Source of the DNA: Candidatus Thorarchaeota archaeon
GTDB taxonomy: Archaea; Asgardarchaeota; Thorarchaeia; Thorarchaeales; Thorarchaeaceae
Length of the DNA stretch: 64,000 nt
Direction: 5' to 3'
Assembly (NCBI GenBank): GCA_016933575.1
Contig: JAFGAR010000064.1
Coordinates: 62,001-126,000, forward strand
Shown: positions 1-64,000 of the stretch, one piece after another
Layout of the letters: every line of letters starts with the position of its first letter
How positions within the stretch are numbered: the first letter of the stretch is position 1
Program-made: the position numbers and the translations under genes
Notes under the pieces: model-generated
The model's database searches: none
What the model saw: only the letters and a program-made list of their open reading frames with translations
What the model was told of the DNA's origin: nothing

Positions 1-326
1 GTCTGAACAAACTCAGTGGCAACAGCAAACGGCAGAGCTTCATTAAAACTACCCCCCACTGCTTCACAACTTAGTGTCGTGAGAAGAGACCTAACATGTT
101 TTCCTCCTGCTTGAAGAAGATGCTGTGCAGTATCATATAGTATCTCTGGCTCTCCTCGCTCTGACTTGAAAACTCTGATAATCTCTTCATCAATGATTGC
201 AAGTCGCTTGTGTAACTCCTTACTGGCACGGAGATCAATCTTTTGTCTTCGGAGTTGCCTTGATGAATTTTCATTATCATCTAAAGCAGTTTCCAAGATG
301 TCAATATCTTTGCGAGGGTCAGGCAT
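1..326 (-). CDS. Polyprenyl (geranylgeranyl-type) diphosphate synthase, N-terminal part
   Basis: This gene is read leftward and runs off the left edge; about 108 codons are visible from an ATG at 326. The visible protein has the N-terminal pattern of trans-isoprenyl diphosphate synthases: a helical start, then LLQAGGKHVRSLLTTLSCEA and ALPFAVATEF, matching the family's GGKRxRPLL and ALPxAxAxE segments just before the first aspartate-rich motif, which lies outside the window. In archaea these enzymes condense isopentenyl diphosphate with allylic diphosphates to make the C20-C25 chains of ether lipids. The usual GGKRxRP is here GGKHVRS, so one diphosphate-binding arginine is replaced by histidine. 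Chain length cannot be judged because the DDxxD motifs are missing. A different short open frame over the same bases is a shadow. Confidence 0.75.
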   Translation of the reverse strand, partial: MPDPRKDIDILETALDDNENSSRQLRRQKIDLRASKELHKRLAIIDEEIIRVFKSERGEPEILYDTAQHLLQAGGKHVRSLLTTLSCEAVGGSFNEALPFAVATEFVQ

Positions 327-435
327 CTATAGAATCACCAAATCGCGCTTCAGATGAATTACATTTTCCTGCTGAAATATACCTTAAAGCAATTACTTTC
401 TGACAAATGGCGTCGTACCCCAATGACGAGGAGTC

Positions 436-1659
436 CTATTCGTAAATCTCCTCAAGTCCATCCCAAGTTAATCCCATTGCTTCTGCAACAAGGACCGCTA
501 GGTCTTTGACAGTCTTGTTGCATCCCGCCTGTGGTAATTGATCTTTCATGTATTCCACACACGAAGGACATCCAGAAGCAACAACATCCGCTTGGGTCCT
601 CTCTATATCCTGCGCTTTCAACTTCCCAATATCTGCGGCAAATTCGTGATCAAAAGCCCGAAGGACACCACCACTTCCACAGCAATAACAATTATCCTTG
701 TTATGCGGCAGTTCTTCGAACTCAACGCCGGGTAGAGCGGCAATGATATCTCGTGGTTCATCATAGAAACCTGAGTTACGTCCAGCATCACATCCATCAT
801 GATAAGTGAGTTTGATATTGAGGGGCTTTGTAAATTTGATCTTGTCCTGATCTATGAGTTCCTTTATGTACGAATATCCATAGACAACTTCGAAACCATG
901 ATCAATATTCAGGAACTCTTTGTATTCATGAGCCCACATTTTGAAACAGCCCGGGCAATTTGTGATTATTCTCTTCACCCCAAGTTCCTTATATCTCTCG
1001 ATGTTATGTTCTGCTAGTGTACGTGCGCCTTCAAAATCGCCAGTCATAATCAACGGTGCTCCACAGCAATATTCCTCCTCGCCAAGGACTGTGTAATCCT
1101 CACCTATATTATCCATTATAAGCGTCGTTGCGATTGTTGCCTGAATTGACACACCTCTGTAAGATGATGAACATCCAAAGAAGAATGCAGTCTCTGCTGA
1201 TTTTCCTTGTCTATTGAGAAGGTCATCTTCATTCGGTGTCCAATAGGACCACCCTTCAATCCTATCCATCTGCGACTGACCCTGTATATTGCAGGTCTTG
1301 AGGAGGGTCTCTTTTGCAGTGTTCATTGACTCAGGCCACATACCACGTTTCATGAATTCTCCTCGAAGGACCTGGTAAATCTTGACGAAGGGTATGTCAG
1401 TCTGACAGATTTCCTCACAACCTCCGCAGAGCGTACAACCGAATATTGCATCCTTTAAGCCTTCTAATCCATCTGTTGGACTTATTCTCCCTTGTATCAG
1501 CCCTCGAGCAAGAAGCATCTTGCCTCTCCCAGAATAGCTATCTACACGCTTTACTTTGTATGTCGGACAGGCTCCATGTCCAATCTGGCAATAGCTACAT
1601 TGGGCACATATGTATGGAAATTCTTCGAGCCCATATTTCCGTAATGCTGGGAAGTCCAT
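436..1659 (-). CDS. GlpC/HdrD-like iron-sulfur oxidoreductase with two CCG domains
   Basis: A 407-residue soluble electron-transfer protein. The N-terminus has two ferredoxin-like cysteine clusters: CAQCSYC followed by a fourth Cys after six residues (about 18-31), and CTLCGGCEEIC (about 75-85). Two CCG domains follow, with EEYCCGAP and NCPGC, then HDGCDAG, NCYCCGSGG and SGCPSC. This is the layout of GlpC, LutA/LldE-type and HdrD-type subunits, which take electrons from flavin dehydrogenases of the GlcD family and pass them on. Here the neighbouring divergent gene, 200 bp away, encodes exactly such a flavin domain fused to NuoB, so the pair probably works together (inference). A GGAG site lies about 10 bases before the ATG. 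No membrane segment is seen. Confidence 0.85.
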   Translation of the reverse strand: MDFPALRKYGLEEFPYICAQCSYCQIGHGACPTYKVKRVDSYSGRGKMLLARGLIQGRISPTDGLEGLKDAIFGCTLCGGCEEICQTDIPFVKIYQVLRGEFMKRGMWPESMNTAKETLLKTCNIQGQSQMDRIEGWSYWTPNEDDLLNRQGKSAETAFFFGCSSSYRGVSIQATIATTLIMDNIGEDYTVLGEEEYCCGAPLIMTGDFEGARTLAEHNIERYKELGVKRIITNCPGCFKMWAHEYKEFLNIDHGFEVVYGYSYIKELIDQDKIKFTKPLNIKLTYHDGCDAGRNSGFYDEPRDIIAALPGVEFEELPHNKDNCYCCGSGGVLRAFDHEFAADIGKLKAQDIERTQADVVASGCPSCVEYMKDQLPQAGCNKTVKDLAVLVAEAMGLTWDGLEEIYE

Positions 1660-1859
1660 TATATGTCACTCCGGAGATTGGATTTGAACGACTTTGCGTG
1701 CTGTCCAATTAGGGTCTGCGTTGCCTAGCCGCCTTAAAACCTTTCTACACGGTATTGAAATAATATCGCACAACGGTGTGCCTCGCTATGTTTTTATGCA
1801 ACTAGGCATTCCCGGCTCTCTAAAACCCTCCTTAGGTTCAAAGCCTGGAGAGACAATTC
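1660..1859. promoter_or_regulatory. Divergent promoter region between GlpC-like and GlcD-NuoB genes
   Basis: This 200-bp spacer serves two divergent genes. For the rightward gene a T-rich TATA-like stretch (TTTTTATGC, about 1792-1800) is followed by GGAG about 9 bases before the ATG at 1860. For the leftward gene an AT-rich element on the minus strand (GATATTATTTC, about 1760-1770) and a GGAG close to the ATG at 1659 are visible. The bases 1671-1735 resemble the 3' half of a tRNA but do not fold into one. The divergent layout suggests shared control of the two genes (inference). Confidence 0.45.
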
Positions 1860-3800
1860 ATGGGGCTCAAACATAAACAGATTGATCAGCTCAAAGAGAT
1901 TTTTGGAGACCGTGTAGTCACGGCTAAACATGAGCTATTTCTTCAATCCATGGATGTGGGTTCTCTTCCAAAGCAGGTTGGCTGGTTGATGAATCTCAAA
2001 CCAGATGCTATCGTTCAACCAATGACCCCTGAAGAGATTCGTTCACTCTATAAATTCGCAAATGCGGAAAAAATCCCTCTGGTTCCTAGAGGCGCAGGCA
2101 CTTCTGGCTATGGTGGTGCAATACCACGAAAAGGAGGCGTTGTTGTTGATATGCGCCGTATGGATAATATTGTAACAGTTGATGAGAAGAATCTGACCGT
2201 TGTTGTAGAACCCGGTATCTGCTGGTCCAATCTTCAACTAGAACTCAATCGACTTGGTCTCGACCTACGCTGCTATCCCTCATCTGCCCTCTCCGCCACA
2301 GTTGGAGGCTGGGTAGCCCAAGGAGGCGATGGGATAGGTAGTTTGAAGTATGGGACTATCAACAAGAACTGTGTTGAATTTGAAGTAGTTCTTCCAAATG
2401 AGAAGATAATTCGTACAAGTGATACAGATCTCTTTTGCGATACAGAGGGTATCCTTGGTATACTGACAAAGGTAACCCTAAAGATTAAGCCCTTGACCAG
2501 GATCAAAGCCTTTGTCTCTAGCTTTCCAGAGAATTACCTAATGAATCTCGCAATCGAGAAGATTCTAGAAGACGGTCCACTCCCTTTCACAATAAAATTT
2601 GAAGAATCTAAATACACAGACTTGAAGAAGTCTGTCTGGGAGGAGGACTGGAAATTCCCGTATCCTGTTCATCACTGTACTATTATGGTCGTCTACGAAG
2701 GTGATGAAGAAGAGATCGAGACCGGTGCTGAAGTGGTTCGCCAAGTCACAGAGGCTCACAAAGGAGTCCTATATGATGACCATGTAGGCGAGCACGAGTG
2801 GCATGAGCGATTCTACCCAATGAGAATCAAGAAGGCCGGACCTACCCTTGTAGTTGGACAAGCATTTGCACCACTCGAAAACTTAGGTGCTATCTTTGAT
2901 GACTTCCAGTTTGAACAGGCATCTGCGAAGGCAGGTATTGATGGTTATGTCAATTCTAAGAACGCAGTCACAATGATGGGATATTTTCTCGAAGATGAAC
3001 GTCGTTCTTTCTATATGCTATCATGGTCTCAGAGCTTTGTCATTTTCAAAATTGCGCAACGTCACGGTGGACATCCACATTCAACTGGTATATGGTTCGC
3101 TAATTATGCACATATTTACTTCGGCAAACAGAGATTAGCTCGAATCCGAGCAGCGAAGCTGAAGTGGGATCAAAAAGAGATTTCGAATCCTGGTAAAATC
3201 TTTGCATATTGGCTTCCCTTCATGTTACGTGTGGGCAAGTACTTCATGTGGATTGGTTTCGATTTGCTACGGAATGGTTTTGGCAGGATTGCACCAATTC
3301 TTCTGAAATGGCTTCAGAATGTACCACCACTGAAGTGGTTATTACGGTGGGGTCGCGCTCACAGTCCTTGGCCGATTCAATACGGACTCGGGTGTTGTAT
3401 GGCTGATGGCGCAGCCGCAGTAGCATCACGATGGGATATAGAGAGATTCGGGATGCTCCCTCTCTTTGGACCCCGGCAGACGGATGTCCTTTGGATCTCA
3501 GGATCCCTTACAAAGAAGATGGCACCACGACTTCGTCGAATCTATGAACAGATGCCAGAGCCAAAGTATGTCATATCCTATGGCCAATGTGCAGCATCTG
3601 GTGGAATGTTTTTCGATGGATATTCTTTAATCGCTCCTGCTGATACGGTCGTGCCAGTGGACGTCTATATCCCCGGCTGTCCTCCCAAACCTGCTGACTT
3701 TGTGAGAGCTCACTTGATTTTACAGAACAAGATACGCGCTGGGACTACACACTGGCAAAAACGGTACGAGAATCAGGATTCGATGGGGTTGATTCAATAA
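1860..3800 (+). CDS. GlcD-type FAD-linked dehydrogenase fused to complex I subunit NuoB
   Basis: A 646-residue fusion. Residues about 45-225 form a PCMH-type FAD-binding domain with PRGAGTSGYGGAIPR at 76-90 and VGGWVAQGGDGIGSLKYG. Residues about 225-460 form the FAD-oxidase C-terminal part, ending in the family signature ISNPGKIF. After a hydrophobic, basic linker (about 460-505), residues 505-640 are a complete NuoB: YGLGCC, GQCAASGG and PGCPPKP supply all four N2-cluster cysteines (Cys512, 513, 577, 607) at normal spacing, and LTKKMAPRLRRIYEQMPEPK is typical. NuoB normally stands alone at 150-220 residues. The fusion should put a flavin dehydrogenase directly on the terminal cluster of complex I. 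The substrate is unknown; 2-hydroxy acids are usual for GlcD relatives. The stop overlaps the next start. No frameshift or internal stop separates the halves. Confidence 0.9.
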   Translation: MGLKHKQIDQLKEIFGDRVVTAKHELFLQSMDVGSLPKQVGWLMNLKPDAIVQPMTPEEIRSLYKFANAEKIPLVPRGAGTSGYGGAIPRKGGVVVDMRRMDNIVTVDEKNLTVVVEPGICWSNLQLELNRLGLDLRCYPSSALSATVGGWVAQGGDGIGSLKYGTINKNCVEFEVVLPNEKIIRTSDTDLFCDTEGILGILTKVTLKIKPLTRIKAFVSSFPENYLMNLAIEKILEDGPLPFTIKFEESKYTDLKKSVWEEDWKFPYPVHHCTIMVVYEGDEEEIETGAEVVRQVTEAHKGVLYDDHVGEHEWHERFYPMRIKKAGPTLVVGQAFAPLENLGAIFDDFQFEQASAKAGIDGYVNSKNAVTMMGYFLEDERRSFYMLSWSQSFVIFKIAQRHGGHPHSTGIWFANYAHIYFGKQRLARIRAAKLKWDQKEISNPGKIFAYWLPFMLRVGKYFMWIGFDLLRNGFGRIAPILLKWLQNVPPLKWLLRWGRAHSPWPIQYGLGCCMADGAAAVASRWDIERFGMLPLFGPRQTDVLWISGSLTKKMAPRLRRIYEQMPEPKYVISYGQCAASGGMFFDGYSLIAPADTVVPVDVYIPGCPPKPADFVRAHLILQNKIRAGTTHWQKRYENQDSMGLIQ

Positions 3801-4318
3801 TGGCACTACGCGAAGATAGCGAACCCTATTGCTTAGCTTGGGTTGGTTTCCTCTTGATGGGTGCATATTATGCCAATTTCGGATACCAACTATGGACCAA
3901 TCCTGTTGCAGTATCTGCTTTCATCAACAACTCTCCCTCAATGCTAATCCTCCTTGGATTGCCTCCACTAATGGTGTTCCTGTTTACAGGGTACTTGCGA
4001 CCTTCTCGTGGAAAAGCAAAGATGAGCATGCTAGGTCCCTCTGTCATTGCAGGATTGTTCTTCGTGATTATATCATATCAGGTTGGATCAACGACTACTA
4101 TCCTCGGAGATCTGATAGTGTTTTCAGCATGGGGTATTGGAAGTGCTTTGTTGACAGCTGGAGGATTTTCAATTATGGCTTCTTTGGAGAAGAACACATC
4201 TCCTGGAATTATGGATATTAGTTCACTTCATTATGGTCCTGTAAAAGAAACGCCTGCACCTACTGAGGAGTCAGTACCTCAAGGCTCCGATGTAAAGCCA
4301 GCGGAATCGGCACAATAA
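3800..4318 (+). CDS. Membrane protein of unknown function, coupled to GlcD-NuoB
   Basis: A 172-residue protein with about four membrane helices (residues near 12-33, 45-66, 78-96 and 100-130) and a charged, proline-rich tail of about 35 residues. I do not recognise a family. The ATG overlaps the stop of the GlcD-NuoB gene (TAATG), so the two are almost certainly translated together. Its place between the nuoB-containing gene and nuoA suggests an accessory or membrane-anchoring subunit of this complex I variant (inference). It does not look like NuoA, J, K or H. Confidence 0.7.
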   Translation: MALREDSEPYCLAWVGFLLMGAYYANFGYQLWTNPVAVSAFINNSPSMLILLGLPPLMVFLFTGYLRPSRGKAKMSMLGPSVIAGLFFVIISYQVGSTTTILGDLIVFSAWGIGSALLTAGGFSIMASLEKNTSPGIMDISSLHYGPVKETPAPTEESVPQGSDVKPAESAQ

Positions 4319-4321
4319 TTC

Positions 4322-4696
4322 CTAGTCTGTTTCTGGAAGCCATGCGAGAGCCGCAAAGGCCAGCAATAATCCACAGGCCATCCAGAAAAAGAGTAGAGCT
4401 CCCATTAGACCTTCTGGAAAGAGCGTTATGATAAGGAATCCATGGACACCACCTATGATTCCTGACAAAGTTGTCAGACTGACACGACCCGGTCTCGATT
4501 TGGTCCTTGCAAGAGCAAAAGTTGAGCATACGGTTACTATGCCACTCAGGAACAGAACTAGTTTAATCGCTATGTCTGAGATAGTAGCTGTTAGAATTAT
4601 CCAGAAGTATACTCCAAGGAGTCCCATCCCAATAAGAAGGACCAAGTAATAGAAAAATGTGCCACGGATGAATGACAACCAATTCGACCTCTTCAT
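4322..4696 (-). CDS. Small four-helix membrane protein, unknown
   Basis: A 124-residue protein read against the respiratory operon, with four predicted membrane helices (about 12-34, 40-60, 76-94 and 96-118) and short basic loops (ALARTKSRPGR). No family is recognised. Its stop lies 4 bases from that of the upstream membrane gene, so the two are tail to tail. A strong TATA-like element sits about 33-42 bases upstream of the ATG, giving a short leader. It interrupts the respiratory cluster on the opposite strand and so may split the rightward transcript into two units. Confidence 0.6.
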   Translation of the reverse strand: MKRSNWLSFIRGTFFYYLVLLIGMGLLGVYFWIILTATISDIAIKLVLFLSGIVTVCSTFALARTKSRPGRVSLTTLSGIIGGVHGFLIITLFPEGLMGALLFFWMACGLLLAFAALAWLPETD

Positions 4697-4728
4697 TTGT
4701 TACTACGAGAAAGTCGAAGTGTTGTGCT

Positions 4729-4738
4729 GTATATTTAA
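4729..4738 (-). promoter_or_regulatory. TATA box of the leftward membrane gene
   Basis: On the minus strand the element reads TTAAATATAC, a good match to archaeal TATA boxes. It lies 33-42 bases upstream of the ATG at 4696, so transcription would begin about 10 bases before the gene. Confidence 0.5.
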
Positions 4739-4988
4739 CTCCTTTGAGTGATGTTTGTTTGGGCGAATGGTTTTTAACATGCATTCAGAATGCGCCTGCT
4801 TAAGTTCGAAAGTACGGAACGTGACCATAAATGGTGATGTGCTGTGCAAGCCAGGATCAAAGATGCGGAGCTTAGAGAATGAAACATTTGTGCACTGAAA
4901 CCGCAAGAGATAGATATTGCAGACAAGAAGTCATTTTCCACAACTCACCTGGCGCTGAGTTTTCACTCTAGGAGGTCTATTGATTACG

Positions 4989-5432
4989 ATGAGGCTTTTC
5001 ATCGATTTCTTCCCGGTGCTTGTCTGGGCAGTATTAGTTATTGTCCTGATTCTCGGAATGTTAGTTGGATCTTGGGTATTGAGGCCTCATGTTCTCCAGA
5101 ATAGTGAAAAGACATCGAGCTACGAATGCGGTGAAGAACCAATAGGCCCCGCAAGAATTGCCTATCCCTACAACTATCTTGTCTATACTATCCTGTTTGT
5201 TGTTGTTGATGTGCTTGGCGCATTTCTGTGGTTACTTGCTGCATCCTCTTTTCGATTGAGCCCGACAATCGTTTGGCAAGTCCTTGTATTTGTGCTGATT
5301 CTTATGGGTGGTCTCGGCTTTGCCATGAAGATGCTTCCCCAGACTTTCCTCAGTGGAAAAGAAACTCTAGCACTATATCGCGAAGCTAAGGCTGCAAAGG
5401 AAAAACAAGAGCTTGAAGCAGGAGGTCACTGA
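4989..5432 (+). CDS. nuoA: Complex I subunit A (NuoA/FpoA)
   Basis: About 147 residues with three membrane helices. The family signature is present: helix 1 ends in RPHV, then SYECGEEPIGPARI (YECG is the hallmark), followed by a helix with the conserved acidic segment VVVDVLGAFLW. It sits at the interface of the peripheral and membrane arms next to NuoH, J and K. GGAGGT at 4971-4976 lies 12 bases before the ATG at 4989; a TTG at 4980 would be too close, so I take the ATG. It opens the main run of subunit genes and is 4 bases from nuoJ. Confidence 0.9.
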   Translation: MRLFIDFFPVLVWAVLVIVLILGMLVGSWVLRPHVLQNSEKTSSYECGEEPIGPARIAYPYNYLVYTILFVVVDVLGAFLWLLAASSFRLSPTIVWQVLVFVLILMGGLGFAMKMLPQTFLSGKETLALYREAKAAKEKQELEAGGH

Positions 5433-5436
5433 AGAG

Positions 5437-6081
5437 ATGCAACTCGATATATGGTTTGAAGAGGCTGAGTTCATTGTAATTGCTGCCATTGTCATTTTTC
5501 TTGCATACCTTGCACTGGAACATCGTGACATTGTCTACGCGGCATTCTTTTTTGGCTTCATGGCCTCTTTTGTTGCTGGTTTCTTTCTATTGCTTGAAGC
5601 ACCTTTCATTGCAGGTATGCAGATCGCTGTATACACTGGAGGGATTAGTGCATTGATAATCTTCGCAGTGCTTCTTCTACCCCGAGCCCAAGACTCTTCC
5701 TTGGAGGTCTTCGCTTCGCCTAGAAGAAGGAATGCTGGATTGGTACTATCAGCGATGGTTGGCTCATTGTCAGCAGCCCTAGCCCTCGTTTTTCCATGGT
5801 ACGAAACTTTCTCATCAGTGACTCCGCCACTTGAGAACAATCTTGAACTTCTCTCAAAATGGCTCTGGTCTGATCATGGTATCTATGTTCAGATGATTGC
5901 TCTCATCCTTCTCACAGCAATTGTTGGATCTATTGCTATTTTGAAGATGGAGAAAGCAGAACGTCTCACACCTATAGTAAGTGATTTTGGTGTTGAGTCA
6001 GTTCCTGAACCAATTGATGACGAAGCATCTGATATTGAAGATGAATCCCCGCAGAATGGGACTGAGGAGGTTGATACATAA
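5437..6081 (+). CDS. nuoJ: Complex I subunit J (NuoJ/FpoJ)
   Basis: About 214 residues with five membrane helices. The diagnostic helix 3 segment is seen as FIAGMQIAVYTGGISALIIF, equivalent to the family's QIxVYxGAIxVLxxF stretch that holds the pi-bulge helix. The start at 5437 is chosen because GGAGGT at 5421-5426 lies 10 bases upstream; a start at 5413 would overlap nuoA. The protein ends in an acidic tail of about 35 residues. Its stop overlaps the ATG of nuoK. Confidence 0.9.
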   Translation: MQLDIWFEEAEFIVIAAIVIFLAYLALEHRDIVYAAFFFGFMASFVAGFFLLLEAPFIAGMQIAVYTGGISALIIFAVLLLPRAQDSSLEVFASPRRRNAGLVLSAMVGSLSAALALVFPWYETFSSVTPPLENNLELLSKWLWSDHGIYVQMIALILLTAIVGSIAILKMEKAERLTPIVSDFGVESVPEPIDDEASDIEDESPQNGTEEVDT

Positions 6082-6401
6082 TGGTCCCCCTCTCCTGGTA
6101 TCTGGTGGTGGCGTTCATTCTCATAGGTCTCGGAATCTATGGAATGATGGTCAAGCGAAATCTCATACGTATTCTAATTGGAGCTGAAATCCTTGGTAAT
6201 GGAGTCAACATTGCCCTAGTTGCTGTTTCAATCTACAGCCCTGTCTTCACATTTACGGGACAGGGTTTACTCATGCTGGTGATCTCTGTGGCAGCAGCTC
6301 ACACAGCTCTTGCGATGGTTCTGATGCTTATTTACAATCAACGATACAAATCAGTTGACCTTGGTAGACCATTCAAACTGGAGGATGATAGCAATGCCTG
6401 A
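6081..6401 (+). CDS. nuoK: Complex I subunit K (NuoK/FpoK)
   Basis: A 106-residue, three-helix protein of normal family length. It has the typical GIYGMMVKRNLIRILIGAEI, whose glutamate matches the buried glutamate needed for proton transfer in helix 2, and a second conserved acidic position is replaced by the AAAHTALAMVLML stretch of helix 3. The ATG overlaps the stop of nuoJ (TAATG), and the coding end overlaps the start of nuoC by 8 bases, so it is translationally coupled on both sides. Confidence 0.9.
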   Translation: MVPLSWYLVVAFILIGLGIYGMMVKRNLIRILIGAEILGNGVNIALVAVSIYSPVFTFTGQGLLMLVISVAAAHTALAMVLMLIYNQRYKSVDLGRPFKLEDDSNA

Positions 6402-6903
6402 TGCATCGTCACTGGGTCGTGCAATCATCAATAAGCTGCCTGAGGTCGAGTCTAAACCACTTCAGGGAAATAAGATCGAGCTCCTGGTCCCTCATGAGAA
6501 AATTCGAGATGTGGTATCACTTATTGACGAATTGGTTCCCGATGCCTTACCCGAATCTGCATTTGGCATTGATCTTGAGGATGACAAATACGAAGTAGTC
6601 TACATATTTTGGTCTCATGAATCAACGATGCTCTGTCAGTTACGAGTTTCACTTGTAGGGGAGAAACCATCAATTCAGACTGTTAGCGACATATTTCCTG
6701 GGTTGGAATGGCATGAGCGTGAAACTAGTGAGATGTTCGGTATCACCTTTGAGAACCATCCTGACATGAGACCTCTCCTGCTGCCTGATGATTTGGTTGG
6801 AAAATATCCCATGAGAAAACGATTCAAGACCGATCGAAGTCGCCTTGAAGAAACTGGCCTTTCAACCCCTAGTCCTAGACCTGAACGTGGAGGTGGCGAA
6901 TGA
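6394..6903 (+). CDS. nuoC: Complex I subunit C (NuoC, 30-kDa type)
   Basis: About 169 residues. The C-terminal half carries the NuoC signature: FPGLEWHERETSEMFGI, then HPDMRPLLLPDDL and KYPMRKRF, close to the family's WxERExxDMFGI and RxLLPDDWxGxPLRKDF. NuoC supports NuoD and NuoB in the Q-module and binds no cofactor. GGAGG at 6380-6384 lies 9 bases before the ATG at 6394, which is preferred over in-frame ATGs further upstream. The gene is separate from nuoD, unlike the NuoCD fusion of enterobacteria. Confidence 0.9.
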   Translation: MPDASSLGRAIINKLPEVESKPLQGNKIELLVPHEKIRDVVSLIDELVPDALPESAFGIDLEDDKYEVVYIFWSHESTMLCQLRVSLVGEKPSIQTVSDIFPGLEWHERETSEMFGITFENHPDMRPLLLPDDLVGKYPMRKRFKTDRSRLEETGLSTPSPRPERGGGE

Positions 6904-8040
6904 ATGTGTCCAGATATCCTTGATGAAACCAGTGAGATCTGGTTTGGTCCTCAACATGTCAGTGCTCATGGGTGGGCTACAAAACTGAAACTTGTTGGAG
7001 ACTACATTGTCGAGTGTGACCCGAATGCTGGATATTTCCATCGTTCGGCTGAAAAATGTCTAGAGTTCCGTAATTTCAGGCAAGGTTCAATGGTATGTGA
7101 ACGTATCTGCATGATGGAAGCATTCGTTGCAGAATATCCCTATGTGGCTGCAGTCGAGAAGATTGTTGATCTTGAGGTCCCAGAACGCGCGAAAATCATG
7201 CGTACTATCATGATTGAGATGAATCGGATTCATTCTCTTCAGTTTTGGTGGGGTCAATTTGCAGGGGAGTTAGGTCTCTTTGCGATGCTGCTTTGGCCCT
7301 GGGTTGATAGAGAATATACACTTGATGCTTTTGAGGAACTGACTGGGTCTCGTCATACTGTATCCTATGTCACACCTGGCGGGGTTAAGTATGATTTCAC
7401 TCCCAAGTTCTTGGAAAAATTTGAAATTGCACTCTCTAGAGTGGAAGAACGAATCCCGATCTTCAAGGACATGTTTCTTGGTAGCCCTACGTTCAGGTTA
7501 CGTACCGAGGGAGTAGGTCAGTACACTGCAAAACAAGGTCTCAAGTGGGGCTTGAGTGGTCCTAATATCAAAGCTTGTGGTATTCCAATGGACCTCCGTA
7601 AGGATGACCCTGACTCGAATCTTGCATATGATATGATTGATTGGGAAGTACCCATTACAATAAACGAGAATCATCCTGGTGAATGCGATGCATTTGACAG
7701 ACTAGTTCAGCGATTCAAAGAAATTGAGACTTCAGTTGGTATTATCAGAAAGCTCTTACCTCTTGTCCCTGAAGGTCCAATCATTGACCCCAAGGCTCGA
7801 GCCAAAGTCAATCGTCTACCTGAAGGAGAGGGTTATGGTAGGATTGAGGGTACTCGTGGAATCACAACCGTTTGGTTGAAGACATTCGATAAGGCTCAGA
7901 CTCCATATAGAGCCAAAATACGTGGTCCTTGCTTCGCATCATATTATGCATTGAAGCATATTGTGCCAGGTGCTCGTTTTGCGGACTTTCCAGCGATATT
8001 TGGAAGCTTGGATCCTTATCCCGGGTGGTGGGACAGATAG
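6904..8040 (+). CDS. nuoD: Complex I subunit D (NuoD, 49-kDa type) with atypical active site
   Basis: A 378-residue protein of the NuoD/[NiFe]-hydrogenase large-subunit family. The N-terminal FGPQHVSAHG keeps both histidines (18 and 22) of the quinone-site loop. Where NuoD normally has DRLDYVSxM, with the quinone-binding tyrosine, this protein reads CERICMMEAF (Cys65, Cys69). That keeps the first cysteine of the hydrogenase ERxCGxC motif but not the second, and has no tyrosine at the matching place. The end, DPYPGWWDR, lacks the C-terminal DPCxxC. It is therefore not a [NiFe] hydrogenase, and quinone chemistry at this site would have to differ. An RGITTVW segment and the rest align well by eye. 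It follows nuoC directly and precedes nuoH. Confidence 0.85.
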   Translation: MCPDILDETSEIWFGPQHVSAHGWATKLKLVGDYIVECDPNAGYFHRSAEKCLEFRNFRQGSMVCERICMMEAFVAEYPYVAAVEKIVDLEVPERAKIMRTIMIEMNRIHSLQFWWGQFAGELGLFAMLLWPWVDREYTLDAFEELTGSRHTVSYVTPGGVKYDFTPKFLEKFEIALSRVEERIPIFKDMFLGSPTFRLRTEGVGQYTAKQGLKWGLSGPNIKACGIPMDLRKDDPDSNLAYDMIDWEVPITINENHPGECDAFDRLVQRFKEIETSVGIIRKLLPLVPEGPIIDPKARAKVNRLPEGEGYGRIEGTRGITTVWLKTFDKAQTPYRAKIRGPCFASYYALKHIVPGARFADFPAIFGSLDPYPGWWDR

Positions 8041-8053
8041 GAGGTGCGATGAG

Positions 8054-9199
8054 ATGCAGTTCGATTTCATAACTTGGCTTGACGGGCTTTATAATTGGTT
8101 CATCGGTCTCTTGATCTGGTTTTGGAATGTCATTGAATGGTTCTTCTTTTGGATCATTGATCTTATCAATGGAGTATGGGCCATAGTAATAATCCCTGAG
8201 AATTTCATGTTTCTATTCCGTTCTATTATATTCCCTGGACTCATCTTCATCGTGCTTGCACTCATTTTCAGTATCTGGTTCATCCGGAAGACATGGGCAC
8301 GAATTCAGGATAGACGTGGACCGACACATATGGGCAAGTATGGTGGTCTACAATTGTTTGCGGATGCAATCAAACTCATGGCTAAGGAAACAATAATTCC
8401 CGACAAGGCAAGACGTTGGGCTTATAGGATTCTACCTTCGTTACTCCTCTTAATTGTACTACTTCCCTTCGCATTCATACCCTGGGATCCAATATGGAAT
8501 ATTCTTGGAAATCCTGCCTTTCCCGACCTTTCTGTGAGCCTAGTGCTAGTCTTTGCATTTCTCACTGCAGTGCCTGTACTCTCACTACTAATCGGTTGGG
8601 TCTCAGGTTCCAAGTATTCTCTGATTGGAGGATTTCGAGCTGCAAATAACCAATTTGCCTCCGAGATACCCATGGTCATTTCTTCTATTGGTCCTGCAAT
8701 GCTTGCTGGTTCTCTGAGTCTCTTCGGAATTGTTCAAGCGCAGACCAGCATCTGGTACATTGTTCTTCTCCCAATCAACTTTACCACCTTCATGGTTGCT
8801 GCAATTGCCTCTGTAGGAACGTTTCCCTTTGATGCTCCCGTTGCAGACTCCGAGATTATCTTCGGGTGGCGAACAGAGCTATCGGGCATCTACTTCACGT
8901 TGGTCTATTTTGCTGAGTTTGCCGAACAAATGCTTTACTCAGCCTTAATGGTTGTACTCTTCTTTGGTGGTTTTAATGGACTTCCATTCTTACCAGGAAT
9001 TGTCAATTTCCTAATCAAGTGGCTTGTCGTATTATTCATCTTTGTAGTTGTGACATCTTCCTTCTATAGAATCAGACAGGACCAGATAGTGCACCTTTGT
9101 TGGAAATACTTACTGCCACTTTCAATACTTAATGTAGTTCTTGTCATGTTTGCAGTTGTCTACATACCAGGACTACTTCCGCTTGTGATAGGAGGATAA
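8054..9199 (+). CDS. nuoH: Complex I subunit H (NuoH)
   Basis: About 381 residues with eight or nine helices. Family signatures are DRRGPTHMGKYGGLQLFADA (the xRxGPN-like loop and helix), ETIIPDKA, SEIPMVISS, and FDAPVADSEIIFGWRTELSG, which form the quinone-channel wall at the arm junction. The N-terminus is longer and richer in Trp and Phe than usual (about 60 residues before the core). GGAGGTG at 8040-8046 lies 7 bases before the ATG at 8054, overlapping the stop of nuoD, and sets this start. It is 4 bases upstream of nuoI. Confidence 0.9.
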   Translation: MQFDFITWLDGLYNWFIGLLIWFWNVIEWFFFWIIDLINGVWAIVIIPENFMFLFRSIIFPGLIFIVLALIFSIWFIRKTWARIQDRRGPTHMGKYGGLQLFADAIKLMAKETIIPDKARRWAYRILPSLLLLIVLLPFAFIPWDPIWNILGNPAFPDLSVSLVLVFAFLTAVPVLSLLIGWVSGSKYSLIGGFRAANNQFASEIPMVISSIGPAMLAGSLSLFGIVQAQTSIWYIVLLPINFTTFMVAAIASVGTFPFDAPVADSEIIFGWRTELSGIYFTLVYFAEFAEQMLYSALMVVLFFGGFNGLPFLPGIVNFLIKWLVVLFIFVVVTSSFYRIRQDQIVHLCWKYLLPLSILNVVLVMFAVVYIPGLLPLVIGG

Positions 9200-9203
9200 T
9201 GCG

Positions 9204-9635
9204 ATGGGTTTCCTAAGTAATCTTGGTGAAATATTTCAAATCCTGAAACACGTCTTTCGTCAAACATTCAAAAGACCATTCACTTACTTCTATCCATTTG
9301 AAGACAGACCTTATCCTGAGAGAACCCGTGGCAGACACATCCACATTCGTGAGAACTGTACTGCATGTGCTCAGTGTGTGAGAGCATGTCCTGTTGCAGC
9401 AATTCGTATTGACAAGGAAGATAGAAAGTTCGAGAAGGATGCAGCTCTCTATTTTGATTATACGCGTTGCATTTTCTGCGGAGATTGCGTCAGTGCCTGT
9501 CGATTCGATGCACTTTTCCATACGAAAATCGTGGACCTCTCGGAGGGTGACCGTGATGACCTTATCTATGGCCCTGATAAGATAACAAAACTCGATAGAG
9601 ACCCTCTTGAGTGGCGTGGAAGGAGGTTCAGGTAG
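9204..9635 (+). CDS. nuoI: Complex I subunit I (NuoI, 2x[4Fe-4S] ferredoxin)
   Basis: A 143-residue protein with two [4Fe-4S] motifs, CTACAQCVRACP and CIFCGDCVSACR, separated by about 40 residues as in NuoI. The N-terminal amphipathic stretch (about 1-35) matches the membrane-surface helix of the family. It passes electrons to the N2 cluster of NuoB. With no NuoE, F or G gene present, its electrons would come from a ferredoxin-like donor or from the dedicated partner proteins of this locus. Its stop overlaps the GTG start of the next gene by one base. Confidence 0.9.
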   Translation: MGFLSNLGEIFQILKHVFRQTFKRPFTYFYPFEDRPYPERTRGRHIHIRENCTACAQCVRACPVAAIRIDKEDRKFEKDAALYFDYTRCIFCGDCVSACRFDALFHTKIVDLSEGDRDDLIYGPDKITKLDRDPLEWRGRRFR

Positions 9636-11134
9636 TGTTGTTTGGAATTCCCTTCATGGCACTATCACTCGCCGTGATGTTCATCGGAGGTCTCTTCATC
9701 TACCTGTTCAAGGCTAGCATTGGCGATGCAGCTGGTAGAATTGCAGTTGCTGTGTCTCTTGTAGGAACCATCCTGATGATTCCTCCATTCTACGAGCTCA
9801 TGATGTTTGGCTCATCCGTTGAAACAGCAGTATGGTCAAATCTACTTGAGCCATTTGGGCTGTACTTGGATCCAATTGCATTTCCAATCACTTTTGCTGT
9901 AGTAGTTCTTGGATTTCTATCAGTTGTCTATGCGGTGGGTTATACCAAACATACTGAGAACAAACCTACTTTTTTCGCAAATCAATTGTTCTTCATAATG
10001 GGAATGACATGGGTAACTCTTGCGACTAATATGATCGAGTTCTTTATAGCTTGGGAGCTTATGTTGGTGCCAAGCTACTTCCTGATTCTGTTCTGGGGTT
10101 TCCCTGAAACCAGAAAACGTACTGCTCTGAAATTCTGGTTGTACACACAATCTGGAGCTGTCTGTATCCTGATAGGCTTTGGACTTCTCTATGCTCAGGG
10201 TGGTTCATTTGTTCTGGCAAATATTGTTGCTAATGGTGACCTCATCTTCAAGGTCATTTTCATACTTCTAGCTGCTGGATTCCTTGTGAAAATGGCAGTT
10301 TTCCCAATCCACTGGTGGTTACCACCAGTTCATGCTGAGGCTCCAACTCCAATCTCAGTCCTATTGTCTGGTGCTATGATTGAAACCGGCGCCTATGCTC
10401 TGGTACGATTCGGTACCCTGACCCTTTACGATGCAGCGATATCGCTCTCAATCTGGGTAGCTGCACTCGGTGTTATCACGATGTTCTATGGCGGTTTCAT
10501 GGCACTAGCTCAGGTGGACATCAAGAGACTCCTTGCTTACTCCTCCGTTTCACAGATGGGGTACGTACTATTTGCTCTCGGTTCTGTTACAATCATAGGT
10601 GTTTCAGGTGGAATGTTCCATCTCATCAATCATGCTTTCTCAAAGGGTCTGCTGTTTATGACCGCTGGAGCTGTTATTCATCAGACCGGACTTCGTGATA
10701 TTAAGAAGATGGGAGGTCTCTCAAATAAGATGCCTATCACCGCCTTCGCAGCTGCCATCGGAATGATGAGCATTGCCGGTAGTCCTCCGCTCTCCGGATT
10801 CGCTTCGGAGTGGATGATGTTCCTCGGGGGATTTAATCGTGCTATAATTACCGATCCATTTACCCATATTGTCCTAGGAACTAACTTACCATTTCTGATT
10901 TTAGCAATTTTAGCTGTTTCCAGCTCTATCCTCAGCGCAGCATACATGCTTCGTTTCTTCTGGCGAGTCTTCCTTGGGCCTCATCCCGAAGAGCTCGAAG
11001 ATGTTAAGGAAAGTCCAAGATCCATGACCATTCCGATGATCATCCTTGGTGTCCTCATTGTAATCTTTGGAATATTCCCGAGCTTGGCACTAGATGTCAT
11101 TGTCCCGGCGTTTTCGAGTGCACTTGGTCCGTGA
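9635..11134 (+). CDS. Complex I antiporter-like subunit, first NuoM-like copy
   Basis: A 499-residue Mrp-antiporter-type subunit with about 14 helices. Key charged residues are kept: the glutamate in FIAWELMLVPSY, the lysine in FLVKMAVFPIHWWLPPVHA, and the acidic residue in GFASEWMMF. It is most like NuoM/FpoM, which makes it an extra antiporter-like subunit because a second NuoM, a NuoL and a NuoN follow. The GTG start at 9635 is set by AGGAGGT at 9621-9627, 7 bases upstream, overlapping the nuoI stop. Each such subunit is thought to move protons, so a fourth could raise the H+/2e ratio (inference). Confidence 0.85.
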   Translation: MLFGIPFMALSLAVMFIGGLFIYLFKASIGDAAGRIAVAVSLVGTILMIPPFYELMMFGSSVETAVWSNLLEPFGLYLDPIAFPITFAVVVLGFLSVVYAVGYTKHTENKPTFFANQLFFIMGMTWVTLATNMIEFFIAWELMLVPSYFLILFWGFPETRKRTALKFWLYTQSGAVCILIGFGLLYAQGGSFVLANIVANGDLIFKVIFILLAAGFLVKMAVFPIHWWLPPVHAEAPTPISVLLSGAMIETGAYALVRFGTLTLYDAAISLSIWVAALGVITMFYGGFMALAQVDIKRLLAYSSVSQMGYVLFALGSVTIIGVSGGMFHLINHAFSKGLLFMTAGAVIHQTGLRDIKKMGGLSNKMPITAFAAAIGMMSIAGSPPLSGFASEWMMFLGGFNRAIITDPFTHIVLGTNLPFLILAILAVSSSILSAAYMLRFFWRVFLGPHPEELEDVKESPRSMTIPMIILGVLIVIFGIFPSLALDVIVPAFSSALGP

Positions 11135-11144
11135 GGTGAATCAA

Positions 11145-13397
11145 ATGCTCTTTGGTCTACCAGAATATCTAATCATCGTCATTCCACTTGCAGGTTCCTT
11201 ATTTGTCCCAATAATTGGGAGGTATAGTACTCGTGCTAGAGACTGGACTCCTGCATTGTTGATGGGCATCTCTATGATTCTATGCTGGTCTCTCATACCT
11301 GACATTGGATCAGTCCCTAAGACCTGGAATTGGATCAACATTCCTGGACTTGTGATTCCCTTTAGTATGCTTCTTGACTCACTGTCCGTCATCATGGGTG
11401 TACTTGCTAGCACGCTCTGTTTTCTCATATACGTGTACAGCACCGAGTACATGGCACACGAGGGAGATAGAGACCGCTTCTTCTTCCTGATGCTTGCCTT
11501 CGGGGGTGGTATGCTTACCCTGGTCCTCTCAAACAACCTCCTGATTGCGTTTATTGGATGGGAGATCATGGGATTTTGTAGTTACGGACTCATTGGTTTC
11601 TGGAATGACAAGCGCAATCCTCCAGAGGTAGACCCAACTGGCTATGAGTCAAGTAATCCGTTGCTGCAGTTCAAGACCGAGGGCGAGTACAATACTCATT
11701 GCGGAACAAAGGCTTTCGTGGTAACAAGAATTGGTGACGCACTGATGCTGGGCGGCATCCTGCTTCTATTTACATTCACAGGGTCATTTCTCTTTCAAGA
11801 CACATCAATTGGAAGTCAGGCTGTTGAAGGTATTGCAGAACATGGCGGCTGGATAACTGCCCTAGCTGGTGTGGGTCTTCTGTTGCCCACGCTTTTGTTA
11901 ATCTTTGCTGGCGCGATTGGAAAGTCAGGTCAATTCCCTCTGCAGGTATGGCTCCCCGAAGCCATGAGTGGTCCGACTGCGGTTTCTGCTTTGATTCATG
12001 CTGCAACCATGGTCAAAGCAGGAGTCTATATCACTGCAAGATTTCTCTTGACAATCGTATCTGCTACAGAGACAAGCGGACACTCTTCATCTGCTATTGG
12101 GATGTTTCCGCTACAGATAGGCTTCCCTGATGCGTTCACCTTCTTTGCCATAGTTGCAATCGTTGGTGCTCTCACCGCATTCATTACTGGTACAATGGGA
12201 ATGGTCTCAAATGAACTGAAGCAGGTGTTGGCATTCTCAACTCTTAGCCAACTAGGCTATATGATGCTTGCAATAGGTACTGCTGGCATGTTGACGCATT
12301 ATGATGTTGCTTATCTGAGTAGCGTCATGCATGTCGTCAGTCATGGTGCATTCAAAGCGTTGCTGTTTCTCTCATCTGGTGGGATTATCCACGCGTTACA
12401 TACCAAGTATATGAGTAAGATGGGCGGGTTGAAGAAGTATATGCCCAAGACCTTTGCGCTTATGTGGATTGGAGTGCTAGCGTTGTCAGGAATTCCTCCA
12501 TTCTCAGGTTTCTGGTCAAAAGACTCAATCATAGAGCATGTATATGCACTTGGTGTTGAAACGCCTCTGGGAATTTTCCTGTTCATTCTTGCTATCGCAG
12601 CTGCGGCTTGTACAATCTTCTATAGCATTCGACTCATGGGAATGGTCTTCTATGGCCCATCAGAGTTTGACGAACATGACCAAGAGGAGGAATCAATCAG
12701 TAGCCATAATGACAAAGAGGAATCCGAAGAATCTCATGACGAACATCGCGGGGTACCCTCTGATCCAGGTCCAGCTATGATGATTCCGCTCTACATTCTA
12801 GCAGCATTCACTATCATTGCCTTCATAATCTATCCAATGATACAGAATATTGTCCTCCAGACTAATAGGGACTTGTTTATCATATTTCTTGAGGATATGG
12901 TAGCTGCGAAATTTGGTCCAGAAGGTTTAGTTCCCTTCACACTCACCATTGGAGCACTTGCTCTTGGTGGGATTCCAGCCTATTGGATTTACATTAAAAA
13001 CCAAGATACTCCAAACTCAATCATTCCAGAGAATGGAATTCTTAGGAAGTTGCACAACTTCTTGAAGCACCGCTGGTATATCAATGAGGGATACTATTGG
13101 TTTGTCAACAAGTTCCTCAGATTTGCTGATCTCTGGCGCAGGGAGATTGATGAGCCTATAATTGATGGCATTGACTTCAAGTCTGCAGCCACAGCCCAGG
13201 TACTTGCGACTAAGATTCGATGGTTTGATGATAATGTTGTGGATGGTTTTGCTGAGGCCGTGTCAACAAAGAGTGTTGAAGCTTCTGAGGTTGGACTTGA
13301 GTCTCAGACAGGAAAGATCAATGACTACGTCGGAGTGGTGATTTTCGGAGTAGGTCTCCTGATCATCATTGGACTTCTATCATTGGGGGTGCTCTAA
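11145..13397 (+). CDS. nuoL: Complex I antiporter-like subunit L (NuoL), elongated
   Basis: About 750 residues, clearly longer than the usual 610-650. The core has GWEIMGFCSYGLIGFW, KSGQFPLQVWLPEAMSGPT and GIPPFSGFWSKD, typical of NuoL. A His- and acid-rich loop follows near residue 505-540. The C-terminal region, which in NuoL forms the lateral helix along the membrane arm, has two copies of a D-x3-(I/V)-D-G motif 26 residues apart (DEPIIDG at 669-675 and DDNVVDG at 695-701) before the last helix. A longer lateral helix would be needed to span a second NuoM. GAGGTGA at 11133-11139 sets the ATG at 11145. Confidence 0.9.
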   Translation: MLFGLPEYLIIVIPLAGSLFVPIIGRYSTRARDWTPALLMGISMILCWSLIPDIGSVPKTWNWINIPGLVIPFSMLLDSLSVIMGVLASTLCFLIYVYSTEYMAHEGDRDRFFFLMLAFGGGMLTLVLSNNLLIAFIGWEIMGFCSYGLIGFWNDKRNPPEVDPTGYESSNPLLQFKTEGEYNTHCGTKAFVVTRIGDALMLGGILLLFTFTGSFLFQDTSIGSQAVEGIAEHGGWITALAGVGLLLPTLLLIFAGAIGKSGQFPLQVWLPEAMSGPTAVSALIHAATMVKAGVYITARFLLTIVSATETSGHSSSAIGMFPLQIGFPDAFTFFAIVAIVGALTAFITGTMGMVSNELKQVLAFSTLSQLGYMMLAIGTAGMLTHYDVAYLSSVMHVVSHGAFKALLFLSSGGIIHALHTKYMSKMGGLKKYMPKTFALMWIGVLALSGIPPFSGFWSKDSIIEHVYALGVETPLGIFLFILAIAAAACTIFYSIRLMGMVFYGPSEFDEHDQEEESISSHNDKEESEESHDEHRGVPSDPGPAMMIPLYILAAFTIIAFIIYPMIQNIVLQTNRDLFIIFLEDMVAAKFGPEGLVPFTLTIGALALGGIPAYWIYIKNQDTPNSIIPENGILRKLHNFLKHRWYINEGYYWFVNKFLRFADLWRREIDEPIIDGIDFKSAATAQVLATKIRWFDDNVVDGFAEAVSTKSVEASEVGLESQTGKINDYVGVVIFGVGLLIIIGLLSLGVL

Positions 13398-14978
13398 TTG
13401 CAGGTAGACTCTACAACTTTGATAACAAGTATTCCAATGAATATCCTCGTCCTCATACTTGTCATTCCTCTAGTTGGTGCGGTCCTTGCATACATCGCAG
13501 GCAGCAAGGGTGCACGTGCAATCACACTCCTGATTACGACACTCGAACTAGGCTTAGCCCTTCTACTCATTCTAGGTACTCCTTCAGTTGGTCCAGATCC
13601 TGGTGGAATGAGTTACACATGGATCTATACGATTGCGAGACTTGGAACCACTGTTGATTCTCCTGTCTTTCAAATCATTCTTGGTGTTGATGGAATCTCA
13701 GTAGTAATGATCCTCCTCTCCAATCTCGTCGTATGGATTGCAGCAATTGCATCAAATCATATCAAGAACGCAGAAGGTGTATACTACTCCTTATTCCTGC
13801 TCCTGCAGACAGGCCTCCTTGGAGTTTTTGTATCTCTTGATCTCATTGGATTCTTCATCTTTTGGGAACTTGTCCTTGTACCAATGTTTTTCATCATTGG
13901 CAGATGGGGCGAAGATGGAAGCAGACACGCGGCTATCAAGTTCTTCATCTATACTCATCTTGGTTCTGCAGTAATGCTCGTTGGATTCTTCTACATCTAT
14001 TTCATGTCTTATCAGTTCAATATTCTTGGATATCCAACTGCAGTCCCAACATTCAGCATGGTTGCGCTTCGGAACATCGGACTTGACCCAACCATTCAGA
14101 TAGGTTTTGCTCTTGCCATATTCATGGGTGCAGGCGTGAAACTTCCAGTATTTCCATTACATAACTGGTTGCCATGGGCTCACGTAAAGGCACCAACTCC
14201 TGGTTCAGTTATCCTCGCTGGAATTCTTCTGAAGATGGGTGGGTATGCATTCATCAGACTCGGACTTTGGATGGTCCCAGAAGCAATGGCTAGACTTGCC
14301 ATTCCCTTTGCCTTTGTGGCTGTCTTCACATGTATCTACGCTGCATTTACCGCACTTGCTCAGACTGATATGAAGAGCCTTGTAGCTTATACGTCTATCA
14401 ACCACATGTCATGGGTCCTACTTGGCGTTGCTGCGTATGCGGCTGCCTACAATTCTCCAGATGCAGCTATTCGAGCTGCTGCGAACTTGGCTATCCAAGG
14501 TTCTATATTCATGATGTTCTCACACGGCACCATAATCTCTGTCATGTTCATTGTAGCTGGGCAGCTCAAATATAGTGTAGGTACTCGTGAGATTCCCGAA
14601 GTTAAGGGATTGATGACACAGGCTCCTAAACTCTCAGCGATTATGATCATTGCTACCTTGGCAGCTTTCGGTCTTCCTGGATTTAGTGGATTCATAGCAG
14701 AGGCACTGGTCATCTTTGGAGCCATTGTCATTCATCCGTGGACCGCATTCATCGCGTTTGGCATTTTCTTGACAGTAGGCTACATGCTCTGGATGTTAAA
14801 TCGAATTGTCTTTAGTGATATTGACCCCGAAAAAAGCGTGAATGAAGCCGCACGAAGCGATCTCATTGCTCCAATCCTCATGTTAATTCCTGTGATTCTG
14901 CTTGGGATTTGGCCTGATCTGATATTGAATCTCGTTCAACCAGTTGTTGAACTGATGCTGAGCGGAGGTTTACCATAA
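13398..14978 (+). CDS. nuoM: Complex I antiporter-like subunit M (NuoM)
   Basis: A 526-residue NuoM with the classic FFIFWELVLVPMFFII, GVKLPVFPLHNWLPWAHVKA and GGYAFIRLG segments and GFSGFIAEALVIFGA. The essential glutamate and lysines for proton transfer are all present. It matches canonical NuoM better than the first copy (9635-11134), so that copy is probably the extra one. A TTG start at 13398 follows a G-rich stretch (GGGGGTG, 13385-13391) and abuts the nuoL stop; an ATG at 13437 is an alternative. Confidence 0.9.
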   Translation: MQVDSTTLITSIPMNILVLILVIPLVGAVLAYIAGSKGARAITLLITTLELGLALLLILGTPSVGPDPGGMSYTWIYTIARLGTTVDSPVFQIILGVDGISVVMILLSNLVVWIAAIASNHIKNAEGVYYSLFLLLQTGLLGVFVSLDLIGFFIFWELVLVPMFFIIGRWGEDGSRHAAIKFFIYTHLGSAVMLVGFFYIYFMSYQFNILGYPTAVPTFSMVALRNIGLDPTIQIGFALAIFMGAGVKLPVFPLHNWLPWAHVKAPTPGSVILAGILLKMGGYAFIRLGLWMVPEAMARLAIPFAFVAVFTCIYAAFTALAQTDMKSLVAYTSINHMSWVLLGVAAYAAAYNSPDAAIRAAANLAIQGSIFMMFSHGTIISVMFIVAGQLKYSVGTREIPEVKGLMTQAPKLSAIMIIATLAAFGLPGFSGFIAEALVIFGAIVIHPWTAFIAFGIFLTVGYMLWMLNRIVFSDIDPEKSVNEAARSDLIAPILMLIPVILLGIWPDLILNLVQPVVELMLSGGLP

Positions 14979-16483
14979 TGCTGCAATTAGACATCTTGCT
15001 TGACAGCCTAAGGGCTTTATTAGCCCCTCTAAGAGACCTATTGCTCGCAATTGTACCAGCTGAATGGATCATGTCCCTTCCTGCTATTACTCTGGTAGTC
15101 TTTGGATTACTTGCCCTAATGGTCGGACTTCGATATAATCCATTAGTCATAAGCTTCATCGGTGTCATTCTTGCAACATTTGAGATGCTTCTGTTCGATC
15201 CCAGTGCTATGAGTGGCTATTCGTTTGGAACATTATTCATTCGCGATGCTTTCACCGATTTCTTCATCTACATTGTTCTTATCGTTGCTTTCCTAGTCTT
15301 GCTCTCTTCCACTCTTTGGGGGGGTGACAAAGGGACCTACAATTTCCTACTTCTCCTCTCTTTTGCAGGAGCTCTCTGGGTAATTATGGCGACAGATCTT
15401 GTAGCTCTATTTCTTGCCTGGGAACTGATGTCCACGCCAACTTATGTTCTCGTTGCTCTTAGTCCAAGACGGGAATCTGTAGATGGCGCTACAAAATACT
15501 TCGTTATGGGCTTGCTTGCAACAAACCTCATGCTACTTGGCATTGCTCTGACTATTGGTGTTACTGGAACCACTGACCTTCACACCATTGGAGTGTTCAT
15601 TAATAGCCTATGGGCTTCACCAGCTGGTAGTGAACCAGCGGTCTACACAATGCTTCTTGCAATGGTCTTGTTTATTGTTTCATTCGGATTCAAGGTCGGT
15701 ATATTTCCTGGATGGCAATGGGTTCCTGATGCATATGCAAGTGCTGATGGTAGTGTCACTGCTTATCTTGCAGGAGGTTCTAAAAAGACAGGAGTGAGTG
15801 CCCTTCTACGAATCTTGATGGTTGCATTCTTTGTTGCTAGGACTGAGTGGACTCTATTAATAGCTGGTGTAGCAATCCTAACAATGATCATTGGTAATCT
15901 ATTAGCTCTCGCTCAGAAGGATATCATGAGGATGTTAGCGTATTCCAGCATTGCGATGATGGGTTATCTCTTCATTGGTATCGCCGCAGCTAACGAATTG
16001 GGCATGGCTGCAGCTAGTTTTCATGCATTCACTCATGCAATAATGAAGACAGCTGCCTTCATCCTTGTGTGGATGCTATCTTTAAGACTCACGAAGAGAA
16101 TAACCTATGATGACCTCGCGGGATTGAACAAGCGAGCACCCATTGCAGCAGCTATGTTTGCCATACTGATGCTCTCTCTTGCAGGACTTCCTGTAGGTGT
16201 AGGGTTCTGGTCAAAATTAGTACTCTTCCAGAGTGCAATCCTCGCAGACATGTGGTGGTTGGCTTTGATAGGTCTCTTGAACTCAGTCTTCTCCTTGGGC
16301 TATTATTTACGAATACTGAAATATACTTACATGATTGAACCTGTTGATGACTCGAAATTAAATCTACCAAGAGTACCCCTATTTGCAGTAGGCATTTGTG
16401 TAGCTATTGTTCTCTTGCTGTTGGTATTTCCAAACCTTGTCCTTGATTATGCCTTTCAAGCGGCATTGACCTTCTTCCCATAG
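14978..16483 (+). CDS. nuoN: Complex I antiporter-like subunit N (NuoN)
   Basis: A 501-residue NuoN: AWELMSTPTYVLVAL with the conserved glutamate, SFGFKVGIFPGWQWVPDAYA with the lysine, then KTGVSALLR and VGFWSKLVLF. The start overlaps the nuoM stop (TAATG). It is the last gene of the operon, with 52 bases to the convergent GTPase gene. I see no clear hairpin terminator in that gap. NuoN binds closest to NuoJ, K and A in the membrane arm. Confidence 0.9.
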   Translation: MLQLDILLDSLRALLAPLRDLLLAIVPAEWIMSLPAITLVVFGLLALMVGLRYNPLVISFIGVILATFEMLLFDPSAMSGYSFGTLFIRDAFTDFFIYIVLIVAFLVLLSSTLWGGDKGTYNFLLLLSFAGALWVIMATDLVALFLAWELMSTPTYVLVALSPRRESVDGATKYFVMGLLATNLMLLGIALTIGVTGTTDLHTIGVFINSLWASPAGSEPAVYTMLLAMVLFIVSFGFKVGIFPGWQWVPDAYASADGSVTAYLAGGSKKTGVSALLRILMVAFFVARTEWTLLIAGVAILTMIIGNLLALAQKDIMRMLAYSSIAMMGYLFIGIAAANELGMAAASFHAFTHAIMKTAAFILVWMLSLRLTKRITYDDLAGLNKRAPIAAAMFAILMLSLAGLPVGVGFWSKLVLFQSAILADMWWLALIGLLNSVFSLGYYLRILKYTYMIEPVDDSKLNLPRVPLFAVGICVAIVLLLLVFPNLVLDYAFQAALTFFP

Positions 16484-16535
16484 AAATAGGTAGCAAGTAA
16501 ATTATCATAGAAGGATGCAACTCAATGCTTTAAAT

Positions 16536-17087
16536 TCAAATCTCTGAATCTCTCTCCCTTTCCTGCAATATAGCCAGTTTGGTACATTCTTCGAATAGCT
16601 TATTGATATTGTGTCCTGTGCGTGCTGATGTTTCAAAATAACGGACACTCAACCATTTCCTGAGCATTTCACCAGCCTCTCGAGGAACAAGTCTGTCAGC
16701 TCTATCAACTTTATTTGCAACTAATGCAATAACAGCTTCTGGGCAGACAGATCGGAAACTGTTGTACCATTCATTCACATTGAGATAGGTATCCGGTCTT
16801 GTAACATCATAAACAATGAATGCCATTGATGATCCAGTCATGTATCTTTGCCGAAGGTCTTTATACGTGGGTTGTCCTGCTAGATCCCACAAGACTACTT
16901 GCGTCTGAAAATGTTCTCCATCAATTTCAATATTTACAATCTTAACTGCTATACTAGTACCAATTGTAGCCTTATACTGCTCACCAAATCTGTTCTCCGT
17001 GTATCGCATTATACAGCTGGTCTTGCCAACTGCTCCATCTCCTAATGCCACCATCTTGAGAACATATTGCGGACCTTCATCAGTCAA
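16536..17087 (-). CDS. Ras/Rab-family small GTPase (Asgard type)
   Basis: A 183-residue small GTPase with the full G-box set: P-loop GDGAVGKTS (about 17-25), switch I threonine in ATIGTSI, WDLAGQP with the catalytic glutamine position, NKVD, and TSAR. It has no Cys-rich C-terminus, so it is probably not lipidated in the eukaryotic way. Such Rab/Ras-like proteins are numerous in Asgard archaea. A TTG start at 17087 is supported by GGATGT 7 bases upstream. It lies 81 bases behind the histidine kinase gene on the same strand, which suggests one transcript and a possible signalling link (inference). Confidence 0.9.
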   Translation of the reverse strand: MTDEGPQYVLKMVALGDGAVGKTSCIMRYTENRFGEQYKATIGTSIAVKIVNIEIDGEHFQTQVVLWDLAGQPTYKDLRQRYMTGSSMAFIVYDVTRPDTYLNVNEWYNSFRSVCPEAVIALVANKVDRADRLVPREAGEMLRKWLSVRYFETSARTGHNINKLFEECTKLAILQERERDSEI

Positions 17088-17168
17088 GATAGTTACATCC
17101 TATTGCACTGCTCCGTTTAATAATCTGAGATTTAACCATTCTGGCAAAAATCGATACTTTGATTTCAT

Positions 17169-19139
17169 CTAGCACCCATGGGGCAACAATACAATGAATC
17201 TAGAACCCTTTGAATGATCACCCTTTACTCGATTCTCAATACGAATACTCCCACGATAATTGTCAATGATCTGCTTAACAAGGGTAAGCCCCACTCCTGA
17301 GATTCGTCGAATATGGTCACTCATTCCAGTGAACAGTCGCTCTTTGGTATGGTCATCAATTCCATCTCCCCAATCGAGGAATTCCATTTTCAGAAACTCG
17401 CCATCATTGATAACTTCTGTATTGACCTCTATGTACACATCCTTTGATGCTGTAAATTTTACAGCATTATGAAGAAGATTATAGAAGACGTCCTGAAGGA
17501 AGTCGTCAGCCATGATACAATAACTACCTCTCTCGATATTCGTCTTTACAGTGATTGGTCTATTTGGAAAAGACTGTTTAACAGTTTCAATGGCAACAAA
17601 CAACGAGTTTGCTGGGTCTGTCTTCTCAAGAGCAGGAGCAGATTGATTGACTAATGAGAATTTCTTCACATTTGATATCAGAGACACGCTCCGATTCACT
17701 TGCATCAATGCATTTTCAGCCATGATGCGGAGTCTATCTGGTAAGTATTCATCCTCTAATATCAATTCAAGACTTGCCATTATTCCTTGATGCATATTGT
17801 TGAGGTCGTGAGCCATCAGATCTGTTGCCCATTCAGCCCTTGCTAAAGCCTCTTCTCTCTGTTTCTGAGCCTCGATTCTTTCAGTTATATCTAACGAGAA
17901 TCCACCAATAAGCGGTGGTTTGCCATCTCGGAAGATTGGAAATTTATGTGTACGGAATATCTTGATTTTACCATCTCTGTCTCTGACTTCCTGAATTCTA
18001 TCAATTGGTCCCCTTACAAGAACTTTCTGATCCTCTTCAGTTAACATCGCAGCACGATCTTGTCTAAAGAGATCAATATTCTTGAGACCTTCCCAGTCAG
18101 TTCTTGGTGGCATGTTTTTCATATAATGATTTATGAAGACAACTCGGGAGTCATGGTCTTTGATATATACTGGTCCTGGCATATTATCTGCAAAAGCCTT
18201 GAATTGCTCTTGACTATCTTTTAATTGCTCGTCAGTTCTTTTTCGTTCGAGAACAGTCCCGAACATACCAGCAATTGTAGCAAAGACAATTCTATGGTCC
18301 TGTGTTAGAGGTCTCACTTTCCTTGATGCAATATTAATGACTCCAACTAATGAACGATCAGCTCCAATTATTGGCCAAAAAATCAGGGTTTTAATTCCTA
18401 TCGAAATTGCTCGAGACATTCTATCTATGCTCTCAGATGATTTGGTCACATCTTCAACAAAAAGCGGTTCTAGAGTTCGAGCAGTCCTTGCGACAAGATA
18501 CGTCGAATCATCCACGGATACACTATCTGCAATCGATGTGGTATCTAGATTCACTGAGGCTATAAGTTCTAGAGAATTGCTCTCTTCCACGAATAGACGA
18601 ATGGTCCCGACTTCAAAGTCTAGAGTGTCAATAAGTTCTTGAAGGACATCCTTGCAGACCTGGGATAAATTCTCAGTACTTAATGCGGCCTCTGCAATGA
18701 TACTATACGCTTTCCTCTCTTGAGCAATTGTTTTCTTCGACATTTCATCTTTAGTCATATCTGATGCGTAAGCGATAATGTATTTTTTACCAGAAATGTC
18801 CAGAGTATTCGCTGTAATCTCTAATATGACAGTTTCTCCGTCCTTGCTTGTGAAGGAATAACGGTCTTGGTCAACCTGGTGGTGTTTCTCCATTAGATTC
18901 GTGAATCTCTGTAATGCTTCTTCTCTTTGGTCTTCAGCTAGGACACTGGCTAAGTCTGAAACATCTTGACCTATTGCCATATCGTATGGGATTCCAACTT
19001 TATTGCTAAGCCATTTGTTAATGTATTCTATCTTCCTATCTCTTACTATAATGACTCCCTGTGGTGATGCCTCAAAAAACATCTTGAAAATCTCGCACTC
19101 ATCATTACTCTTCAATGCGCGAGTCATTTCATCATACAT
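17169..19139 (-). CDS. PAS-GAF-PAS sensor histidine kinase
   Basis: A 656-residue soluble kinase. A PAS domain (about 15-130, with DGETVILEI), a GAF domain (about 145-300) and a second PAS (about 305-415, SLDITER end) precede a dimerisation and phosphoacceptor segment with MAHDLNN, where His444 is the likely phosphorylation site. The ATP-binding domain has the N box NLLHNAVKF, the G1 box DWGDGID and the G2 box SGVGLTLVKQI. No membrane helices are seen, so it senses cytoplasmic signals. No response regulator is adjacent; the nearest receiver is 6 kb away at 25144. The gene just downstream is the small GTPase. Confidence 0.9.
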   Translation of the reverse strand: MYDEMTRALKSNDECEIFKMFFEASPQGVIIVRDRKIEYINKWLSNKVGIPYDMAIGQDVSDLASVLAEDQREEALQRFTNLMEKHHQVDQDRYSFTSKDGETVILEITANTLDISGKKYIIAYASDMTKDEMSKKTIAQERKAYSIIAEAALSTENLSQVCKDVLQELIDTLDFEVGTIRLFVEESNSLELIASVNLDTTSIADSVSVDDSTYLVARTARTLEPLFVEDVTKSSESIDRMSRAISIGIKTLIFWPIIGADRSLVGVINIASRKVRPLTQDHRIVFATIAGMFGTVLERKRTDEQLKDSQEQFKAFADNMPGPVYIKDHDSRVVFINHYMKNMPPRTDWEGLKNIDLFRQDRAAMLTEEDQKVLVRGPIDRIQEVRDRDGKIKIFRTHKFPIFRDGKPPLIGGFSLDITERIEAQKQREEALARAEWATDLMAHDLNNMHQGIMASLELILEDEYLPDRLRIMAENALMQVNRSVSLISNVKKFSLVNQSAPALEKTDPANSLFVAIETVKQSFPNRPITVKTNIERGSYCIMADDFLQDVFYNLLHNAVKFTASKDVYIEVNTEVINDGEFLKMEFLDWGDGIDDHTKERLFTGMSDHIRRISGVGLTLVKQIIDNYRGSIRIENRVKGDHSKGSRFIVLLPHGC

Positions 19140-19243
19140 GGACTACACCAGCTAATGTTCCTCTAAAATGATTTTGAATGTATTTGCGTTGTAAACCTTT
19201 GTAAATGACAAGGATTATTTTTTACAACTTCCCCTCTCATATA

Positions 19244-19292
19244 GTGTACACTTGTATACATTAATGTCTTTTTATGCACAATCTTTATAAAT
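19244..19292 (+). promoter_or_regulatory. Two tandem palindromes and TATA box upstream of trpB
   Basis: Two 8-bp palindromes, GTGTACAC (19244-19251) and TGTATACA (19253-19260), stand side by side, one helical turn apart centre to centre. They lie about 24 bases before a good TATA-like box, TTTATAAAT (19284-19292). The arrangement looks like a two-site operator for a dimeric regulator over a promoter that fires rightward near 19315. The regulator is unknown. Confidence 0.4.
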
Positions 19293-19334
19293 GAGTCAAA
19301 ACTCGGGGTTTCAACCGTTTCTGAGTGTGGAGAC

Positions 19335-19388
19335 ATGATTCGAGTGTGCCTTGGCCAATGGCAAAGGGGCCTTGTCGGGCCCGTTTAG
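19335..19388 (+). other. Possible leader peptide and hairpin in the trpB leader
   Basis: The trpB leader is about 230 bases long if transcription starts near 19315. It holds a 17-codon open frame (MIRVCLGQWQRGLVGPV) with one tryptophan, ending at a TAG at 19386-19388. Its last third overlaps a GC-rich hairpin (GGGCC at 19367-19371 with GGCCC at 19378-19382). The frame has only a poorly placed GGAG, and a competing frame starting at a GTG at 19325 also has two early tryptophans, so translation is uncertain. The rest of the leader (19389-19548) holds nothing I recognise. Confidence 0.2.
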
Positions 19389-19548
19389 TCATTCCGCCAT
19401 ATATCACATTCAGCACTCCATCTTTGGCTTCTTTTCTATGGAAATCATTGAGATTCCTAGTTCACTCTAGGATACAATCTCTGAAGCACTTGCTACTGAT
19501 TCAGAGGAGATGCTACACAGAGAAACGGTGAGTAGAGGAGTTTGAAAA

Positions 19549-20904
19549 ATGATAAAGACAAGAATCCTACTAGATTGTGAAGAAACACCAACTCACTATG
19601 TCAACATCTTGCCACACTTGGAAACACCCCTTCCACCGCCCTTGGATCCAGGCACTGAGGAACCAATTAGTGCAGACGCCCTGTTGGCTCTCTTTCCGAA
19701 GGAGTGTGTAAAACAAGAAGTGGCAACAGAGAAACGAATTGCTATTCCTGAAGAAGTAAGAGATATCCTGATTCGCTCAGGGCGCCCCACACCTCTTCAG
19801 CGAGCAGTAGGTCTTGAAAGATATCTCAAGACACCCGCTCGTATCTACTTCAAAAGAGAGGATGCTTCACCAACAGGAAGTCATAAGCTCAATACAGCTA
19901 CAGCACAGGCATATTATGCTCAGAAAGAAGGAACTGAGCGACTTGCAACAGAGACTGGAGCTGGACAATGGGGTAGTGCTGTTGCCCTTGCCTGTTCGTA
20001 TTTTGGACTTGAAGCAATGATATACATGGTTCGTATCAGCTACGAGCAGAAACAATATCGTGGTACACTGATGCGTACATATGGGGGAACAGTTGTCCCT
20101 AGTCCGTCAGATAGAACAGCATACGGTCGGAAGGTGAACGCTGATAATCCTGACCATCCAGGTACTTTAGGGATTGCAATTAGCGAGGCTCTAGAAGACA
20201 CGATCAATACAGCAAATACAAAGTACACTCTAGGTTCGGTTCTGAACTTTGTATTGTTACAACAGACTGTAATTGGTCAAGAGGTCAAGGCTCAATTAGC
20301 AGCTGCTGAAGAGACTCCGGATGTATTCATTGGTTGTGTTGGCGGCGGCAGTAATTTCGCGGGAATGACCTATCCATTTCTTGCTGATGACAAGTTTCGA
20401 GAATGTGATTATATTGCTGTTGAACCTACTGCATGTCCATCCTTGACAAAGGGTGAATATCGTTATGATTTCGGTGATACAGCAGGTATGACACCAAAAC
20501 TAAAGATGTATACTCTCGGAGCGGATTTTGTTCCTCCAAAGATACATGCTGGTGGTCTTAGATATCATGGAGTTGCTCCTACTATCAGTGCTCTGGTAGA
20601 GGAGAGTCGCATTAGACCAATAGCATATGACCAGCTGGAAGTACTAAACGCTGGTGTTGTATTTGCTAAGACTGAGGGAGTAATTCCAGCGCCTGAATCT
20701 GCACATGCAATAAAGGCAGCCATTGATATTGCGCTAGAGGCCAAGAAGAAAAAGAAGTCGAAAGTCATCGTATTCAACCTCTCGGGGCATGGTCATTTTG
20801 ATATGGCTGCATATGGAGCTCTTCTTGATGGAACACTCAACGGTGAAGACGTGAGTACAACCACCCAAGTGCAGAGGGAAGCAGTAGCATTCACAGAGAG
20901 ATAG
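19549..20904 (+). CDS. trpB: Tryptophan synthase beta chain, TrpB2 type
   Basis: A 451-residue PLP enzyme that joins indole and serine to make tryptophan. The PLP lysine is in [10 protein letters not shown] (Lys113). GSHKxNTA rather than GAHKxNN, the long N-terminus and [10 protein letters not shown] mark the TrpB2 group, which usually acts without tight binding to TrpA. The phosphate-binding loop is seen as [10 protein letters not shown], and HGHFDMAAY closes the protein. No other trp genes are near, which is common for TrpB2. A GAGG precedes the ATG by about 10 bases. A hairpin with a T run follows the stop. Confidence 0.9.
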
Positions 20905-20912
20905 ATCATTAC

Positions 20913-20945
20913 GCCGTTGGTTTTGCCAGCGGCTCTTTTTTTTTT
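20913..20945 (+). terminator. Hairpin and T-run terminator after trpB
   Basis: GCCGTTGG (20913-20920) pairs with CCAGCGGC (20926-20933) over eight base pairs, one of them G-T, around a five-base loop, followed by a run of ten T (20936-20945). It has the form of a bacterial intrinsic terminator; in archaea the T run alone is the usual signal. Confidence 0.65.
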
Positions 20946-20980
20946 GAACTGAACAGCCTGATGATCCAACTGTATGTTAT

Positions 20981-22411
20981 CTAATTCGCGGAACGTGTCA
21001 CAGGCTCTATTGTGTTTTCATTTTTTTTTGCAATTTTGATTACATTCACCAGTGCTTTGCTAGCTCTTTGGGGATTGGAATAGAACGGAATACCTGCAGC
21101 CTCAAGAATTTCATAACCCGGTGGTTTATTCTGCTCTGGTGATGAGAGGATACTTACTATTGGTTTTGAGACCTTGCTGGATGCTTGGACTATTTTTTCA
21201 ATTGGAATGCCTCCCCCAATACCCTCTTGATAATTCGGAGCAAAGACAATCATGACAGAATCATAGCGATCATCATTTAGTATAATATCGAATGCTCTTC
21301 CAAAGATGTCTGGATTTGCCCATCCTTGAGCTAGTAGATCCACAGGATTCTTGATAGGTATCTCAATAGGCATGTTGAGTAGAGATTGAATCGATTTTGC
21401 CGCTTCTCTCGAGGGGGGTGGCAGAATAGCACCATCTAGCTCCAGAGTCTGCGCAGCAATCAAGGCAATTCCAAGCGTATGAGTGACAATCGCAACGCTG
21501 TCACCTTTTGGTCTATGAGGACAAACCGAGAGTAGATGTGCTGTGTCGATCATCTCTGACACACCTGCAACCTCAATCGCTCCAGATTGTTTTATTGCAC
21601 CACTATAGATCTCCGAGTTGCCTGCAAGACTTCCAGTATGACTCAACGCAGCATCTCTCGATGCAGGGGTCTTGCCCACCTTGAATACAATTACTGGTTT
21701 CATTGGAGTTGTTTTTGAGATCTCATCTTTCATTTCACGTCCATATTCAGTACCTTCGACAAACAGACAGATAACATCAGTTTGCGAATCATCTCGTAGA
21801 TATCGAATCATATCATGAAAATCGATATTCACTCTATTCCCGACACTGGCGAACTTTGATACTCCAAGTCCTCTATCAGATGCTTGGTACAACATCAGTC
21901 CTGTAACTCCACCACTTTGACTCACCATTGCTACAGAGCCTGCTTTCATGGGAACTGGATGTGGGAAAAAAGTCGCATTGAGATTCAATCTTGGGTTTCC
22001 AGCTCCCAGACAATTCGGACCAATCACTGCAATCCGTGCTTTATCTGCTAGTTCCTTTACCCGTCTCTGATGTTCAACACCCATTCCACCAAGTTCTTTG
22101 AACCCGGCTGAAAAGATGATAGCTCCCCGAACTTTACCTTCTGCACAATCCTCTAAGGCTGATAGCATTTGTTGCGGACCTACCGCAATCATTGCGAGAT
22201 CGACAGGACTCTCAATAGATGTCACGGTTGGATAACATCGAACTCCTTGAATTGAATCCAGTCGGGGATTGACGGGGAAGACATTCTTTTCAAAAGATTT
22301 CAAAGCAAGTAATGTCAATGCTCCAAGTTTGTCAGGTTTATTGGAAGCCCCAATGACAGCTATGGACTGTGGGTTGAAGAGCCTTTCAAGGGATTCATTT
22401 TTCCAGCTCAT
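20981..22411 (-). CDS. ADP-forming acyl-CoA synthetase alpha-like subunit
   Basis: A 476-residue protein of the acetyl-CoA synthetase (ADP-forming)/succinyl-CoA ligase alpha group. It has a CoA-binding Rossmann domain (IAVIGASNKPDKLGA, near 17), GPNCLG, the SQSGG loop of the ligase domain, and the histidine to be phosphorylated in LSHTGSLAG. Such enzymes make ATP from acyl-CoA in anaerobic fermentation of sugars and amino acids, or the reverse. The ATP-grasp beta part is absent here, so it needs a partner encoded elsewhere or is a different member of the family. A GAGGAG lies 8 bases before the ATG. It is the last gene of a leftward four-gene run. Confidence 0.8.
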   Translation of the reverse strand: MSWKNESLERLFNPQSIAVIGASNKPDKLGALTLLALKSFEKNVFPVNPRLDSIQGVRCYPTVTSIESPVDLAMIAVGPQQMLSALEDCAEGKVRGAIIFSAGFKELGGMGVEHQRRVKELADKARIAVIGPNCLGAGNPRLNLNATFFPHPVPMKAGSVAMVSQSGGVTGLMLYQASDRGLGVSKFASVGNRVNIDFHDMIRYLRDDSQTDVICLFVEGTEYGREMKDEISKTTPMKPVIVFKVGKTPASRDAALSHTGSLAGNSEIYSGAIKQSGAIEVAGVSEMIDTAHLLSVCPHRPKGDSVAIVTHTLGIALIAAQTLELDGAILPPPSREAAKSIQSLLNMPIEIPIKNPVDLLAQGWANPDIFGRAFDIILNDDRYDSVMIVFAPNYQEGIGGGIPIEKIVQASSKVSKPIVSILSSPEQNKPPGYEILEAAGIPFYSNPQRASKALVNVIKIAKKNENTIEPVTRSAN

Positions 22412-22423
22412 TATTCTATCTCC

Positions 22424-23329
22424 TCAGCTGTATTTTTTGAGAAGTGTCTTTATTGTCTTAAGAATAAATTCGGATACTTCTTCTCTCGCTTTCTCGTAGC
22501 TCTCCATCTTAATAATTGGAATCTCATTTTCTAGAGCCCGATTGACCAGATAATCTTGGATTAGTCTTGTTGAATTAAATTCCTGCTCCCTGATTTCCTT
22601 GTCTGATGTGACAGTTCTTAGTTTTCCAGAAGCGTGTTTTTCAAAGAACATTGCTCTATGTGTATTAACGCTCGGATTAACGAGTACCTCAAGTATTCCA
22701 TCACTTAGTGAATTCAAAGATCCTGGTTGAATATGAACACCCTCAACAACGACCTGAGTTCCTTCACTCAGAACTCGTTGAATGAGGTCATCAATGAAGG
22801 GTTTCATCAGGTCTATTTGAGCTAGGTATCCTCTGACCACAGGATGGAGATATTGGTCACCCAGTTGTTTGTATCTGTATGCTTGATATGTATGACAAAA
22901 GATCTCTGGAGCTTGCTTTTCTTGATAGACTCCGCGAACCAATTGTCGAACTGTATCAGTACTAATGAATCGGGTAGCTGTAAGGTCTTGAATCAATTCA
23001 ATCGCTAAGAGTGATTTTCCTGTGGCTGAAGCACCTTCCAATACGAGGACCAATGGTGGTATTGATTCATCCTCCCCCCTTAGTTGTTCATACTGCATTA
23101 GTAAATCGTAATTCTGTTTTACTGAATCAGGATAGTTGGAAAGTGAACTTCTTATCGACTCTATTAGTTGATTTTCAGTCAACGTTTCAGAATTTGCAGG
23201 GTCAGGCATGGTTGATGAGATGATATCCGATATCTCATGAAGATCTAGACCACTGAGCCTAAGTTTTCCCCTCTGAATTGAAATTGGATATGGTATTGAA
23301 TTGTCTTGGAATCTTAGTTTCATCTTCAT
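22424..23329 (-). CDS. 2-phosphoglycerate kinase-like P-loop kinase
   Basis: A 301-residue kinase with an N-terminal ATP-cone-like domain (about 1-90) and a P-loop kinase domain with VLEGASATGKS (about 97-107), an STDTVRQLVRG substrate loop and VVVEGVHIQPG. This matches archaeal 2-phosphoglycerate kinase, the first enzyme of cyclic 2,3-diphosphoglycerate synthesis in methanogens; many homologues occur in archaea without that solute, so the substrate is not certain. It sits 12 bases upstream of the acyl-CoA synthetase gene and behind an OB-fold gene, in one operon. Confidence 0.75.
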   Translation of the reverse strand: MKMKLRFQDNSIPYPISIQRGKLRLSGLDLHEISDIISSTMPDPANSETLTENQLIESIRSSLSNYPDSVKQNYDLLMQYEQLRGEDESIPPLVLVLEGASATGKSLLAIELIQDLTATRFISTDTVRQLVRGVYQEKQAPEIFCHTYQAYRYKQLGDQYLHPVVRGYLAQIDLMKPFIDDLIQRVLSEGTQVVVEGVHIQPGSLNSLSDGILEVLVNPSVNTHRAMFFEKHASGKLRTVTSDKEIREQEFNSTRLIQDYLVNRALENEIPIIKMESYEKAREEVSEFILKTIKTLLKKYS

Positions 23330-23361
23330 AACCTAGCAGATAATCCATTGTCTGTTCCAAC

Positions 23362-23901
23362 TCAAAAGGACTTCCGTGAGCAATATCCTCTTGCTTCTCT
23401 ACCCTTTGTTCCTTCCAATGTTCTGGTTGTTACTGGGCGAGTCTTGCTCTTTCTTTGTCTACCCATGAATGGTCTGCTCATGTCTATGGAATCCATTGAT
23501 GTTTCTATTTCTTCATCGGATGGAGTAATTCTTCCCCTCCTTCCTTTCGAAAGAATCATACATTCATCATGCATACTAATGAATCCCTCCGATAGAACGT
23601 ATGAGTGATCCGGTTCAACAAGTTCGATGTCATCATTCCAAAGAGTTAGTTTGATTCTTGCAGTAGAATCTCCGACTATACACTCACAGATTTTATACTC
23701 CGTACCTGTTGATTTTGATCTTACAATCCTAATGAGGCTTTTCTCAATGACTTTGAAAAGAATATTGATACATGTCATTCGTGGTTCTAGATGAACAATC
23801 TCGGTTGAGTTAAATGAACTAGCAGGATTTGAATTATCTGTAATATGAGTCATGATAAGGTGCGCATCCAAAGATGTGTCCATTCTCACACTAAAGAACA
23901 C
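23362..23901 (-). CDS. OB-fold single-stranded nucleic acid-binding protein (SSB/RPA-like)
   Basis: About 179 residues. A single OB fold spans roughly residues 40-120, with ICECIVGDSTARIKLTLWND, the core pattern of archaeal SSB and SOSS-B-like proteins, followed by a basic Arg- and Ser-rich tail (GRQRKSKTR and KGREARG). Such proteins bind single-stranded DNA in replication and repair; binding to RNA is possible. The start is uncertain: a GTG at 23901 and an ATG at 23883 are both open, with only a weak GGTG upstream. It lies in a leftward operon with metabolic genes, which says little about its role. Confidence 0.7.
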   Translation of the reverse strand: MFFSVRMDTSLDAHLIMTHITDNSNPASSFNSTEIVHLEPRMTCINILFKVIEKSLIRIVRSKSTGTEYKICECIVGDSTARIKLTLWNDDIELVEPDHSYVLSEGFISMHDECMILSKGRRGRITPSDEEIETSMDSIDMSRPFMGRQRKSKTRPVTTRTLEGTKGREARGYCSRKSF

Positions 23902-23913
23902 CTATCTAGTTAC

Positions 23914-24987
23914 TCAACTATGAATCTCTCTCAATGCTTGTTTGAGCATATCTAATCCCTTGACAAGTTCTTCGTGTTCTCCACCGAAACCAATTCGTAG
24001 ATGTCCATCCAGCTCCATATGAGACCCCGGAACAGTGAATGTACGGTATTTAGTTACGAGCAATTGACATAACTCATCCGTACTACCTCTTCTTCTGAGT
24101 CTGGGAGCTCCAACGACGCCACTCTTTGGTTCAATCCATTCTAACCAATCTTGATTATCCATCCACTCTTTTAGAACGACAAAATTTGCCATCATAGCCT
24201 CTCTTCTCTCTTTGAGCAGAGTCTCTCTCTTTTCTAAAACTGCCTTAGCAATAGCCTCTCCTATTGAAGAATTGCAGATTGTCACTTGTTCACGAACAGC
24301 TCTTACTGCCTGTATTATTGGAGTGTCCGCAACCACCCATCCAATACGGATGCCTGGAAGTCCCCATGTCTTTGACATGCTGGTCAGGCTGATAGCATTA
24401 GAACTCATTGTTGCAGCTAAGGGTGGTGGTGTTTCGAACATCATTTCACGATAGGTTTCATCCACCATAAGATATGCCCCAACATCTTCTGCAATCTCAA
24501 TAGCTTCTTTCAATTCCTTCTCTGTTATCACAGATCCTGTTGGATTATTGGGGTGAGTAAGTGTAATGAGTTTTGTATTAGGTCTGACGAGTCTACGTAA
24601 CTCATCCATATCTGGTCTGAAGTCATTATCCCATTTCAATTTGAACAGTGAAAGATTTCTATTTAGAGACCTTGGAATCTGGTATAATGAGGGATAGGTC
24701 GGATGTTCGACAATAATGTGGTCATTCGGTCCCACTAGGTGGCCTATCACTGAGAAATTGCCTTCGCTTGCCCCTGTAGTCACTGCAACATTTTCGAAGT
24801 CTAAGCTCCTGTAGCCCTTTGCAATCTCTGCTCTAAGTTCTGGATTTCCTAGGTGGTAACCGTATCTCAGCTCAATCTCGTTAAGGTCAATACCCAAGTC
24901 TTTGACTGAGAGATATTTCATTCCACTCTCACCGATATCGTAGTCGACCTCAAACTGATACTTGTCAAACCATATCTCCAAAGGCAT
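23914..24987 (-). CDS. PLP-dependent aminotransferase, class I/II
   Basis: About 357 residues of fold-type I aminotransferase. It has TTGASEGNF, HPTYPSLYQ, THPNNPTGS (the PLP-binding Asn), VDETYREM and SMSKTWGLPGIRIGW, where the lysine binds PLP. The C-terminal RIGFGG supplies the substrate-carboxylate arginine. The amino-acid substrate cannot be told. I start it at an ATG at 24987 rather than at 25083, because a TATA-like element at 25033-25043 would place the transcript start near 25010, inside the longer frame, and the family begins near MPLEIWFDKYQ. It is the first gene of the leftward operon. Confidence 0.85.
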   Translation of the reverse strand: MPLEIWFDKYQFEVDYDIGESGMKYLSVKDLGIDLNEIELRYGYHLGNPELRAEIAKGYRSLDFENVAVTTGASEGNFSVIGHLVGPNDHIIVEHPTYPSLYQIPRSLNRNLSLFKLKWDNDFRPDMDELRRLVRPNTKLITLTHPNNPTGSVITEKELKEAIEIAEDVGAYLMVDETYREMMFETPPPLAATMSSNAISLTSMSKTWGLPGIRIGWVVADTPIIQAVRAVREQVTICNSSIGEAIAKAVLEKRETLLKERREAMMANFVVLKEWMDNQDWLEWIEPKSGVVGAPRLRRRGSTDELCQLLVTKYRTFTVPGSHMELDGHLRIGFGGEHEELVKGLDMLKQALREIHS

Positions 24988-25032
24988 TCGTTCGAAGACC
25001 AAAAATGTCACCAGCCTCTGTTTTAACCAACG

Positions 25033-25043
25033 ATAATATATAG
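25033..25043 (-). promoter_or_regulatory. TATA-like box of the aminotransferase operon
   Basis: On the minus strand it reads CTATATATTAT. A transcript starting about 25 bases on would have a leader of about 20 bases before the ATG at 24987. It supports the shorter start of the first gene. Confidence 0.45.
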
Positions 25044-25143
25044 ATTCGCGAATGTTCATATTTGCTAAGTAATAGCAATCCATACTATTGATAAGGTGCG
25101 GAAGCAGATACCATACATACTAATCAATAATGAGGAATCATCT

Positions 25144-25557
25144 ATGACTCTACGAATTCTAATCGTGGATGACGAACCCGCAATCCACGAGGTTATGGAG
25201 GCATATTTGAGGAAGTTTCTAGATGATTTTGAGTTGATCTCGGCTGCAAACGGGTTTGAAGCAGTTTTGCGTGCAAAGGACTGTATGAAAAAGGGACGCA
25301 CTCCAGATTTTGTTCTTATGGATATGAAGATGCCTGAAATGAACGGTTTCGAATGTACAAAGACTCTAACAGAACTTGGTATTTCTAATATCCATCTGTT
25401 AACAGCCTATTTTGATGGAGAATCGTTGAAACAAGCAGCAGAAGTGGGTGCAAAGGGTGTCCTGAAAAAGAGTGATGGATTCGCATCAGTAGCCAAGAAA
25501 GTCGCTGAATTACTGCGTGGTTCCAAGGAACCTACTCCACAACCTAGTTCTGTATAA
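25144..25557 (+). CDS. Stand-alone response-regulator receiver protein (CheY-like)
   Basis: About 137 residues: one receiver domain and a short Pro- and Ser-rich tail. It has the acidic pair in ILIVDDEP, the phospho-acceptor aspartate in VLMDMKMPEMNG, the threonine in LTAYFD and the lysine in GVLKKSD, so all four catalytic positions are kept. No output domain is attached, so it must act through a protein partner. The start at 25144 is chosen because the receiver fold begins there and a GAGG lies about 10 bases upstream. The kinase at 17169-19139 is a possible partner but is not linked. Confidence 0.85.
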   Translation: MTLRILIVDDEPAIHEVMEAYLRKFLDDFELISAANGFEAVLRAKDCMKKGRTPDFVLMDMKMPEMNGFECTKTLTELGISNIHLLTAYFDGESLKQAAEVGAKGVLKKSDGFASVAKKVAELLRGSKEPTPQPSSV

Positions 25558-25631
25558 ATCATCAAAACCCTTTTCAATTGAGACTTATAGAATTGCACTC
25601 CAATCTATTCCTGCTGGAGATGAAATTGAAA

Positions 25632-27221
25632 ATGCGTCGCTCACCATCAAAGATTCTATTCTTTGGTATCATGACGGTATTTATCGTGGCTTTGCTTGGT
25701 AGTTATACGGTAACTACTACAACTGCACAACTACCGTCTTTTCCTGATGACTTTTTGCATGATGATACACTCTATGTGTATACTGCCTTGGATGGCGAAA
25801 ATGTCCTTGAAGCTAATTCACAATCTGCACCAATCGTACTCAATACAGAGAGTCCTATGTTGCTGACTCTGCAAATAAACGTGTCAAGTACACATGACCT
25901 GAATATGAGTGGTACGATTGTATTTTACTATCAGGGGATACCAATCTTCCCGATAGTGATAGTCGAACCCGGAACAAATTCTTCATGGATTTGGGTGCCT
26001 CATGATGTGGCCATACCTGTTGTAGAGGCTTACATCGACTTCAGCTCAATTCTAAATTATGGTCCATTGCAACTCATCACGGGCATTATCCAGGCTGCGA
26101 TCGATTTCAATTATTATGTTGAGGGAGATGCAACTCTTCACACACTCCAAAGTGACTCGTTTTATTTTAGCATTCCTGCCACACCGACCTCTGTATTCAC
26201 ATCTGTAACGGGTATCAGTGCATCCATTGCAACCGTTGGAGCTGTTGTTGGTGTAGGAAATGGCTTCATGAGTCTCTTTGAAGGTCTAAAAACTGCTTAC
26301 AAACTCAGAGGAATTCACAAGAAAGCCTCTGAGATTAGATCACTGCCAAATCTCACTGTTATTGGTGCATTGCCCCTCCTCTTCTCTATGCTTGCAGGAA
26401 TGATGAAAATTGGAAAGAAGAAAGATGTGAAGATAGAAGAATCCCGAGAGGATGGAAGTGTAAGCGAGTATATAATCCGGCAGAGACTACGCGAAGTAGC
26501 GCCTGATGCATGGCCAGTTGATAAGTGTCCAAAGTGTAAGAAAGATTGGAATAAAAAATTGGACATGTGTAAGAAATGTAATTTCACACAGACAGATGCA
26601 CGTGAATACTATTCTGATTTACTTGTTTCAAAAGTTCCTAGTGCCTTAAAGGTCATGGGGAAGAAGAAATCATCTGATATCCGAACCTTGGCAAAGAAGA
26701 CCAAATCTACAGACTATAACGCTGGAGTTATTGCAGCCGCAATGGTTGACACTGGGGTGACTGAGATAGTAAAAGTTGGTACTCCATTCAGATCCTTTGT
26801 CATGAATATTGCAGGTCTAGCTTTCCTCGTTGTCACATGGCAACAACTCCTTGGTGACAGTGCAAGTACCTTCCAGACAACAATTACAATTGTCGGAGCG
26901 GCAATGTCCCTTGGAGTAATAATTGCACTCTATGTGAGTCGCAAGACGCAAATTCAGAAATTCCAGAGTGACATGGATGCAGGTAAGAAATGGATGCCAA
27001 CAGAGGAAGAAGCGAAAGCAGAAGCAGTCGCTGAAGAATCGCAATCAGAATCCTCTGAAGAATCAGAATCTGCCTCTGGAGAGGATATTCGTGACTCAGC
27101 TCCTGATGATGCAAGGTCTCCTGAAAGTTCAATAGAAGAAGAACCTGAACATGAAACTGTGTCTCATTCAGATGAAGTCGATGAGAATCTGGACTCATTT
27201 GAAGAAGATGGTGAAGATTGA
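25632..27221 (+). CDS. Membrane protein with extracellular beta domain, zinc ribbon and acidic tail
   Basis: About 529 residues, family not recognised. A signal sequence (about 6-30) is followed by a beta-rich outer domain of about 160 residues, then two helices (about 190-215 and 245-265), a cytoplasmic segment with a zinc ribbon (CPKCKKDW and CKKCNFT), two more helices (about 400-420 and 430-450) and a Ser/Glu-rich acidic tail of about 85 residues. A GGAG about 12 bases before the ATG at 25632 fits this start. It is convergent with the 1892-residue surface protein, whose C-terminus has the same kind of acidic tail. A role at the cell surface with intracellular partners is likely, but no function can be named. 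Confidence 0.7.
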   Translation: MRRSPSKILFFGIMTVFIVALLGSYTVTTTTAQLPSFPDDFLHDDTLYVYTALDGENVLEANSQSAPIVLNTESPMLLTLQINVSSTHDLNMSGTIVFYYQGIPIFPIVIVEPGTNSSWIWVPHDVAIPVVEAYIDFSSILNYGPLQLITGIIQAAIDFNYYVEGDATLHTLQSDSFYFSIPATPTSVFTSVTGISASIATVGAVVGVGNGFMSLFEGLKTAYKLRGIHKKASEIRSLPNLTVIGALPLLFSMLAGMMKIGKKKDVKIEESREDGSVSEYIIRQRLREVAPDAWPVDKCPKCKKDWNKKLDMCKKCNFTQTDAREYYSDLLVSKVPSALKVMGKKKSSDIRTLAKKTKSTDYNAGVIAAAMVDTGVTEIVKVGTPFRSFVMNIAGLAFLVVTWQQLLGDSASTFQTTITIVGAAMSLGVIIALYVSRKTQIQKFQSDMDAGKKWMPTEEEAKAEAVAEESQSESSEESESASGEDIRDSAPDDARSPESSIEEEPEHETVSHSDEVDENLDSFEEDGED

Positions 27222-27223
27222 AC

Positions 27224-27273
27224 ATAAAAAAAAGGTGAGCTGGGTGGTATGAAAACCACCCTCTTCCACCTTT
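27224..27273. terminator. Two-tier hairpin between convergent genes
   Basis: An inner stem GGGTGGT/ACCACCC (27242-27248 with 27255-27261) lies inside an outer stem AAAGGTG/CACCTTT (27231-27237 with 27267-27273). It is flanked by an A run on the left and T-rich sequence on the right, so it can work as a terminator in both directions. Confidence 0.6.
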
Positions 27274-27295
27274 AATTTTCATCTAAATCGATAGT

Positions 27296-30200
27296 CTAAT
27301 CACTGCTAGTTTTTGTATCTTCTTCAGAGTCGTCTTTTGATTCGTCAAGACTCTCAACATCTTCTGTTGGAGATTCGGGGATGGAATCGATAGACTCTTT
27401 CACAAATGGTTCTGATTCTGCTTTGATAGTTGGATTTGAAGCACGATCGATGACTTGTACTATCTTTGATGAGATGAACGGTATCACAACCAAGAAAGCT
27501 ATTGGCATGAGTACAATCACACCTAGCTCGTAACTCTGAAGGAAGTCCATGGTTGTAACTGCTGCAGCACCAACTACTACAAGAAACATTAGGAACTTGA
27601 TTCTGATTGATGAACTGAATCTACTTACCAACGTATCTCTTTCATCCTGAATGATGCTTGTTGGAGTATCTGCATCTTTCATCTTCTCAATCCTCTTCAA
27701 TCCCTTACTTACCTCTCTATAGAGATTTACCACAACTACCAAGATTGAAGAAAGATATGCCGTAAAGATTGTCGTCATGATTGTTGGTATAGAAATCTCA
27801 CCTATCGTGAATGCTTGATCTATCATGTAAGCCTTAAACCAATCAATCTCTGTACCATAAGTCAGTATCATAACTATGACAACAGGAACGAAGAATAGAT
27901 GTCCAAGACCGGCTATCATGCGTTTCTTACTGAGCGCACCTGTTACCATGACTGCAGATACAGCATCTCTATAGAGCCAGAGTCCGTAGAGCAGAACAGA
28001 TGCACCAAGCAACGCAACAGTTAGAATCAATGCACCACCATAGTCTCCAACTGCATAAAGTTGAGTCGATACGATAAACCCTGCTATACTTGCTAATATG
28101 ATTAAGATATAGAGTCTATCCATTCGTTTGACTGCTCTCTTCAGTTCTTCTTTGCTGGAGTATGTTCTCCTGAGCGTAGGTGCTAGTCTGAAGTAAATGA
28201 ACATACCCAACAGACTTACAATAAATGAAATTCCTGTAAAGGTGAATATGGTTGGAGTATCCATGACCCCGATCTCAGGTTCTGCAACAGATAGATAGAA
28301 CGAGGTTGCCATCTCTTTAGATTGAACAAATTGACCTTCAACTTCTATCGAAATATTCTTCGTCCCGTATCCTTCAGTTATCGGAAGATGCTCGATGAAG
28401 AGTATATAGAGCCCCATCTGATCTGATTCTTCAGCTATCATCGTTGGCATGCCCATTGTTGTAACAAAGACATCCAACCCTGGAACTGGATTGCCATATG
28501 CATCGACTATTGTGATGCCAATCAGGAGCGATTCTCCTTGAGAGGGTTGCTCTGGATTGAAGTCCACAAAGAATTCCAATACACCCAGAATGGTGATATT
28601 TCCGCTGATTGCGTTTCCACTCTTGATATCTTCGTGACTGACAGAAACCGAGTAGCCATATTCACCGGGTGCCCATCCAGTTGTTGACATGTTGACTGCG
28701 TATACACCTTGGCCAATCTCCATCAAATTGTACGAGAGGGCCTTCACAAAGAATTGAACAGTTGCCCCTGATACCGGCCGTCCAATCCAATCTTCAAGTG
28801 TCAATTCAAGACGTGTTCTCTCACCCTGCAGAATTGTCCACCCTTCTGATGAGGTTATCGAGGCAGAAGCTGCAGCATCAGAATATGCTCGTATCTTGAA
28901 GGTTCCAGACCAAGGATTAGCAAATGTTGCATTGACATAGATTGTAAAGTTATTCTCGCCCATTAGGAAATCCGCTTGAACCGTCAGGGCATAGTCAGGA
29001 TCACCTGTTGTATCAATCTGAGTGTATAGAGTTCCATTGATATCGATCGTGACACTCGTTCCAATGAATACAGGTCCGTACTTGTCCTTCACAAAGATGT
29101 TAATAGTAAACCATGAGCCGCCTTCGACTCTGGTTTCATAGAACACATTAGGTTGAAGATTGCCATAGACATCAAAACTAATCTCTGTGGCAGGAGGTCC
29201 AATAACATCCGGCTTATTCACACTGAGTTCGAAAGTCTGGTTACCAATTCCAAGGCTTATTGTATGAAGGAACCTGTAGCTGCCGGGACTTGTCGGACTC
29301 TCAATCATACCATATACCTGTGGACCACTCCTTAATGTGACATCAGCTCCGGCAATCACATGACCATATGCATCTGAGATATTGAACCACGCTCCAACAA
29401 CCGAATCCTGTTGGACGATAGCTGGGAAATCTGTTGAAATCACCAAGTTCTCTGTTAACACTTGTACTGTGAAGACTTTCCCTCTGACGCCTTCAGCTAA
29501 TGCATAGGCATGATTTGCTCTACCCACAGCAATATGATTTCCTGCTTCAAGTTGAACCTCAGGAATTTCCAAGATATGTGCTTGACCTGATACTATCGTT
29601 CCCAAAACAACACTATCAATGGAAATAGTCACAGTAGCATCATCTACAACCCCACCAAGATTATCAAAGATTATTGCGCGGAATGATGTATTTACTCCCT
29701 GTTGGACTATGTCTGGGACTTGCAAATCAACATGCAAATTACTTCTCACAACAAGTGCATTTTCATATGAATGGTGGAATAAGTGATAGAATCCATTGTC
29801 TACAGTAATCGTCAAATTGATTGTACCTATTGGCCAAGTCACGTCAGTCAACGCTGAGTATTTGCCTTCAGCTGCCCAGTAATAGAACCCGAAGGTATTA
29901 TCCCCAGCTCCCTCAGGTGTCATGTAGTGAGCTGTCATATAGATACTTGCGTCATCTACGATATCTCCATGGATATCCAATACAGTGACATTCACAGAGA
30001 AACTCTCTCCCTGAACTAAATCTGTTGAGGAATATGACAGTGATACGTCAAGAAGATAACTACTATCGAGATTTCTGACTGCTCCAAGAATCATACTATT
30101 GATTGAAGCGAATGGATATGCAGCAATCTCCGCTCCAGGAACTACATCAATATTTCCAATGACCAGAGGATTACGCACCTCGCCCACCTTGACAGTCCAC

Positions 30201-32974
30201 TCCACAACTCCGTGGAGCGAGACTGATGTAAGTAGCTCATCCTGATCCGTAAAAAGTAGAAACTCTTCATTAGTATCTCCATCAAAATCAGTGACTACTG
30301 CACTGAGTGGCGTAGCCCCTGTAACCTGTATTGACCAATGCGTTGTTAATGATGTTTCAGCACTAACTAATTGAAGTTCTCCAGAGCTAAGCAGGACCAT
30401 TAGTTCATCGGTTTCACTACCCATTGCATCATGTGGAAATATGTAAGTAATGTCTTCATGAGGAATTGCATAATATTGGGTATCATTCATATTAGTCGTC
30501 GTCTGATCGAACACGAGTATACGTCCTGTTGGATCCGATCCATTCCAGTAATTAATAGCAGCAACGAATTCTTCTTCGCCTGTCAGCGCATTATATCTAC
30601 TCCAGATTCCAGGAGTATCTTGGTCTGAATACGCGCTGAGGTCAACATCAAGTGACCTAATGAATGACAGGTCATCAGCATTATGGAGATCAATAGCTGA
30701 ACTTGATCGAAGAATCGCAATATACCCATCGCCTGTACTGGCATCATTGATTACTGAAAAACCCCGAATTCCAACACTGCCAGCAATAGGCACTTGTGAC
30801 CAGCTTGTGTCTGAATCCATTTTAATTATCGAATATGGCGATGTATCTGATACGAGAAGCAATTCTTGGTTTCCATCACCGTCATCATCAATTACTCCTA
30901 GATAATTGAAACTCTTGTATGGGTAGGGACTGATTCCTTCATTAATTAGAGAGAGTGTAGATCCATGATATGCATGATATCCCAGGAATGAGCCACTCTT
31001 GTAGTAGTAGTCGAGTACAATGATATCTGCAACATTATCCCCATCTAGCATTGCAGTATAGACCTCGAAGTACTCCCATCTAGTTCCTCCGTTGACAATG
31101 GTCACATTATCAAGAACTGCACCAGAGCTTGAATACTGGGTGAGCGTTAAATCTTCGACACTTCTCTCTCTCTCAATTGTATAAATTACAGTCTGTCCGT
31201 CAGAAAGATTTCCGATATCTGATTGATGAGCTCTGTACGTTACATAGTCAGTATCACTCTTGTCTACTTGCCATACAAAATTACCCATAACATTGAAACT
31301 TAACGGATGTGTTGTGTTGCCCATATTGATTGTATTCAGATATGTGTCTTGGAATTCGAAGTAGTATTCATAGAGGCCAGTTACAAGATTTCCAATGAAC
31401 GCGTAGTATAGTCCTTCAGAATGGGAAGAATACATCTCGTCTTGTGGTTGAATCCAAGGACCCGCACCACCGACTCTCATGAAAATGTCTGCATGCTCAA
31501 TATCTGATGTTTCATTGACTTGTATTTGAATTGTCACGTAATCATCAAGAATTGTAGGGTGGCTTGGTTCCATCGGTAGTTGAGCCAGATCTGGAGGTGT
31601 GGAATCGCTCAGGAGTAAATAAACATCTCCCAGTACTCTACAGATGACATCGACCCTTGAATCTCCATTAGTATCAATTGTATCAATCTGGTATGAATTA
31701 GCTACATTACGCACATCAATCAGATATTCAGTATAGGCAAGATTACCATCATTACCACGGACTATTCCAAGACCACCATCGGTCGTACCAATAGCAAGAT
31801 CATCAAGTCCATCTGCATCCATTGGACCTACATCTTGTTTTTTATCACCGGGAATATAGATTCCAGATACTTCTCTTATTGGGAAACCCATATTTCCATT
31901 TCTGAAATAAGCTGTTTCTTGATCCCGACTGACAATGACTAGGTCCTCTTGGGTGTCAAGGTTAAAATCGCCAGTTTGTATTGACCTGTATGAACTATAG
32001 AGTAAATCCACATTTTGCGTATATGAAACTCCAAGAGTTGGACCCGAATAGACAACAATATCTCCATTCGATTCTATTGTGGCAATTTCATCGAGGCCGC
32101 TTCCCCATTGAAATGTCACCATATCTTGGATGCTATATGAAAGTAGAATTGATTGAAGCTGAGACCCATCAGCTGCGACCAAGGTCAAATTTCTCTGTCC
32201 ACTGGTACCTGCTGTATTCGCAAGAGCTATTGAATCCTCAGTGAGGCTAGCAAACTTACCAATTGCCAAACCATAACTATAATCCAAGAGAAATGAACCA
32301 ATTGTTGCATTGTTGTGTAGATCAAAAGTCAGAAAGTTATCATTGTTATTTGTATTCTTTATCACGGCGTCTGGATATTCATCACCACTAAAGTTGCCGA
32401 AACCGACCACTGATGCATAAAATGGTACGGGATATTTTGATACGACTCCATCATCTAAATCGACAACCAGAATGTAATACTGAGGATTGACATAATTACG
32501 AATCATAAATTCTGAATCGCCATCGTTATCGACATCGCATGCAATGATACCTGATCCCGACCAAGTGTTTCCTGCTGGAATTGATATATCCAAAGAGAAG
32601 TCATTTGCGATATCTACAAAATAGAGTTTATCCTCATCATCGATGACATATGCAAAACCCTGATGGCTTTGAACAGTTCCGACTGCAATTGGAATACTCG
32701 AAGAACCCGGCAATGTGTAATGATAAAGAGATTGTGCCGGTAGGAATCCATCACTATCATATAAACTTAGGTCTGTTGAAGATGGACCTAGATTTATCAT
32801 AATTGGCATTAGAAGCATGAATGAAATGAATGCTATCGTAATCAATCTAAAAATCCTCAAATCTGTGCTATGCATTTGCTTTGATTTGGGACGGTAACTA
32901 CTCTCTTTTCTGATTGCAGAATTAACACTCATTTTAGATGCATCCCTCTCTTTCTTGATGGTGGCATAGTTCAC
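27296..32974 (-). CDS. Giant surface protein: FG-GAP-like repeats, Ig-like repeats and seven-helix C-terminus
   Basis: A 1892-residue protein. A signal anchor (about 42-63) is followed by a region of about 900 residues with calcium-type FG-GAP/VCBS repeats (DVDNDGDSEF, DTNGDSRVDV, DDDGDGNQEL and DFDGDTNEEF), likely one or two beta-propellers. Then come about six Ig-like repeats, each with a segment like IVDAYGNPVPGLDVFV, forming a stalk. The last 330 residues hold seven membrane helices from TIFTFTGISFIVSLLGMFI to VIVLMPIAFLVVIPF, with a charged loop (RIEKMKDADT) and an acidic tail. The family as a whole is not recognised. An adhesion or receptor role is likely from the layout. A GTG starts the gene; internal ATGs exist at codons 15 and 34. 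Confidence 0.8.
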   Translation of the reverse strand: MNYATIKKERDASKMSVNSAIRKESSYRPKSKQMHSTDLRIFRLITIAFISFMLLMPIMINLGPSSTDLSLYDSDGFLPAQSLYHYTLPGSSSIPIAVGTVQSHQGFAYVIDDEDKLYFVDIANDFSLDISIPAGNTWSGSGIIACDVDNDGDSEFMIRNYVNPQYYILVVDLDDGVVSKYPVPFYASVVGFGNFSGDEYPDAVIKNTNNNDNFLTFDLHNNATIGSFLLDYSYGLAIGKFASLTEDSIALANTAGTSGQRNLTLVAADGSQLQSILLSYSIQDMVTFQWGSGLDEIATIESNGDIVVYSGPTLGVSYTQNVDLLYSSYRSIQTGDFNLDTQEDLVIVSRDQETAYFRNGNMGFPIREVSGIYIPGDKKQDVGPMDADGLDDLAIGTTDGGLGIVRGNDGNLAYTEYLIDVRNVANSYQIDTIDTNGDSRVDVICRVLGDVYLLLSDSTPPDLAQLPMEPSHPTILDDYVTIQIQVNETSDIEHADIFMRVGGAGPWIQPQDEMYSSHSEGLYYAFIGNLVTGLYEYYFEFQDTYLNTINMGNTTHPLSFNVMGNFVWQVDKSDTDYVTYRAHQSDIGNLSDGQTVIYTIERERSVEDLTLTQYSSSGAVLDNVTIVNGGTRWEYFEVYTAMLDGDNVADIIVLDYYYKSGSFLGYHAYHGSTLSLINEGISPYPYKSFNYLGVIDDDGDGNQELLLVSDTSPYSIIKMDSDTSWSQVPIAGSVGIRGFSVINDASTGDGYIAILRSSSAIDLHNADDLSFIRSLDVDLSAYSDQDTPGIWSRYNALTGEEEFVAAINYWNGSDPTGRILVFDQTTTNMNDTQYYAIPHEDITYIFPHDAMGSETDELMVLLSSGELQLVSAETSLTTHWSIQVTGATPLSAVVTDFDGDTNEEFLLFTDQDELLTSVSLHGVVEWTVKVGEVRNPLVIGNIDVVPGAEIAAYPFASINSMILGAVRNLDSSYLLDVSLSYSSTDLVQGESFSVNVTVLDIHGDIVDDASIYMTAHYMTPEGAGDNTFGFYYWAAEGKYSALTDVTWPIGTINLTITVDNGFYHLFHHSYENALVVRSNLHVDLQVPDIVQQGVNTSFRAIIFDNLGGVVDDATVTISIDSVVLGTIVSGQAHILEIPEVQLEAGNHIAVGRANHAYALAEGVRGKVFTVQVLTENLVISTDFPAIVQQDSVVGAWFNISDAYGHVIAGADVTLRSGPQVYGMIESPTSPGSYRFLHTISLGIGNQTFELSVNKPDVIGPPATEISFDVYGNLQPNVFYETRVEGGSWFTINIFVKDKYGPVFIGTSVTIDINGTLYTQIDTTGDPDYALTVQADFLMGENNFTIYVNATFANPWSGTFKIRAYSDAAASASITSSEGWTILQGERTRLELTLEDWIGRPVSGATVQFFVKALSYNLMEIGQGVYAVNMSTTGWAPGEYGYSVSVSHEDIKSGNAISGNITILGVLEFFVDFNPEQPSQGESLLIGITIVDAYGNPVPGLDVFVTTMGMPTMIAEESDQMGLYILFIEHLPITEGYGTKNISIEVEGQFVQSKEMATSFYLSVAEPEIGVMDTPTIFTFTGISFIVSLLGMFIYFRLAPTLRRTYSSKEELKRAVKRMDRLYILIILASIAGFIVSTQLYAVGDYGGALILTVALLGASVLLYGLWLYRDAVSAVMVTGALSKKRMIAGLGHLFFVPVVIVMILTYGTEIDWFKAYMIDQAFTIGEISIPTIMTTIFTAYLSSILVVVVNLYREVSKGLKRIEKMKDADTPTSIIQDERDTLVSRFSSSIRIKFLMFLVVVGAAAVTTMDFLQSYELGVIVLMPIAFLVVIPFISSKIVQVIDRASNPTIKAESEPFVKESIDSIPESPTEDVESLDESKDDSEEDTKTSSD

Positions 32975-33156
32975 TCAATTCCTCAGTAAGAACCTTACAG
33001 TGTACCATTCTAATGTGAATCGAGTGATTTCTCAAAGCACCACTCAGAAACTTTTGATTTTTTTCCTTTTATCGATTCTGTGCGTTTCTATGTTGATACC
33101 GATATGCTAAATATGATGATGTCCGGAAGAAAAATCAGTAATTGGAGAGTAGTTTC

Positions 33157-34518
33157 ATGGTTGAACATATCGCAATTATTGGCTGTGGTGCTGCTGGTGC
33201 AACAGCAGCCATGCAGGCTCGAAAATTCGATCGGAATGTCCAGATAACACTCTATAACAGTGAGAAGTATTCCCAATACTCTCGTTGTGGTCTGCCATAC
33301 ACAATATCAGGAAAAGTCAAAGCCTTTGATGATCTGGTTCTGATGCCAGCTGAGAACTGGGAGAGTCTGAATATATACGCAAAACTCGGGATTACTGTTA
33401 CTGATATTGATCACAGTAATCATGAACTCTCCTTTGGTGGAGTTGGTGGTGAAGGCAAACAGGAATATGATGCTCTCATCTTCGCAACTGGGGCTAAAAA
33501 TGCAGATCCTCCAATTACCGGACTGGAAAAGAAACGTGTGTACGGTCTAAGAACACTTGATGATGCAAAAGCGTTGGCAGAAGAGGCAAAGAAATCCAAG
33601 AATGCGGTCATCATCGGAGGTGGTCTAGTTGGGATGGAGGCCGCGGAAGCATTTCATGAACGAGGACTACATGTCACAGTTGTAGAGTTCTTGCCACACG
33701 TTCTCTTGGCAATGGTTGATCCAGACATGGCTCAGATTATTGAAGACCACTGTACAGAACATGGCCTTACGATATTGAATAACACTGCAGCCCAAGAGAT
33801 CAAGGGCAAAGATACTCCCACAGGTGTCATCGTGAAGAGTAGAGAATCTGGTGAAATATCAGAGATACCTGCAGATTTTGTAGTTGTTGCTACTGGTGTC
33901 CGTCCAGTCACTGAATTAGCTGAGAAGATTGGAGTGGAAATTGGACCAACTCGTGGAATCAAGACCGATGATAGAATGATGACGAACTTACAAGATGTCT
34001 ATGCAGTAGGTGATTGTGCAGAGAATTTCGAGTACATCACAAAGACTCCATTTACAGGTGGTTTAGGAACAATAGCTGTCCGGCAAGCTCGTGTTGCAGG
34101 AATAAATGCAGCAGGTGGGGATGCCAAGTTCCCCGGAATTGTAGGTGCAAAGGTGACCAAGATTTTTGATCTTGAGATTGCAAGTACCGGCCTTACTGAA
34201 GACCTAGCTCAACGATTCAATGTGCCTATCGTTAAAGGCTCTATTAAGGGGAGCACCAAACCTCCATACTATGTTGGCGGCAAGGACTTGAAGTTAAAGA
34301 CCTTCTTCAACAAAGAAACTGGCAAGCTCGTTGGTGGTCAACTGGTTGGGCTTGAGGATGCAGCAATGCGACTTAATGTGTTGACTCTAGGTATTCAGCA
34401 GGATATCAATGCGGTTGAATTATTCGACTTTGAGAATTGCTATGCTCCTGCAGTCTGCGATACTTGGGATCCATTGGTTCAATCTGCAGATGCTGCACGC
34501 AAGCGGTTGAAGTTGTAA
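33157..34518 (+). CDS. CoA-disulfide reductase / NADH oxidase-like flavoprotein
   Basis: About 453 residues of the pyridine nucleotide-disulfide oxidoreductase family. It has an N-terminal FAD motif IGCGAAGATAA, the active cysteine in YSRCGLPYT as in CoA-disulfide reductases and NADH oxidases, a second Rossmann motif IGGGLVGMEAAE for NAD(P)H, and VYAVGDCAE for FAD, followed by a dimerisation domain. It is thought to reduce CoA disulfide, polysulfide or O2; the sequence does not decide which. There is no C-terminal rhodanese domain. The ATG at 33157 follows GGAGAG by 8 bases and is preferred to a TTG five codons earlier. Confidence 0.85.
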   Translation: MVEHIAIIGCGAAGATAAMQARKFDRNVQITLYNSEKYSQYSRCGLPYTISGKVKAFDDLVLMPAENWESLNIYAKLGITVTDIDHSNHELSFGGVGGEGKQEYDALIFATGAKNADPPITGLEKKRVYGLRTLDDAKALAEEAKKSKNAVIIGGGLVGMEAAEAFHERGLHVTVVEFLPHVLLAMVDPDMAQIIEDHCTEHGLTILNNTAAQEIKGKDTPTGVIVKSRESGEISEIPADFVVVATGVRPVTELAEKIGVEIGPTRGIKTDDRMMTNLQDVYAVGDCAENFEYITKTPFTGGLGTIAVRQARVAGINAAGGDAKFPGIVGAKVTKIFDLEIASTGLTEDLAQRFNVPIVKGSIKGSTKPPYYVGGKDLKLKTFFNKETGKLVGGQLVGLEDAAMRLNVLTLGIQQDINAVELFDFENCYAPAVCDTWDPLVQSADAARKRLKL

Positions 34519-34531
34519 TTATAAAATAGTC

Positions 34532-35026
34532 CTAGGTCCCTCTGATGATTTTGATATTATTGAGAGCAAATTGAAAAGAACTGACTTGTGTCGGGGAACT
34601 TGCAACCAATATAACATTCTCAAGACCACACCCATCCTTCGAATGCTCATAGACAGCTTTCACTAGTTCCTCTGCAATTTCCCAGCTCGGAACCCGCGCA
34701 ACTTCCAGAGCCATAGTATAGAATCCAACACTTGCAACATTTGCCTCTTCAGCATCAGATAATGCATTCTTTGCGGTTTGATAGACGACCTTCCTTCTAT
34801 CTGGATCAAGAATCGAAACACTTGGCCAATGACGGATAATTTCTGCATTAGTAGACTCCTTTATAGTGATTCCAAAACCCCCAATAGTGCCACCAGCTCC
34901 AATAACTCCCGAGGGCGATATCCCAACTGGGATCTCTTTAGCTTTTACTACTAGACCTATGTCACTATCATTATGTGGTCCAAGCCGGACAGATACTGAA
35001 ATTCCTCCGATAACGTGATGATCCAA
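34532..35026 (-). CDS. Degenerate macro-domain-like protein
   Basis: A 164-residue protein. By eye its C-terminal two thirds line up with the macro-domain protein encoded just upstream: YQTAKNALSDAEEANVASVG matches the WKVLSSVQNAL helix and following strand of that protein, and GLENVILVASSP matches its VKEITLVGLN. The ADP-ribose loops are lost: the NAAN segment is absent and GAGVGG has become EVARVPS. It may be a paralogue that has dropped catalysis and kept a binding or scaffold role (inference). The TTG start lies 8 bases behind a GAGGGG that overlaps the stop of the macro gene, so the two are coupled. Confidence 0.5.
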   Translation of the reverse strand: MDHHVIGGISVSVRLGPHNDSDIGLVVKAKEIPVGISPSGVIGAGGTIGGFGITIKESTNAEIIRHWPSVSILDPDRRKVVYQTAKNALSDAEEANVASVGFYTMALEVARVPSWEIAEELVKAVYEHSKDGCGLENVILVASSPTQVSSFQFALNNIKIIRGT

Positions 35027-35031
35027 GGTGC

Positions 35032-35559
35032 CTACCCCTCAATTTCGTCGAGTGCTTGACTGAAGCAATCACACACGTACTTGTTAAGGCCAACAAGTGT
35101 TATTTCCTTTACTGAATGTGGTTCTTGCGCATAGTGTGCAACTCCAGTCAATATTGCTTTTGCAGACTCTTGTTCTGTTAATCCTCCCACGCCTGCTCCA
35201 ATCGCAGGAAATGCTACTGAGTGCAGATTATGATCTGAGGCGATATTCAGAGCATTCTGGACTGATGAAAGAACTTTCCAATAGGTGGCTTTTCCTCCTG
35301 GCGGCATACCTGCGCAGTGTATCACATATTTAGCTGGTAATGAGCCTCCTGTTGTCATCACCGCCTCACCCGGCCTTATTGGACCCAGTGACATGGCCTC
35401 AGTTTCTATCTCAGTTCCCCCCTTTGCCTTAATTGCCCCTGCAACACCAGATCCCATCCAAAGATCTGAATTTGCAGCATTAGCAATTGCATCGACAGCT
35501 AGATTGGTAATGTCTCCAATATAGATCTGAATGATAACACCACCAATGCTTCTCCTCAC
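35032..35559 (-). CDS. Macro-domain protein (ADP-ribose-binding/hydrolase type)
   Basis: A 175-residue single macro domain. It has GDITNLAVDAIANAANSDL, with the Asn-Ala-Ala-Asn that binds ADP-ribose, GSGVAGAI for the first phosphate loop, YVIHCAG, and FPAIGAGVGGLT for the second loop, as in ADP-ribosyl-hydrolases and O-acetyl-ADP-ribose deacetylases (MacroD/YmdB-like). The usual GGGGV is WMGSGV here, which leaves one glycine fewer. The GTG start is 6 bases behind GGAGAG. It is divergent from a Nudix gene 94 bases away and is followed by a degenerate paralogue, which suggests an ADP-ribose turnover unit. Confidence 0.85.
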   Translation of the reverse strand: MRRSIGGVIIQIYIGDITNLAVDAIANAANSDLWMGSGVAGAIKAKGGTEIETEAMSLGPIRPGEAVMTTGGSLPAKYVIHCAGMPPGGKATYWKVLSSVQNALNIASDHNLHSVAFPAIGAGVGGLTEQESAKAILTGVAHYAQEPHSVKEITLVGLNKYVCDCFSQALDEIEG

Positions 35560-35653
35560 AACACTCTCTCCTAATAGAAGCTAATTACAGTTGTAAACAA
35601 ATTCGTAAAAAGTTGTTGTCCCAAACTTTTTGAAGGGTAATAGGTGTTGAGAA

Positions 35654-36244
35654 GTGGCGAGTAACCTGAATGATGTCAATGATGAAGAGATGCTTTCATT
35701 AATTGAACGCTTTGGCGAACCGCATCGGCTTCATTTCTCTGCAAATTTCCTCAGATTTGAATGCGACTTGGTCAAATTAAGTAGAGAAAAGGGTAGACTT
35801 CATGATGTGACCTGTTTCATACGACAAAAGGACAACCGATATGTTGTGATACAGAAACATCAGTACGCTAGAACTGGAATTTATCGCGCTCCCTCAGGTG
35901 GCAGACATTTCGGAGAGAGTATTGAAGAAGCAGCTCATCGAGAGATGTATGAGGAGACTGGTCTCACAATCAGATTGGTTCATTTGGTTCTTGATGTTAG
36001 TCTTGATGTGGTGTGTAATGACGAGGTTATTCCTTGGCGTTCTTTCGTCTTTCTTGCAGAGCCCACAGGTGGTGATATGAAACCCATCGATGTTCGTGAG
36101 ATATTCGACGTTTCTGTTATGACCCGTGATCAACTTTTAACAGATGTCGATAGATTGATGCAAGAGTCAGGATGGGGCGGTTTTGCTTATCGTGCCTTTC
36201 TGACAAGAGAGTTCTTTAAACAACTCGACATTTTGTATATTTGA
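35654..36244 (+). CDS. Nudix hydrolase
   Basis: A 196-residue protein with a full Nudix box: G-x5-E-x7-REMYEETGL near residues 88-110, which binds the divalent ions for hydrolysis of a nucleoside diphosphate linked to a moiety X. An N-terminal extension of about 55 residues precedes the fold. ADP-ribose, NAD(H) and sugar nucleotides are possible substrates; the neighbouring macro-domain genes favour ADP-ribose (inference). A GTG start at 35654 is used; the ribosome-binding site is weak. Confidence 0.8.
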   Translation: MASNLNDVNDEEMLSLIERFGEPHRLHFSANFLRFECDLVKLSREKGRLHDVTCFIRQKDNRYVVIQKHQYARTGIYRAPSGGRHFGESIEEAAHREMYEETGLTIRLVHLVLDVSLDVVCNDEVIPWRSFVFLAEPTGGDMKPIDVREIFDVSVMTRDQLLTDVDRLMQESGWGGFAYRAFLTREFFKQLDILYI

Positions 36245-36621
36245 GTCAGTGTTACTCAGTTCCATATTTCAGTAATCAATCCACACTATAGAGCAGAGTT
36301 AGATTGGCAATCTGAGTTTTTTCGAAGATGACATTAACTCAACATTTACTCCCTACCCCACGATCATGCCAAGACATACCTGCTCTTTCATTTTTCATTA
36401 TAATGAATCATAATACTATTTGTTAAGAGGACTCTCTATCCGGAATGTATATTAGCTCCTAATGTTAGCCAATAGCTCCAAGATGGCAATATATTTCCCG
36501 AAAGGCTTAAACAGCCTTGAGGCAATTGCCATTATATCCAATCTAATTCCAAATTCAGTCGCAACTGAAGGAGTTTCGGAAGGCTTCTTGCCTTTCTAGA
36601 ACTTCCAATGGAGGAAGCTAA
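36245..36621 (+). promoter_or_regulatory. Promoter and leader of the solute-binding protein gene
   Basis: A 377-bp gap. The left part holds nothing I recognise. Near the gene there is a hairpin AAGGC/GCCTT (36502-36506 with 36513-36517), a 10-bp palindrome GGCAATTGCC (36521-36530), and a TATA-like TTATATCC (36532-36539). The same TATA octamer stands before the dppB gene at 47488-47495. A second short hairpin, AAGGC/GCCTT (36580-36594), sits in the leader just before the GGAGG at 36610. The palindrome beside the TATA box is a likely operator. Confidence 0.45.
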
Positions 36622-38484
36622 GTGGAAAGAAATCAACTACTCGCGATTGTTGTGATTGTAGTTGTCGTAGCGGGCGCAGGAGTCGCCTTTGTCTTCATGC
36701 AGCAGCCAGGAAGGCCGCCAGAGAATACTCTGATATGGGAGACAATTGGTAATCCTGACTATATGGACCCTCACGTCAACTATGAGAGCTTCGGTTCGTG
36801 GGTACAATTCAACATATATGAAACGCTATACACATATCCGTGGGATAGCGCTGTAACCGATCCATCGGTTCCATTACTGGCTGCATCAGCACCAGTATTA
36901 TCAGCCGATGGTAAGAACTATACTATTACTCTTCGACAAGGCATCACCTTCCATGACGGCACACCATTCAATGCTAGCTGTGTCAAATGGAATATGGAGC
37001 GTGCGATGAAGATTTTCTACCCAGATGGTCCAGTCTGGATGGTTGCTGAACCACTCGTTGGTGGTGGTGCAGTTGAGGCAGCCGCTTTTGGCGACGGTCC
37101 AACATCTGCAGCATTCAAGGCAGCATTCGACAACTGGGTTGAGAATTCCAGTGCCATCATTGTCATGGACACGTACGTGATTAGATTCCGTCTTGCTGAT
37201 CCTTACCCGGCCTTTATCGCTGCAATTACCTATGAGGTAGGCGCAATGATAAGCCCAACCTACGCTATTGCTCACGCAAGTGATGCAGCTTGGGCAACCT
37301 GGGATGCATATGGTGTTGATTACGGCGAGTATGAGAATCCAATGACTACTCAGACTTGCGGTACTGGCCCATACATGCTTACCAATTGGGTACCCGATCA
37401 GTACATTGAATTAACTCTGTACGAAGACTACTGGAGAACCTCTACCAGCACTGGTGCAGGCTCACTCGAAAAGGTCTTCATTCGAACCAATGAAGATGTC
37501 AACGGCAGGTCATTGAACCTGAGAGCTGGTACAACTGATGCTTGTTACTGGCCAACCACAAACGCTCTAGATATCTGGAGCAATGTAACCGACGATTCCA
37601 CCGATCCAAACATCTTTGTCTCAACTGGTGGTTATAGCTACACTGTAACATTCTTTGGATTCAACATGGGAATCATCAACATGACCACTGGCGCAGTTCT
37701 TGATGAGAAGGTTAGTCCCTTCCAGTGGCTGAACTTCAGGCGCGCAGCATCATGGGCTATGGACTATGAAGCGTTCCTGTCAGCAGCTGTCAATGGATTT
37801 GGTGTCCAGGGTAAGGGATGCATACCCATCGGAATGTTCGGTCATAATGGAAGCGCATACAACTGGGAATACAATCTTACTGCAGCAGTAGAAGAATGGA
37901 ACCTTGCAATGGCTGATCCTAATTTCGTTGATTCACTCAATGAGTTGGACAACCATCTAGTTCTCTACTACAACTCCGGTAACACCGTGAGAGAGCAGGG
38001 CTGTCTATTGCTAGCTGATGGTCTCAATGCAATGTGGGGTGATGACGATGCTGACGACACTGGTCTGGATGCAGCAATGACTGTCACAACCCAGGCACTC
38101 GAATGGTCCAACTATCTAGATGCCATTCGTGAGAAGAGGATGGCAATCTTCTTCGTCGGTTGGGCACCTGACTATGCAGACCCAGACAACTATGTCTATC
38201 CATTCGCATACCACTACGGTACATACGCTCAGAGAATCTCCTACAACGATACTGACGTTAACACCTGGTACGAGGAAGCTAAGATCGAGACTGATGAAAC
38301 CGCTCGAAAGCACTTGTACAACTTGATTCAGGAGAAGCTCGCTGAAGATGCACCCTATCTGTGGATGTACCAAGCTACCGAGTTCAGAACTTGGAGAGCC
38401 TGGCTACACGGTGATGGTTTGGTCTACAACCCAATGCACCAAGCTTACTTCTACCACATGTACAAGACATACCCAACCACATAG
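36622..38484 (+). CDS. Peptide-type ABC transporter solute-binding protein (SBP family 5)
   Basis: A 620-residue lipid-side binding protein. An N-terminal anchor helix (about 5-26) is followed by the SBP family 5 fold: NPDYMDPHVNYES, a domain I segment with YTITLRQGITFHDGTPFNAS (the family's LRxGVxFHDGxPxxA), and FRRAASWAMDYE. These proteins bind peptides, nickel or sugars outside the cell. No permease is adjacent; a full dppBCDF operon lies 9 kb downstream with the same TATA octamer, so they may form one system. The GTG start at 36622 follows GGAGG by 7 bases. Codon use and the terminator suggest a highly expressed gene. Confidence 0.9.
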   Translation: MERNQLLAIVVIVVVVAGAGVAFVFMQQPGRPPENTLIWETIGNPDYMDPHVNYESFGSWVQFNIYETLYTYPWDSAVTDPSVPLLAASAPVLSADGKNYTITLRQGITFHDGTPFNASCVKWNMERAMKIFYPDGPVWMVAEPLVGGGAVEAAAFGDGPTSAAFKAAFDNWVENSSAIIVMDTYVIRFRLADPYPAFIAAITYEVGAMISPTYAIAHASDAAWATWDAYGVDYGEYENPMTTQTCGTGPYMLTNWVPDQYIELTLYEDYWRTSTSTGAGSLEKVFIRTNEDVNGRSLNLRAGTTDACYWPTTNALDIWSNVTDDSTDPNIFVSTGGYSYTVTFFGFNMGIINMTTGAVLDEKVSPFQWLNFRRAASWAMDYEAFLSAAVNGFGVQGKGCIPIGMFGHNGSAYNWEYNLTAAVEEWNLAMADPNFVDSLNELDNHLVLYYNSGNTVREQGCLLLADGLNAMWGDDDADDTGLDAAMTVTTQALEWSNYLDAIREKRMAIFFVGWAPDYADPDNYVYPFAYHYGTYAQRISYNDTDVNTWYEEAKIETDETARKHLYNLIQEKLAEDAPYLWMYQATEFRTWRAWLHGDGLVYNPMHQAYFYHMYKTYPTT

Positions 38485-38518
38485 GTTAGGTCCGGTAGTT
38501 AGTAACTACAACTAGATG

Positions 38519-38552
38519 CAGAGGCTTCGGCCTCTGTCATCCTTTTCTTTTT
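38519..38552 (+). terminator. TTCG-capped hairpin terminator after the binding protein
   Basis: CAGAGGC and GCCTCTG (38519-38525 with 38530-38536) form a seven-pair stem closed by a TTCG tetraloop, followed by T-rich sequence (38541-38552). The remaining bases to 38737 are AT rich and hold the next promoter (TTATATTAT near 38692-38700). Confidence 0.7.
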
Positions 38553-38737
38553 TCAAACTTCACTTTCCTGAGTGATTACTATTCAAACTCAATTACTCAA
38601 CAAGGGAGTAGAACTCTGTTATTGCCCTGATATGATAGTTAAAAAAGTCAGTATCAATTTGTGATTAGAATAATTTTGCTTAGTGGCGAATCATTATATT
38701 ATCCAAAAAACAAACATAATCGATAGTTGGTGAAAAA

Positions 38738-39643
38738 ATGAAGGACCTATCATCCATAACTGCTACAGAGTTATTCACTAAGTGGTGGGATGAACGCTGG
38801 ATTCGTGGAATAGTTCTCATGTTGATTCCTATTGGCATAATTGACACTGTGTTTACTATTAGCATTGCACAGCTCTATGGAATTGAAGCTGAGTTCAATC
38901 CCATTACCCGGTTCTTTCTTTCCTCATCATTCTGGTTCTTATGGCCAATTCTTAACATAAGTGGTTTCATGTTCTTCTGTATGATGGCCGGGTCATATTA
39001 CTTGCATTCTAGACTAAAACTAGGTGGCCCCGATACATCTTGGATTTCAGTAATTATCGCATTGCGCGTTGCTATGGTTGGCTATAATGTCACATTCTAC
39101 TACCTACCCTTTGTCATTACGGTGTACCCTCCATTTTGGGCTGCCTTCATCAGCTTTGTAATGACATTCTTCCTAATGAACAACCTTCTAAAACGCCAAA
39201 ATGATATTAGTTGGGAACAAACAAAATACACAATCACCAGTAAATACATCAACTATCGAGATTCAAAATTGATCTCTTCTGCTGGAATCCCTGAACAAGA
39301 TAAGGAAGATACAAGCTCCATCAAGGAAGATCTCAAGAAAGAGGTTCTTTCTGGCATACCGAAAAAGAATCAACCTCTATGGAAAAATCCTTGGGTAAAA
39401 CGAGTTGTATATCTTAGCAGTGCAGCCTTTTCGTTTGTATTAATGGGGATGGCGATTGAATTCATTAGCAACATTTCAGGATTATCAACATGGAACGACC
39501 AACGTGGTGCCTATTTTGTACTTAATGAGATAACAGGCCCTCCTGTTATGGCCTCTTTTATTGCGATATTGTTCTTCATGGGGCTATCATTATTCTTTAT
39601 TCTTAGAGCATTTTCTACTACTCAAGAAATTGACCTTGATTAA
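38738..39643 (+). CDS. Membrane protein with four-helix N-terminus and shared two-helix module
   Basis: A 301-residue membrane protein. Residues 1-160 have about four helices and begin with a charged stretch (KWWDERWIRG); a DTVFTI segment recalls DUF5658-like proteins, but this is weak. A charged linker (about 165-210) leads to residues 212-301, which match the whole of the 92-residue protein encoded next door and the C-terminus of the acyltransferase at 62143-63576: PLWKNPWVKRVVYL, GLSTW, FVLNEITGPPVM and ILFFMGLSLFFI. The function of the module is unknown. No ribosome-binding site is clear before the ATG. Confidence 0.7.
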   Translation: MKDLSSITATELFTKWWDERWIRGIVLMLIPIGIIDTVFTISIAQLYGIEAEFNPITRFFLSSSFWFLWPILNISGFMFFCMMAGSYYLHSRLKLGGPDTSWISVIIALRVAMVGYNVTFYYLPFVITVYPPFWAAFISFVMTFFLMNNLLKRQNDISWEQTKYTITSKYINYRDSKLISSAGIPEQDKEDTSSIKEDLKKEVLSGIPKKNQPLWKNPWVKRVVYLSSAAFSFVLMGMAIEFISNISGLSTWNDQRGAYFVLNEITGPPVMASFIAILFFMGLSLFFILRAFSTTQEIDLD

Positions 39644-39772
39644 ACAGGAAATGGCCAACACCTACGAAGTAAGTTTTTCTACGCATATAGTAGTATTATT
39701 AACTGAATCATTAAGAGTCATTCAAACGTGAGTATATCACTCTTTGAGTGCAAATCGAAGTGATGATTGATT

Positions 39773-40051
39773 ATGTCACATGACGCAAAACCTTGGTATA
39801 AGAATATCTGGCTACAAAGAATCTTCTATATTACATGTGCTATATTATCCTTGCCAGCGATGAGCTTTGCTATTCAATTAACATCCGATGCCACCGGTTT
39901 ATCGAACTTTAATTATGGTGTTTTCATCTTAAATGAGGTAACAGGTCCAATTGTCATGCTCAATTTTATTTTCATTCTCTTCTTCATTGGTCTGTGTATG
40001 GTATTCATCTTCAAGGCATTCAGTATACAAGAAGACTTGCCTATCGATTGA
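39773..40051 (+). CDS. Small protein consisting only of the shared two-helix module
   Basis: About 92 residues with two membrane helices. It starts with KPWYKNIWLQRIFYI, then a helix, GLSNFN, and FILNEVTGPIVM leading into helix 2 (FILFFIGLCMVFIFKAFS), and ends with a short acidic tail. It is the stand-alone form of the module that ends the 301-residue protein upstream and the acyltransferase at 62143-63576. I take the ATG at 39773; a TTG two codons earlier is also open. AT-rich sequence at about 39680-39700 may be its promoter. Confidence 0.65.
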   Translation: MSHDAKPWYKNIWLQRIFYITCAILSLPAMSFAIQLTSDATGLSNFNYGVFILNEVTGPIVMLNFIFILFFIGLCMVFIFKAFSIQEDLPID

Positions 40052-40112
40052 AAAATACTCAATCTTCAAGAACAGGAATTATCATCTCTCTAACTGATAC
40101 AGAGAGCGATTT

Positions 40113-40147
40113 CTAAAAAAAGCTGGGTAGCTCGAAAAGGAGCTACC
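40113..40147 (-). terminator. Hairpin terminator between convergent genes
   Basis: GGTAGCTC and GAGCTACC (40126-40133 with 40140-40147) make an eight-pair stem. On the minus strand it is followed by a run of T (40114-40120 read in reverse). The stem overlaps the stop codon of the carbamoyltransferase gene. Confidence 0.6.
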
Positions 40148-41189
40148 TCATTGTTAGAGCCATTACTGCTTTTTGAGCATGTAATCGATTTTCAGCTTGA
40201 TCAAAAGCAATGGATTGTGGTCCGTCAATGACTGAGTTTGATACTTCGAATCCGCGGTCGCATGGGAGACAGTGCATATAGGCTGCCTTCGGTCCTGCAA
40301 TCTTCATCATATCATCATCACAGATCCAGTGTTTGTTCTTATCAAACACAACCTGTGATTTCTCTAGCTCTGGCTTACTATTGAACGGTGGAATGAACTC
40401 CTTACATGTCCAAGCCTTAGGATAGACTACATGTGCACCTTCAAAGGCTTCCTCCATGTCATTCACAATCTCGAAACTCGATTCGTTCTCTTCTGAGAAG
40501 ACTCTGCACTGATCAAGGATTTTATCATCAAGCTCCATTCCCTTTGGATGCGCAAGAACAGTTTCACAGCCCATCTTCGTAGCTGCTATTATTGCGCTCT
40601 GAGGAACAGCAAGAGGCTTGTGAACTGATGGTGAATATGCCCATGACATAACAAATTTGACACCTTTGAAAGTGCCAAACTTTTCCTTAATGGTCATGAT
40701 ATCAGCAAGTCCTTGACATGGATGGTAGATGTCATCCTCCATGTTAATTACAGGGATATGACTCCAGTGAGCAAAATTCCGTATAACCTCATTTGCTCGA
40801 CCATAGATCCATCCAACAGGATCGCCATAACATCGAATAGCAATCCCGTGTCCCATTCTAGCAAGAACTCGTGCTACATCAGACACACGTTCCGTGGAAT
40901 AGGCTTTCTCATCTCCTTCAAGTGCTGGAGCATATATCTTGCCGGGGTCAAGAAAATGTGCATGACCACCGAGCTGTGTCATTCCAGCCTCGAATGAGTT
41001 GCGAGTTCGAAGACTCTGGTTGTAGAAGATCATGAACAGCGTTTTTGCATCGAGAAGCTTATGAGGTTCACCAGTGGCAAACTTCCGTTTGAGGTCAAGT
41101 GCGACCTCAAGGAGGGTTTCGATTTCCTCCTTTGAGTAATCAAGCAGAGTTATGAAATCTCTGCCACGAAAACTTTCTGTTTTAACCAT
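40143..41189 (-). CDS. Ornithine/aspartate carbamoyltransferase-family enzyme (YgeW-like)
   Basis: A 348-residue transcarbamoylase. The carbamoyl-phosphate loop reads SLRTR (59-63) in place of STRTR, HPCQGLADIM supplies the second phosphate-site motif, and MHCLP (near 305-309) is kept, as in ornithine-type enzymes. The segment SWAYSPSVHKPLAVPQ recalls the knotted YgeW/N-acetylornithine carbamoyltransferase group rather than ArgF (from memory). The substrate amine is unknown. A paralogue of almost equal length lies at 54571-55602. No argG/argH or carbamate kinase genes are near. The start has an upstream GAGG. Confidence 0.8.
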   Translation of the reverse strand: MVKTESFRGRDFITLLDYSKEEIETLLEVALDLKRKFATGEPHKLLDAKTLFMIFYNQSLRTRNSFEAGMTQLGGHAHFLDPGKIYAPALEGDEKAYSTERVSDVARVLARMGHGIAIRCYGDPVGWIYGRANEVIRNFAHWSHIPVINMEDDIYHPCQGLADIMTIKEKFGTFKGVKFVMSWAYSPSVHKPLAVPQSAIIAATKMGCETVLAHPKGMELDDKILDQCRVFSEENESSFEIVNDMEEAFEGAHVVYPKAWTCKEFIPPFNSKPELEKSQVVFDKNKHWICDDDMMKIAGPKAAYMHCLPCDRGFEVSNSVIDGPQSIAFDQAENRLHAQKAVMALTMR

Positions 41190-41296
41190 AGTTGGTCACG
41201 ACCTCTAATGTGAAGGTGGGCATTACAGAAAAAGGTTACTTATTGTGAATAATTAGTCGGTCCAATTCTGTGTCTCGATTTTTCATTTGAGATCAA

Positions 41297-41401
41297 TTAC
41301 AATTGTACTCGACCAACAGGATTCATATTGAGTCTATTCCCTTCATCCACTGTCGGATTATCGAAGTGGCTTCTGATGATATCCGGGTCATATTTTGGCA
41401 T
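41297..41401 (-). pseudogene. Short 34-codon frame, possible remnant of a methyltransferase
   Basis: Within a 370-bp gap (41190-41559) the minus strand has an ATG behind GAGGGTGA, encoding 34 residues that begin MPKYDPDIIRSHFDNPTVDE and end NRLNMNPVGRVQL. The pattern of an acidic, tryptophan-like start followed by NRLxxNPVGRV recalls the first 35 residues of SAM-dependent methyltransferases, and in-frame text after the stop (LISNEK) would continue it. It may be a true small protein or a broken gene start. The rest of the gap holds only AT-rich promoter-like sequence for the flanking genes. Confidence 0.3.
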
Positions 41402-41559
41402 TCTCTCACCCTCAAAGTTTTCTTATGATGGATGAAGTTACACAAAAAGAGTTTGGTCAACTTTTCTTACCAAGATAGTTTTGTCATTCTGTTCCTCCTA
41501 ATGCTTAAGAGCCACGGTGTATACAGTAATGGAATACGATTAGTAGGGAAGGAGAGATC

Positions 41560-44163
41560 TTGAAGAGGAAGATCATTAACCTTGGTCTATCATGCATAGG
41601 CCCAATCGCCCTTGTTGTCTTGTTGACTATGCCAATTGGTCCTCTAGCCGGAGGTCTTGGCATACTACAGCCTTGGGGTGGAATCTTTGATGTCGGAAGA
41701 GGTATCCAACACTCAGGTGTTGAGCTAGTGTCACTTCCTGATACAATATCCGGTGCGGATGTTATCATAGATGAATGGGGTATACCTCATATCTACGGTG
41801 ATACAGTAGAGGATGCATTCCTAGCATTGGGATATATGCATGCGCGAGACCGACTTTTCCAGATTGTCATGCAGACATATTTGGCATCTGGGAGAATTTG
41901 TGAAGTAGTCGGTGGTGCAAGTTATTACGTTGACACTGACAAGTTTCACCGTTCAATAGGACTTGCGAAATCTGCCGAAAATACCTATCAGTGGTATCTA
42001 GACAATGCTGCTACAAATGAGGATGTCAACTACACGCTACGCTGCGTATATGCACATGTAGCTGGAATGAATGCTTTTATTGATTCAATGACCATGGAAA
42101 ATACGCCAATCGAGTTCAAGATTCTCGGGTTCACTCCTCAACATTTCACTCCTGTTGACTCATTCATTTGGGCCAAATACATGACCTGGGGTCTATCAGG
42201 AGGAGTTCGTGATCTGCGTAATGAATTCATTCGAAGCAGTCTTGATAATGATTCGATGTACGGTGAACTCTTTCCAGAGTTTTATCCAAACACAATTCCT
42301 GTTATTCCAGAACAATATAATCTGAGTCTATCTGACTATGTAGATGCTCCTGGAGGTTATCCTGTAATGACAGTACCACCGCCAAGTGCTCTGATTCATG
42401 ATGAACCCACTAATCTGATTTCGCTTGATCAGATTGAAGATGTTCTAGAGATGGTCTCTGACATAATCAATATCTTCGGTGATGTAGAATTTGTTGGAAG
42501 TAACAGTTGGGCTGCAAATGGAAGCAAGACTGCTACTGGTCATGCTATGTTGGCGAACGATCCCCATTTGTCTCTGCAGGCTCCATCTCTCTGGTATGAA
42601 GTTCACATTGTGGTCTTGGATGTAGATGAACCACTCAACGTACAAGGTGGAAGTCTCCCAGGTACGCCTGGTATTCTTATCGGTCATACACAACACATCA
42701 CATGGGGGATGACGAATGTCGGAGCTGATGTTCTTGATATCTTCGTAGAGGAACTAAATCCTTCAGACTCAACGCAATACCGATACAATGGAGAATGGCA
42801 AGATTTCACTATTCGAGAGGAAATCATTCATGTAAAGGGTGGAGCTGATATACCGTATGAGGTCTATTGGTCAGTTCATGGGCCCTGCATTGACTCGGTG
42901 ACTAGTACCTATGAATCTGATACAGTTGAATCCTATCCCAACCTGGCAATGAATTGGACAGGCCTCAGTATTACGCATGAAGTTTTAACATTGGGTCTCC
43001 TTAATCGCGCAAATAATCTAACTGACTACTACGATGCTATGTATTGGTGGGATTCGCCTCCACACAATTTCATCTATGCTGATGATGCTGGAAACATTGC
43101 TATTACAGTCGCAGGCAGATTCCCAATTCGGCAAGGCTATTCAGGTAATTTCCCAGTGACAGCTCTAAATGACTCAATAGGAATGATAAGCAATATCCCG
43201 TATGCCTTCAATCCTCGCTCTGTGAATCCATCGCAATGCTTCCTTCAGTCTGCAAATCAAAAATCGATTGACCCAACTTCCTATTCTTACACGATACTTG
43301 GTGCACAGAGTCCTGATTATAGAGCTGAAAGGATTCATACAGTGCTCGAGAGCGCAAGTGGTATTACGGTAGAAGATATGATGCAACTGCAGGCGGATAT
43401 TGTTGATCTCACCGCTGAGAAGATATTGCCATTCGTTATTGATGCTTGGAATGCTGATGGAGACTCAAACGCAACAATTGAAGACATCATAGATTTACTT
43501 GATGCGTGGGATTATGAGATGGATACTGATACCGCTAGTCCAACAATCTGGGTGTACCTTCTTGAAGCAGTGAGATATGAGATATTCGATGAAGTTCGTT
43601 CTGTAGGTCTCTCTGCATCTGTTGTGCAGATACCGGTTCTCGAATGGGTAATCACAGAGCCTATTCCATACTATATTGATGACCATACCACTACAGGGAC
43701 AACTGAGACCATGAATGAAATTCTAGTCAGAGCCTTACATACAGCTGTGGATGAATTGTTTACCTTAGGGGAAGATGAGAGTGATTGGATGTATGGTCTA
43801 TATCACATTATAAAAATCGATCATCTAGCAGGACTAACATACATTGGCGGTGACGCACATAGGGGTAGCGGTTACACGGTGAATGTGGGACCCGGATGGG
43901 TTGTACAGCACGGGCCTTCTAGGAGAATGGTGGTAAGTTACATTTCAACACCCGAATATTATATTGTCTATCCTGGAGGTCAGAGTCAGGTCATGTTTAG
44001 TGATCATTGGGATGATCTCTTCATCCTGTGGTACACTTTTGATGAAACTTCCCAACATTATGGATACACACTGGAATACAACTATCTTACAGCTGATGCC
44101 TTCACTGCTGCAGATGATGGTACAATGATTGAATACTCTATACTAATTCGACCAAGGAGTTGA
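41560..44163 (+). CDS. Penicillin acylase family hydrolase (Ntn type)
   Basis: An 867-residue secreted or membrane-anchored enzyme. A hydrophobic N-terminus (about 5-32) exports it. The alpha part has DEWGIPHIYGDT and GYMHARDRLFQ, typical of the family. Self-cleavage is expected before Ser314 in FVGSNSWAANGSKT, leaving that serine as N-terminal nucleophile. Later conserved parts are ANDPHLSLQAP, GTPGILIGH and NMTTG-like loops with asparagine for the oxyanion hole. Such enzymes split amide bonds of beta-lactams, acyl-homoserine lactones or N-acyl amino acids; the substrate is open. A TTG at 41560, 5 bases behind AAGGAG, starts the gene. Confidence 0.85.
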   Translation: MKRKIINLGLSCIGPIALVVLLTMPIGPLAGGLGILQPWGGIFDVGRGIQHSGVELVSLPDTISGADVIIDEWGIPHIYGDTVEDAFLALGYMHARDRLFQIVMQTYLASGRICEVVGGASYYVDTDKFHRSIGLAKSAENTYQWYLDNAATNEDVNYTLRCVYAHVAGMNAFIDSMTMENTPIEFKILGFTPQHFTPVDSFIWAKYMTWGLSGGVRDLRNEFIRSSLDNDSMYGELFPEFYPNTIPVIPEQYNLSLSDYVDAPGGYPVMTVPPPSALIHDEPTNLISLDQIEDVLEMVSDIINIFGDVEFVGSNSWAANGSKTATGHAMLANDPHLSLQAPSLWYEVHIVVLDVDEPLNVQGGSLPGTPGILIGHTQHITWGMTNVGADVLDIFVEELNPSDSTQYRYNGEWQDFTIREEIIHVKGGADIPYEVYWSVHGPCIDSVTSTYESDTVESYPNLAMNWTGLSITHEVLTLGLLNRANNLTDYYDAMYWWDSPPHNFIYADDAGNIAITVAGRFPIRQGYSGNFPVTALNDSIGMISNIPYAFNPRSVNPSQCFLQSANQKSIDPTSYSYTILGAQSPDYRAERIHTVLESASGITVEDMMQLQADIVDLTAEKILPFVIDAWNADGDSNATIEDIIDLLDAWDYEMDTDTASPTIWVYLLEAVRYEIFDEVRSVGLSASVVQIPVLEWVITEPIPYYIDDHTTTGTTETMNEILVRALHTAVDELFTLGEDESDWMYGLYHIIKIDHLAGLTYIGGDAHRGSGYTVNVGPGWVVQHGPSRRMVVSYISTPEYYIVYPGGQSQVMFSDHWDDLFILWYTFDETSQHYGYTLEYNYLTADAFTAADDGTMIEYSILIRPRS

Positions 44164-44167
44164 TTAA

Positions 44168-44581
44168 ATGAAAAAGATTGATGAAGTATTTCCAGATATT
44201 GGTATTGCCCCAGCTTTGATAGTCACTATTGTAATTTCAGCAGCTCTTCAGTTGAGTGGTTCCTGGACTGCAATGTTTGTCGCTGGAGTTCTTGGATCAT
44301 TATTTGTGAGACGCCACCGGAAGGCATTCTTAGTAGGTTTCTTGGGCGTTTTTATTGGGTGGTCGATTCTCTTTACATATGTGATTCTGACAGCTCAGGC
44401 TTTAGTTATTGCAGATTTTTTCCTTAGTCAACTTGGTCTTAGCGGATTAGGATGGTTGGTCATTGTCATCAGCTGCCTTATTGGTGGTCTTCTTGGAGGA
44501 TTTGGAGCACTCCTTGGAAGGTCTGTTGTAGAACTTGTGGATGGTCTTATCCCGCAAGAGCGTGAAAAGGAAGTAGAGTAG
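44168..44581 (+). CDS. Small membrane protein downstream of the acylase
   Basis: A 137-residue protein with four helices (about 12-32, 33-45, 50-75 and 92-118), rich in glycine (GGLLGGFGALLGR). It begins 4 bases after the acylase stop and is probably co-translated. No family is recognised. The position suggests it serves the acylase or the same process. A long hairpin follows its stop. Confidence 0.6.
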   Translation: MKKIDEVFPDIGIAPALIVTIVISAALQLSGSWTAMFVAGVLGSLFVRRHRKAFLVGFLGVFIGWSILFTYVILTAQALVIADFFLSQLGLSGLGWLVIVISCLIGGLLGGFGALLGRSVVELVDGLIPQEREKEVE

Positions 44582-44587
44582 TTCAAG

Positions 44588-44635
44588 GAAAGCTATAGCT
44601 GTTCAAGCTATGGCTTTCTGTCTCCATTTTTTTAG
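44588..44635 (+). terminator. Long hairpin terminator between convergent genes
   Basis: GAAAGCTATAGCT (44588-44600) pairs with AGCTATGGCTTTC (44606-44618), thirteen pairs with one G-T around a five-base loop, followed after ten bases by a run of seven T. The stem overlaps the last codons of the convergent GOLD-like gene. Confidence 0.65.
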
Positions 44636-45187
44636 ATAGAGCGTAGATCCAATTAGAATTACTAGTATACTCAGAAATCCAATCATCAATAGTATTGGAA
44701 TATAATCATATGAGTCACTAACACTCCCTGTGAGTTTCATCATGTATATAGAATCGTTATAAAAGATTAGATACCATCTCCCCTCAGTCGGTATTCGAAA
44801 TGACCATTGCAATTCCGATACATCCAGTCTTGAATAGGCTGCAGAGAATTCTTGATCTTCCTGAAACAGAAAGTAGTTCGATTCATTCATGATGTAGAAA
44901 TGAATATCTTCCTGAGTCCAGTCATCGTATTTCTGTTCATCGCCTGGATACAGACTTCCATCACTTGATACTTGAAATTGACCTGAAACAATATCTCCCT
45001 CGTGACAATTAATAGGAATCATCTCCCATGAAAAAGCATCGATTATGAGTTCATACTCGCTCTGCAATTGATTTGTGTATGAAATGGTATGACTTGTCGA
45101 ACATCCAGTAGGAATGATTGTTAATAGTATGATTAGAATCAAACATTCATACTGCTTGATCTCTTGTCTATTGTGAAAGGTCATCAT
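44603..45187 (-). CDS. GOLD/p24-like membrane protein with lipobox-like signal
   Basis: A 194-residue protein. The N-terminal hydrophobic stretch ends in PTGCS, which could serve as a lipid-attachment cysteine. The outer domain (about 45-155) has the pattern of GOLD/emp24-type beta sandwiches seen in archaea: EGDIVSGQFQVSSDG, IHFYIMNESNY, and FRIPTEGRWYLIFYND. A single helix (about 163-184) and a short basic tail (KKWRQKAIA) follow, the p24 layout of outer GOLD domain, helix and short cytoplasmic tail. Homology is judged by eye only. It has no partner genes in its orientation. Confidence 0.5.
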   Translation of the reverse strand: MMTFHNRQEIKQYECLILIILLTIIPTGCSTSHTISYTNQLQSEYELIIDAFSWEMIPINCHEGDIVSGQFQVSSDGSLYPGDEQKYDDWTQEDIHFYIMNESNYFLFQEDQEFSAAYSRLDVSELQWSFRIPTEGRWYLIFYNDSIYMMKLTGSVSDSYDYIPILLMIGFLSILVILIGSTLYLKKWRQKAIA

Positions 45188-45392
45188 CTATACCAACTAG
45201 GTTTCAGTTGATAGTATCACGCATCGATTAGTGTTCTATTCTTTCAATAGACAAGTCGTTAATGTATATAAGGATGGTCTAAACATTCTCAACAGGAACT
45301 GCTGAAGCTCTCTTCTGTTCATTCCATAGGGAAGGTCTTTTATCTCTCACCTTCAAAGCTATACATGCAAATCGAAATGATAGGTGGAAATA

Positions 45393-46577
45393 ATGCATCG
45401 AGAGCTTGCCAAAGGCGTCTATTACATTGGTGTTGATGATCACCACACTGAGTTATTTGAGAATCTCTGGAAACTCCCTTACGGAGTATCATACAATAGC
45501 TATCTGATCGTTGATGAAAAAATAGCTCTGATTGAGACCGTCAAAAGTCCTTGGGCTGATGAATGGCTTGATAATATTCGCGAGATTGTGGATCCCTCAA
45601 AGATTGATTATATCATTCTGAATCATATGGAGCCTGATCATACAAGTGCTCTTCCAGACATTGCCAAGTTAGCTCCCAATGCAACGCTTGTATATACGCC
45701 AAGAGCCTCTGATATGAGAAAATCATTCTATGATGTTGATCTCAAAGAGAAGACAGCAGAAGATCTCGAAGAAATCTCACTCGGAACAAAGACACTCAAG
45801 TTTGTTCATGTTCCCTTTGTCCATTGGCCTGAGACCATGGCTACCTGGCTTGCTGAGGATGGAATCTTATTCAGCTGTGATGCCTTTGGGGCCTTTGGTG
45901 CTTTGAATGGCAAGCACTTTGATGATGAAGCAAATCTGGAATTAGTGGAGAAAGAGAGTCGGAGGTATGTTTCAGCTATCATCACTTCCTATTTTAAATT
46001 CGTTCAAAATGCTATCAAGAAAGTGAAGGAACTTGGAATCAACATTAAGATAATAGCTCCAAGTCATGGTATCATCTATAGAACTAATCCGATGTGGGTA
46101 GTTAACAAATATGATGAATGGAGCAGTCCTGAACTTGAAATGAATTGTACAATAGTGTATGGCACTATGTATGGATACACTCATCGTCTCGCTATGAAGC
46201 TTAAGAAGGAATTACTCGATTTAGGAGTGGATGTAACAGTTCACAATGTTTCGTATAGTGAGATGAGTAAGGTCATTACAGACACGGTTCGAACAGGAGT
46301 CATAGTGATTGGTTCACCGACTTATGATGCATTTCCATTTCCAAAGATTTGGGCTTATGTCAACGAGCTGCAGGGTAAACGATTTGCGCCTCGTCCGGTA
46401 GGTCTCTTCGGAACATTCGGATGGGGCGGCGGTGGCGTCAAGAAGCTCCAGAGGATGATTGAAGAGATGAAATGTGAAATTCTTGAACCCGTGATCCAAG
46501 TAAGAGGAATGCCCTCAGAGGAAGAGAACGAATCCATCAAGCAACTTGCAAAGGCAATTGCGCAAAAGTTACACTGA
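45393..46577 (+). CDS. Flavodiiron protein (FprA family)
   Basis: About 394 residues. The N-terminal metallo-beta-lactamase-like domain holds the di-iron ligands: NHMEPDHTS (His, Glu, Asp, His), a later histidine in VPFVHWPETM, the aspartate in SCDAFGAF and the histidine in PSHGIIY. The C-terminal flavodoxin domain (about 250-394) has TMYGYTHRLA and GSPTYDAFPFP for FMN. The protein reduces O2 to water or NO to N2O in anaerobes. The ATG at 45393 lies 5 bases after AGGTGG. The rubrerythrin gene follows 143 bases later, which makes an oxygen-defence pair. Confidence 0.92.
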   Translation: MHRELAKGVYYIGVDDHHTELFENLWKLPYGVSYNSYLIVDEKIALIETVKSPWADEWLDNIREIVDPSKIDYIILNHMEPDHTSALPDIAKLAPNATLVYTPRASDMRKSFYDVDLKEKTAEDLEEISLGTKTLKFVHVPFVHWPETMATWLAEDGILFSCDAFGAFGALNGKHFDDEANLELVEKESRRYVSAIITSYFKFVQNAIKKVKELGINIKIIAPSHGIIYRTNPMWVVNKYDEWSSPELEMNCTIVYGTMYGYTHRLAMKLKKELLDLGVDVTVHNVSYSEMSKVITDTVRTGVIVIGSPTYDAFPFPKIWAYVNELQGKRFAPRPVGLFGTFGWGGGGVKKLQRMIEEMKCEILEPVIQVRGMPSEEENESIKQLAKAIAQKLH

Positions 46578-46632
46578 TTTGGCTCAAAGTTGTAGGACCG
46601 GAATAGAGTTAGTCTTGTCTAAGAACACTCTT

Positions 46633-46644
46633 ATTAATATAAAA
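46633..46644 (+). promoter_or_regulatory. TATA-like box of the rubrerythrin gene
   Basis: ATTAATATAAAA stands about 77-88 bases before the rubrerythrin ATG. A short inverted repeat, TCGC/GCGA (about 46662-46673), lies near the expected transcript start and could be a regulator site. Confidence 0.4.
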
Positions 46645-46720
46645 CACTCCGTCTTCACACTATCGCAATAGCGAAAACGAATGCTGGACAATCAATTCCA
46701 GCGCGAGAGAGTTGAATACG

Positions 46721-47302
46721 ATGAAACTAAAGGGAACACAGACGGAGAAGAACCTATTGACATCTTTTGCAGGTGAATCTCAGGCAAGAAATCGATATCA
46801 GAGATATGCTAAGGCTGCAAAAGCAGAAGGTTACGAGTACATCGCAAAAGTGTTCGAGGAAACTGCCAATGAGGAATTCGAGCATGCATCAAGATTCTTC
46901 AAATTCATGGATGCAGGTGAATGTACACCTGAGATTAAAGTCGAATGGAGTTTCCCAACTGGTCATATCGGAACTACTGAAGAAAATCTACGTGCAGCTG
47001 CTGCTGGCGAAAAATTCGAGTTTTCAGAAATGTATCCTGGATATGCTGACATTGCTGAAAAGGAAGGATTCAGCAAGATTGCAAATGCATGGAGAATGAT
47101 TGCACACGCAGAGACTTGGCATCATGAGAGATACTTGGAGCTTGCAGAACGAATTGCTGATGGATCCATTCTCAAGAAGAAAGAGAAGATCAAATGGCGT
47201 TGTTCTAATTGCGGGTATATTCATGAAGGTGACCATCCTCCCGAGAAATGTCCCGCATGCGATCACCCAAAGGGATACTTCTACCCTCATGTATTCCAGT
47301 AA
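46721..47302 (+). CDS. rbr: Rubrerythrin
   Basis: About 193 residues. A four-helix ferritin-like domain carries the di-iron ligands in FAGESQARNRY, ANEEFEHA and AHAETWHHERYLE. A C-terminal rubredoxin domain has CSNCGYIHEG and CPACDHP for one iron. It reduces hydrogen peroxide with electrons from rubredoxin-type carriers. I use the ATG at 46721 since the family begins near MKLKGTQTEKN; a TTG three codons earlier is open. A hairpin with T-rich tail follows the gene. Confidence 0.93.
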   Translation: MKLKGTQTEKNLLTSFAGESQARNRYQRYAKAAKAEGYEYIAKVFEETANEEFEHASRFFKFMDAGECTPEIKVEWSFPTGHIGTTEENLRAAAAGEKFEFSEMYPGYADIAEKEGFSKIANAWRMIAHAETWHHERYLELAERIADGSILKKKEKIKWRCSNCGYIHEGDHPPEKCPACDHPKGYFYPHVFQ

Positions 47303-47319
47303 TAATAAGATGTTATAGA

Positions 47320-47356
47320 GACCCTGTTCCTTATCGCAGGGTCATTCTTTTTCTTT
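47320..47356 (+). terminator. Hairpin terminator after rubrerythrin
   Basis: GACCCTG (47320-47326) pairs with CAGGGTC (47337-47343) around a ten-base loop, followed by a T-rich run with ten T among thirteen bases. Confidence 0.6.
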
Positions 47357-47487
47357 ATGTCAGGAACTATTGCGTTATTTGTGGAATCCTGTTCTTTTTT
47401 TTGGAAAATCTTTGCGTACACCCATAGCCAGTTATTAAGCAGTAATTGCAATACAATTGGTTTTAGTTTATTCCATGAACTAAAGCC

Positions 47488-47575
47488 TTATATCCCACAC
47501 CAAAGTTTCGGCCATTTGCTGTAGCAGCAGACTGGCCAATTTTGTGGCTCGTGTACCGCGGGTGGTTGTTCCACC
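47488..47575 (+). promoter_or_regulatory. Promoter and hairpin leader of the dppBCDF operon
   Basis: The TATA-like TTATATCC (47488-47495) is the same octamer as before the binding-protein gene. Next is a two-tier inverted repeat (GGCCA/TGGCC around GCTG/CAGC, 47510-47537), which overlaps the expected transcript start and so may be a DNA operator. A second hairpin, GGTGG-TTGTT-CCACC (47561-47575), ends exactly at the dppB ATG; its first arm is the only ribosome-binding-like sequence, so folding would hide it. Confidence 0.45.
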
Positions 47576-48601
47576 ATGAAACTGAGAGATTATATTATTC
47601 GGAGGCTCCTGTTAGCTATCCCAGTAGTAATCGGTGTCTTAGCTATAACCTTCGTTCTTTCTTATATTGTTGGTAATCCAATCACTCTTTATACCACAGA
47701 ACGAACAAGACCCGAGGCTCTAGCTGGTATCATAGCTGAACACGGGCTGGACAGACCTATCTACATCCAATTCTTCTACTATTTACGAGATTTAATACTA
47801 GGCGACTGGGGTTATTCTCGAACTGCGAGAATGGATGTGACAGAAGCAATTTCTTGGAAGCTTCCAGCAACCATTGAGCTTGCTCTTGTAGCAATGATCT
47901 TTGCTGTAATTGTTGGAATTCCTCTTGGAATTGTTTCCGCAACGAAAAAAGACAAAGCACCAGATCATATCACAAGAATAGTAGCACTAGCTGGTGTCAG
48001 TATGCCCATTTTCTGGTTCGCACTGATCCTCAAGTATCTCTTCTTTTATCAGTTCTTTACTTGGGGTCTACCCTATCTTCCAGAAGGTGGTCGGTATTCC
48101 TATGAGTACATACCATATACACCAATTACGAATTTCGTACTAGTCGATTCTATTATCACACTCAATCCTGTCTTACTCTTCGATGCAGCAATACATTTGA
48201 TATTACCGGGTTTTGCCCTAGGATATCTGACCTTGGCCATCATTACAAGAATGATGCGTTCAAGTATGCTGGAAGTGTTGAAGGAGGATTACATAACTCT
48301 GGCAAGATCCAAAGGTCTTCGTGAGCGAGTAGTTATCTATAAGCACGCACTTCGCAATGCAATGATTCCCACTGTAACAGTAATTGGTCTTGCATTCGGT
48401 GGTCTGATGACTGGAGCAGTTCTGACAGAGACTATCTTTAGCTGGCCTGGTCTTGGTAGATGGTCAACTCGTGCGATATTGACCTCAGATATACCAAGTA
48501 TCAATGCATTCACTCTACTGGTAGCATTCATCTTCGTGGGTGCCAACCTAATAGTGGACTTAATCTACGGGACATTGGATCCAAGGATTCGGTACGGATA
48601 G
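47576..48601 (+). CDS. Peptide-type ABC transporter permease, DppB-like
   Basis: A 341-residue inner-membrane permease with six helices. It has the DppB/OppB start RDYIIRRLLLAIPVVIGV, RPEALAGIIAEHGLDRPIYI and the cytoplasmic EAA loop with YITLARSKGLRERVVIYKHA, which contacts the ATPases. It is the first of four genes dppBCDF in tight order (gaps of 3-16 bases). An outer loop of about 60 residues (near 165-210) is usual for the subfamily. It probably serves the binding protein encoded at 36622-38484. Confidence 0.9.
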   Translation: MKLRDYIIRRLLLAIPVVIGVLAITFVLSYIVGNPITLYTTERTRPEALAGIIAEHGLDRPIYIQFFYYLRDLILGDWGYSRTARMDVTEAISWKLPATIELALVAMIFAVIVGIPLGIVSATKKDKAPDHITRIVALAGVSMPIFWFALILKYLFFYQFFTWGLPYLPEGGRYSYEYIPYTPITNFVLVDSIITLNPVLLFDAAIHLILPGFALGYLTLAIITRMMRSSMLEVLKEDYITLARSKGLRERVVIYKHALRNAMIPTVTVIGLAFGGLMTGAVLTETIFSWPGLGRWSTRAILTSDIPSINAFTLLVAFIFVGANLIVDLIYGTLDPRIRYG

Positions 48602-48615
48602 GAGGCTGAAAGAAA

Positions 48616-49911
48616 ATGACACAAACAGATACATGGAGTGCCGCAATTTCTGGTTCTATTGAGCAAGAGGAAACACCACAATCAATTAACGCGCTCTGTG
48701 TTGTACAGATTATTGTTGCTCTCATCGGAATGTTAACAGGAGTTCTTGCTTTTACGAATTCCTTCATTCTATATACTGCTGAATCTATCCCATTGGTTGG
48801 AGCTCTGGGATCCATGATGGTAACAGCACTACCAATGGTCATTATAGGCTTATTACTCATCCGAATTGGTCTAGATGCGCGAAAGCTGGAAACCTATGCA
48901 TTCTCATGGATTATCTATGGCAATGCAATAATGATACTTCTAACCTTCATGGCTGGAGGAGTCTTCCTCTACTCAGGGATAGCAAATGTCGCTGTTGTGG
49001 CGATGCTCTTTATCCCTCAGGTAAAAGAGTACTGGTGGGATCTTTTCAGGGAAGATATGGGCCCTCGAGCAAAAGAGACAAGGTACATGTTTTACCTAAT
49101 CCGAAGAAGTCCTCTAGTGATTGCTGGAATTGCTATTATCGTATTCTATGTCTTTCTAGCTTTAGCAGCTCCATGGATTACTCCTTATGGTCCAACTGAA
49201 CGCAACTGGTATGAAACACTACAACCTCCCAGTGCAACACATCTTTGGGGCACTGACCAGAATGGCGGTGATGTTTTCAGTATGGTAATTTGGGCTACGC
49301 AGATAGATCTTAAGATCGCAATTTCTGTTGTTGCTGTAGCACTTATCATGGGATCATTAGTCGGTGCAGCAGCTGGTTACTTTGGAGGCGCTGTTGACGA
49401 AGTCGTAATGAGAATTACCGACGTCTTCTTTGCCTTCCCGGGTCTTATCTTGGCTATGGCAATTGTAGCTGCACTTGGTCAGAGAAACCTTGACAACATC
49501 AGTATTGCTCTGATGTTAGTGTGGTGGCCAACCTATGCTCGACTTGTAAGAGGCCAAGTCCTTATCGAACGAGAGAAGCTTTACGTCGAAGCTGCACGAT
49601 CTGTTGGAGCTTCAGATGTGAGAATTCTAATATTCCACATTCTACCTAATACAATCCAACCAGTAATTGTACAAGCAACTCTGGATATGGGTGGTGTTCT
49701 GCTAACTGCAGCTGGTCTGAGCTTCATCGGATTCGGAGCCGAAGCCGGAACCGCGGAATGGGGCTGGATGATATCTCAGGGTCAGAACCACTTCATGAAC
49801 TACTGGGTGACATTCTTCCCTGGAATGGCAATTCTCATGTGCGCACTCTCATTCAATCTTGTTGGTGATGGAGTTCGTGACATTCTAGATCCCAAGCTGC
49901 GGAGGCGCTAG
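48616..49911 (+). CDS. Peptide-type ABC permease, DppC-like, with extra N-terminal membrane domain
   Basis: A 431-residue permease, more than 100 residues longer than usual DppC (about 290-300). Residues 1-150 hold four additional helices with no family I recognise. The DppC core starts near 160 (YLIRRSPLVIAGIAII) and has WGTDQNGGDVFSMVIW and the EAA loop YVEAARSVGASDVRILIFHI. The gene has a GGAGG upstream and is 14 bases after dppB. The extension could bind another membrane protein or shift the binding-protein dock (inference). Confidence 0.88.
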   Translation: MTQTDTWSAAISGSIEQEETPQSINALCVVQIIVALIGMLTGVLAFTNSFILYTAESIPLVGALGSMMVTALPMVIIGLLLIRIGLDARKLETYAFSWIIYGNAIMILLTFMAGGVFLYSGIANVAVVAMLFIPQVKEYWWDLFREDMGPRAKETRYMFYLIRRSPLVIAGIAIIVFYVFLALAAPWITPYGPTERNWYETLQPPSATHLWGTDQNGGDVFSMVIWATQIDLKIAISVVAVALIMGSLVGAAAGYFGGAVDEVVMRITDVFFAFPGLILAMAIVAALGQRNLDNISIALMLVWWPTYARLVRGQVLIEREKLYVEAARSVGASDVRILIFHILPNTIQPVIVQATLDMGGVLLTAAGLSFIGFGAEAGTAEWGWMISQGQNHFMNYWVTFFPGMAILMCALSFNLVGDGVRDILDPKLRRR

Positions 49912-49927
49912 ATTAGGAGTTGATATC

Positions 49928-51142
49928 ATGGCCATAGACGAAACTTCACAGAGTACAGAAAAATCTGAGACTGCTCTTCAACTAGATCCTACAATCGTAC
50001 TGGATGTTCGTGATCTTAAAACGAACTTCTATACATATGAAGGAGTTGTGAAGGCCTTGGATGGAGTTACAGTTCAACTACGAACTGGAGACACTCTTGC
50101 GTTAGTAGGTGAAACTGGGTGTGGCAAGAGTGTAACTGCAAAGTCAATCATGCGGCTCGTCGACTCCCCCGGAAGAATTGAAGCTGGACAGGTTATCTTT
50201 CAGGACATTGAACCTGATGGTGAACATGTCTTCAAGGATCTTCTGAAAGTCTCCGAAGCTGAGATGAGGGAGATTCGTGGTAATAAAATCTCTATTGTCT
50301 TTCAAGACCCTGCAACCTATCCGAATCCCGTATTCAAGATAGGTGACCAGATTGCTGAAGTCATTGCTCTTCATCAAGACCTATCTCTGGAGATTCTCCA
50401 GGACAAGATAGAGTCAATGGAGGAAGCGTTGAAACATGCTGATGGTCCTACTGCTGACGATATCTCAATCCGTCTTGAAGAACTCCGAGAGCAACTCAGC
50501 TCTCCTCCAAAACCAACAGACTCAGAAACAAAGAAAGCAGCCAAACGTAAGGCAATTGAGATGCTTAATCTCGTCCGAATGCCTTCTGCAGCTGAGATTG
50601 CCAACCAGTATCCTCATGAACTATCTGGTGGAATGCGCCAGAGAGCTCTGATTGCTATGTCGTTATCATGTAATCCACGGATTCTGATAGCCGATGAAGC
50701 AACGACAGCATTAGATGTAACAGTTCAAGCACAGGTGCTCAAGCTGCTTAATGAACTCAAATCAGAACTCGATGCATCTATCATCATCATTACTCATGAC
50801 CTTGGTGTTGTTGCTGAAACGTGCACTCAGGTGGCAGTAATGTACGCAGGTGTGGTTGTCGAATACACCAATACTGAGGAGTTGTTTTCTGATCCGATAC
50901 ATCCCTATACTTCAGGTCTTCTTGATGCAATTCCCAAGCTTACTGTGAAAGTGGAGAAACTGTCGCAGATTATGGGCACTGTACCTAATCTGATTAATCC
51001 ACCAACTGGATGCAGGTTCCATCCACGATGTGAGTTTGCTACAGAACAATGTAAGCAACAGAGACCTCCACGAGAGGAAATGAAACCTGGTCATTGGGTT
51101 GAATGTTGGCATCCTCAGGGTTCAATGCTACGGAGGAAATGA
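49928..51142 (+). CDS. Peptide-type ABC transporter ATPase, DppD-like
   Basis: A 404-residue ATPase. Walker A GETGCGKS, Q-loop FQDPATYPNP, signature LSGGMRQRALIA, Walker B and catalytic Glu in LIADEATTALD, and H-loop ITHDLG are all canonical. Between Q-loop and signature is a charged insertion of about 60 residues (near 150-210) with coiled-coil character (ESMEEALKHADG and IRLEELREQL). The C-terminal end has the four-Cys pattern CRFHPRCEFATEQC...CW seen in the oligopeptide ATPase family. It pairs with DppF as the heterodimeric motor. Confidence 0.9.
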   Translation: MAIDETSQSTEKSETALQLDPTIVLDVRDLKTNFYTYEGVVKALDGVTVQLRTGDTLALVGETGCGKSVTAKSIMRLVDSPGRIEAGQVIFQDIEPDGEHVFKDLLKVSEAEMREIRGNKISIVFQDPATYPNPVFKIGDQIAEVIALHQDLSLEILQDKIESMEEALKHADGPTADDISIRLEELREQLSSPPKPTDSETKKAAKRKAIEMLNLVRMPSAAEIANQYPHELSGGMRQRALIAMSLSCNPRILIADEATTALDVTVQAQVLKLLNELKSELDASIIIITHDLGVVAETCTQVAVMYAGVVVEYTNTEELFSDPIHPYTSGLLDAIPKLTVKVEKLSQIMGTVPNLINPPTGCRFHPRCEFATEQCKQQRPPREEMKPGHWVECWHPQGSMLRRK

Positions 51143-51145
51143 ATT

Positions 51146-52186
51146 ATGTCGTATGGAGTACACGGTGATAAACTAATAGAAGTCAAGAACCTGAAGAAAT
51201 TCTTTCCTCTAAGTGGTGGAGTGTTTAGAAAGGTTCTCGGTTATGTGAGAGCTGTTGACGATATCTCTTTTGATATCTTTAAGGGTGAAACACTTGGTCT
51301 TGTTGGCGAATCCGGTTGTGGAAAGACCACAGCTGGTAGAACAATTCTAAGGTTGATTCCTGCGACAGCGGGTGAGATTCTCTTTGAAGGAGAAGACATT
51401 GTTAAGATGAAGCGAGGAGATCTAAAAGATCTCCGACGTAACATGAGTATTGTCTTCCAAGATCCCATGGCATCTCTTGATCCTCGTTTGACTATCAAGA
51501 ATGCTGTTGGTGAACCTCTTCTTGTGAACGGAATTGCGCGTGGTCACAGACTGCGTAATATGGTACTCGAGCTTCTTGAGAAAGTTGGTCTGAATGAGGA
51601 TCACCTGAATAGATTCCCTCACGAGTTCTCAGGAGGTCAAAGACAAAGAATCTGCATAGCGCGAGCTCTTGCTTTGAGACCAAAATTCATTGTAATGGAT
51701 GAACCAACATCCAGCACTGATGTCTCAGTTCAAGCTCAGACATTGAATCTTATGAAGGACCTACAGAAGGAGTTCGACCTTACTTATCTCTTCATCAGCC
51801 ATAATCTCAGTGTAGTAAAACACATGTCTGATAGAGTGGCTGTGATGTATTTGGGTAAGATTGTCGAAATGACTCCCAAGGATATCTTCAAGCAAGCTAT
51901 GCATCCATACTCTGCTGCACTAGTATCAGCAGTTCCTGTTCCAGATCCATCTCTGAGAGGACGTGCCGAGGTTCTAGCAGGGGAAGTACCAAGTCCTATC
52001 AACCCACCAAGCGGTTGTCGATTCCATCCTCGATGTAGGTTTGCTACAGAACGATGTAGTGAAGAAATTCCAGAGCTTCGCGATATGGGTGATGGTCACC
52101 TTGTGGCATGTCACTATGCTGGAGAGCTAGATCTTGGACATATTGAGGAATTAATTCCTGAAAGTGGAACAACTGTTCAAGTGTAG
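51146..52186 (+). CDS. Peptide-type ABC transporter ATPase, DppF-like
   Basis: A 346-residue ATPase with Walker [14 protein letters not shown]-loop [10 protein letters not shown], signature [12 protein letters not shown], Walker [13 protein letters not shown] and H-loop ISHNLSVV. The D-loop is SSTD rather than the common SALD. The C-terminal Cys pattern [14 protein letters not shown] is present. It begins 3 bases after dppD and closes the operon. A bulged inverted repeat lies after the stop. Confidence 0.9.
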
Positions 52187-52204
52187 TAATAAAATGAAAG
52201 ATGT

Positions 52205-52240
52205 GAGCGTACCTTACGAATACCTGATAAGGACACGCTC
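52205..52240 (+). repeat. Bulged inverted repeat after dppF
   Basis: An outer stem GAGCGT/ACGCTC (52205-52210 with 52235-52240) encloses an inner stem CCTTA/TAAGG (52212-52216 with 52228-52232). No T run follows, so it is either a transcript end-stabiliser or an operator for the following small genes. Confidence 0.4.
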
Positions 52241-52269
52241 TCATCATGTATTTCGGAGGAAATGACAAG

Positions 52270-52485
52270 TTGTCTTTTGATGATGAACGAATTGAAGACG
52301 AGGAAATTCAGCAAGCAGTTGATTGGCGTCACTATGGCGATCATGATCAATCTACTTCACCGGATCTTGAGGGTAAGGATATACTAGCAATATTCATCGC
52401 ATCAATTCAAACAATTTTTCTCCCACTTGTCATCTTGGCTATCTTCATGTTTGTAATTGGAATTCTCTTTGGCACCTTTTTCTAG
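52270..52485 (+). CDS. Small acidic single-helix membrane protein
   Basis: About 71 residues: an acidic, soluble N-terminal half (SFDDERIEDEEIQ) and one C-terminal helix (about 40-68). A TTG at 52270 lies 9 bases after GGAGGA (52255-52260) and is preferred to an ATG at 52246 that stands before that site. No family is known. It is coupled to the next gene, 14 bases on. Confidence 0.55.
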   Translation: MSFDDERIEDEEIQQAVDWRHYGDHDQSTSPDLEGKDILAIFIASIQTIFLPLVILAIFMFVIGILFGTFF

Positions 52486-52499
52486 CGAGGTAGCGAAAC

Positions 52500-52838
52500 T
52501 TGCTTATCAAAGATATCGAACGTGGCTTACTCATAGCTACAGGTCTACTTATTTTGGATCTAGTTATTGGATTCATTATCAATATAATCAATCCACTCAT
52601 TCTTGCTTCTTCAACAGCAGGTGGGATAGCATTCCTCGAAGTTGGTATTGCCTTAATTGTAGGCGGCTGTTTAATGGCTAGACAACCCTTGGATAATAAG
52701 GATCGCTACACTGACAGTGGAGAAGATACACCTGCATGGAGAATGGCAAAACTCGGCAGAGTTATTCTAGTTACTGGAGCAATCCTCTTCCTATACACTG
52801 CAATAATTGCTCTTGCAGGACTCTACTCAATATTCTAG
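52500..52838 (+). CDS. Small four-helix membrane protein
   Basis: A 112-residue protein with about four helices (LLIATGLLILDLVIGFII, LEVGIALIVGGCLM, VILVTGAILFLYTAIIAL and others) and a short charged loop (NKDRYTDSGEDT). The TTG start at 52500 follows GAGGT (52487-52491) by 8 bases. It forms a pair with the acidic small protein upstream. No function can be given. It is convergent with the next gene, 8 bases apart. Confidence 0.6.
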   Translation: MLIKDIERGLLIATGLLILDLVIGFIINIINPLILASSTAGGIAFLEVGIALIVGGCLMARQPLDNKDRYTDSGEDTPAWRMAKLGRVILVTGAILFLYTAIIALAGLYSIF

Positions 52839-52846
52839 AGTGGAAT

Positions 52847-53614
52847 CTAGAGTTTCAATCCCTCTTCCTTCTTCCTTGTTTTCAGGAACAAATGCTTTAG
52901 AGTATATGCCCCTCCAATGAGGATAACTGGTCCGAGAACAAAGAAGACCATCAATGCAACAGGCATCGAAACAGTTGAGATTGGAACGAATAAGTATGTA
53001 TAGGCGAATCCTATGAACAATGTGAATGTATAAGCCAATACTGGAAATATCTCTTCTCCCCAAGGAGCAAGGCAAAGTGAAATGATTCCTATGATCATTA
53101 ATTTCTTTATCCATTTCTGGATTGATCTTTGAGATATTCTGGCATATGCTAGGTCTCCAATAGTTAGTGTTTCGCAATTTTGTTCCACTTGCCACTCGAA
53201 CAATTGATTTGAAACCTCTAACTCTCCTGGCCCTCGAATAACGAAGACTGATAGGATTAGGAGGACCAGAGACGTACCTATTAATTGGTAGCTCTGGAAG
53301 AGAATATAAACGAGGATAACAGGAATTAGCCCAAGAGCAACGCCTAGAATCAATGTTCCGGTCATTGTCCGATTCATCATGAAATTTCTGAATCCTTCAG
53401 ATGCCTTCAGATAGTCTCCATAGACGACATTCTTCATTATCCACCGATGTGACTCACAGTTCGTGTATTGCTTCTTACCAGAGGTGTCTGGTTCACCAAG
53501 ACGATTAACCAAGGGTATAATGAATTCATTGACTGAAACTGATTGTCTATACCAATAATAGGCTACTAACAAAGATAGAGCCCCAAGGAGGATAAGACCC
53601 ACTGTCATGAACAC
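52847..53614 (-). CDS. Membrane protein of unknown function
   Basis: A 255-residue protein with one N-terminal helix (about 3-20), a charged part with WIMKNVVYGDYLKASEGF, two central helices (about 92-135) and three to four C-terminal helices, ending in a basic stretch (KTRKKEEGLKL). No family is recognised. It begins 7 bases after the stop of the 275-residue protein gene, so the two form a leftward operon. Confidence 0.65.
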   Translation of the reverse strand: MFMTVGLILLGALSLLVAYYWYRQSVSVNEFIIPLVNRLGEPDTSGKKQYTNCESHRWIMKNVVYGDYLKASEGFRNFMMNRTMTGTLILGVALGLIPVILVYILFQSYQLIGTSLVLLILSVFVIRGPGELEVSNQLFEWQVEQNCETLTIGDLAYARISQRSIQKWIKKLMIIGIISLCLAPWGEEIFPVLAYTFTLFIGFAYTYLFVPISTVSMPVALMVFFVLGPVILIGGAYTLKHLFLKTRKKEEGLKL

Positions 53615-53621
53615 CTAGAGG

Positions 53622-54449
53622 TCACCCTTTCATTTTTCTCTCAAGTACACCTAACCAGATGTCAACTAATAATCCTAAGTATGGTTCATCATTAGGAGTT
53701 ACACGTGAACCAACTAATAGATATACATCACCTAGCATCTTTGTTGGTTTTCTCTTACCAACCTTGAGTGTGACATCCTCGCCTGGTAATCTCACCAGAA
53801 AACCATGTTCATAGAATACTCTTGCTTGGTCAGAAAAATCATAGTCAAGATTCCCAATCGGTTCAGGATGCGTTATTAGTTCCGCTCGGTTCAAAAGTAC
53901 GTCAATGTAAAGAGATTCAAAAGCATAATTAGGAATTAGTCGTCTAGTATCAGGAAGTCCCCACTTTCTCATTGTCAGTTGACTTTGTTCAATGAACCCC
54001 GAAAAGTCTCCACCTTCTCCTTCTATCATAAGTCTTACGCAATCATCAAATGAAACTACAACATTGTTTGGCTGAACTTCCCATCTTTTGATACCCTTTG
54101 GATTGCTTATCTTTTCCGAGCTCTGATCCCAAGTGCAAAGCGGAATTGTTGACATCGCAAGCATCTTCTCAGGTTCCCAGATCTTACGCTCCATCATTTT
54201 CCATAATCTATCATTGACGACAAAGAGTGAGACCGAAACTGGTAGTAGTGCATTTACATTCTTCTTCAGAAAATCATCAATACCTCCAATAACGATCAGC
54301 TGGTCTATAATATTCTCTAATTGTTCATTGGAAATTATGACCTCATCATTGTTATCTAGAGCTACAGATTGCTTGTCTGTCAACCTAAAATCTATGTCAA
54401 ATTCATCTACTAGTTTTCGATATGCTTTTGCAGGATGTTCCGTTCTCAT
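53622..54449 (-). CDS. Soluble protein of unknown function
   Basis: A 275-residue protein with no membrane helix, no signal and no metal motif I recognise. The N-terminal part is helical and acidic (LENIIDQLIVIGGIDDFL); the C-terminal part is beta rich (FLVRLPGEDVTLKVGKRK, DVYLLVGSRV). It precedes a membrane protein gene in the same operon, so it may be that protein's cytoplasmic partner. The start is an ATG at 54449 without a clear ribosome-binding site. Confidence 0.6.
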   Translation of the reverse strand: MRTEHPAKAYRKLVDEFDIDFRLTDKQSVALDNNDEVIISNEQLENIIDQLIVIGGIDDFLKKNVNALLPVSVSLFVVNDRLWKMMERKIWEPEKMLAMSTIPLCTWDQSSEKISNPKGIKRWEVQPNNVVVSFDDCVRLMIEGEGGDFSGFIEQSQLTMRKWGLPDTRRLIPNYAFESLYIDVLLNRAELITHPEPIGNLDYDFSDQARVFYEHGFLVRLPGEDVTLKVGKRKPTKMLGDVYLLVGSRVTPNDEPYLGLLVDIWLGVLERKMKG

Positions 54450-54570
54450 TGCTTGTTCGTGTCACATAGAAGCTTAGAAAACAGTTTCGTTCAGGTCAAT
54501 TCCTAATTCATTCGGTTTCTTTCGATAGACCTAAAACCAATATAATGCTCATGAATTGTCTGTGAGTAAA

Positions 54571-55602
54571 ATGAACAAACTTTACGGACGTGACCTTATC
54601 ACAACACAGGATTGGAGTGTTGATGAGATTGAACAAGCTCTTAAGCTTGCTTTCGAATTCAAGGCTAATCGTTACGACCATCCTATGAACAATTGTCTAG
54701 ATCGTCGTACATTCTTCATGTTCTTCTATAATCCCTCTGTTCGAACTCGACAGTCCTTTGAAGCTGCAGCTACTGAACTTGGAGGACATGCCCAGTTCCT
54801 CGAGCCAAAATCAATGCGACTGAAATCATCAAAATCTGCTGGAGAGACTATAGAAGACGCAGCTCAGGTCATGAGTCGCTATGCTGTCGGAATTGGAATT
54901 CGAATTCTCGAAACTGCCATCGACTATTATGGTCAAGGCGATGAGTTACTCCGTCAGTATGCAGCCAATGCGAGTATCCCAATCGTCAGTATGGCTCATG
55001 ATAAATTCCACCCATTCCAAGGATTAGCTGATGTGATGGGATACAGACAACATGCTGGCAAGAATCTCAAAAGAAAGAAGATTCTTCAGGTGTGGGGAAA
55101 AGGAGCTCTTGTAAGGTCTTGGTGCAGTGTGCAGGAGAGTATCCTCATCAATTCTAGATTAGGAATGGATGTTACGCTTGCTTATCCAAAGGGTTATGAT
55201 CTTGATCCTCAAGTGATGAAATGGTGCAAAGAGAATGCTGAGGCAGCAGACAGCACATTCGAAATAGTTCATGATTTGGAGGAGGGTTACAAAGATGCGG
55301 ATATTGTGTACTCAAGGAACTGGATGACATCGAATTTCTATGATGATATGGCGAAGCATGGTGTTGATGAAGCAAAGAAGAATGAGATAGAGATCGCTGC
55401 TAAATATGATGATTGGATCACAACCAAAGATTGGATGTCAAGAACCAATGATGCATTCTTTACGCATTGTGGACCTGTTGACCGGAATGCAGAAGTCACG
55501 GATGAAGTCTGTGATGGACCGCGGTCAATCGTTTATGATGTAGCAGAAGCTCGTCTCCACGTACAAAAGGCTGTAATGGCACTTACAATGGGAAAACAAT
55601 AA
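54571..55602 (+). CDS. Second carbamoyltransferase-family protein, HCLP motif altered
   Basis: About 343 residues, a paralogue of the enzyme at 40143-41189. NPSVRTRQSFEAA holds the carbamoyl-phosphate loop (SVRTR in place of STRTR) and HPFQGLADVM the second motif, but the C-terminal substrate motif HCLP is HCGP (near 299-302). Loss of the leucine that helps position the substrate suggests a different acceptor or weakened activity. The ATG at 54571 fits a near-leaderless transcript from a TATA-like TATAATGC at 54541-54548; an upstream TTG is open but would lie at the promoter. A TTCG-capped hairpin follows. Confidence 0.75.
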   Translation: MNKLYGRDLITTQDWSVDEIEQALKLAFEFKANRYDHPMNNCLDRRTFFMFFYNPSVRTRQSFEAAATELGGHAQFLEPKSMRLKSSKSAGETIEDAAQVMSRYAVGIGIRILETAIDYYGQGDELLRQYAANASIPIVSMAHDKFHPFQGLADVMGYRQHAGKNLKRKKILQVWGKGALVRSWCSVQESILINSRLGMDVTLAYPKGYDLDPQVMKWCKENAEAADSTFEIVHDLEEGYKDADIVYSRNWMTSNFYDDMAKHGVDEAKKNEIEIAAKYDDWITTKDWMSRTNDAFFTHCGPVDRNAEVTDEVCDGPRSIVYDVAEARLHVQKAVMALTMGKQ

Positions 55603-55607
55603 TTTTT

Positions 55608-55627
55608 GAAAGGGCTTCGGCCCTTTC
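55608..55627 (+). terminator. TTCG-capped hairpin after the second carbamoyltransferase
   Basis: GAAAGGGC (55608-55615) and GCCCTTTC (55620-55627) pair over eight bases with a TTCG loop, just after the stop. The T run is weak (CTTTCTATTAG), so it may act in mRNA stability as well as in termination. The rest of the gap to 55838 is AT rich and holds no gene I can support. Confidence 0.5.
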
Positions 55628-55814
55628 TATTAGCCTTTCCAGTTCATTCTACTCAATTCTTTATTCAAACAAATTGTTTAAGCAAGACGTATATATCAGA
55701 GCTATATATTATACATTATCGAGCCGGGAGAAATCCAATCGCAACTATTGGATATGTAACTCTGAGAGAGAAGCTACATAGTTCAATTACTAGACTTGGT
55801 ATGGGAATGCTCAT

Positions 55815-55835
55815 GTGGGCGCAATCTGCGCTCAC
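55815..55835 (-). terminator. Short-loop hairpin after the orphan ATPase gene
   Basis: GTGGGCGCA and TGCGCTCAC (55815-55823 with 55827-55835) form a nine-pair stem with one G-T around a three-base loop, 4 bases past the stop of the leftward ATPase gene. No T run follows on the minus strand. Confidence 0.4.
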
Positions 55836-55838
55836 ACC

Positions 55839-56924
55839 TTATTCTTCAGATATTTCGCTCCATCGATGACATCTAATCCAGTGGTCTGGTTCAACTTCTC
55901 TATCTTCTGGCACTTGTTCCTTACAGATATCAATTGCATATTGACAACGTGGATGAAATGGGCAACCTGTTGGTAAACATGCCAAGTCTGGCGGATCGCC
56001 AGGAATCCCTCGAAGGCGTGGTCTTTTGCCTGCTTTCATTTGCATCATTGCTATCGTTGGAAATGATGACATCAATCCCATGGTGTATGGATGTCGAGGA
56101 TTGTGAAACATCTGAACTGCAGGTCCCGACTCTAGAATCTTTCCGCCATACATTACAGCTACGCGATCTGCTAGTTCTGCAATGACTCCTGCATCATGAC
56201 TGATTAAGAGAAGAGAAACGTCGAACTCTTCTTTTATCATTCTCAGAACGTTCAGTATCTGTCGCTGCATTGTGACATCTAAGGCTGAAGTTGGTTCATC
56301 TGCTATCACCATGTATGGTCCAGCTATCAGTGCCATAGCTATCAGAATTCGTTGGCTCTCTCCACCACTGAAGCAGCCTGGATCTAAGACAAACCTGATT
56401 CCTGCATCAGCAAGTTGAACGATTCCAAGATATTCAAGAACTTTCTTTTTGAGTTCGATAAGCCGTATGTCTTCCTCATGGACTTCTATTGGCTCTGCAG
56501 TCTGATGACCTATGCTATGTTGTGGATTCAATGCATGTCCAAGTCCTTGAGGTATCATACTTATTTCCCTACCACGAATCTTGACGAGTTCCTCTTGTGG
56601 AAGTCTTGTTAGTTCTTTTCCCCTGAATGTTATTTTACCACGAATCCCCGGTCTATCAATCTCCCCATCAAGACCCTTATCGAATGCTTTTCTGAGATTT
56701 GGATCATTTGAAGCACCAGCTGCAAATCTAGCAACTTTTTCAAAAAGTCCAATGATTGAAAGTGCCATACTAGTCTTTCCCGATCCACTCTCTCCTAAAA
56801 GACCCAGGCACTCGCCTTCCTTGACTGTCAATGATACATCATCTACAGCCCGAATAAGGCCTTTATTCGATGGATAGTATGCCTTCAGATTTTCAATGAT
56901 GAGTATCGGATCACCCTTAGTCAT
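55839..56924 (-). CDS. Orphan Dpp/Opp-type ABC ATPase (canonical)
   Basis: A 361-residue ATPase of the oligopeptide family without permease or binding-protein genes nearby. Walker A GESGSGKTS, Q-loop PQGLGHALNP, signature FSGGESQRILIA, Walker B VIADEPTSALD and H-loop ISHDAG are all intact. Between Walker A and Q-loop is an insertion of about 40 residues (near 60-100) shared with the ATPase at 60961-62085. The C-terminal Cys cluster (CPFHPRCQYAIDIC) is kept. It is divergent from an acyltransferase gene. It may pair with the second, degenerate ATPase. Confidence 0.85.
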   Translation of the reverse strand: MTKGDPILIIENLKAYYPSNKGLIRAVDDVSLTVKEGECLGLLGESGSGKTSMALSIIGLFEKVARFAAGASNDPNLRKAFDKGLDGEIDRPGIRGKITFRGKELTRLPQEELVKIRGREISMIPQGLGHALNPQHSIGHQTAEPIEVHEEDIRLIELKKKVLEYLGIVQLADAGIRFVLDPGCFSGGESQRILIAMALIAGPYMVIADEPTSALDVTMQRQILNVLRMIKEEFDVSLLLISHDAGVIAELADRVAVMYGGKILESGPAVQMFHNPRHPYTMGLMSSFPTIAMMQMKAGKRPRLRGIPGDPPDLACLPTGCPFHPRCQYAIDICKEQVPEDREVEPDHWIRCHRWSEISEE

Positions 56925-57060
56925 TAAAGCACCAGTGGCGGCGGTGGTTTTTCAGTTAATAAACAGTATCAAAGGAGCATTATAGGGATACCTTACAGAT
57001 ATTCTTAAACGGTGTTCTGTTTGACTAAGAAATAACGTAAAGACATCTCCTATGTCGGAG

Positions 57061-57145
57061 TAGGTCATACAACCTATCCTATTAGATTAATCCACGAACG
57101 CCTTGATGAAGGCTCTAATTGACAAGGAGTTGTAATCGAGGCGTT
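57061..57145. promoter_or_regulatory. Inverted repeats between ATPase and acyltransferase genes
   Basis: In the 227-bp divergent gap, TAGGT/ACCTA (57061-57065 with 57072-57076) and AACGCCT/AGGCGTT (57097-57103 with 57139-57145) are visible, the latter flanking a short CCTT/AAGG repeat. They may be regulator sites or a leader structure of the rightward gene. Confidence 0.3.
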
Positions 57146-57151
57146 TTAACC

Positions 57152-58288
57152 ATGGCACAAAATCGAGTATCTTGGGTTGATATTGCTAAAGCATTAGCTT
57201 TGATACTTGTTATTGCTGTTCATTCTATACCTCGAAATTTCTATTCTAGCATATTAACTGGTTTTGTAATGCCAGCATTCTTCATTCTTTATGGTGTCAC
57301 TCATAATGCAGACAAACACCGTGAGAATCTCACCGGTTATATTTACAACAGATTCCGTTCATTGATGATACCCTATGTTATTCTTTCCTTTGTCATGATT
57401 CTTATGTATACATTACTTTATCCCCAGATTGATTTTGGATTTACGCCCCTAGATACCTTGTTTTGGTTCTTCTATGGAAATGGTCCAATGGGTCGAATTT
57501 CTCACCTCTGGTTTCTCAGAACCATGTTTTTTGCTATCATTCTATTCTCTTTAGTTGACAAGTATCTTAACAATAAGCCTGAAATTTTGCGTTTCCCATT
57601 GATATTGGGTCTACCAGCAATTGGTGTATTTCTCAAGACTGCAACAGGGGTTGAACTAGTACCTTGGGGACTGGATGCTGTACTGATCTCGCTATCCTTC
57701 ATTATGATTGGTAATGAAATTCGCAAATTCGCTCATACATCGCCATGGACAGTAGATCCCATATTTGATGGGATTACAGTATTTCTGTCTCTGATTTTCT
57801 TCCTACTTCTCTCGATATCCAATGGATTTGTCAATATTGGTGAGAGTCTCTATGGTTTGTCGATATACACCTATTTACTGACGGGACTTCTTGGAACTTA
57901 TTGTTTAGGAATCATCTCATATCATCTGAGTAATCGAAGTTCTTTGCTTACAAAAGTTGCTCAAAGATGGAATCGATTTGGACAAGAGATTTACGAGCTT
58001 CATCCTCTCATAATAGAAGCTAACTATCAGTTTCTTGGAGGTCTTGTAGTCTTGAATGTTATAACCTACTACCCGGGTATACTCCTCTTTCTTGTCAATT
58101 TCTTTGCTGCTATGGTGGTCACATACTTTGCGTCTTCGAGAATCATATCAAAATCATCAATTCTTCGTCTTGCGTTTCTTGGTTGGAGTAGCACAAAACA
58201 TGTACCTACTAAGATAGAAGAGATTCCAACACAATCCATCTTAGAAGAACGGCAGGAGATTCTTGAAGAAAACGCTATATTAGAGTGA
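57152..58288 (+). CDS. Acyltransferase-3 family membrane protein
   Basis: About 378 residues with ten or so helices. VDIAKALALILVIAVHSIP holds the family's N-terminal arginine/histidine catalytic motif (histidine present; an arginine later in RSLMIPYVI), and FVMPAFFILYGVT, PMGRISHLWFLRTMF are typical. Such proteins O-acylate surface glycans or lipids. An acidic C-terminal tail of about 30 residues follows. The ATG at 57152 is used. It is divergent from an orphan ABC ATPase and 63 bases upstream of the DUF362 gene. Confidence 0.8.
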   Translation: MAQNRVSWVDIAKALALILVIAVHSIPRNFYSSILTGFVMPAFFILYGVTHNADKHRENLTGYIYNRFRSLMIPYVILSFVMILMYTLLYPQIDFGFTPLDTLFWFFYGNGPMGRISHLWFLRTMFFAIILFSLVDKYLNNKPEILRFPLILGLPAIGVFLKTATGVELVPWGLDAVLISLSFIMIGNEIRKFAHTSPWTVDPIFDGITVFLSLIFFLLLSISNGFVNIGESLYGLSIYTYLLTGLLGTYCLGIISYHLSNRSSLLTKVAQRWNRFGQEIYELHPLIIEANYQFLGGLVVLNVITYYPGILLFLVNFFAAMVVTYFASSRIISKSSILRLAFLGWSSTKHVPTKIEEIPTQSILEERQEILEENAILE

Positions 58289-58351
58289 AATGTGCCCTTG
58301 CCAAATTATTATTTAGTGGTTTGATTATCGAAAATGGAGGATTGACGAGGT

Positions 58352-59536
58352 ATGAAATCCGCAGTCTATTTCACTGACCGACAAGCCCGTTCTGACTTCA
58401 ACATGCTTGATAAGATTGAAATTGTTTTCAATAAACTCGGTCTTAAGAAAGCAATCAAAAAGAATTCTAAAGTGATGATCAAGACCCATTTTGGAGCCTG
58501 GGGTAACACGAACTATTTGCGCCCTGCCTATGTTCGTAAGGTTGTAGACTTGGTTAAGGCTCTTGGTGGGAATCCATATGTTGTTGAAACGTGTGGACTT
58601 GGGTATGGATCTGGCGGTGCATACGGAGGTCGAACAACTGCGCCAGAGTATCTCAGTATGGCTGCATTGAATGGATTTACTGAAGGTTCTCTCGGAGCTC
58701 CAATTCTCATGGCTGATGGATACTGGGGCAATGATGTACATCGAGTCAAGATAAAAGGTGAACATGTCAAACATGTTGATGTTGCAGCCGCTGGTTTAGA
58801 TGCTGACGTGATCATAGTTCTGACTCATGCAAAAGGTCATGGTTTGAGTGGTCTTGGAGGAACGATAAAGAACCTGGGAATCGGTCTCGTTGGCAAAAGT
58901 GGAAAGGCTGCCATGCATTTTGATGGTAAGGTTACAATTGATCCAGAGAAATGTCTCGGTCCAGATTGCTCCCTCTGTCTCAAGGTCTGTCCTGTCCGTT
59001 GCATTACAATGGAAGAAAAAGCAGTAATTGACTTGAACGCATGTATCGTATGTGGGCACTGCACTGGTGTCTGTTTACGAGATGCAAAAGCGAAAGCCAT
59101 CTCAACAAAATGGCGAACCCCCAAAGATCAAGCAGTCCGATTTGTAGAGAACGCACTTGGTGTGATTGAACTTATCGGGAGGGACCGTTTCTATTATCTC
59201 AACCTAGCAATAGACATCTCTGATAAATGTGATTGCTGGAATGTTGGAGCTCCGCTACTTGTCCATGATATAGGAATCTTTGGCTCCCGTGACCCTCTCG
59301 CTTTGGACCAAGCTACACTCGATGCGATTAACGAATCCAAACCTAATCTTGAATCTGAGGCTAAAGATGTCCATGAAGGTGATTGTATCTTTGCTATTGC
59401 TCATAATCAGAAAGATCCAAAGACTGGAGAACTACTTGACTTTGCTAAAATCCAACTAGAGCATGCAAAGAAAATGGGACTGGGAAGTCGTGATTATGAC
59501 CTTGTGACTCTCACTAAGAAACCTCCGAAAAGGTAG
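58352..59536 (+). CDS. DUF362 protein with [4Fe-4S] ferredoxin domain
   Basis: A 394-residue protein. The DUF362 part (with MIKTHFGAWGNTNYLRP and AKGHGLSGLGGTIKNLGIG) is interrupted near residues 195-250 by a ferredoxin-like pair: CLGPDCSLCLKVCP, whose first spacing is four residues, and CIVCGHCTGVCL. This is the common archaeal form; the role is unknown, though redox or metal-cofactor maturation is often proposed. A GGAGG and a GAGG precede the ATG. AT-rich sequence at 58303-58315 may be its promoter. Confidence 0.85.
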   Translation: MKSAVYFTDRQARSDFNMLDKIEIVFNKLGLKKAIKKNSKVMIKTHFGAWGNTNYLRPAYVRKVVDLVKALGGNPYVVETCGLGYGSGGAYGGRTTAPEYLSMAALNGFTEGSLGAPILMADGYWGNDVHRVKIKGEHVKHVDVAAAGLDADVIIVLTHAKGHGLSGLGGTIKNLGIGLVGKSGKAAMHFDGKVTIDPEKCLGPDCSLCLKVCPVRCITMEEKAVIDLNACIVCGHCTGVCLRDAKAKAISTKWRTPKDQAVRFVENALGVIELIGRDRFYYLNLAIDISDKCDCWNVGAPLLVHDIGIFGSRDPLALDQATLDAINESKPNLESEAKDVHEGDCIFAIAHNQKDPKTGELLDFAKIQLEHAKKMGLGSRDYDLVTLTKKPPKR

Positions 59537-59593
59537 AGCTAGTATGAGACTTCACTGTGAAGATTAATATCTAAGACTATATCGTTGCGTAGC

Positions 59594-60118
59594 ATGACAA
59601 ATCAGTCGTTTAGAGAGGAACTCATCCAAGCTCATTTAAAGATGAGAGCACATCTATATCGCATTATAGAAGGATTGACACAGGAGATACTTCTGAAAGA
59701 GATTTCAGACGAAGCCAGCTATCCCCATATGTTATCACTCATCTGGCATATCGGTGGTGCGGAGACCTACTGGTTTCACCGAGCAGGTCATGACATTGGA
59801 CCAAAATTTCAGATTGAGAAGTATGAAGATATTCAGAAGAATCTTCATGCAAATACTGAAGGTATCAGGCGAGTTGTTAGAGGGTGCGATGATGACCAGA
59901 TACAAATCATCTCTCCAACAGAAGATGGTGGACCCAGTGTAGCTTGGTGTGTTTTGAGAACCTACCAACATGGTCTGTATCATACTGCTCAGATCTCTAA
60001 GATTCGCCATATAATTGAAGAAATACCTCCATTGCGCACTGATGAAGACACTTGGAGTACTGGAGTAGATGCAGTCATTGAAATAATAAAGAAGTTCTCT
60101 CCTGCACCTCGCGAATAA
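59594..60118 (+). CDS. DinB/YfiT-like metal-binding protein
   Basis: About 174 residues of four-helix DinB type. The metal histidines are seen in LIWHIGGAETYW and in YQHGLYHTAQIS, the family's spaced His motifs. Many members are thiol transferases or have no known role. I use the ATG at 59594; a TTG three codons upstream is open. It has its own AT-rich promoter (about 59568-59580). Confidence 0.7.
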   Translation: MTNQSFREELIQAHLKMRAHLYRIIEGLTQEILLKEISDEASYPHMLSLIWHIGGAETYWFHRAGHDIGPKFQIEKYEDIQKNLHANTEGIRRVVRGCDDDQIQIISPTEDGGPSVAWCVLRTYQHGLYHTAQISKIRHIIEEIPPLRTDEDTWSTGVDAVIEIIKKFSPAPRE

Positions 60119-60133
60119 TAGTTACACAGATTC

Positions 60134-60481
60134 CTAAGATTCATACTTTTTGATTTTTTTACGCAAAGTATAGGATCGGTACGTTCTGATTGGTGCCCAA
60201 ATAGTTAGTGGAGCAATCATGATGATTAGAATGAATGCCATCCAAAATCCATTCTGATAGATTGGATTCATGTAGAACAGCACCAAGAACGGAAGTAGTG
60301 TTGTTGAAAAAATTACAAAAAAGATTGAACTAACCAGAAAATCGTTAAAATGTGCAGCATCGTAACATCCACTTGAGCACCACATTCCCCTTCGAAATAT
60401 ATCGTTTTTCCAATCTTCCCCCTCAAGAGATCCACACCATCTGCACCTTACTGCTTTCTTTGGGTCCACTGTGACCAACAA
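60134..60481 (-). CDS. Small zinc-ribbon membrane protein
   Basis: About 115 residues. CRWCGSLEG and WCSSGCYD make a four-Cys zinc site near the N-terminus, followed by two or three helices (about 45-70 and 75-98) and a very basic tail (RKKIKKYES). A TTG at 60481 lies 6 bases after AGGAGG and is preferred to a start ten codons earlier that precedes this site. No function is known. Confidence 0.6.
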   Translation of the reverse strand: MLVTVDPKKAVRCRWCGSLEGEDWKNDIFRRGMWCSSGCYDAAHFNDFLVSSIFFVIFSTTLLPFLVLFYMNPIYQNGFWMAFILIIMIAPLTIWAPIRTYRSYTLRKKIKKYES

Positions 60482-60604
60482 ACTGACCCTCCTTTGAACG
60501 ATTAGTGGCAATAACCGAAGAGATGGAATCCAACAACTCGTATGAATGAAGATTTTTGAACTTTGTTAGTGTTCATTGTATCTATTCAAATCAGCGAGAG
60601 TTAC

Positions 60605-60886
60605 TCATCCAGAAGCCTTCTTTATTCCGTTCCATGTGTATTTTGCTGCAAAACATCCTATACACATACACACCAACGAGATGAGTGCAAGTGTGGCAGT
60701 CCATGCAAAACTAGAGTATGCACCAAATGTAATCGCCATTAGAAAAAGAATGGGTCCATTGATACAAGTGCAAATTGTCACACAACAACTCAAAGCTAAT
60801 GTCAACAGGGTTCCAAAACTATCATCCTTTGGACCTGGGCTTGGTGGTGGTGGAGACTTGGGAATTTCAATTTCAGCCAAAACCAT
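60605..60886 (-). CDS. Small two-helix membrane protein with proline-rich N-terminus
   Basis: About 93 residues: a proline-rich start (IPKSPPPPSPGPKDD) and two helices rich in cysteine (LALSCCVTICTCING and ISLVCMCIGC). No family is known. A GGAGGGG lies just before the ATG at 60886; a TTG at 60880, with better spacing, may be the real start. Confidence 0.5.
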   Translation of the reverse strand: MVLAEIEIPKSPPPPSPGPKDDSFGTLLTLALSCCVTICTCINGPILFLMAITFGAYSSFAWTATLALISLVCMCIGCFAAKYTWNGIKKASG

Positions 60887-60960
60887 ACCCCTCCAATATC
60901 GGTGACTTTCAATCCGCAAATCTAGATTTAAATTCTTAGGGTTTTTGTACAGATTTTATC

Positions 60961-62085
60961 CTACCATTTTGGCAGTTCTTCATATCTATGGCACATCACA
61001 AAATGCCCATCCTCAACCTCTCGGTATTCAGGTTTCTTCTCACGACAGACATCCTGAGCGAACTCGCATCTATCTTTGAATGGACATCCAATGATGATTT
61101 CAGCAAGATCTGGAGGTTTCCCGGGAATCCCTCTGATCCTTAATCCCTTTTCCTTTACCTTTCTGATGACCTCCATGGAGGGATTACTCATAATGAAAGC
61201 CCTTGTAAATGGATGCCCCGGTGATGTCATGATAGTTGCAGTACTACCAAACTCAACGATGTGTCCTGCTGTCATTACCGCGACCTTATCGCATGTCTGA
61301 GATATTGTGCCCTGATTATTGCTTATCATTAGCATTGACAAGTCCATTTCTTCTCTAGCTATTTGGATGGCTTCAAGAATTCGCAACTGAATAGCCATAT
61401 CTACTGCAGTAGTAGGTTCGTCTGCGATGAATAGAGCTGGATCTGGGACCAGAGCCATAGCAATTAGTACTCGCTGATCTTCACCTACACTGAATTGACG
61501 TGGTTTCATACCTTTTCGAATATCAACATCTCCCAACTCAATGAGGTCAAGAGTTTGAAGTACTTTCTTCATGACACGAATCTCATTCAGTGTATTATCT
61601 TCATCATGAGCATAGAGACTCTCCGCAGTCTGCTCCTCAATAGTAGAATACGGATTCAGTGATTTAGTTGATCCCTGCGGCACGTAGGTGATCTCAGCAC
61701 CTCTTATCTCTCTATACTCCTTTTCATCAAGAGTAAGCAGATCCTTCCCTTTGAACCAGATGTGCCCCTCCACTCCTGGAAGGTCTTCGCCTATATCCTT
61801 CGAGGTAAGCCCTTTTTTGTTTGCCTCATCTCGTAGTTTCCATAGCCGTTTGTTCTCTTCATTTGCAGCAGTTGAGGCGAAGTATCGTGAGAGATTATCA
61901 AAGATGCCTAGAATTGCGAGAGCAACAGTTGTCTTGCCTGCTCCTGACTCTCCGAAAAGACCAACTGATTCTCCCTTTCGAACTTCAAAACTGATATCAT
62001 TCACTGCTCGAATGAGACCCTTCTTTGATGTATAGAATGCCTTGAGTCCTTCAACTTTGAGTACTACATCATCATCAACGGTCAT
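60961..62085 (-). CDS. Orphan Dpp/Opp-type ABC ATPase with degenerate catalytic site
   Basis: A 374-residue paralogue of the ATPase at 55839-56924, with the same insertion after Walker A. Walker A (GESGAGKTT), Q-loop (PQGSTKSLNP) and Walker B with its Glu (FIADEPTTAVD) are intact. The signature is FSVGEDQR instead of LSGGQ-type, and the H-loop ISHD is ISNN, so the histidine that completes catalysis is asparagine (Asn256). One site of a heterodimer is therefore probably inactive. The C-terminal Cys cluster (CPFKDRCEFAQDVC) is kept. It lies 57 bases behind the acyltransferase gene. Confidence 0.85.
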   Translation of the reverse strand: MTVDDDVVLKVEGLKAFYTSKKGLIRAVNDISFEVRKGESVGLFGESGAGKTTVALAILGIFDNLSRYFASTAANEENKRLWKLRDEANKKGLTSKDIGEDLPGVEGHIWFKGKDLLTLDEKEYREIRGAEITYVPQGSTKSLNPYSTIEEQTAESLYAHDEDNTLNEIRVMKKVLQTLDLIELGDVDIRKGMKPRQFSVGEDQRVLIAMALVPDPALFIADEPTTAVDMAIQLRILEAIQIAREEMDLSMLMISNNQGTISQTCDKVAVMTAGHIVEFGSTATIMTSPGHPFTRAFIMSNPSMEVIRKVKEKGLRIRGIPGKPPDLAEIIIGCPFKDRCEFAQDVCREKKPEYREVEDGHFVMCHRYEELPKW

Positions 62086-62142
62086 AATTTTTCAATAGAG
62101 GTTTCATTGAAATACTCTATGGCTAGCGCATCAATGCTACTT

Positions 62143-63576
62143 TCAAATTGGTATTTCATCATCATCAATTGTGAAGGCCTTGTAAATGAAAGCCATACAG
62201 AGACCTATGAAAAAGATGATGATCATTATGTTTATCATCACTCCAGGTCCTGTCACATCATTTAGAATAAAGTACGGTTGGTTGATTCCCCATTGGGTCA
62301 AACCTGTAAGGAAACTGACAATCTCGATAGATGCCATCATAACTATCATGGACATTACTGAACCGAATAGACAGACCACTCTCTTAGTCCATACATGTTT
62401 GTACCAAGGCTTTCCTTTCAATCCCACTCGTTTCTCAGCTTCATACCAAAGTATTCCCCCTGTAAAGGAAACTGTCAAGTTCAAGAGATAGAACGGTATA
62501 TAGTACAGTACATTAGGAAACCCAAATTCAATTGCAAAATTCGGAATTTCATGATAGTAGACTGCTTCATGCGATGCTGCCCAATACACAAGAGACATCC
62601 AAAAAATCTGAAATAGAAGGATATGATATGAGGCTCTACCGACCCTCTGAACAAACCTCTGTACAGAACTTGTTGCTTTTTGCGGAATAGACATCATGGC
62701 CGCGAGAAAGAGTAACGCTGCATAGCCATAGAATAAGAGGGTATAATCGCCTCGAAAGATTACATCGATGAGTGAGAATGAGTCACCAACTATTCCTGGA
62801 ATTGACGAAAAGAAATGAGTCGTATAATCAGTCATGAATATCAGAGAGATTGGTACGTAGATACCCATGAACCAATTCCGCTTGTCAAACAGATTATACC
62901 CTTTCGAGAACCAGAGTCCCAAACCTATTGCAGGCAAAAAGAATAGAACAATTTGACGTATGATCGATACAAGAAATCCTTCAAGTTGACTCTCGAAAGG
63001 AAGCGGGAAAACAAAATGCATCAATAATTGTAGACTCAGCTCACTCAAAAAGCATAGAATTATGGTAATCTTGGGATATTTTGTGAATGACCAATAGACT
63101 AGTGGGAATACTAGAATCGAGCTGAATAGAAGAAAGATGAACCAGTTTCCAGGCCCCCAGAACGGAAGATATAGCAGGAGTAAAAATACACTGGTGTCTA
63201 GATATCCGAAATATAATCCGATAAGAATTGATGCCATATATAGAATAAGGAATGGAAAGACATAACGTACAATCTTGCGTTTGAAATATTCTTTTGTGTA
63301 GAGGTCTTTTAGGTCTGGAGAAGCAGTGTATTTGAATGAATACGCCATATTAAATCCCATTACTATAAGAAAGAATGGTATGGACAATCTCTCCCAGAAG
63401 AGACTACCAAGATATCCTTTGATCTCCCAAGTCAAGCTATGGTCCATTACGACAAAGGCAATAGCAACAGCTTTGAGAACATCAAGCTGAAAATAGTACG
63501 GTCTCTTACCACCATCTTCTTGTTCTCGTTCTTCTTCTATTTCTTCTGGCGATGTTTTCTCGTAAATCTCTGCCAA
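62143..63576 (-). CDS. Acyltransferase-3 family protein with C-terminal two-helix module
   Basis: A 477-residue membrane protein. Residues about 25-380 form the acyltransferase-3 fold with some ten helices: LDVLKAVAIAFVVMDHSLTW with the histidine, PFFLIVMGFNMAYS and GPGNWFIFLLFSSI. From residue 389 to the end it carries the two-helix module found at 38738-40051: KPWYKHVWTKRVV, GLTQW, FILNDVTGPGVM and IIFFIGLCMAFIYKAFT, ending in an acidic tail. A TTG at 63576 appears to start it. It precedes the degenerate ABC ATPase in one leftward unit. Confidence 0.8.
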   Translation of the reverse strand: MAEIYEKTSPEEIEEEREQEDGGKRPYYFQLDVLKAVAIAFVVMDHSLTWEIKGYLGSLFWERLSIPFFLIVMGFNMAYSFKYTASPDLKDLYTKEYFKRKIVRYVFPFLILYMASILIGLYFGYLDTSVFLLLLYLPFWGPGNWFIFLLFSSILVFPLVYWSFTKYPKITIILCFLSELSLQLLMHFVFPLPFESQLEGFLVSIIRQIVLFFLPAIGLGLWFSKGYNLFDKRNWFMGIYVPISLIFMTDYTTHFFSSIPGIVGDSFSLIDVIFRGDYTLLFYGYAALLFLAAMMSIPQKATSSVQRFVQRVGRASYHILLFQIFWMSLVYWAASHEAVYYHEIPNFAIEFGFPNVLYYIPFYLLNLTVSFTGGILWYEAEKRVGLKGKPWYKHVWTKRVVCLFGSVMSMIVMMASIEIVSFLTGLTQWGINQPYFILNDVTGPGVMINIMIIIFFIGLCMAFIYKAFTIDDDEIPI

Positions 63577-63726
63577 TGTCTTTCAATCGCGTAATGTCAA
63601 GTGAACCAAATATACCAATTGACCCGAGCATTCGATGACCAATGTATTGCAGATGATGTTACATGTCCGGCACATCCTTAAGGCAGATGTAACGGTTTCA
63701 AAGGCTAATATCTGAGGTTCCACCAC

Positions 63727-64000
63727 ATGGCATTTCTGAATAGATCAGTTGCATCAGTTTACATTGCATATGCCTTACAATCCACTGCGCAAGCCATCAG
63801 TTGGCAATTTGTGACCTATTTTGTCAAACATGAATTAAACACCCTTTCATTCATCCAACAATCCGCAGCATTTGCTGTTCCAGCGCTCGTAATCATGATT
63901 ATGACGAATGTTTGGGGTTCTCTCTCAGATAGAATGAAGAAACGTAAGATGTTCATGGTCATTGGTTTTCTTGGTTATGCTGCAACATTCTTCTTCTACG
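63727..64000 (+). CDS. Major facilitator superfamily transporter, N-terminal part
   Basis: Ninety-one codons are seen before the right edge. Two helices and WGSLSDRMKKRK, the MFS loop 2-3 motif (GxLSDRxGRK), identify the family. The substrate cannot be told. The start is an ATG at 63727 in a 150-bp divergent gap; a G-rich TGAGG lies about 11 bases before it. Confidence 0.75.
   Translation, partial: MAFLNRSVASVYIAYALQSTAQAISWQFVTYFVKHELNTLSFIQQSAAFAVPALVIMIMTNVWGSLSDRMKKRKMFMVIGFLGYAATFFFY

Follow-up and report, generated by a model that had tools for sequence, protein, structure and literature searches.

It is an open question in the field what donates electrons to relatives of complex I without NuoEFG, and what accepts them in anaerobic archaea. 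In a 64,000 nt stretch of a Candidatus Thorarchaeota archaeon assembly (GCA_016933575.1, contig JAFGAR010000064.1), referred to in its whole length as the window, a complex I operon is headed by a gene for a FAD-linked dehydrogenase domain joined to NuoB. What kind of enzyme does the flavoprotein part represent, with which partner does it work, and what is it doing on complex I?

The fusion gene and its operon

The features of the locus are listed in Table 1. From its N- to its C-terminus, the fusion protein consists of a FAD domain of the GlcD/D-lactate dehydrogenase fold, a 45-residue amphipathic linker and NuoB. The preliminary description had a full FAD domain and a NuoB with four N2 cysteines joined in one frame, and the open reading frame and the Pfam and NCBIfam matches bear this out. 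Pfam Oxidored_q6 covers residues 512-617 of the fusion protein (86 bits), the best PDB match of the NuoB domain is Nqo6 of T. thermophilus (149 bits), and the N2 ligands (Cys512, 513, 577 and 607) are invariant in an alignment of 23 fusions.

Table 1. Positions of genes, domains and motifs in the window
Feature	Position	Strand	Details
Polyprenyl-diphosphate synthase gene start	1-326	-	Cut by window edge
HdrD/TfrB-like gene	436-1659	-	407 aa; divergent from fusion; two 4Fe-4S and two complete CCG motifs
FAD-NuoB fusion gene	1860-3800	+	646 aa; single open frame, ATG start, no internal stop
FAD_binding_4 domain, residues 48-187	2001-2420	+	Pfam PF01565, 130 bits, full model
FAD pyrophosphate loop PRGAGTSGYGG, residues 76-86	2085-2117	+	Alignment of 23 fusions
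FAD-oxidase_C cap domain, residues 231-447	2550-3200	+	Pfam PF02913, 36 bits; canonical metal/catalytic motifs absent
HSTG, residues 407-410	3078-3089	+	Opposite GEHG of LctD; Glu to Ser, His to Thr
Amphipathic helical linker, residues 448-492	3201-3335	+	Gap-free across 23 fusions
NuoB domain, residues 493-630	3336-3749	+	NCBIfam NF005012, 181 bits (cut-off 116)
N2 cysteines Cys512 and Cys513	3393-3398	+	
N2 cysteine Cys577	3588-3590	+	
N2 cysteine Cys607	3678-3680	+	
Small membrane protein, 172 aa	3800-4318	+	Three TM-like segments; conserved
Small membrane protein, 124 aa	4322-4696	-	Four TM-like segments; conserved; opposite strand inside operon
NuoA	4980-5432	+	Sequence and conserved operon position
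NuoJ	5413-6081	+	Family search
NuoK	6081-6401	+	Family search
NuoC	6355-6903	+	Family search
NuoD	6904-8040	+	Family search; His22 retained, Met70 (7111-7113) at quinone-site Tyr position
NuoH	8051-9199	+	Family search
NuoI	9204-9635	+	Family search; two 4Fe-4S motifs
NuoM, first copy	9611-11134	+	Family search
NuoL	11094-13397	+	Family search; 767 aa
NuoM, second copy	13398-14978	+	Family search
NuoN	14978-16483	+	Family search

The remainder of a complex I follows downstream in the order A, J, K, C, D, H, I, M, L, M, N, as had been reported, although NuoA is recognised by sequence and position only, its ORF giving no NCBIfam match at 1e-15. Together with NuoB, all of the subunits A, B, C, D, H, I, J, K, L, M and N of a Nuo/Fpo-type pump are encoded. 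The absence of NuoE, F and G noted earlier was confirmed by profile searches (PF01512, PF01257, PF10588), which gave no match in the window's own genome (85.5% complete), and most near-complete Thorarchaeota genomes likewise lack the three subunits. No FpoF-like ORF was seen in the operon; FrhB-type genes occur elsewhere in the genome (G000:C156).

Two small membrane proteins are encoded beside the fusion in nearly all Thorarchaeota loci. Neither matches a Pfam family, and the idea that the operon encodes a cytochrome-type partner of known kind was rejected for that reason. At its far end (9611-16483) the operon carries four antiporter-type subunits (NuoM, NuoL, NuoM, NuoN), an arrangement like the '2M' complex I described for Nitrospira (PMC9040806), and the M-L-M order recurs in the Thorarchaeota loci that extend that far.

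Distribution and conservation of the joint

The fusion was searched for in 228 genomes of the phylum, 47 from the Thorarchaeota family of the window and 181 from other families. It is present in 32 of the 47 family genomes (29 near full length, three cut by contig ends) and in none of the 181 Asgard genomes of other families. Its 24 close relatives in named genomes come from Thorarchaeota MAGs, except for two labelled Lokiarchaeota and one labelled 'archaeon'. Beyond Asgard, the search covered close relatives of the fusion, and distant FAD-NuoB fusions may exist elsewhere. Presence of the fusion follows presence of the complex: among 37 family genomes, the fusion or a contig-end fragment of it was found in all 29 that carry an orthologous NuoD (at least 72% identical, and fragmentary in some), and it is absent from all eight that do not. 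Related genomes might have shown two separate genes at this place, a test that the fusion withstood.

The joint was considered as a possible error of assembly, a mis-annotated read-through, or a gene giving two proteins by internal initiation. The 23 fusion copies were aligned over 646 columns and show no gap at the joint. Mean identity is 84% in the linker (residues 448-492) compared with 75-79% in the FAD domain, and codon differences across the linker amount to 13% at positions 1 and 2 but 55% at position 3, about a four-fold excess, which indicates that the joint is under purifying selection. There is no conserved in-frame start codon in residues 430-513 of the 23 fusions, and the first universal Met (residue 514) lies C-terminal to the first two cluster cysteines; a separately translated NuoB was rejected for want of a conserved start before that Met. 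Beyond the generic risk of metagenome assembly nothing speaks for an artefact of any of these kinds, and an identical joint in 32 genomes, the gap-free alignment and the selection across the linker make it vanishingly improbable, with assembly error itself ruled out.

One family member (G016) carries the FAD part unfused, in a genome without this complex I. The fusions and the G016 protein form one fully supported group in the tree, and G016 nests within the fusions on a long branch, with a support (92% SH-aLRT) that is not conclusive. Since its protein also retains the linker residues PPLKW, the nested position and long branch suggest that G016 has secondarily lost NuoB rather than predating its gain.

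The FAD domain

An AlphaFold model of the fusion has a mean pLDDT of 78, the FAD part being mostly above 85 and the NuoB half of low confidence. Over the whole length of the FAD protein, the model matches mouse LDHD with a target TM-score of 0.82-0.84, and LctD with 0.81. The FAD_binding_4 match runs end to end, the fold is of the D-lactate dehydrogenase type and the pyrophosphate loop is intact, so that the domain is a full GlcD-type FAD domain, as originally claimed. Loop residues 76-86 are invariant in the 23 fusions save for G78, which is Ala in seven.

The donor proposed in the preliminary description, a 2-hydroxy acid, finds no support in the cap domain. When aligned with LctD, GHAGDGNLH falls opposite YVNSKNAVTMMGY and GEHGIG opposite HSTGIW, positions that hold the metal and catalytic residues in the LDHD/D2HGDH family. 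The fusion has other residues in place of the two His that bind metal in LctD, of the Glu and of the catalytic His, and the substitutes near the second motif are themselves conserved: H407, S408, G410, I411 and W412 are invariant (23/23) and T409 is found in 22 of the 23. Because these residues of LctD/LDHD-type enzymes are replaced, a 2-hydroxy acid is unlikely to be the donor, and a hydroxy-acid dehydrogenase identity was rejected on the loss of the motifs. Scores against the models of GlcD (131 bits, cut-off 568) and YdiJ (67 bits, cut-off 1350) fall far short of either family.

A probable HdrD-like partner

The HdrD-like gene on the opposite strand, in front of the fusion, had gone unmentioned, and in this respect the preliminary description was incomplete. 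Its product is closest to the TfrB model (169 bits, below the cut-off of 385). It contains two CX30-40CCX30-42CXXC motifs, all ten cysteines of which align with HdrB, and it resembles HdrD/HdrB in having two 4Fe-4S and two CCG motifs with all of the Hdr-type cysteines. Mycobacterial EtfD, in which one membrane protein of 1042 residues carries linear/noncubane clusters that are non-catalytic, departs from Hdr at Thr539 and His583 (PMC13083937). The HdrD-like protein carries Hdr-like Cys and Gly at these two places and so, unlike EtfD, is without the Thr/His substitutions of the non-catalytic clusters.

Of 24 Thorarchaeota loci, 22 have the gene upstream of the fusion. The spacing between the two was measured at 22 loci, among them the window: it is 165-361 bp at 18, and other genes separate the two at the remaining four. 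In some genomes the genes inserted there (L037:544-9704, L041:1999-3862 and L045:5180-9424) encode large exported proteins whose N-terminal motifs are CxxCH-like, those of L037 having PKD/Ig-type domains; these are possibly heme-binding surface proteins.

The same pairing is found where the fusion is not. In G016, the HdrD gene and the unfused FAD gene are in tandem. Two genomes of another Asgard family (G057 and G217) have adjacent FAD and HdrD genes downstream of NuoL-M-N, in a neighbourhood that reads FAD-HdrD-desaturase-UbiA-GGR-polyprenyl synthase (GGR, geranylgeranyl-reductase family). In G060, also of another Asgard family, FAD and HdrD are naturally fused in a single frame of 1070 aa (L074:1547-4759). 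The conserved neighbour, the same-operon pairs of relatives and the G060 fusion together show that the FAD domain belongs to a two-component FAD-HdrD enzyme, one that also has a life of its own, as the pair persists in G016 without complex I. The HdrD-like protein is the probable partner of the FAD domain, gene linkage not being proof of physical association, and the product of the fusion gene is best read as the complex I subunit NuoB with an N-terminal extension that is the FAD subunit of a FAD-HdrD oxidoreductase of two components.

Other GlcD-like/HdrD-like pairs, in rows of three to four, lie close to complex I in Thorarchaeota, namely in L060 (2725-17545), L062 and L063 (genomes G034 and G002). 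These rows include a desaturase-like flavoprotein and small membrane proteins, one of them DUF2231-like.

Among unfused FAD proteins, the closest ones from other Asgard archaea (G057, G217) have one to two strong C-terminal membrane helices directly behind the FAD domain, as do the two nearest paralog clades of Thorarchaeota. At the position of these helices the fusion has no membrane helix; the amphipathic helical linker and NuoB are found instead. NuoB would, on this comparison, take over the role of the usual membrane anchor.

The quinone site and genes for a lipid carrier

The position of the quinone-site Tyr of NuoD is occupied by Met in all 26 Thorarchaeota sequences aligned, and the His is kept. 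Upstream of the polyprenyl-diphosphate synthase gene that is cut by the window edge lies a gene of the GGR family (L086:17399-18601), and UbiA, polyprenyl synthase or GGR genes stand beside HdrD in most Thorarchaeota loci with sequence on that side. The neighbouring UbiA scores above the MenA cut-off in five loci (L036, L055, L060, L057 and L075); that of the window's own genome lies on another contig and scores below it (L088). An assignment of UbiA as a lipid gene (DGGGP synthase) was rejected, since the MenA models score far higher. The L088 region (G000:C57:55000-72000) also holds a separate operon of the group 4 [NiFe]-hydrogenase type, with RICGICS and DPCFSCTDR metal motifs, near the MenA-like UbiA.

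MenD above the cut-off was not found in Thorarchaeota and, among the Asgard genomes searched, occurs only in G054 (family f15); MqnA/D was not found in any Thorarchaeota genome. G054, with its true MenD, keeps the quinone-site Tyr in NuoD. A menaquinone complex I was rejected on these observations, and the carrier is not called menaquinone in spite of the MenA-like UbiA because MenD is confined to G054 and MqnA/D is missing from every Thorarchaeota genome. On the simplest reading, the carrier would be a prenylated compound other than ordinary menaquinone. The preliminary interpretation stands as far as the fusion and the missing NADH module go, but it had overlooked the HdrD gene, the MenA-type neighbours, the loss of the NuoD Tyr and the paralogous FAD-HdrD pairs. 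These four features all favour a FAD-HdrD module docked on complex I over a plain hydroxy-acid input.

Proposed working of the complex

Judged from sequence, it is fairly probable that a lipid-carrier-linked FAD-HdrD oxidoreductase is docked, through the NuoB fusion, on a complex I without NADH module, a statement that concerns the assembly and not the route of electrons. The fusion would hold FAD-HdrD next to NuoB/NuoH, where complex I faces the membrane. Complex I would probably be fed by reduced ferredoxin at NuoI, and it may share electrons with FAD-HdrD, in either direction, while ions are pumped. The active site of HdrD would be of the thiol/disulfide type or another kind of CCG-cluster site. 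As for the route, exchange by way of a lipid carrier that passes between the two enzymes on the side where quinone enters is quite possible, and we propose it tentatively, while exchange directly through N2 is rather doubtful. A thiol/disulfide (Hdr-type) complex I, with HdrD seated on the FAD domain of NuoB and electrons running within the complex from ferredoxin through NuoI, N2 and FAD to HdrD, or in reverse, is unlikely; if true, it would mean that archaeal relatives of eukaryotes couple disulfide redox directly to the pumping of ions.

Two further readings give the flavin a different role. In the route suggested at the outset, the flavin is a direct input: it oxidises a 2-hydroxy acid or some similar donor, and the electrons pass straight to N2, bypassing NADH and ferredoxin. 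The intact FAD site, the full D-LDH-type fold and the covalent tie to the N2 subunit would all suit such an enzyme, but the metal and catalytic residues of the LctD/LDHD type are replaced, and the FAD family works with an HdrD partner, so that CCG/4Fe-4S clusters are the expected first acceptor; direct input is accordingly quite improbable. Loss of those same residues would fit a FAD domain that is catalytically reduced and serves as a structural or assembly part, building or anchoring complex I by analogy with plant GLDH, a member of the FAD_binding_4 superfamily seen on a plant complex I intermediate (PMC7567890; PDB 7a24). Against a purely structural part stand the near-invariant FAD loop and specific HSTG signature, an HdrD partner retained with all of its cluster cysteines, and the FAD-HdrD pair of G016, a genome without such a complex I. 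GLDH, moreover, attaches not to NuoB but to the membrane arm, on its intermembrane side, and is a transient assembly factor whose own activity is dispensable for assembly (PMC7567890). GLDH and the fusion have in common a VAO-type FAD enzyme physically on complex I, but GLDH is a separate protein, and transience of its kind is unlikely for a FAD domain that is covalently fused. A structural role thus appears distinctly unlikely.

Comparison with known systems

YdiJ and GlcDEF are enzymes of FAD plus CCG make-up. The Thorarchaeota pair is like the GlcD/GlcF, LDHD/LctD and YdiJ types in its FAD fold and its partnership with a CCG protein, and unlike them in the absence of the metal and catalytic motifs. 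The complex itself has no NuoF, which is present in canonical NADH:quinone oxidoreductase, and its operon has no counterpart of the FpoF-type subunit of F420H2 dehydrogenase (Fpo). The best PDB match of NuoD is Pyrococcus MBS (6u8y), a group 4 hydrogenase-like complex, with 205 bits, ahead of the best-scoring 49-kDa subunit of a complex I (183 bits). MBS is also without the quinone Tyr, but the other subunits of the Thorarchaeota complex score best as Nuo/Fpo.

Complex I-like enzymes of 11 subunits without NuoEFG are known, for example from Desulfitobacterium (PMC11238625). The Thorarchaeota complex shares with these the absence of a NADH-oxidising module and differs from them in the flavoprotein-NuoB fusion, the two NuoM and the Met for Tyr in NuoD. 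The closest parallel in overall make-up is that of the Methanomassiliicoccales, which have an Fpo-like 11-subunit complex, HdrD without HdrE, and a set of genes, one of them a DHNA-octaprenyltransferase homologue, for a lipid-soluble carrier of unidentified nature (PMC4153887). Both have a pump without input module, HdrD and lipid-carrier genes. In the Methanomassiliicoccales, however, fpoB is listed as a normal subunit of its own, and the published description of the complex mentions no FAD subunit. In Thorarchaeota, by contrast, NuoB and a GlcD-like FAD protein form one chain, with the HdrD gene adjacent in divergent orientation.

No description of a flavoprotein-NuoB fusion was found in the literature, mostly open-access, that was searched, in agreement with the earlier claim that none has been described. 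Complexes without the NADH module are already known; what is new here is one that carries a covalent FAD subunit and, probably, a docked HdrD. In metabolic reconstructions, the labels 'NuoB' or 'glycolate oxidase' would misdescribe the fusion, as would NADH:quinone oxidoreductase assigned to Thorarchaeota. Because the fusion tethers such a complex to a FAD-HdrD module, its partner becomes something that can be tested instead of guessed, and a candidate arrangement is offered for the parallel, unsolved Fpo-like/HdrD chain of the Methanomassiliicoccales. The Thorarchaeota arrangement points to an as yet unrecognised means by which complex I could be linked with anaerobic redox chemistry.
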